A stretch of DNA of 21,120 bases, taken from positions 1 through 21,120 of the IMG/VR virus record IMGVR_UViG_3300037069_000109. One strand, 5' to 3'. Source of the DNA: a virus. Shown here one piece after another: positions 1 through 21,120 of the stretch. Within the stretch, counting starts at the first letter, position 1; each line of letters starts with the position of its first letter. The translations under genes were made by a program, and so were the position numbers. The notes under the pieces were generated by a model that had not been told where the DNA came from, searched no databases, and saw only the letters and a program-made list of their open reading frames with translations.

Positions 1-15
1 GGTTTTCCAGTCACA

Positions 16-54
16 TCCCGCAGTAACGTTCCCGCGATATCCCGGAGTTTCCCG
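16..54. repeat. Phased TCCCG repeats beyond the late terminator
   Basis: TCCCG occurs at 16-20, 30-34, 40-44 and 50-54 (CGGGA on the minus strand). The last three start exactly 10 bp apart and the first is 14 bp away, so most copies face the same side of the helix. An inverted repeat CCGCTA/TAGCGG (52-57, 73-78) abuts the last copy. The stretch is more AT-rich than the genes and no gene is recognised in it. Such an array could be protein-binding sites (repressor, or integrase arm sites), but nothing here identifies the binder. Confidence 0.4.
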
Positions 55-93
55 CTAAAAACAGCGAGTAAATAGCGGATCTGGGCACAACGC

Positions 94-137
94 AAGAAAG
101 CGCCCCACCCGAGACCAGAAGGTCAAGGGTGGGGCGC
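94..137 (-). terminator. Intrinsic terminator of the late operon
   Basis: A perfect 11-bp stem, GCGCCCCACCC (100-110) with GGGTGGGGCGC (127-137), encloses a second 4-bp stem (GACC 113-116, GGTC 121-124) with a 4-nt loop. Read on the minus strand the stem is followed by TTTCTT (94-99), a U-rich tail. It lies 17 bp after the stop of the last minus-strand gene (154) and nothing recognisable as a late gene follows, so it probably ends the structural-gene transcript. Confidence 0.85.
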
Positions 138-153
138 GATTCGTTAGCTGGGT

Positions 154-264
154 CTACCTGTGGCTGCGGGGACGGAACACGTTCCGAATCCATGCGGTGA
201 GGTGTGCAAGCCAGGTGGGGCGGGGTGGTTCGTCACGGTCGCTGGTCTTACCCCCGTAGGGCAT
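154..264 (-). CDS. Small basic peptide, 36 aa, unknown function
   Basis: A 36-codon reading frame starts at ATG 264 and ends at TAG 154, between the 814-residue tail protein and the operon terminator. AAAGGA lies 5 nt before the ATG, a good ribosome site, and is the main reason to call it. The N-terminal half is polar and Pro/Asp-rich. The C-terminal half (about residues 18-36) alternates Trp, Leu, Ile, Val and Phe with His and Arg and ends in an Arg-rich tail (RPRSHR), so it could form a basic amphipathic helix able to touch membrane or nucleic acid. No family is recognised. It could also be a chance frame in this GC-rich DNA. No function is assigned. Confidence 0.5.
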   Translation of the reverse strand: MPYGGKTSDRDEPPRPTWLAHLTAWIRNVFRPRSHR

Positions 265-312
265 CCGAGTCCTTTCGTGGGGCTATCGAGAACTGCGTTC
301 CATTGCTATAGG

Positions 313-2757
313 TCAGGCGGAGCGGAGGTAGGCGACTCCCGCGTCCACGTTCGTCGCGGACGTGCCCGAGACGGTGCCGGGGAGAGCGCCCGTCACGCTG
401 TCGATGTAGACCGACAGCGCCGCCGATGAGCCGTACCCGGTGCCCGACAGCCCGAGCGGCGTGAAGCCGCCGTCACTGCCGCCGATGAACAGGTTCGACG
501 CGACCCCCTGCGAGACCCCGGCGATGAAGAACCAGGACTCCGCGGGCATGACGATGGGCGTGGTCAGCGTGACGGTCTTGACGCCCGTGGTGGTGGACGT
601 GTCGAGCGTCGCCGGGGCTTCCACCAGCAGAGTCCACGATGCGGCCGCGAGCGGCGAGCCTGTCGTGAACACCGGCATGTAGATCCCGACGCGCATGACC
701 GACGAGGCGACCGCCGTGTTGACGTTCACCGACAGCTGACTGATGGTGATCGCTTTGTCGGTGTAGCACGGTGCCAGGTACAGGCGGCTCAGCACGAGCG
801 CTGACGTGCGGGTGTTGTTGACGATCGATGACGTGTACCACCCGTTGATCCGCTGCGGGCTGTTCACGTCGTTGCCGCGCGACACGGGCGGCGTGAGCCC
901 TGCCGCGTATGGCAGGACCGGAACATCGGATGCCGCCAGGACCGTGCCGTAGTAGCGCCCGTCGCGGAGGGTGATCGCCGTCGAGGTTGTCGATGCGCCC
1001 CGCATGATGAACGTGTACGCCGCGGGCTGCTCACCGATCGCGGGTGCGTCACGGATGACGACTTGCCGCCCCGATCCGAAGTTGACGGGCAAGGTGTTGC
1101 CCAGCCCGTCCTCGATGGAGAGGACGCCGCTCGTGGTGGAGAAGGTGACGAATCCGTTCGAGGCCGCATTCACGAGGATCGTGAAGCGCATCGTCAGCCC
1201 GACATCCCCGGCGCCCAGGGTGACGCCGAGGTTCTGCGTCGCCGTCGCCGTGACGTAGGAACCGAACTCGTCGGACGTGCCCGCCGCCGCGATTGTGGAT
1301 GCCGCGTTCGCGAACCCGCGGGCGATGTCAGTCCGGTAGACGTGATCGCCGCGGTACTGCCACACGCCAGACGCCTGCGTGAGCGTGACGCCTTGGATGA
1401 CGCGCGCCTCCGGTGCTCCGAGCACCTTCGGGACAGCGGAGACTGTGGCCGACTTGCCGACCTGCTCCGCCGTCGCCATCGCCCGGTGAGTGGACCGACG
1501 CCGCTGCGCCGAGCCGGTGTAGTCACCCGCGGCAGGGGGTGTGATGCCTGCCGCCTTGCAGAGCGCGTCCACGCCAGCCGAGTAGCCGGTCGTGGGGTGC
1601 GGGTACGACGGGCCGAGCGCTCCCCCGTAGTACAGGGTGTTCATGGTCGTCACGTCGCCGTCAGCGGCGAGCATCGGGTGCCAGTCGATGACCGTCACGT
1701 GGCCGTGCGAGGTCGCGAGGGTGAGCAGGTAGTTCCGCTTCTGCCCCGAGACCGCGTTCGTCGCCATGTCGTTGTGCGGCTCACCGATCAGCACCAGCGG
1801 GACGCCGAGTAGCTTCGTCTTCGCCACCACGTAGTCGATGCCCTGCTGCCAGAGCGAGAAAGTGCCGTCGTTCATGTCGTGCTCAACGATGTACAGATCG
1901 ATGTCTGTCCGGGCGAAGTGGTAGTCCAGGCCGTTGTTCCCCGAGATCGCGATGGGGTTCAGCGACTGCCCTGCGGTCTTCGGCCAGGCGTTGATTGCAT
2001 GCTGGATACCAGAGCCGCCCAGCGTGGAGTCGATGAACTCGACGCCCGTCCGGGTCGAGACGCCCGACTCCATCGTCTCCGCGTAGACGTAGCCCGCCCC
2101 GGCCGGGATGTTGAACGTGGCCGTGTGGTAGCCCTCGGTGCCGGTGTACGTGAGCGCCTGCCGGTAGAGCTGCGCGCCCGCGGCGGGGGTGCTGCCGATC
2201 GACACGCCGTCCACGAGGATCGTGACGGCTTCCGAGTCGGTCTCGCGGGAGAACTCGAACCGGGCGAAGTCGCCGTAGAACTCCTGCGTGAACACCGTCG
2301 AAGACGCCTCGCCGCGGATGCGGGTGTAGATGTTGCCGCCGTAGTGCTGCTTCTTCCACCCGCTGTAGTTCGCGTCATAGCTTCCGCCGATGCCGCCGAA
2401 CTGGATGAACGACCAGCGCGACGGGCCGTAGAGGGCACGCAGACGCTCCGCAAACACGCGCGGGATACCGGCGTCGAAGTTCGAGATCGACGTGCCCATG
2501 ATGTACGCGCGGAACGCGCCCGTCTTGGACTTCTCGATCTTCGAGAGCGGCGACAGGCGGCCCTTGACCTCAGCGCCCGCACCCGCGGCGACACCGCTGG
2601 AGATCGTGGCCGATAGCGCGCCCCCGACAGGTGTTGCGGGGTCGTCAATGTCATCCACGACAGCCTGATACTGCGCGCCGAGATGGTTCAGCCCAGCCGC
2701 GTTGATCTTCGTCGCATGAGAAGGCAGGTTCTGCCAGTTGGTAGGGGTGAACGGCAT
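313..2757 (-). CDS. Minor tail protein / fibre with SGNH-hydrolase domain
   Basis: An 814-residue protein starting at ATG 2757 behind AGGAGG. The N-terminus (residues 1-40) resembles the opening of actinophage tail-fibre proteins and probably anchors it to the virion. Residues about 82-400 read as an SGNH/GDSL-type hydrolase: block I is MGTS (Ser90, GTS in place of GDS), a block III-like EHDMND at 292-297, and a block V-like PHPTTGY with His387. The usual Asp three residues before that His is Ser384, so the site may work as a Ser-His dyad or be inactive. A beta-rich segment (about 140-240) interrupts the fold, perhaps for carbohydrate binding. The remaining 400 residues are Thr/Ser/Val/Gly-rich and beta-like, as in receptor-binding ends. 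The likely role is removing ester groups (for example acetyl) from host surface glycan during adsorption. Its place after the lysis genes is unusual but seen in some actinophages. Confidence 0.75.
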   Translation of the reverse strand: MPFTPTNWQNLPSHATKINAAGLNHLGAQYQAVVDDIDDPATPVGGALSATISSGVAAGAGAEVKGRLSPLSKIEKSKTGAFRAYIMGTSISNFDAGIPRVFAERLRALYGPSRWSFIQFGGIGGSYDANYSGWKKQHYGGNIYTRIRGEASSTVFTQEFYGDFARFEFSRETDSEAVTILVDGVSIGSTPAAGAQLYRQALTYTGTEGYHTATFNIPAGAGYVYAETMESGVSTRTGVEFIDSTLGGSGIQHAINAWPKTAGQSLNPIAISGNNGLDYHFARTDIDLYIVEHDMNDGTFSLWQQGIDYVVAKTKLLGVPLVLIGEPHNDMATNAVSGQKRNYLLTLATSHGHVTVIDWHPMLAADGDVTTMNTLYYGGALGPSYPHPTTGYSAGVDALCKAAGITPPAAGDYTGSAQRRRSTHRAMATAEQVGKSATVSAVPKVLGAPEARVIQGVTLTQASGVWQYRGDHVYRTDIARGFANAASTIAAAGTSDEFGSYVTATATQNLGVTLGAGDVGLTMRFTILVNAASNGFVTFSTTSGVLSIEDGLGNTLPVNFGSGRQVVIRDAPAIGEQPAAYTFIMRGASTTSTAITLRDGRYYGTVLAASDVPVLPYAAGLTPPVSRGNDVNSPQRINGWYTSSIVNNTRTSALVLSRLYLAPCYTDKAITISQLSVNVNTAVASSVMRVGIYMPVFTTGSPLAAASWTLLVEAPATLDTSTTTGVKTVTLTTPIVMPAESWFFIAGVSQGVASNLFIGGSDGGFTPLGLSGTGYGSSAALSVYIDSVTGALPGTVSGTSATNVDAGVAYLRSA

Positions 2758-2795
2758 CCCAGCCTCCTAAAAAGTGTTGGACGTGAAAGGTGGGG

Positions 2796-2978
2796 TTATT
2801 CGCCGTCAGGCTCACCAGGGACAGCGGGCGGGCGGGTGTTGAACGCAGCCAGCACGATCGGCAGGATCAGCGGTGCAACCTCGGGGTCAAGCCAGCCGAG
2901 ATAGATCGCGACGGGGATAGCCGTCGAGACAACGCCGTACAGCCAGCGACGGACGAGATACCACTTGATGTTCGACAT
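2796..2978 (-). CDS. Putative holin, two transmembrane segments
   Basis: A 60-residue membrane protein directly after the endolysin and a second membrane protein. It has two hydrophobic segments (about residues 13-31 and 36-49) separated by a short acidic turn (DPE), a basic N-terminus (KWYLVRRW) and a polar Pro/Glu tail. Size, topology and position fit a small phage holin (r1t-like or similar), which would make the lesion that releases endolysin. ATG 2978 is chosen because AGGAG lies 5 nt upstream. An in-frame ATG at 3005 also has a good site (AGAGGA) and overlaps the preceding stop as ATGA, giving a 69-residue form with a 9-residue extension. Family assignment rests on size, topology and context only. 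Confidence 0.65.
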   Translation of the reverse strand: MSNIKWYLVRRWLYGVVSTAIPVAIYLGWLDPEVAPLILPIVLAAFNTRPPAVPGEPDGE

Positions 2979-3001
2979 GACTTCTCCTATGGGTTGATGG
3001 C

Positions 3002-3241
3002 TCATGCGGCTTCCTCTAGCCACCCGTCAGGCGGCTCGGGAAGCGGTGCGCCCGGAGCGTGGATGTTGTGAGAGAGGATCAGGGCGCGGATGTAAAGCCA
3101 CGACAACTTGTCGCGGCGCTCAAGGCTGTGGAGTCTCCGGCTGAGGGACATGAGGAACGCGAACACCAGCCCCAACACGGTCCCGCCACACGCGATAACC
3201 GCCACAAGCACCGGAACCCACACGGCGGGAGGAATGGTCAC
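3002..3241 (-). CDS. Single-pass membrane protein of the lysis cassette
   Basis: A 79-residue protein starting at GTG 3241, which overlaps the endolysin stop by 4 bp (GTGA), so its translation is probably coupled to endolysin. One long hydrophobic segment (about residues 5-31, Val/Ala/Leu/Gly-rich) is followed by a basic stretch (SRRLHSLERRDK), an amphipathic middle, and a Pro/acidic C-terminus (EPPDGWLEEAA). Charge places the C-terminus in the cytoplasm. It may be a second holin component, an antiholin or another lysis regulator. Sequence alone does not separate these, so the name describes topology and context only. Confidence 0.65.
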   Translation of the reverse strand: MTIPPAVWVPVLVAVIACGGTVLGLVFAFLMSLSRRLHSLERRDKLSWLYIRALILSHNIHAPGAPLPEPPDGWLEEAA

Positions 3242-4041
3242 TGTGCGAGCCGCTTGGCGAGCTCGGCTGCAACCTCTGCGCCGAGACCGTCGCGGAGATG
3301 CTTACCGAGCGAATCAATCTGCTCCGGGGAGATCGCCGCGCCACTGTCGAGCGAACCCAGGATGCCGAGGACAGCGCCCAGGTTCGTGTTGCTCGCGTCG
3401 GTCCGCGCGACGATCCCGTCGAGTCGCGGGATGATCTCGGTGCGGAGAACGTTGACGATCGCTTCCGGCATGAAATACTGCCCGCCGTTCACCACAAGGG
3501 CGTCATACAGTTGCGCCTGCTGCGCGTCGGAAAGAGCCATGAGGAAACCTCCTGTAGTCGTGGGGAATGCGGTTGACGTGCCACCAGCCGTGGTCGCGCG
3601 GGTCTTCTCCCAATGCCACGGTTCGACGGTGATGAAGGTGCGACCGGTCCACTCCCAGCCGTACTTGCCGGCATTCGCGAGCATCCAGTTATGTTCCGCG
3701 GACCCGCGCGTCTGGACGCCCGACCCGAAGTCCGCAGCGCGTCCGGGTGGGTACTCGTGGTTCGACGTGCCAGGAGAAGCGACGGTCGCGTACTGGCCGG
3801 GGTAGGTGTCCTTCTTCCGCCACCACCACTTGCCGTCATACCAACGCCGGTCACCGGTCCCCGTGTTGTAGGTGACGTAGTTGTTCGTGAACGCGGTCAC
3901 CTGCTGCGCGTAGGTCCGCGCGCCCGACGTGATCGACAACCGCTTCCCGAAGTGCGCGAAGAACGCGGCATTCATCAGCTCGTAGGACGCCGCAGCATCC
4001 TCGTTCAGGGAGTCGCCGTCACTGGTGCGAACGAGTGCCAT
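3238..4041 (-). CDS. Endolysin, M15 (VanY-type) peptidase with C-terminal helical domain
   Basis: A 267-residue protein whose start at ATG 4041 is set by AGGAGG 5 nt upstream. Residues 1-146 are an M15-family D-Ala-D-Ala-type peptidase that cuts peptidoglycan cross-bridges: SGAR near 39-42, SNHE at 93-96 (zinc His95), a GRAADF block (Asp104), and EPWHWE at 140-145 (catalytic Glu140, zinc His143). The zinc site is therefore complete. A Thr/Gly-rich linker (about 148-166) leads to a roughly 100-residue alpha-helical domain (168-267) ending in an Ala/Glu/Lys/Leu helix, probably for wall binding or assembly. No signal peptide is seen, so export through holin holes is expected. The linker carries a strong internal ribosome site and ATG (3540). 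The two membrane genes downstream complete the lysis cassette. Confidence 0.88.
   Translation of the reverse strand: MALVRTSDGDSLNEDAAASYELMNAAFFAHFGKRLSITSGARTYAQQVTAFTNNYVTYNTGTGDRRWYDGKWWWRKKDTYPGQYATVASPGTSNHEYPPGRAADFGSGVQTRGSAEHNWMLANAGKYGWEWTGRTFITVEPWHWEKTRATTAGGTSTAFPTTTGGFLMALSDAQQAQLYDALVVNGGQYFMPEAIVNVLRTEIIPRLDGIVARTDASNTNLGAVLGILGSLDSGAAISPEQIDSLGKHLRDGLGAEVAAELAKRLAQ
3538..3553 (-). promoter_or_regulatory. Internal ribosome site and start within the endolysin gene
   Basis: On the minus strand a perfect AGGAGG (3548-3553) stands 7 nt before an in-frame ATG (3538-3540), codon 168 of the endolysin. It falls exactly at the end of the Thr/Gly-rich linker, so initiation here would give a free 100-residue C-terminal domain (MALSDAQ...). 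The site is as good as that of the full-length start. Confidence 0.65.
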
Positions 4042-4062
4042 GCGTACCTCCTGGGCATGACA

Positions 4063-4089
4063 GAAGCCCCGGTGGTTAGCCGGGGCTTC
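4063..4089 (-). terminator. Stem-loop between the tail genes and the endolysin
   Basis: A perfect 10-bp inverted repeat, GAAGCCCCGG (4063-4072) and CCGGGGCTTC (4080-4089), has a 7-nt loop. It lies 13 bp after the stop of the 50-residue gene and ends about 21 nt before the endolysin ATG, just ahead of its ribosome site. There is no long T-run on the minus side, so it may be a weak terminator, a processing or stability element, or a control on endolysin translation. Confidence 0.55.
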
Positions 4090-4102
4090 GTGTCTGTTGG
4101 GG

Positions 4103-4255
4103 TTAGTTCTGGCCGAACTCGGGGCGTCCACCGCGCACGTATGTGGTGCGGGCGCATACCTCCGGATTCGGGCAGAGCGTGTCATCGTCCATGTGCAGCC
4201 AGTGCGCGGGGAACGTGGTCGTGTTGAGATTCAGGGTTTCCATCTGCTTGTCCAT
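4103..4255 (-). CDS. Conserved-looking small protein, 50 aa, His/Cys-containing
   Basis: A 50-residue frame from ATG 4255 to TAA 4103 fills most of the apparent gap between the last tail gene and the endolysin. An AGGTGGG ribosome-like site sits just before the ATG. The peptide carries His18, His21, Cys28 and Cys34 spaced HxxH-x6-C-x5-C, around a run of Asp (MDDDT). This could bind one metal ion, or the cysteines could pair. There is no membrane segment or signal peptide. The codons favour G/C in third position like the neighbours. No family is recognised. The tail or lysis role is unknown and it may be a minor virion component. Confidence 0.65.
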   Translation of the reverse strand: MDKQMETLNLNTTTFPAHWLHMDDDTLCPNPEVCARTTYVRGGRPEFGQN

Positions 4256-4282
4256 ACCCACCTAGAGCGTGATCGAGGACGC

Positions 4283-4310
4283 TTAATACATCCGCGCCGA
4301 AAGTTCTCAG
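4283..4310 (-). promoter_or_regulatory. Possible promoter ahead of the small gene and lysis cassette
   Basis: On the minus strand CTGAGA (4305-4310) and TATTAA (4283-4288, preceded by TG) are separated by 16 bp. Each matches the sigma-A consensus hexamer at 4 of 6 positions. This is the most AT-rich short stretch between the tail and lysis genes. It would allow separate lysis expression. The match is modest and unsupported by other evidence. Confidence 0.25.
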
Positions 4311-4492
4311 GAGACGGGCACCCCGAGCGGCCAGATCTGCCCGGACGTGGGGATCACGAAGGATGAGCCGCCGCCCGTGAGGTTGAGCAGCGTGGCCGTT
4401 CCGATGAGCGCGCCCGCAAACGGGGTGTATGTTCCTACCGAAGCGAGCGGAGCCTGCGGCGTCATCAGCGTCCCGCTACCGAGGGATGCCAC
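4307..4492 (-). CDS. Small putative tail-associated protein, 61 aa
   Basis: Starts at GTG 4492, sharing one base with the stop of the upstream tail gene (TAGTG), with AAGGG about 6 nt upstream, so translation is likely coupled. The 61 residues are Gly/Ser/Thr/Ala/Leu-rich with few charges (MASLGSGTLM... ending LGVPVS), which looks like a short beta-strand structural protein rather than an enzyme. There is no clear membrane helix. Location at the end of the tail gene run suggests a small tip or fibre accessory protein. No family is recognised. Confidence 0.6.
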   Translation of the reverse strand: MASLGSGTLMTPQAPLASVGTYTPFAGALIGTATLLNLTGGGSSFVIPTSGQIWPLGVPVS

Positions 4493-5463
4493 TAGACGCC
4501 CTTCATGAACAGGCCGAGCGAGCTGCTGGGGGTGTTCGCGTACCAGGTGTCCGAACCGACCGTGAGGGTATCCCCGCGGACGGATGTGGAGTTGGTGTTC
4601 GCGACTCCGAGGCCGTCGAGGTAGCCGACGTGGGCGTATCCTGTCGTCGAGGTGCTCAACCCGTTGAAGCCCTGTCCGAAGATGACGGGAATGGGTGCGA
4701 CCGCAACCTGGTTCGTAAAGTCGGATACGGCGACCCCGGCCCGCCCGCCCGTTAGTACCTGCAACGACGACGCGGGGACGTTGACCGAGTTCTGCCAGTC
4801 GAAAGTAGCCGAGCCGACAGCCTTCGGCGCGCGGGTGACCGCGGCTGTCGCGGGTGCGCCGCCGTTCGTTGACCCCGCGATCGACGTTGCGGAGGCCAGC
4901 ACCAGCATGACGAGCGGGAACAATGCGGCACCCGCCTGGGTGGAGTGCGCGCTGATCGGGGTGAAGAACCCGGTATACGCCACCGAAGAGGGAACGTTGT
5001 CGAGCTCCATGATGATGCGATCGCGTGTGATCGAGATCCGGTATCCGAACGCCGATGTGGTGAGCGCGGTTGACACACCCGTGTGTGTCGCATTGTTTGT
5101 CCAGTTCGTTTCAAGCGCGGATGTCGTCGCTCCGAAGCGGGAGTACGTGGTTGCGTCTACGGTCGTGCTCGCGGTAGCGCCGTACGGTCCCCGCAACCCG
5201 ACATCGGATGCCGCCGTGTACCCCTCGAACGGCGCGAACCGGATGCCGCCCGTGATTCCGGTGGTCGGGTAGTTGATGTCGAGGTACCAGTCGAGCCCGT
5301 ACGTGTTCCCTGCCGCCGCCGACTTCAGCACCTTGTGCGTGTTGCCGCCGATGACCACCGTGTCATCGAGCGTCCACCCGATCGCGAGCGCCGCGGTCTC
5401 GATCAGCGCGTACAGCGTCGGGCCAGGGTTCGCGTTCGTGATCGAACCAGTGATCGTGGTCAT
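4492..5463 (-). CDS. Minor tail protein (putative)
   Basis: A 323-residue protein starting at ATG 5463 behind AAGGAG, whose site overlaps the stop of the collagen-like gene upstream. It is rich in Thr, Ser, Ala, Gly and Val with few Lys, and has aromatic residues scattered through short beta-like blocks. This is the usual make-up of phage tail tip and receptor-binding proteins. No catalytic motif is seen. A hydrophobic patch near the middle (ALFPLVMLVLASAT) is probably core structure rather than a membrane span. Neighbours on both sides are tail genes. Assignment rests on context and composition. Confidence 0.6.
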   Translation of the reverse strand: MTTITGSITNANPGPTLYALIETAALAIGWTLDDTVVIGGNTHKVLKSAAAGNTYGLDWYLDINYPTTGITGGIRFAPFEGYTAASDVGLRGPYGATASTTVDATTYSRFGATTSALETNWTNNATHTGVSTALTTSAFGYRISITRDRIIMELDNVPSSVAYTGFFTPISAHSTQAGAALFPLVMLVLASATSIAGSTNGGAPATAAVTRAPKAVGSATFDWQNSVNVPASSLQVLTGGRAGVAVSDFTNQVAVAPIPVIFGQGFNGLSTSTTGYAHVGYLDGLGVANTNSTSVRGDTLTVGSDTWYANTPSSSLGLFMKGV

Positions 5464-5466
5464 GTG

Positions 5467-6081
5467 CTACTCCTTCGGGAGGAACGTGAAAGTCAGCGCG
5501 ACCGTGGAAGTCGAGCCAGACAGGTTGGTGACAGTGATCGGAACCGCGACACCGGAAGGCACGAACCCGGACGCGCCCGCCGTGACGATCTGCGTCCCGG
5601 CCCCTGTGAAGACGATCTCCAGGAAGCACCCGTGGTTCGGCGACGTGGTGGTCGGCAGTGTTCCGGTCGCGCGTGCGGCATCCGCGTCCCGGTGCGTGGT
5701 CGTGTCGTAGAGGCGCACCCGGCAGGCGCGGTCGGCCTGCACGGAGAGGACATCGAACGATGCGGCGAGGTTGACCGTGGATGTCTGCTGCGCCGCGTTC
5801 GCGAGCGAGCTCGAAGTGAATGTGGCCGTCGTCCGGGCAAGAGCGCCAGCGGCTCCGGTAGCGCCTGTTGCTCCCGTGGGTCCAGTTGCTCCCGTGGGTC
5901 CTGCGGGGCCAGTGCTGCCCTGCGGCCCCGTTGCCCCGGTGGCACCCGTTGGGCCAGCCGGCCCCTGTGGCCCCGGCGTGGTGCTAGCCGCGCCAGTGGC
6001 CCCAGGAGCGCCGGGGATGCCCAGGTAAACCTCAACGACGGTCGCCGGGGACGTGACAACCTCAACGACAGAATCGGTCAC
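5467..6081 (-). CDS. Collagen-like minor tail protein
   Basis: The chosen start is GTG 6081, which overlaps the previous stop by 4 bp (GTGA) with GGGTGG upstream, giving 204 residues. A TTG at 6111 would add 10 residues but overlaps the upstream gene by 34 bp. Residues 1-20 are Val-rich. Gly-X-Y repeats run from 21 to about 79 with one break (AASTTP at 31-36), after which about 14 uninterrupted triplets ([12 protein letters not shown] types) follow. The remainder (about 80-204) is a Thr/Ala/Val-rich beta domain. Collagen-like repeats in phage tail proteins form trimeric stalks, so this is probably a fibre shaft with a distal globular end. Confidence 0.8.
5848..5973 (-). repeat. Gly-X-Y coding repeat of the collagen-like protein
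   Basis: A run of 9-nt related units encodes about 14 unbroken Gly-X-Y triplets, mostly GPT, GAT and GPA. Units such as GCTCCCGTGGGTCC on the plus strand recur nearly unchanged, so copy number could vary by slippage or recombination. Confidence 0.75.
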
Positions 6082-6443
6082 GATGCCACCCGCGTATAGT
6101 CGAGCGACCAACGGGTCTTCGCCTCAACGAACGTGCGCGGCTCCCCGTCTGTGCCGATCGCCTCGATGTCGAACCCGCCAGATGCACCCATCGCCCTTGT
6201 CTGGGCGCCAGTCGCGCGAACCACAATGAGCCCGGTCGCCACGTCTGTCACGTCAACTGTCAGGTCGATTGCGGTAGTGGATGGCCGAGACGCGCGCCAC
6301 TGCGACGCGAAGTCCGTGTACGCCGACAGGTCCTCCGGCACTGTGACATCAACATCCGGGTCAGGCTGAACCGTCATACGGAACGCAGCGGACCACCCAT
6401 CGCCCGCCTTCACCGGGAGCGGCGTCGAATAAACAGCGACCAT
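6078..6443 (-). CDS. Putative minor tail protein, 121 aa
   Basis: A 121-residue protein from ATG 6443, three bases after the stop of the S74-type fibre gene; the AGGGGA site overlaps that upstream coding end. It has an N-terminal stretch ([14 protein letters not shown]) and alternating hydrophobic strands with Asp/Thr-rich turns, suggesting a compact beta-sandwich. A domain of this size between fibre genes resembles the small baseplate-upper or fibre-adaptor proteins found next to collagen-like fibres. No diagnostic motif is visible. Its stop overlaps the collagen-like gene by 4 bp, so the two are likely made together. Confidence 0.55.
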
Positions 6444-6446
6444 GCG

Positions 6447-7148
6447 CTATCCCCTCTCAAGTTCAGTGATCCGCGCGTGCAACTTCGCCACCTGTGCGAC
6501 CAGTAGCCCGAGGTAATCAATCCCAGCCGGTCGCCCGTCATCATCGAACGTCACGAACCGTTCCGCGTCCGTCCCGATCAGGTCGTCCGCGATATACCCG
6601 AGACGCAGACGGCCAGGGGCTGCGATGTACTCATATTCGACAAGCTCGGGGAAGATCCCAGGCTGGTCCGGGGCGGGGGTGATGTTCTGCTTCAGGTGGC
6701 GGGCCGAGGGGTTGGAGAACGTGCCCGGAACTACTACCGTGTCCCCGCTCGTGCCCAACATGACCTGATTGGCCGCGGTGGTTGCCGAGTCCGCCCCGAG
6801 CGCCGTACTCCCTGCATGCCTCGCGTATGCGTGCTTGCCGAGAGCGGTAGCCTCACCGTTTTCCGCCCACGAGTAATGGCCGAACGCGCTGTCGTCATCG
6901 TCAACGGCGAGTGCATACTTGCCGAACGCTGACGTGTTGGCCCCGAGCGCATTCGCGTCAGACCCCGCCGCTGTCGAGTAGTCCCCGTCCGCGAGCGCGT
7001 CCACGCCCAGTTGCACGGACTCAACGCCCGCCCCCGCATGGGAAGAATCCCCGCCACCGACAGGCGCGCTCCCGATCTTCAGCCGCTCAATTTCCTTCCG
7101 GACCCGGCGAAACTCACCGGCCACATCGCCCGCATCGTCAACTGGCAT
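6447..7148 (-). CDS. Tail fibre with YadA-like repeats and S74-type C-terminal chaperone
   Basis: The start is ATG 7148 (GGAGG 7 nt upstream), overlapping the hub gene by 11 bp, giving 233 residues. An N-terminal amphipathic helix with heptad character (about 9-25) probably trimerises and anchors the protein. Residues about 46-131 hold YadA/Hep_Hag-type head repeats (ALG, SAFG, TALG spaced about 14 residues apart), which fold as a left-handed beta-roll in trimeric adhesins. The C-terminus (148-233) matches the endosialidase-type intramolecular chaperone, peptidase S74: SARHLKQN keeps the Ser-x4-Lys dyad (Ser148, Lys153), followed by LGYIADDL and a final coiled-coil helix (YLGLLVAQVAKLHARITELE). 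In that family the domain drives trimer folding and then cleaves itself off just before the Ser. Confidence 0.82.
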   Translation of the reverse strand: MPVDDAGDVAGEFRRVRKEIERLKIGSAPVGGGDSSHAGAGVESVQLGVDALADGDYSTAAGSDANALGANTSAFGKYALAVDDDDSAFGHYSWAENGEATALGKHAYARHAGSTALGADSATTAANQVMLGTSGDTVVVPGTFSNPSARHLKQNITPAPDQPGIFPELVEYEYIAAPGRLRLGYIADDLIGTDAERFVTFDDDGRPAGIDYLGLLVAQVAKLHARITELERG

Positions 7149-8223
7149 TCTGTACCTCCGGCTTGACGGTCGTGCCCATAGAGCCAGACAGGGCAACCAC
7201 CCGAAGATGATTCGTGCCAGCCGACAACCGCTCATGCCCAGACGCAACCGTCGCCCCAAGCAGACTCCCAGGGGCGGCGTACTCTGGGCCGTCTGGGTAG
7301 ATGTTCAACCCAAACGACCATGTTGCTGTCGGGAATTGCAGTGCGGCGAACGTGTGATCGGACGCAGCTTGCAACCGTCCGGCGTCTGTTATGTCGGGGA
7401 AGTTGACCCACGTATCGCGGACGCTGATCTCCGCGGGGCCACCGATACCGCCACCCTCCGTGTACGCCGAGATCGCAGACTTGCCACCCTCACCGAACGC
7501 AAGGACACCGGTCATCTGCCGAACCACGTCCCGTGTGACCTTCAAGTCGAGAACCGGGGACGAATCCCCACGGATCGCGAACGTTGTTTCTGAACCGATC
7601 TCCACTTCGGGAACGCCAACCAGCGTCTCCCACCGCAGATCCCCACCCGTCTTGTAGGGGCGAAGGAAAACCTCGCAACCGTCGTCCTCGATCTGCTTCA
7701 GATGATCCTCAATCTTCAGCCGCTCATCGAACTTCCAGTCAGCCGAGAAACCCCCCGAACCATCAGCGGGACGGTCAATGGGAAGGTAAGCGATCGCAAA
7801 CACCGGATCGAACACCGCGCGGACAGCCCCAGCGTGAGACTTCGACGCGAGAGTCAGAACCGAACTGGTGCCGCCATAGGAATCGACGCCGAACATCATC
7901 CGGTCGTTGAGATACGCCCCGCGAAGCTCGGTGCTCGAAAGTCGCACCGTCCGAGTCTTGTCATCCCACACGTCCCGCTGGATAACCCCGGCATACGCGA
8001 CGTGATCGGTAGCAGCCCACTCCTGAGTGATCGTGTACCGGTTTCCCAGCGTCAGCTCTTCAACTTCAGCCTGAGACAACCCCGAACCGAACGCCTGCAC
8101 CGTGTGATCCCCGGAACCCTGCCCGGAAAGCCGCGTCTGCCATGTGCCATCGCTGCACGGTAGCGTTCCCGCGTAGGTGCCATCGTGCGTGTAGTAGACC
8201 TTGTTAACCCACTCGTCGGTCAC
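7138..8223 (-). CDS. Tail hub / minor tail protein
   Basis: A 361-residue protein starting at GTG 8223 with a 4-bp GTGA overlap onto the distal tail gene. It follows tape measure and distal tail genes, the usual place of the baseplate hub (Tal/gp27-like) protein in siphoviruses. The sequence alternates beta-rich blocks (TYAGTLPCSD..., GNRYTITQEW) with a middle alpha/beta segment (DERLKIEDHLKQIEDDGCEVFLRP) of the type seen in hub domains, and a C-terminal jelly-roll-like part (DHTFAALQFPTATWSFGL). No peptidase motif is visible, so it is likely structural. It should form the tail tip ring through which the tape measure and DNA leave. Confidence 0.7.
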   Translation of the reverse strand: MTDEWVNKVYYTHDGTYAGTLPCSDGTWQTRLSGQGSGDHTVQAFGSGLSQAEVEELTLGNRYTITQEWAATDHVAYAGVIQRDVWDDKTRTVRLSSTELRGAYLNDRMMFGVDSYGGTSSVLTLASKSHAGAVRAVFDPVFAIAYLPIDRPADGSGGFSADWKFDERLKIEDHLKQIEDDGCEVFLRPYKTGGDLRWETLVGVPEVEIGSETTFAIRGDSSPVLDLKVTRDVVRQMTGVLAFGEGGKSAISAYTEGGGIGGPAEISVRDTWVNFPDITDAGRLQAASDHTFAALQFPTATWSFGLNIYPDGPEYAAPGSLLGATVASGHERLSAGTNHLRVVALSGSMGTTVKPEVQNAS

Positions 8224-8648
8224 GGAACCAGCACCTTTGTAGGGTCGGGCGCCCAGAGTTGCAACCGGTACCGTGCGCGTGAGCCGTATACCTCGATGAT
8301 GATCTCCGGGGAACCCAGCCGACCAACCTCCAGCGTGTACGTGCCCGTAGCCTGCTCCACCGTCAGCGTGTCCATGCCGCCATCCGCGATCAGATCCTCA
8401 AGCGCCGCCATTGCAACCTCGAACGCCTCCGGGTCATCCGCGGTGAGGATCAGCCCCGAGAGTGTGACGAGACGCGACCCAAGGCGACCCGGCGCGGGAA
8501 AGTCACCGTTCCCGTTGGGGCGACCGACGATCTCGCGACGCATCTCCACGCCCTCGAACCAGCCCTTGAGCCCGTCACGGAAGATCGTGTACGTCGCGGG
8601 GCCGTCGTCGCCGACGAACGTGAGCCCGCCGAGAGTCGCATTCGGCAT
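8220..8648 (-). CDS. Distal tail / minor tail protein, 142 aa
   Basis: Starts at ATG 8648 sharing one base with the tape measure stop (TGATG), so translation is coupled. At 142 residues it is short for a Dit protein, but contains the typical N-terminal core: a beta start (LGGLTFVGDD), a GLKGWFEGVEMRRE turn, GRLGSRLVTLSGLI, a helix over DDPEAFEVAMAALEDLIAD, then strands with EVGRLGSPEIIIEVYGSRARYRLQLWAPDP. Dit-type proteins form the hexameric ring that joins the tail tube to the hub. The order tape measure, this gene, hub supports that reading. Confidence 0.68.
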   Translation of the reverse strand: MPNATLGGLTFVGDDGPATYTIFRDGLKGWFEGVEMRREIVGRPNGNGDFPAPGRLGSRLVTLSGLILTADDPEAFEVAMAALEDLIADGGMDTLTVEQATGTYTLEVGRLGSPEIIIEVYGSRARYRLQLWAPDPTKVLVP

Positions 8649-11356
8649 CAGTTCCCCCTCAACGCGAACGCCGTGCGCTCCGCAGAAATACGCCCGATCT
8701 GCTCTTCACTCAGACCGGGTGCCGGCTGAATCACTTGGTTGATGGAGATCGCGGACCCGCCACCGCCGCCAGCCGAGAACCGTGGGATATTCGTCGCGTA
8801 CTGCGGCTGCACAAACCCGCCATCCGCATACCCGCGGATCTTCCCGCCACGGTTGATGTAGTCCAGCGCGGCACGGTTCGACGGGTCCGACATAGCCGAA
8901 GCGGTCGCGATACCCTCACCGTTCGACAGCCACGCCGGGATCGAGTCAGACGTGCCCGTGCCAGGCCCACGCACCAGACCACCGGTAGCGAACCCTTCGC
9001 GGCCACCGCCACTGGGGCCGACGCCGACCACGGGCCGCTTGTCCTGGATGTAGTTCAGCGCATCCTTGATCCGCTGAAGCGCCGCCTCGGTATCGGCGGT
9101 CTGCGCGACGATCTGGATGGTTGCAGAATCGGGGAGGGCGAACACCTTATCCGCGAGGGCCTGCACCTGATCGGCGTTGAACCCCGCTGCCGACGCGGAG
9201 TCCTCGAATGCCTTCCGCTGATCCGCAAGGGTCGCCGCGTACTTATCGGTAGCGTCCTTCGCAGACATCGTTTTCTGGTCGAGTAGGAACTGGGCATCAG
9301 CCGCGGCCTGCGCCTTCTCTGCGACATCGGAGAGCATCGCGGCGTTCTCGGAACCCGCTTCTGTGGTCTCATCCAGGGACGCACCGTACCCGTCAAGGGT
9401 TCCGTGCAGTTCCTCGTAAGCCGCCTTCTGCCGGTCCACTTCCGCCTGAATACCAGCCATCGACTTACGGAAGGCCGCGTTTGTTGACACCGCGTCCTGC
9501 CCGATCCCGTTGGACTCGTTGATCGTGTCAATGAGGGATTTCAGGTTCGCCTGAAGGGTTGCCGCCTGATCTGCGGCGTCCTGATATGCCGTCGCCGCGT
9601 CGGTGGTCTTCTCCGCTGAGTCGCCAGCCGCTTCGGCCTGATCCTTGAAGCTCTGCTTGCTCTTCACGACAGCGCCAGAGAGGCCCACAACATCGTCCAT
9701 CGCTTCGGCGGCACGGCCACCGATGCCCGTGAAGAAGGTGAGCTGGTTGGCAACGCCCGTATTCGCCGCGAGTTTGTGTGTGGCCTCAGCCAGCTTGTCG
9801 CCACCCTCGATAACCGCGTCGGTAAGTTCCTGTTGGGTTATCCCAGCTTCCTTAGCGGCCTCGAATGCGTTCTGCTCGGCAAGCTTCTTTGCAACGAGCT
9901 CGCGGGTGTAGTCCGTGATTGCACCCGTGGTCTCGTCCAGTGTGTCCTTGAACTCAGCCGTGTTCGATGTCGCTTCAGCCTGACGCTGCGCCCAGATCCC
10001 GAACGCGACACCCGCGAGCGCGAGCGCGCCCGATGCCAGTCCGATACCGCGAGCCGCAGACGCCCCGGACACGTTGAGCGTGGAGAGCGCCGACTTGAAC
10101 TGAGCGACCTTCGGTACCGCAATGAGTGCCGCGCCGCCCACGAGCCCCACAACGCCAACCAGACCCGTTAGAGCCAGGCCTACGGTAAGGATCGGTTGCG
10201 GGAGGCTCCCCACCGCGTCCACGATGCCGGTAGCCGCCTGCGTGACCGTACGCAGCGAATCGTTCGCCGCCGACCCGGAACGAATCAGGGCCGTATCGAT
10301 CGCACCGCCCAGCTTCTCGACATCGCCCGACAGGTTGTTGAGACGGTCAGCGGCCACCTTCGCCGCATAGCCCGAGTCGTTCGTCTGGTCGATGTACTTC
10401 TGGATGCCGTCAGCGCCCTGGTCGTAAAGGACGTTCGCGACACGCAGCGCATCGTTACCGAAAATCTGCGCAAGAGCCGCGTTGCGAGTCTCATCCGTGA
10501 GGCCGTTGAGGTTGCCCTTCAGTTGGCCGGCGATCTTGTCGAACGACAGCATCTGCCCGTTCGTGTTGTAGAAGGACAGGTGGTACTTCTCCATCACATC
10601 GCGGGCCTTGTCCGTGGGCGCCTGCAACGCGATCAGCGCCGTCTTCAGTGACGTGCCAGCGTCGGAACCCTTCAGGCCCGCATCCGCGAACGCCGACAGG
10701 ACGCCCGTGGTGTCCTCGATGGACTGACCCGCACCGTGCGCGATGAGGCCCGCCTGGTTGAGAGCGTCCGCGAGATCCTTCACGTCACCGACAGCCTTGC
10801 CGGCACCAGCAGCGAGGAGGTCAGCCACGTGAGGCACATCTTCGCCCTCAAGCTTGAACTGCTTCACCGCGATAGCCGCGATACCCGCCGCGTCCGCAAC
10901 GCTCAGAGCGCCAGCAGCCGCGAGCGAGAGGGCACCCTTCAGCCCGCCGCCGAGAATCTGCTCAGTCGTCAGACCGGCCTTCCCGAGCTCTTCGATAGCG
11001 TTCGCGGCCTCGGTGGCAGAGAACACGGTAGACGCGCCCGCCTCCAACGCCGCCTCACGCAGCTTGCCCATGTTCTCGGTGGTTTCCTGCGTCGCCGCCT
11101 TGACGTTGCTCATGGCCTGGTCGAACTCAGCGAACTTCGACACCGCGAGCCCGAACGCAACCGCAGCGATAGCACCGACAGCAGCAACTCCGACGCCGAT
11201 TTGCGTCATGGCCTGGTGCTGCTTCTCCAGCTTCTCCGCAGTCTCAGCCGCTTCCTTGCCGACCTTCGCAGTGGCGTTCTGCGCCTTCTGCATGTCGGCC
11301 ACGTACCCCGAGACTGCGGCGATCAAAGTCACCTTGGTTACGCGATCGCCCAACAT
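8648..11356 (-). CDS. Tail tape measure protein
   Basis: A 902-residue, Ala-rich helical protein, the longest gene in the window and placed after the chaperones. ATG 11356 is used; a GGGGG run lies just upstream. After a short N-terminal segment and coiled coil (about 20-50) there is a hydrophobic stretch at 51-74. A PhageMin_Tail-type (TP901-family) core spans about 75-320. Two more hydrophobic spans lie near 389-414 and 437-455, and long coiled-coil helices fill about 470-780. The Gly-rich C-terminus (GGGREGFATGGLVRGPGTGTSDSI) is the usual tail-tip-proximal motif. By the rule of about 1.5 angstrom per residue the tail would be near 135 nm. It sets tail length and probably inserts into the membrane at injection. 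No muralytic domain is evident. Confidence 0.93.
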   Translation of the reverse strand: MLGDRVTKVTLIAAVSGYVADMQKAQNATAKVGKEAAETAEKLEKQHQAMTQIGVGVAAVGAIAAVAFGLAVSKFAEFDQAMSNVKAATQETTENMGKLREAALEAGASTVFSATEAANAIEELGKAGLTTEQILGGGLKGALSLAAAGALSVADAAGIAAIAVKQFKLEGEDVPHVADLLAAGAGKAVGDVKDLADALNQAGLIAHGAGQSIEDTTGVLSAFADAGLKGSDAGTSLKTALIALQAPTDKARDVMEKYHLSFYNTNGQMLSFDKIAGQLKGNLNGLTDETRNAALAQIFGNDALRVANVLYDQGADGIQKYIDQTNDSGYAAKVAADRLNNLSGDVEKLGGAIDTALIRSGSAANDSLRTVTQAATGIVDAVGSLPQPILTVGLALTGLVGVVGLVGGAALIAVPKVAQFKSALSTLNVSGASAARGIGLASGALALAGVAFGIWAQRQAEATSNTAEFKDTLDETTGAITDYTRELVAKKLAEQNAFEAAKEAGITQQELTDAVIEGGDKLAEATHKLAANTGVANQLTFFTGIGGRAAEAMDDVVGLSGAVVKSKQSFKDQAEAAGDSAEKTTDAATAYQDAADQAATLQANLKSLIDTINESNGIGQDAVSTNAAFRKSMAGIQAEVDRQKAAYEELHGTLDGYGASLDETTEAGSENAAMLSDVAEKAQAAADAQFLLDQKTMSAKDATDKYAATLADQRKAFEDSASAAGFNADQVQALADKVFALPDSATIQIVAQTADTEAALQRIKDALNYIQDKRPVVGVGPSGGGREGFATGGLVRGPGTGTSDSIPAWLSNGEGIATASAMSDPSNRAALDYINRGGKIRGYADGGFVQPQYATNIPRFSAGGGGGSAISINQVIQPAPGLSEEQIGRISAERTAFALRGN

Positions 11357-11364
11357 GCACCCCC

Positions 11365-11390
11365 AGGAGGTAATAGTGTTCGGGGCATGA
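11365..11390 (+). promoter_or_regulatory. Ribosome site and 4-codon leader (or -10 of a leaderless start) for the lipoprotein
   Basis: AGGAGG (11365-11370) is 16 nt from the lipoprotein ATG, too far to serve it directly, but only 5 nt from a GTG at 11376. That GTG opens a 4-codon frame (GTG TTC GGG GCA TGA) whose stop overlaps the lipoprotein ATG as ATGA (11387-11390). Alternatively TAGTGT (11374-11379) fits an actinobacterial TANNNT -10 element placed 7 bp before the ATG, as for a leaderless transcript. No good -35 is seen. Confidence 0.4.
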
Positions 11391-11695
11391 AACGCGCCCT
11401 CGTCGTGCTGGTATCGGTGCTGCTGTTAACCGGGTGTGCCGCACCTACTGCGGACAGCGCATACCTCTCGACGGTGCGCGAGAGCATCCCCGCACTAGCC
11501 GATGTCCCCGATGAGGACTTGACCGGGCTGGGCGCGAAGGTCTGCGACCTGTTCGACACGGGAGGGTTTACCGATGGACTTACCGAGTTCATCGCGCGGG
11601 CGAAGGACTACGGATTCACCGCGAAAGAAGCGGGCGGGATAGCGGGTGCCGCGACCGCCGCCTACTGCCCCGAATACTCGGACGGCTTCGGGTAG
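11387..11695 (+). CDS. DUF732-like lipoprotein, moron candidate
   Basis: The only convincing plus-strand gene. It encodes 102 residues. It opens with a lipoprotein signal: basic MKR, a hydrophobic core (ALVVLVSVLLL) and a lipobox LTGC with Cys17 as the lipidated residue. The mature part follows the DUF732 pattern of small secreted actinobacterial proteins: YLSTVRESIPALADVPDEDL, then LGAKVCDLFDTG, a helix, and an Ala-rich end with AAYCPEY. Cys53 and Cys94 probably form a disulfide outside the cell. The gene lies in the 305-bp gap between the tail assembly chaperone and the tape measure gene. It diverges from the tape measure start by 30 bp and its 3' end overlaps the chaperone 3' end by 34 bp. 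Late transcription therefore runs antisense to it. It is probably expressed on its own, perhaps from a prophage. A superinfection-exclusion role is inference. The DUF732 match is by eye. Confidence 0.82.
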   Translation: MKRALVVLVSVLLLTGCAAPTADSAYLSTVRESIPALADVPDEDLTGLGAKVCDLFDTGGFTDGLTEFIARAKDYGFTAKEAGGIAGAATAAYCPEYSDGFG

Positions 11696-12629
11696 TCGAA
11701 CCGTTCCGCCGTGAAGTAGACGCCGTTGAGGTTCGCGCCTTCACCCATCGCCTTGCGGTGCTCTTCGAGCGCGTCAGCCTTTGCCCGCTCAGCCCAGTTC
11801 GTGAACGGGCCTTGAGCCATATACCGGTACCCGCTGTAAGCGTTCGGGTCCGCGGCCTCCGCGGTCGCATCAGGCAACCACTCGCCATTCGGCCCAGTCA
11901 TCCGGCGAACAATGTCCTCCGCAACCACAAGGCCGCGGGACTCGTCATCCCACTCAGACTCAGTAACCGACGAGACCATGCGGCCAGCGTCGTCGTACTC
12001 GTAGAACGTTCGTGGCTCCCACCCCCAGAGTCGCCGTGGGGCGATGCCGGAGCGTGCGGCGAAAGCTACTTCTTGACGGAGCGCAACGCTACTCCTCAGC
12101 CTTTTACTAGGGCCTGAAGCCTTTGCTCGGGCTCGAACTCGTTGAGCTCCCACACGATGTCGCGCAGTTTCGCGTACTCGTTACCAGACAGGACCGAGAC
12201 CAACTGCGACCATTCTTCGTCGCTGATCCCAACGGGCTCGCCGTCCTCAAGGCGGAAAGCGAACGCCTCCCCGGAAGGCTCGCGGTATCGAAGCGCCGCC
12301 TCGCACACCGCGTCGTAGTTGTAGCCGTAATGCTTATCCATCGGCACGTCGAGACGCGCGGGACACTTGGAAGTCAGGTTCGCCCAGTCGCGACCCGGCA
12401 TGCGGAACACGCGGATAGTCACGCTTGAGTCATCCCCGGCGATCTCGTCCAGACGCTCCCGAGCCTTGTCGGCGTTCGAGACCACGCCCATGCGCTCGTC
12501 TCCGGTATCGGCTTCCAGTTCCGCCTCAAGGGCTTCCCGTTCCGCACTCACCGTGCCATCAAGAATGACAGCCTGATCCTTGAACGGACGCGCAGCCTTA
12601 GCCGCCGCCAACTTCTCTGCAAAAGTCAC
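11662..12629 (-). CDS. Tail assembly chaperone, long frameshifted form (GT-type)
   Basis: The upstream frame (from GTG 12629) and a downstream frame in the -1 register overlap. The downstream frame stays open from 12153 to its stop at 11662 and lacks its own ribosome site and start near the junction. A -1 slip at GTAAAAG (12101-12107) would join 176 residues of the short protein to 146 more (RLRSSVALRQ... ending KPSEYSGQ), giving about 322 residues. Two overlapping frames between the major tail protein and the tape measure gene are the hallmark of the lambda G/GT system, where a small share of ribosomes makes the long form. Both forms bind tape measure protein and recruit tail subunits. The exact slip position is inferred. 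Confidence 0.75.
11679..11708 (+). terminator. Stem-loop over the lipoprotein stop codon
   Basis: CGGACGG (11679-11685) pairs with CCGTTCCG (11701-11708, one bulged T). Inside this TTCG (87-90) pairs with CGAA (97-100 of the same hundred), leaving a 6-nt loop that contains the lipoprotein TAG. There is no T-run, so termination is a guess. It would keep plus-strand transcripts from running deep into the antisense of the chaperone gene. Confidence 0.3.
12096..12629 (-). CDS. Tail assembly chaperone, short form (G-type)
   Basis: A 177-residue protein. GTG 12629 is preferred because GGAG lies 5 nt upstream; a GTG at 12650 would add 7 residues but has no ribosome site. The product begins MTFAEKLAAAKAARPFKDQ, a common chaperone opening, and has a helical acidic segment (REALEAELEADTGDER), a central beta region (SSVTIRVFRMPGRDW), and a C-terminal helical part ending in WELNEFEPEQRLQALVKG. 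Composition and place between major tail protein and tape measure gene match lambda G. It should coat the tape measure protein during tail assembly and be absent from virions. The stop TGA directly follows the proposed slip site. Confidence 0.8.
   Translation of the reverse strand: MTFAEKLAAAKAARPFKDQAVILDGTVSAEREALEAELEADTGDERMGVVSNADKARERLDEIAGDDSSVTIRVFRMPGRDWANLTSKCPARLDVPMDKHYGYNYDAVCEAALRYREPSGEAFAFRLEDGEPVGISDEEWSQLVSVLSGNEYAKLRDIVWELNEFEPEQRLQALVKG
12101..12107 (-). other. Probable -1 frameshift site GTAAAAG
   Basis: In the zero frame the codons are CTA GTA AAA GGC TGA. A -1 slip lets Lys-tRNA re-pair AAA with AAA while Val-tRNA would mispair, so the heptamer is non-canonical. Two codons on, the zero frame stops. 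An AAAGG Shine-Dalgarno-like run lies about 15 nt upstream, and a small stem (GGA with TCC, GCG with CGC, TTG loop) begins about 6 nt downstream; both are known kinds of stimulators. Confidence 0.55.
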
Positions 12630-12662
12630 TTCTACTCCACCGTTGTCCACCGTAGGAAGTGA

Positions 12663-12698
12663 CCTACCCCGGAGGCACGGTGGAGCCTCCGGGGTAGG
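12663..12698 (-). terminator. Strong stem-loop directly after the major tail protein gene
   Basis: A perfect 14-bp stem, CCTACCCCGGAGGC (12663-12676) with GCCTCCGGGGTAGG (12685-12698), has an 8-nt loop and lies 6 bp after the major tail protein stop. No T-run follows on the minus strand. It may partly terminate or protect the 3' end, so that the abundant tube protein is made in large excess over the chaperone and tape measure. Confidence 0.7.
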
Positions 12699-12704
12699 AG
12701 TTGG

Positions 12705-13229
12705 TTACGCCGCGATGACGCCCTGGACGATCGGACCCGTGATGGTCGCCACCTGACGAATCAGCGCCTTGCCGTCCGGGGTGATCGGGAAATACTGCGA
12801 GCCCAGCGTCACCGGGACCGTGTAAACCTTCTGCGCGACGGTCGCGAGGGTCGTGTTCGCCACGTTGCGGCGGATCACGAAGTAGCCCGAGATCGAGGTG
12901 GCGACACCAGCCGGCTTCAGGACCACAGCAGCCGAAGTCGCCTCGGTGGAGTCCGTGTACTCCAGAGTGCCGAGCGTGTCGGTACGGATACCCAGGGCCT
13001 CCAGGTCAACCGTGAGGCCGAGGCGGGAGTCCTTGTCGATCGCCTGGTCAGCGGTGAGCGCGAAACCACCCGGCGTGAACGAGTGCGTCACCCGGTACGT
13101 GGTCGCGGCGTCGAACACCGAAGCCTTGCTGGGCGCGGTGAGGCTTGCAATCGCGCCACCAACGAACCAGATGACGAGGTTCCCCTTGATATCGACTGCG
13201 GCGGGTACAACATCGGCAACATCAGCCAT
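12705..13229 (-). CDS. Major tail (tube) protein
   Basis: A 174-residue protein. ATG 13229 is chosen because AAAGGAAAG stands immediately upstream; an upstream in-frame GTG (13283) lies inside a stem-loop and has a weaker site. The sequence (MADVADVVPAAVDIKGNLVIWFVGG... ending GPIVQGVIAA) has an N-terminal strand, GFALTADQ, a long acidic loop, and many Val/Thr-rich strands, the make-up of a tail-tube fold. Its place after the tail terminator and before the chaperones is the standard position. Hundreds of copies per virion would form the tube. Stem-loops on both sides suggest its mRNA is specially controlled. Confidence 0.82.
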   Translation of the reverse strand: MADVADVVPAAVDIKGNLVIWFVGGAIASLTAPSKASVFDAATTYRVTHSFTPGGFALTADQAIDKDSRLGLTVDLEALGIRTDTLGTLEYTDSTEATSAAVVLKPAGVATSISGYFVIRRNVANTTLATVAQKVYTVPVTLGSQYFPITPDGKALIRQVATITGPIVQGVIAA

Positions 13230-13246
13230 GTTCTTTCCTTTCTTCT

Positions 13247-13295
13247 CCCCGACAACCGGGGTCTTCCTTGGGTTGCCCTCCACGGGAGATGGAGG
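13247..13295 (-). promoter_or_regulatory. Two small stem-loops in the leader of the major tail protein gene
   Basis: CCCCG/CGGGG (13247-13251, 13257-13261, 5-nt loop) ends about 10 nt before the AAAGGAAAG ribosome site. CCTCCA/TGGAGG (13277-13282, 13290-13295, 7-nt loop) lies further upstream. They could stabilise the 5' end of a processed message. No sigma-A-like promoter is evident in this 122-bp gap. Confidence 0.4.
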
Positions 13296-13310
13296 AATCT
13301 GAGGGCGCAG

Positions 13311-13338
13311 AAAAGGGCACCCAGCCCTGGATGCCCTT
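13311..13338 (-). terminator. Stem-loop with T-tail after the tail terminator gene
   Basis: On the minus strand AAGGGCA and CCAG pair with CTGG and TGCCCTT around a 2-nt loop, with one mismatch, and the stem runs into TTTT. It starts 13 bp after the stop of the tail terminator gene. It looks like an intrinsic terminator or attenuator separating the head-tail connector genes from the major tail protein gene. Confidence 0.6.
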
Positions 13339-13351
13339 GGTCTTGCGCTAG

Positions 13352-13789
13352 TTAGGAGTGCGTCAGGTCGTACTGATCGACCACGTACCAGAGAGGCGGG
13401 TTAGCATCCCGGTCCAGCCGTGGAGGCTGCGAGACCGGGTGTGTGATGCGCCCAGACCACTCAAAGTCGGTGGGGTATAGGTCATCGCTCGGATACAGGT
13501 CGTCGTCCGGGTAAACGGCCTCAACCCTGTGATCCGTCAAGAGCGCCTGCACCCGCCGCGCAACCCACTTGCACTGCTCCACCGTCGTCGCGACGCTGTG
13601 AATCGTGTACGTCGTTTCGTTGACGTTCGACGGGCCGGCCAGACGGTCGGACGAGTCCGAGCCGATGGGGGCGAAGATGGACACGTACCGCTTGGGCGGG
13701 TTCTTGACGGTGCCCTCAAAGACGGCATCCGCGAGCTGTTCGTCTGAGCGGAGCCTTGCGAATATCGCGGCGTCACCTTCAGCGCTCAC
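13352..13789 (-). CDS. Tail terminator protein (putative)
   Basis: A 145-residue protein starting at GTG 13789 with a 4-bp GTGA overlap onto the gp10-like gene. The N-terminal helix (EGDAAIFARLRSDEQLADAVF), strand PKRYVSIFAP, strand TTYTIHSVATT, helix EQCKWVARRVQALLTD and final strand PLWYVVDQYDLTH give the alpha/beta order of tail terminator proteins, which cap the tail tube under the connector. A feature not expected in this family is three tandem YP-acidic hexads at residues 93-110 (YPDDDL, YPSDDL, YPTDFE). It is the last gene before the major tail protein, in keeping with this role. Confidence 0.72.
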   Translation of the reverse strand: MSAEGDAAIFARLRSDEQLADAVFEGTVKNPPKRYVSIFAPIGSDSSDRLAGPSNVNETTYTIHSVATTVEQCKWVARRVQALLTDHRVEAVYPDDDLYPSDDLYPTDFEWSGRITHPVSQPPRLDRDANPPLWYVVDQYDLTHS

Positions 13790-14160
13790 AGAATGTCTCC
13801 CGCCGCAATCTGAAGGCCCTTGATGAAGTCGGCCTCGTTCTTCTGCAACGCCGCGTGACCGTAACCGGTCGGAGGGGTCGTGGGGGTGCCGTATTCGAGG
13901 ATGCCGACGAGCGCACCAGGGCCACCGATGACAGGCCCGATCTCTGCGGTGATCCCCTCGGGGCCTACTGAGAGGTCATAGGAGACCGACTGAGCGCCGC
14001 GGGGGATGAACTCGGACTGTGAGAGGGGTGCGCGCCAGTCGTCCTTTACGTGACGAGCAGTGACTTCCACGGCGATACGCGCGTTACGCTGCACCTTCGC
14101 GGGAACCTCCCCGAGATCCGCCGCAAGTTTGCTCAACTCGGAGAAATCGAACGTGGTCAC
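13786..14160 (-). CDS. HK97 gp10-like head-tail connector protein
   Basis: A 124-residue protein from GTG 14160 (GTGA overlap with the stopper gene). The opening (FDFSELSKLAADLGEVPAKVQRNARIAVEVTARHVKDDW) is the helical start of the HK97-gp10 family, followed by strands (SVSYDLSVGPEGITAEIGPV), a turn with LEYGTPTTPPTGY, and a C-terminal helix (ADFIKGLQIAAGDIL). Such proteins sit at the neck or help complete the tail. The overlap chain with neighbours suggests equal expression of the connector set. Confidence 0.78.
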   Translation of the reverse strand: MTTFDFSELSKLAADLGEVPAKVQRNARIAVEVTARHVKDDWRAPLSQSEFIPRGAQSVSYDLSVGPEGITAEIGPVIGGPGALVGILEYGTPTTPPTGYGHAALQKNEADFIKGLQIAAGDIL

Positions 14161-14561
14161 GTCTGAACCTCCACAGGGAAGCGTCTAGCGGTCGCGTCGG
14201 TTTGGAAGAAGACGCCCTCAACGTTCAGCACGAGGCCCACGGCTGACGGATCGTTTACGGATGCCGTGATGGTTACCGTGTCATTCGCCTGCACGCCGCC
14301 TGATGTAGCCACGGGGAGGTCAAGCCGAAGCGACTGCGCTGCGAGGTTCTGGCCCTGTGCATCCACCGCGCCGACGACCGTAGACGTTGACTTGAGGCGA
14401 CCGGGGCCGCTGTAGATCGTCGTTGTGGCCGGCGCGTAGAGTCCGGTGTCCTCATCCAGCACGGGCTCCGCATCGGAAGGCCGAGTAATGAGAACCGCGT
14501 CCGTCATGCGCGCCTCAGCCTGCGCCCGCCCGAAGGCAAGCGCGCCGGTAATGAGGCTCAC
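14157..14561 (-). CDS. Head-tail stopper-type protein (DUF6093-like)
   Basis: A 134-residue protein from GTG 14561 with a 4-bp overlap onto the adaptor gene. After a helical start (GALAFGRAQAEARMTDAVLI), it reads as a small beta-barrel: TRPSDAEPVLDEDTGLYAPATTTIYSGPGRLK, then LRLDLPVATSGGVQANDTVTI and a final strand pair. This pattern, including YSGPGRLK and the closing V-N-V-EGVFFQT, resembles the DUF6093 proteins found at this position in actinophages. A stopper role at the head exit is inferred from the gene order. Confidence 0.7.
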   Translation of the reverse strand: MSLITGALAFGRAQAEARMTDAVLITRPSDAEPVLDEDTGLYAPATTTIYSGPGRLKSTSTVVGAVDAQGQNLAAQSLRLDLPVATSGGVQANDTVTITASVNDPSAVGLVLNVEGVFFQTDATARRFPVEVQT

Positions 14562-15121
14562 TGCACCGACTCCGCAACATCAACCGCACCGCGCCCGAAC
14601 TGCTGCCGAACCGAAGCCTCGGCATGCGGGGTAAGGGTCATCCCCGTGCCCGCGCCACCCTCGGCAAAGGACACCTTGAAGTCGTCAATCGCAACCGACG
14701 AGATACCGCCAGCGTTGAGACCCACGCCCGCCTCCAGCACTGCGAGAGACTGCGCCACAAGGACGCATGTAAGCCGGGTGAGCTCGGGCGGGACGGTCGC
14801 ATGCCCCCAGGTGAACGTGATGTCCACCGGGTCATCGCAGGAAACCTTGATGTATCCCGGACGGTAGATGTACGGGATCTCTTCGCCGTCACGCTCCACC
14901 GAGACCACGTCGAACACGGGCCACTGCGGGAGGTCTTCGCGACCACCCAGCGGGTAAGCCGTGTAGGTGGATGTGGTGCGCGGGTAAACATCCTGGCCGA
15001 TCACGCCTCGGAGGTACGCCGACGCCGCGTCCAACAGCGCTGTCGCCTGATCCTCCTGAGCAGCCGTGAAAGTACGGCCCGTCAGAAGCGCCAGGTCATC
15101 AACGGTGGCGAATGCGGTCAT
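14558..15121 (-). CDS. Head-tail adaptor protein
   Basis: A 187-residue protein from ATG 15121 behind AGGAGG. The N-terminus (FATVDDLALLTGRTFTAAQEDQATALLDAASAYLRGVIGQDV) is the helical bundle of gp15/gp6-like connector proteins, followed by strands that carry the LPQWPVFDVVSVERDGEEIPY pattern, a helix (PPELTRLTCVLVAQSLAVL), and a tail with ISSVAIDDFKVSFA. Such proteins form the ring below the portal. It is the first gene after the capsid protein, which fits. Confidence 0.82.
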   Translation of the reverse strand: MTAFATVDDLALLTGRTFTAAQEDQATALLDAASAYLRGVIGQDVYPRTTSTYTAYPLGGREDLPQWPVFDVVSVERDGEEIPYIYRPGYIKVSCDDPVDITFTWGHATVPPELTRLTCVLVAQSLAVLEAGVGLNAGGISSVAIDDFKVSFAEGGAGTGMTLTPHAEASVRQQFGRGAVDVAESVQ

Positions 15122-15148
15122 CGACGTACCTCCTCAGTGTGGTTGGGG

Positions 15149-15964
15149 TTAGACCGAGACGTACGTCTGGACGGCAGTGGCGCGGAGCACCTTGCCGCCG
15201 TAGACGTTCAGGCCGTCGATCTGGTCACCGAAGGCGTCCAGCGCGGTCTGCGCGCGGGTCTTGACGATCTGGTTGACGAACGCCACCGAGCGACCGTGGT
15301 AACCGACGAATGTCGGCTTTCCTGCGCTCGCGAGCGAGGCGGACGGGGTCTCAATGACGGTGAAGCCGCGGTAGCGACCGATGACACCGTTGCGGAGAGT
15401 CGCGTCAGACGCGGCCTCGTTCGCCTTGAACAGCGAGCCGCTGGAGTCCATCAGGAACGCAGCCGCTTCCGGGTTGACCGCGAGGTAGCGGTCAGCGGTC
15501 GGAACCTTCGCCTTCACCAGCGCGGTACGGATGAGCTTCACCGCGGCGTCAGCCAGGGCGTAGGTCGTAACCGCCGTGGTGCCCGCCGAGGTGCCGTTCG
15601 CGAGCATCGCCGCGAGGATGTAGTCCTCCGCGGTGTCCGCAAGCGCCTGGCCGGCGTCGGTGAGAACCTGATCGAACGAACCAGCCGACTGCACCTTGTC
15701 CACGTCATCAACGAGGAAGGCGAAGTACTTCTTCTGGTCGATCGCGAGCGACTGGGTGGAGTCCGTGAGCGCCTGGCGAGTGATCGTGCCCGCGTAGGTG
15801 CCGATCGTGGGCGACGTGAAGCCCGTGATCTTGACGATCTCGCCGCCGTTCTGGATGTCACCTTCGTACTGGCTGTTGAGCGTCGGGATCACGAAGGTGT
15901 TCTGGTGGAAGTTCTCCAGAAGGCCCGCGTGCCAGATAGTGGGACGGTAGTTGGTGATAGCCAT
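15149..15964 (-). CDS. Major capsid protein, P22 coat-like
   Basis: A 271-residue protein from ATG 15964 behind a strong AAAGGAGA site. It begins MAITNYRPTIWHAGLLENFHQ, typical of P22 coat-type (HK97-fold) capsid proteins of actinophages. It has an early strand region with GGEIVKITGF, an IDQKKYFAFLVDDVDKVQ segment, a long helix (DQVLTDAGQALADTAEDYILAAML), a middle domain (VKLIRTALVKAKVPTADRYLAVNPE), and a C-terminal region with GRYRGFTVIETPS and HGRSVAFVNQIVKTRA. There is no N-terminal delta domain to be cut off. The separate scaffold gene just upstream supplies assembly. It should be the main virion protein. Confidence 0.9.
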   Translation of the reverse strand: MAITNYRPTIWHAGLLENFHQNTFVIPTLNSQYEGDIQNGGEIVKITGFTSPTIGTYAGTITRQALTDSTQSLAIDQKKYFAFLVDDVDKVQSAGSFDQVLTDAGQALADTAEDYILAAMLANGTSAGTTAVTTYALADAAVKLIRTALVKAKVPTADRYLAVNPEAAAFLMDSSGSLFKANEAASDATLRNGVIGRYRGFTVIETPSASLASAGKPTFVGYHGRSVAFVNQIVKTRAQTALDAFGDQIDGLNVYGGKVLRATAVQTYVSV

Positions 15965-15977
15965 CAGCTATCTCCTT

Positions 15978-16595
15978 TCAATGAGTGGTGCCCATCAACC
16001 GGTCCAGCCGCCCTTCGCGGCGTGCCTGGTTGATCTGGGCGGGGGTCATCCTGCTGAGGTCTGCGTCTGTCAACTGAGACGGCTTGCGCTCGCCTCGCGG
16101 CCCCTGGTCCGCGTTGCCGTCGAAACGACGGGTGGTCGCGGCCAGGTGGGGCTTGCGGGTGAGCAGGTCATCAATCGCGTCGCGCAGTGCGTCGGAGTCA
16201 ATCTCGCCGTCATCTGACACGTCGAAGTCGCTGAGGTTGATGTACAGGGCCGCGTCCGAAGGGTCTGCGAGTTTCCCCGTTGCCGACGCCCGCAACTCCG
16301 ACCGGAGAATGCGTTCGTTCGCGCGCTGGTTCGCTTCTAGACGCGCCTCCTGACGTGCCGCCTCAAGCGCCTGCTCTTCGGCGGGCTTGTCCTTGAGTGC
16401 GGCTTCCTGGCGGAGGCGTTCGAGCTCTGCCTTGGCGTCCCGAGCCTCTTTCGTCGCAGCGTTGCGCTGCGCCTTCATCAGGTCGAGAGCCTTCTTCCCA
16501 GGGTCACCCAGCGCCTCTTCGCCTTCCAGCGTTTCGGTCTCAGTGGCCGTGTCATCAACTGCTTCGGTGTCGTCTGTGACGATCTCTTCCGACAT
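15978..16595 (-). CDS. Capsid scaffold protein
   Basis: A 205-residue protein from ATG 16595 with AGGAG upstream. Residues 1-30 are very acidic and Thr-rich. Residues about 33-100 form a long charged coiled coil (KKALDLMKAQRNAATKEARDAKAELERL...). The middle is a helical ASATGKLADPSDAALYINLSDFDV segment, and a basic C-terminus (TPAQINQARREGRLDRLMGTTH) is of the kind that binds capsid protein. The layout and the place directly before the major capsid gene match internal scaffolds. It is expected to leave or be lost from the mature head. No protease is visible here, so exit intact is likely. Confidence 0.88.
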   Translation of the reverse strand: MSEEIVTDDTEAVDDTATETETLEGEEALGDPGKKALDLMKAQRNAATKEARDAKAELERLRQEAALKDKPAEEQALEAARQEARLEANQRANERILRSELRASATGKLADPSDAALYINLSDFDVSDDGEIDSDALRDAIDDLLTRKPHLAATTRRFDGNADQGPRGERKPSQLTDADLSRMTPAQINQARREGRLDRLMGTTH

Positions 16596-16618
16596 GGAAT
16601 TGCTCCTGTGTTGGTGTT

Positions 16619-16635
16619 CGTCGCGTTGCGCGACG
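16619..16635 (-). other. Stem-loop between minor head and scaffold genes
   Basis: A perfect 7-bp stem, CGTCGCG (16619-16625) and CGCGACG (16629-16635), has a 3-nt loop in the 49-bp gap. There is no T-run. It is probably a message processing or stability element ahead of the highly expressed scaffold and capsid genes. Confidence 0.45.
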
Positions 16636-16644
16636 GTCCCCGCT

Positions 16645-17547
16645 CTATGCGGGAAGATTCAGTCGGCCCGTCTGGTAGTTGACGTAGCCCTCGCGTTCGA
16701 GCAGTCGAATCGCGTTCGCACGGGTTCCGGCCTGCCGGTAGATGTCATCGACAGTCATCCGGGAAGGCGTGCCGTACCGTTTCGCGCCCTTAGCCGTAGC
16801 GAGTCCGCGCTGGTTGACGTTCACCACGCGGGACACGTCGGCCCCGTCACGAATCGCACGCGCGCCGGTCTTCGTGAATGTCCGGTCCTGCTGCTCTTTC
16901 GATAGCGAGTTGAAATACTCGGTCGGGTCCGTGGTGTGATCTTCGGCCAGCGACTCGGGCGCGGGGATGTGGATGCAATCACAGCGGGGATGCCGCTTGA
17001 AACCCTGATTCCAGGCGTACCACTTGCCCGCCAGCACTACGCACCGGGAGCAGGAGGGCGGGTTCAGCATCCGGGAGTAGCCGAGGCCTTTTCGCTGGAT
17101 GATGTCAGCGTGGTACACCTGCCGGCGCGTGTCCGCGAGGACGGTGAGCGTCGTTCCGGTGAGCCATGAGCCACCAGCCGCGAGCGCCTGAGTGAGCGTC
17201 GCGCCATCCGCGATTGCCGACTTCGACACGATCACCGACTGATCCAGCAGCGAAGACATGCTCCGACCGTCCGGGGCATCGCGAACGAACCGTGACGGCA
17301 CTAAGGAACCCACCCCAGGAGCCGCTACGCCCGTCTCTGAGAGCACAGAATCCGTGTAGGGCACCGCCGCACGTACCGAGGCTTCTCGGCCCGTCTGAAC
17401 GACCCGATAAACCAGCGGGGAAAGCATCGACCACTGAACGCTGAAGTCATCACCGAGGCGACGCCACAGCTTCGCGACGCTAGACGCCGTTAGCCCCGCT
17501 ACCGCCTGCTGCGCCCGGTACTGATCCAGGGACGCTTGAGGAACCAT
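16645..17547 (-). CDS. MuF-like minor head protein
   Basis: A 300-residue protein. ATG 17547 has GAGGGGG just upstream, and the gene overlaps the portal 3' end by 68 bp. The N-terminal two thirds are helical. A cysteine/histidine cluster follows: Cys166-x2-Cys169, then His186-x2-Cys189-x-Cys191-x-His193 (HPRCDC), the signature of SPP1 gp7/Mu F-type minor head proteins and a likely zinc site. The C-terminal part is helical and basic (TARAIRDGADVSRVVNVNQRG... RMTVDDIYRQAGTRANAIRLL) and resembles a helix-turn-helix-like tail. The family sits inside the head near the portal and affects DNA delivery. No toxin domain is fused to it here. Confidence 0.85.
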   Translation of the reverse strand: MVPQASLDQYRAQQAVAGLTASSVAKLWRRLGDDFSVQWSMLSPLVYRVVQTGREASVRAAVPYTDSVLSETGVAAPGVGSLVPSRFVRDAPDGRSMSSLLDQSVIVSKSAIADGATLTQALAAGGSWLTGTTLTVLADTRRQVYHADIIQRKGLGYSRMLNPPSCSRCVVLAGKWYAWNQGFKRHPRCDCIHIPAPESLAEDHTTDPTEYFNSLSKEQQDRTFTKTGARAIRDGADVSRVVNVNQRGLATAKGAKRYGTPSRMTVDDIYRQAGTRANAIRLLEREGYVNYQTGRLNLPA

Positions 17548-18973
17548 TGAGCCCCCTCATCGCCGCCGCAATCTGCGGATCGTTCAGTTCCGCCTCACGC
17601 ATCGCCAGGACACGCTCAATCTCCACCGGGTCGAGACCGTCGATCTCCATCAGGTATTCGAGCGGGTAGCCGAGCTGCTTCTTCTTCAGCAGCGCGTCAG
17701 CCAGTTGAGCCTCAGACCGGATCTCCGGGTTCGCCCACGTGATCGTCGCGAGACGTGAGGCCTGAGCCGCCGCCGCGTCGCCCTTCGCGAGCGCCACGAG
17801 GCGGAACACTTCACGGATCGCCGGAGTGACGAAGGTCTGGAACTCAACCGTCTTCTTGACAAGGCCGATCTCGGACGCCTTCAGCCCCTCGCCGTTGACG
17901 TTCGACATGCCCGTCTTGCTGACGAGATACGTCGGGGGTGTGCGGGTTTGCGCGGCGATATGCCCTACGGCAACCTCGATGGTGTCCGTGAACACATCAA
18001 GCTTCGCGGCCTCCCAGGAGTCGATCTTCGCGTCCTCGCCCGTCAGGAAGAGGAACCGCTTCTCGTTGAGATCCTTCATCTCTACCGGCTTCTCACCGAT
18101 CTTCACGCCCGTAGCGTCAAGGATCGGGATCTTCGGAGGAGCCTGCCCGAGAACAACCCGCGCTGGCATCGACGCATAGTCCGCAGCGAGGAACAGGTAC
18201 GCCCAGAGCAGGTTGATCGCGTTCTGCATCGGAATGACACCCTGGATCTCAGAGATCGGGTCGCCCTTCAGCATGGGACGGTTCGGGATCTCCACTACGG
18301 GCACGTCACCGATCGGGTTCGCGAGCGGCCACGGCTCACCGGGGAACTCGCGCGGAATCCACCCGGCACTCGACATGTCACGCACGCGCCCAGACGCCGC
18401 CTGAGAAGCCCGCGCATCCTGCACGTTGTAGCGGGACCGCTCGAACTTCCACACCCAATCCGCCTGGTAGAGGGTCGCGTACTCCTTCGAGCCGTCGCCC
18501 CACGTCTTCAGCGCGGCAACACGCTTGCGGGGGTTCGCCCAGTCGTATTCGATCTCAACGTCAGACCCGTGCTCCCACGTGATCGTCGGTTCCTGCGTCA
18601 CAGGGTCGCCCCAGACGAGGACGTAAGACCGCGAGCTCGTCAGCGTCGAGACGAAACCCTGGGAAGACTGCATCTCCATCTCGTTGAGAAGCCACGCCTC
18701 CCACAGCTTGTTCGCAAGGTCGCCGTACTTCTCCTTGTCGAGCTTGATGCCCGACACCCGTAGGCGCTCCTGCTCCGCGTCAACAACTGGGCGCGCCCAG
18801 TTATCCGAGAAGCCGTCATAGCGGGCCGCGTTAGCCGTCTTCCACTCCGCCGTCGCGAAAGTGAGAGGCTGCTTGCCCGCGTAGAACTCCTCGTACTGGT
18901 CGAACTCAGGCCGACGCCCATTCAGGCGCGCGTACAAACGATTGATCGTGGAGACCGCTTCGCTGGCGCTCAT
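17480..18973 (-). CDS. Portal protein, SPP1 gp6-like
   Basis: A 497-residue protein from ATG 18973 behind AGGAGG, 8 bp after the terminase stop. It carries the usual landmarks of the gp6-like family: a helical start (EFDQYEEFYAGKQPL), DNWARPVVDAEQERLRV, a wing with TWEHGSDVEIEYDW, the conserved PVVEIPNRP and GDPISEIQGVIPMQNAINLLWAYLFLAA, then the stem/crown region with RTPPTYL and NVNGEGLKASEIGLVKK. The last 25 residues are a flexible Gly/Ser/Pro/Ala tail (GSSSVPGSVPGAAGG), encoded in the overlap with the next gene. Twelve copies should form the ring through which DNA enters and leaves. Confidence 0.94.
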   Translation of the reverse strand: MSASEAVSTINRLYARLNGRRPEFDQYEEFYAGKQPLTFATAEWKTANAARYDGFSDNWARPVVDAEQERLRVSGIKLDKEKYGDLANKLWEAWLLNEMEMQSSQGFVSTLTSSRSYVLVWGDPVTQEPTITWEHGSDVEIEYDWANPRKRVAALKTWGDGSKEYATLYQADWVWKFERSRYNVQDARASQAASGRVRDMSSAGWIPREFPGEPWPLANPIGDVPVVEIPNRPMLKGDPISEIQGVIPMQNAINLLWAYLFLAADYASMPARVVLGQAPPKIPILDATGVKIGEKPVEMKDLNEKRFLFLTGEDAKIDSWEAAKLDVFTDTIEVAVGHIAAQTRTPPTYLVSKTGMSNVNGEGLKASEIGLVKKTVEFQTFVTPAIREVFRLVALAKGDAAAAQASRLATITWANPEIRSEAQLADALLKKKQLGYPLEYLMEIDGLDPVEIERVLAMREAELNDPQIAAAMRGLNGSSSVPGSVPGAAGGSGANGV

Positions 18974-18981
18974 TCAGCCTC

Positions 18982-20574
18982 CTAGTAGTAGACGTACTCT
19001 TCTTCGTCCTTCGAGTAGCCGGCTGCGATGACATCGCTAGCGGCCTCATGCGCGAGCACGCTGCTCATCGCGAGGTCGATCTTCTGGGACTCCGACGCCT
19101 TGAAAATCAGGTACGTCGGGTAAGGGTTGCGGGCCATCTCGACCGCGTTACGGATGTGAACGGATACGGTCTCGTTGCCGTCGTGGGTGAACGTGGACTC
19201 CGAGAGCATTACGTCCGTCTTGAACCGCTCCAGGGCGTGGTGCATCTGCTTCGGGCGGTACGTCTCCCAGCGGAAAACCCGCTTCGGGTAACGGCCCTCA
19301 AGCTCGTCAATCTCCGACTGCCAATAAGGCGGGTCGCAGTACGCGCGAACCACATCGAAGCGCTCGAACAACTCATGGAACGCGGCCAGGATCTCCAGGC
19401 GCGGAACACGCCCGTTGAACTCGGCAGGGTTCCAGATCGTCGGACGCCCGTCGTGATAGGTGGGGGTGAACTGGTAGCCGTCGAGCGTTTCCGCCCGAAT
19501 GCCGGTCCAGTCGTCCACATCCGAGCCGTCGAAGCCGAGGACGATAGACGTTCCAGGTTTCACCGTTACCGGCTTGCACTTGCCCGCCCACTTGCCCGCG
19601 TCCAGCCATGCGCCAGAGCCTGCGACGATACGGTTACCGAAGAACCGCTCCGCGTCCGCGGGGTCTTTCTCCATGAGCTCCGAAGCCTCAGCCTCAATCG
19701 CATCCACGGACACCCACGGAGCCGCCGCATAGTTGAACAGCAGGATCTTGTGACGCTCTGCCTTGTTCTTGAACGACAGGTGCGCGGGCGGCTGCTGAAA
19801 GTCCTTGTTGATGTCCTCAGCGCGCGCCTCATGCGTCTGCTGGGCCACCGACTCTTGCGCCGGGTCCCACGAGTTGGTCGTCTCAATCGAACGACCACCC
19901 ATGCCGGCCAGACCACGCCGCTGAGTACGTGCGAGCTTGTGACCGCCATTCGACGCAACCCAAAGGCCCGTCTCATCCTGAGCCGCGAACGTGATGCGCT
20001 GGCCGAGGCGAGAGTTAGCCTTCGATGTCACCACGTCAATACGCCCGCCACCAGGAAGCCGAATGAACTCCTCACCCGTCTTCGGGATGAGATCAGTCAG
20101 CGGGCCCTTGTCGATCATCGGGCGCAGAGCGTCGTAAGTGTTATCGGTCTGATCCTCAGACGTAGCGGTGATCTGAATCAGCGGAGTAGACCACGCGCGG
20201 CCCATCGGCTCACGCTCGTCGTACTCGTACCACCAGCCACAACCGCAACCGTGATCCCGGCAGTCGTAAACCTCGCCACCAGACGCCCACCCGTCGAAAA
20301 CAACAGGCCCAACACCCTCAGCGCACACAAACGCGGCAATCAGCGGAGACTTGCCCCACTTCTGAGCCCGCACAAGCTGGGAGCGACGAAACACGAACGC
20401 ATCAACAGGCTTCACGATCTTGTCGAGCCGCACACGAGGCTTCACCCGGTAATGCGACCGCACAAACGCTAGTTGCTCGTCACCGAGGACGAACGGACGC
20501 CCCACGTCGTCGCCGTCAGGGATTACGCAATGCGCCTCAACCCACGACGGGACAACCAGCAGGTCACTTGACAA
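18982..20574 (-). CDS. Terminase large subunit
   Basis: A 530-residue protein. TTG 20574 is preferred: AAGGA lies 11 nt upstream and the overlap with the small subunit is 11 bp. An ATG at 20631 would add 19 Arg/Ser-rich residues encoded antiparallel to nothing but in the small-subunit frame overlap, which look non-native. The ATPase has an atypical Walker A (RAQKWGKS, residues 69-76) and Walker B ITFAAQDE (194-201). Between them is a Cys/His cluster (DCRDHGCGC) typical of actinophage TerL proteins. The nuclease domain shows acidic residues in LGFDGSD (Asp349), CDPP (Asp414) and KIDLAMS (Asp500). It cuts the concatemer and pumps DNA through the portal encoded next. Confidence 0.93.
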   Translation of the reverse strand: MSSDLLVVPSWVEAHCVIPDGDDVGRPFVLGDEQLAFVRSHYRVKPRVRLDKIVKPVDAFVFRRSQLVRAQKWGKSPLIAAFVCAEGVGPVVFDGWASGGEVYDCRDHGCGCGWWYEYDEREPMGRAWSTPLIQITATSEDQTDNTYDALRPMIDKGPLTDLIPKTGEEFIRLPGGGRIDVVTSKANSRLGQRITFAAQDETGLWVASNGGHKLARTQRRGLAGMGGRSIETTNSWDPAQESVAQQTHEARAEDINKDFQQPPAHLSFKNKAERHKILLFNYAAAPWVSVDAIEAEASELMEKDPADAERFFGNRIVAGSGAWLDAGKWAGKCKPVTVKPGTSIVLGFDGSDVDDWTGIRAETLDGYQFTPTYHDGRPTIWNPAEFNGRVPRLEILAAFHELFERFDVVRAYCDPPYWQSEIDELEGRYPKRVFRWETYRPKQMHHALERFKTDVMLSESTFTHDGNETVSVHIRNAVEMARNPYPTYLIFKASESQKIDLAMSSVLAHEAASDVIAAGYSKDEEEYVYY

Positions 20575-21004
20575 CTCGCAGCCGATCCTTGACCGACGAC
20601 GGGCGCTGCTCACGGCGCTCCGCAACCTCATCGGAAGAGAACTTCCAACGGAGCGAATGCATCCCCGGCAGGGACAAGCCGATCTCAGCGGCCATACGCA
20701 GCACAGCCGTCTTCAAGCCAGCCGATGCCTCAGCCTGCACCGACTCAAGGAACGCGCGCACATAGGCGGCAACCTCAAACTCAAGGCCCAGCTTCGACCA
20801 CATCACACCCTGCGGCTTCCGCCACAGCACCACCCACAGATCCGTCTCAGCACCGAGAGCATCGGCAAGCGGAAACGCGGGAATATCGCCCGCGAAACCT
20901 TCACGCGGGAGAGTAACCCACTCCGCGTCATCCTTCCGATCACGCCGAAGCGCATTCGGATCGGGAGCCGGCCCACTGGACCGACGAGCGCCACCACTAG
21001 GCAT
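20564..21004 (-). CDS. Terminase small subunit
   Basis: A 146-residue protein from ATG 21004 with GAGGAG upstream. The opening (PSGGARRSSGPAPDPNALRRDRKDDAEWVTLPREGFAGDIPAFPL) is characteristic of actinophage small terminases: a basic Pro/Gly-rich DNA-contacting arm followed by a WVTLP motif. Helices follow (AETDLWVVLWRKPQGVMW, EVAAYVRAFLESVQAEAS, LKTAVLRMAAEIGLSLPGMHSLRWKF). The end is basic (SSVKDRLRVVK). It should recognise the packaging site and load the large subunit, whose gene overlaps its 3' end. Confidence 0.9.
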   Translation of the reverse strand: MPSGGARRSSGPAPDPNALRRDRKDDAEWVTLPREGFAGDIPAFPLADALGAETDLWVVLWRKPQGVMWSKLGLEFEVAAYVRAFLESVQAEASAGLKTAVLRMAAEIGLSLPGMHSLRWKFSSDEVAERREQRPSSVKDRLRVVK

Positions 21005-21013
21005 TTGGTCTCC

Positions 21014-21120
21014 TCAGCATTGCGCTGCGGCCACATTGCGCGGCCTCGGATAGTCGAACATTCGAGCGAATCGGGAGGGTTTGAACCTGCCGCGGGCTTT
21101 ATCGCCCTCCCCGGCGCTCT
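21014..21120 (-). CDS. 3' end of an upstream gene, cut by the window edge
   Basis: One minus-strand frame is open from the window edge (first whole codon at 21118) to a TGA at 21014, nine bases before the small terminase ATG. The readable end is SAGEGDKARGRF... then MFDYPRPRNVAAAQC, and its third positions are about 70% G/C like the other genes. Stop spacing fits the operon: its TGA merges with the GAGGAG of the terminase gene. The end alone does not identify the protein. Genes at this place in actinophages are often HNH endonucleases, but no motif for that is visible. A second open frame also crosses the region, so this is tentative. Confidence 0.45.
   Translation of the reverse strand, partial: SAGEGDKARGRFKPSRFARMFDYPRPRNVAAAQC

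What the first reader, a model, noticed from the sequence alone, without database searches (positions are those of the whole stretch)
11387..11695. Plus-strand lipoprotein gene inserted between the tail chaperone and tape measure genes
This is the only gene facing against the late operon. Seen: a clear lipoprotein signal (LTGC, Cys17), two further cysteines, and a DUF732-like mature domain; it starts 30 bp from the tape measure start and overlaps the chaperone 3' end. Established: some phages encode surface lipoproteins that block superinfection, and the Streptococcus phage TP-J34 lipoprotein Ltp acts against a tape measure protein during DNA injection. Inference: this is a moron made outside the lytic cycle that could block injection by related phages, with the neighbouring tape measure gene as linked target. 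Late transcription would be antisense to it and could silence it during lysis.
Basis: partly seen in the sequence, partly recalled or inferred. Interest (0 to 1): 0.82.

Follow-up and report, generated by a model that had tools for sequence, protein, structure and literature searches.

The report
Prophage lipoprotein gene beside tape measure
A temperate actinobacterial phage carries, backwards inside its tail-gene operon and next to the gene that guides DNA injection, a small gene for a surface lipoprotein; related phages use this same spot, often with the same kind of promoter, to carry swappable and unrelated envelope proteins, most likely to let the infected cell shut out rival phages.

Summary
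ATG 11387 to stop 11695 encodes a 102-aa DUF732 lipoprotein (PF05305 38.4 bits, cut-off 22.4; LPAM_1 above cut-off; C17 lipobox plus C53 and C94). It faces the late operon, 30 nt from the tape measure (TMP) start. It is no chance ORF: relatives sit in the same place and orientation in over a dozen viral contigs, and dN/dS among close ones is about 0.1-0.2. The larger finding is the site. In temperate relatives the slot between chaperone and TMP is empty or holds a reverse-facing gene of one of several unrelated kinds: four lipoprotein families, small two-TM proteins, a few soluble ones. A promoter-first scan of 125 loci put 54 TANNNT-N5..8-ATG-ORF sites in the 200-bp bin before the TMP start, against 0-5 per bin elsewhere. 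The window has TAGTGT 7 nt before ATG, a leaderless-type promoter. Of 48 distinct slot hits, 41 look like envelope proteins, against 10 of 34 elsewhere. So it is a moron-type cargo site. Superinfection exclusion at DNA injection (HK97 gp15 occupies the same slot; TP-J34 Ltp is a lipoprotein acting on TMP) is the best mechanism, but is inferred. TMP-lipoprotein co-variation was not seen among close relatives.

The parts
11387..11695 (+). DUF732 lipoprotein gene, 102 aa, lipobox LTGC (C17), conserved C53 and C94
   Evidence: homologues in same slot; purifying selection
11374..11379 (+). TAGTGT, -10 box (TANNNT) 7 nt before ATG, placed for a leaderless mRNA; lies in the 30-nt gap between the two start codons
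   Evidence: TANNNT centred 7-12 bp before the start site and no -35 motif are the pattern mapped in M. tuberculosis (PMC3898074)
8648..11356 (-). Tape measure protein, 902 aa, start codon 30 nt from the lipoprotein start codon, divergent
11662..12153 (-). Downstream frame of the tail assembly chaperone; its 3' end overlaps the lipoprotein 3' end by 34 nt (convergent)
   Evidence: by position and by annotation of relatives; no family hit
12096..12650 (-). Upstream frame of the tail assembly chaperone (probably joined to the next by a frameshift)
   Evidence: by position and annotation of relatives

Best explanation
This is a cargo (moron) gene of a temperate actinobacterial siphovirus, carried in a dedicated, reverse-facing slot between the tail chaperone and tape measure genes. 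It has its own TANNNT promoter, set so close to the ATG that the mRNA should be leaderless, so it can be made when the late operon is silent, that is in the lysogen (shown: slot, promoter sequence, conservation; inferred: expression in the lysogen). The product should be exported, lipidated at Cys17 and held on the outer face of the cytoplasmic membrane as a small helical domain (inferred from sequence and a predicted model). There it most likely protects the lysogen from further phages by interfering with entry of DNA from siphoviruses, a step in which the tape measure acts (inferred). The slot's content is swapped between unrelated envelope proteins across relatives, as expected of an arms-race locus.
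For: Lipoprotein and DUF732 signatures. Same gene, same slot and orientation in relatives: L003, L012-15, L018-21, L023, L030, L057, L082; L016 and L036 keep it across an inserted HNH gene. dN/dS about 0.1-0.2. At least three other lipoprotein families (L042/L055/L062/L069; L063; L075) and many small TM proteins in the same slot. Profile comparison of two lipoprotein families aligns only their signal peptides. Promoter-first scan: 54 sites in the slot bin against 0-5 in any other 200-bp bin; 41 of 48 distinct slot products look like envelope proteins against 10 of 34 elsewhere, Fisher p 5e-7. Empty slots in several relatives and at least 23 changes of slot content on the TMP tree. Integrase in 16 of 18 contigs. 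HK97 gp15 sits between tail genes and TMP and blocks DNA injection; HK97 hybrids with HK022 tail tube and tape genes escape it, and TP-J34 escapers change the TMP (PMC10883804). Ltp acts through the TMP (PMC3952083).
Against: No expression or phenotype data. The window carries no integrase or repressor of its own that was recognised (21-kb fragment). No similarity to Ltp or any PADLOC family. No terminator found. No TMP-lipoprotein co-variation among close relatives. A few slot genes are soluble (DUF4177-like), which fits envelope exclusion poorly.
Confidence: 0.5

Rival explanations
1. Lysogenic conversion unrelated to phage exclusion: the envelope proteins change host surface or stress physiology to the lysogen's benefit.
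For: DUF732 is a known actinobacterial domain outside phages (family knowledge). Slot products are mostly envelope proteins of many unrelated kinds. Slot empty in some relatives.
Against: Recurrent choice of the slot beside TMP needs a separate reason; nine of ten related host genomes have no DUF732 match of their own, so it does not look like a copy of a common host function.
Confidence: 0.27
2. Neutral or selfish passenger: the slot is simply a tolerated insertion point in the late operon and the position next to TMP has no functional meaning.
For: HNH endonuclease genes also land here. Content turns over quickly.
Against: Purifying selection, conserved orientation and promoter (no sense-strand hits in the slot), strong bias to envelope proteins.
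Confidence: 0.12
3. Regulator of the late operon: reverse transcription through the slot or the overlapping start regions tunes tape measure expression, and the protein is secondary.
For: Promoter lies 18 nt from the TMP start codon; convergent 3' ends; dyads over the -10 box in a subset of relatives.
Against: The protein is under purifying selection. The transcript runs away from TMP, so it is antisense only to the chaperone end. The window has no dyad, and the GCCCCT-type dyad occurs once per phage.
Confidence: 0.05
4. Virion or lysis function: a late, tail-associated lipoprotein or a spanin-like lysis protein.
For: Weak PHROG hits to spanins and to Cor lipoproteins; neighbours are tail genes.
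Against: Those hits cover mainly the signal peptide. The gene faces against the late operon and is absent from relatives with an intact tail module. The likely hosts are Gram-positive.
Confidence: 0.04

Closest known systems
HK97 gp15 (moron, superinfection exclusion, E. coli phage HK97)
   Same: A small extra gene exactly between the tail chaperone frames and the tape measure gene, annotated 'moron product' with a terminator; an envelope protein; [quoted passage not shown]
   Different: HK97 gp15 is a predicted inner membrane protein in a Gram-negative host, on the same strand as the late operon; no DUF732 domain or lipobox is reported for it.
TP-J34 Ltp (Streptococcus thermophilus phage exclusion lipoprotein)
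   Same: A lipoprotein of a temperate Gram-positive phage; blocks DNA injection; acts through the tape measure protein (PMC3952083).
   Different: No sequence relation found; fold relation not shown; the cited paper lists TP-J34's chaperone frames and tmp as adjacent, so Ltp is not in this slot.
Reverse genes in the chaperone-TMP slot of Gordonia cluster DN phages (Periwinkle) and of Arthrobacter and Microbacterium phages (Seahorse, RadFad, Eileen, Tiff81, Kukla, Footloose)
   Same: Same slot and orientation. The Periwinkle paper states that all cluster DN phages have at least one reverse gene there (PMC9476921).
   Different: Annotated hypothetical or membrane protein with no function proposed; none of those read is a DUF732 lipoprotein. 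Some have a ribosome site rather than a leaderless start.
Mycobacteriophage cluster O promoter PL2
   Same: A predicted leaderless SigA-like promoter driving a reverse gene inside the structural operon (PMC4351075).
   Different: Drives a putative DNA-binding protein elsewhere in the operon, not an envelope protein beside TMP.
DUF732 proteins (PF05305)
   Same: Domain match over the cut-off; conserved cysteines.
   Different: Phage-borne, with a lipobox, and placed in a moron slot.

Membership tests
DUF732 (PF05305) | Whole-protein score over the curated cut-off | tested here: met
   38.4 bits against 22.4, residues 22-96
DUF732 (PF05305) | Conserved cysteine pair in the mature domain | tested here: met
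   C53 and C94 invariant in 15 aligned phage sequences
Bacterial lipoprotein | Signal peptide with lipobox near the N-terminus | tested here: met
   LPAM_1 20.4 bits against 20; LTGC with C17 kept in relatives
Bacterial lipoprotein | Lipid modification and surface location | not testable with these tools
   needs labelling or cell fractionation
Moron | Extra gene between two genes that are adjacent in relatives | tested here: met
   empty slots, e.g. L025, L027, L087, L010
Moron | Own promoter | tested here: met
   TANNNT 7 nt before ATG, shared across unrelated slot genes; sequence evidence only
Moron | Own terminator | tested here: not met
   no terminator-like site 11200-12200; the convergent genes overlap. 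For this reason the report says 'moron-type' and not a full moron
Moron | Expressed in the lysogen | not testable with these tools
   needs RNA-seq of lysogens
Ltp-type exclusion lipoprotein | Sequence similarity to the Ltp family | tested here: not met
   no Ltp family among Pfam hits at E up to 1
Ltp-type exclusion lipoprotein | Same fold as Ltp repeats | tested here: inconclusive
   all-helical model, pLDDT 86; no confident PDB match
Ltp-type exclusion lipoprotein | Blocks DNA injection through the tape measure protein | not testable with these tools
   needs infection assays and escape mutants
HK97 gp15-type exclusion moron | Gene between tail chaperone and tape measure | tested here: met
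HK97 gp15-type exclusion moron | Predicted inner membrane protein encoded on the late strand | tested here: not met
   lipoprotein on the opposite strand

The most novel reading that the evidence does not exclude
A standard cargo site in temperate actinobacterial siphoviruses: a reverse-facing, mostly leaderless promoter at the tape measure start drives interchangeable exclusion proteins (lipoproteins or two-TM proteins of many families) that act on the injection machinery of which the adjacent tape measure is part, so that entry gene and entry blocker can travel together as one cassette.
Probability: 0.3. Interest if true: 0.8.

Novelty: new variant of a known kind. Interest (0 to 1): 0.64.

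Why it matters
If true, one genomic coordinate, the gap before the tape measure gene, would be a ready finder for exclusion proteins in actinobacterial prophages, and would make the old idea that entry blockers travel with their target gene testable at scale. Isolated phages with the slot gene exist on laboratory hosts (Footloose, Eileen, Tiff81), and their slot genes are filed as hypothetical or simply membrane protein.

Tried and rejected
Near-identical DNA in phage records: none. PADLOC defence models: none. Fold search of the DUF732 model: best Z 6.9 to a GIPC1 GH2 domain, within what unrelated helical bundles give. Sequence search of PDB: nothing significant. Sigma-70 and terminator scan: nothing (the tool's consensus needs a -35, which actinobacterial promoters often lack). 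Dyad over the -10 as a shared immunity operator: present in 9 of 43 slot promoters with arms of 5 or more (1.3 expected), absent in the window; the GCCCCT dyad occurs once per phage, so not an immunity-type repeated operator. TMP-lipoprotein co-variation: not seen among close relatives; the r 0.91 with W and L023 added only reflects deeper shared descent. A DUF732 match in the L095 host genome was not located relative to the prophage; the reverse ORF checked there is a different protein. The 'TM' labels were partly chosen by hydrophobicity, so the envelope bias is quoted only from the promoter-first scan. L036 was labelled HNH but also holds a DUF732 lipoprotein.

Full report
The observation. 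The plus-strand ORF 11387-11695 is present as described. It encodes a 102-residue protein with a lipobox (LTGC, Cys17), two further cysteines (C53, C94) and a DUF732 domain over Pfam's gathering score; the lipoprotein-site model is also over its cut-off. The start codon is 30 nt from the divergent start codon of the 902-aa tape measure protein (TMP), and its 3' end overlaps the convergent minus-strand frame 11662-12153 by 34 nt. That frame has no family hit; it is called the chaperone by position and because relatives are annotated so.

It is a real gene. TMP relatives fetched from viral contigs carry a homologue in the same slot and orientation: first L003 (31% identity), then a group at 57-73% identity (L012-15, L018-21, L023, L057, L082) plus L030. 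In L016 and L036 an HNH endonuclease gene lies between the lipoprotein and TMP, yet the lipoprotein is kept. Pairwise dN/dS among close relatives is 0.01-0.25. L036 is notable: its lipoprotein is 56% identical to the window's over 86 residues, but its TMP is only 43% identical in the best tblastn segment, so the gene moves between TMP lineages or was gained more than once.

The slot is the larger finding. In other relatives the same gap before TMP holds reverse-facing genes of unrelated kinds. There are three further lipoprotein families: L042/L055/L062/L069, L063 with near-copies, and L075. Profile comparison of the DUF732 family with the L042 family aligns only the signal peptides. Many others are small proteins with one or two predicted membrane helices, and a few are soluble, DUF4177-like. 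Several relatives have no gene there: the chaperone frame ends within about 60 nt of TMP. On a TMP tree of 72 rows the slot content needs at least 23 changes; pairs such as L006 (empty) and L009 (occupied) are sisters with full support. This is the pattern of a cargo or moron site.

The promoter. Upstream of every slot lipoprotein gene lies TANNNT 6-7 nt before the ATG; in the window it is TAGTGT at 11374-11379. A scan that starts from this pattern alone (TANNNT-N5..8-ATG-ORF of at least 40 aa, strand opposite the late operon) found 54 sites in the 200-bp bin just before the TMP start and 0-5 in any other bin, over 125 loci, some of them overlapping copies of one contig. After collapsing, 45 distinct sites were listed; only 8 have a ribosome-site-like motif, and C precedes the ATG in 40. 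With spacings of 6-8, 41 of 48 distinct slot products have a lipobox or a membrane segment, against 10 of 34 elsewhere, and none lies on the sense strand in the slot (Fisher p 5e-7). In M. tuberculosis, TANNNT centred 7-12 bp before the start site with no -35 motif is the common promoter, and about a quarter of genes with a primary start site are leaderless (PMC3898074). So a leaderless mRNA is the natural reading; it is not shown here. The scan rule was written after looking at the lipoprotein genes, but it was then applied blind to the whole set, and the membrane-protein genes it found had not been used to define it.

Temperate context. The window is a 21-kb fragment of a viral record in which no lysogeny gene was recognised, but 16 of 18 related contigs, including the closest (L012, L014, L016, L023), encode a tyrosine integrase. 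TMP relatives occur in genomes of Microbacterium, Curtobacterium, Herbiconiux, Cellulomonas and others, so the host is most likely an actinobacterium of the Microbacteriaceae (inference).

Isolated phages. Arthrobacter phages Seahorse, RadFad, Eileen, Tiff81 and Kukla and Microbacterium phage Footloose have a reverse gene in the same slot, annotated hypothetical or membrane protein. Footloose and Eileen show the TANNNT-N6/7-ATG form; Seahorse and RadFad have a leader with a ribosome site. A genome announcement notes that all Gordonia cluster DN phages have at least one reverse gene there, without a function (PMC9476921). The slot as such is therefore known in passing; its promoter and its bias to envelope proteins were not found described in the papers searched.

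Mechanism. HK97 gp15 is a moron between the tail chaperone frames and TMP. [quoted passage not shown] TP-J34 Ltp is a lipoprotein that blocks injection and is escaped by TMP changes (PMC10883804; PMC3952083). By analogy the window's gene most likely makes a lysogen-expressed lipoprotein that interferes with DNA entry of further siphoviruses. What is shown: gene, slot, promoter sequence, selection, turnover, temperate relatives. What is inferred: expression in the lysogen, surface location, exclusion, the TMP as target.

Limits. Ltp membership is not supported. The predicted model (pLDDT 86, helical) has no confident structural match. Lipoprotein and TMP distances do not correlate among nine close relatives (r 0.13, p 0.26); one TMP window of 15 reached p 0.02, as chance would allow. 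Antisense silencing by late transcription is plausible from the convergent layout but untested. No terminator was found.

Noticed in passing
L003, L030, L008, L069, L040, L061, L068, L071, L080, about 15-25 nt before the slot gene ATG: Nine of 43 slot promoters carry a perfect inverted repeat (arms of 5-6) around the -10 box, e.g. GCCCCT-ACGATG-AGGGGC-ATG; 1.3 expected from shuffles. The GCCCCT form occurs once per phage. A local operator or 5' hairpin is possible; the window lacks it.
   Followed up: partly
slot promoters of L003, L008, L030, L035, L045, L049, L081 and others: TANNNT-CAGCGC-ATG recurs before unrelated slot genes, yet is found only 4 times in six related host genomes (about 23 Mb), one of them about 6 kb past the TMP start in L094, before a GntR-like gene.
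   Followed up: partly
L016, L036, L136 (Footloose gp16): HNH endonuclease genes are inserted between the reverse slot gene and TMP in three separate phages.
   Followed up: partly
L142 (Arthrobacter phage Pitbull), between the chaperone end and TMP: An unannotated reverse ORF with membrane-like segments (starts MAQLGDVHKKRGSNIMKTGAGMLVFGIAVALF) sits in the slot; probably a missed gene.
   Followed up: no
window 5467-6111 (-): Tail-region protein with collagen-like GPxGATG repeats.
   Followed up: no
window 6447-7259 (-): Minor tail protein with a C-terminal stretch that looks like an S74-type self-cleaving chaperone domain (by eye).
   Followed up: no
L128, L131, L132 and Streptomyces phages Riptide, LazerLemon and others: DUF732-like proteins also occur in other phages, including large Streptomyces phages; their context was not worked out.
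   Followed up: no
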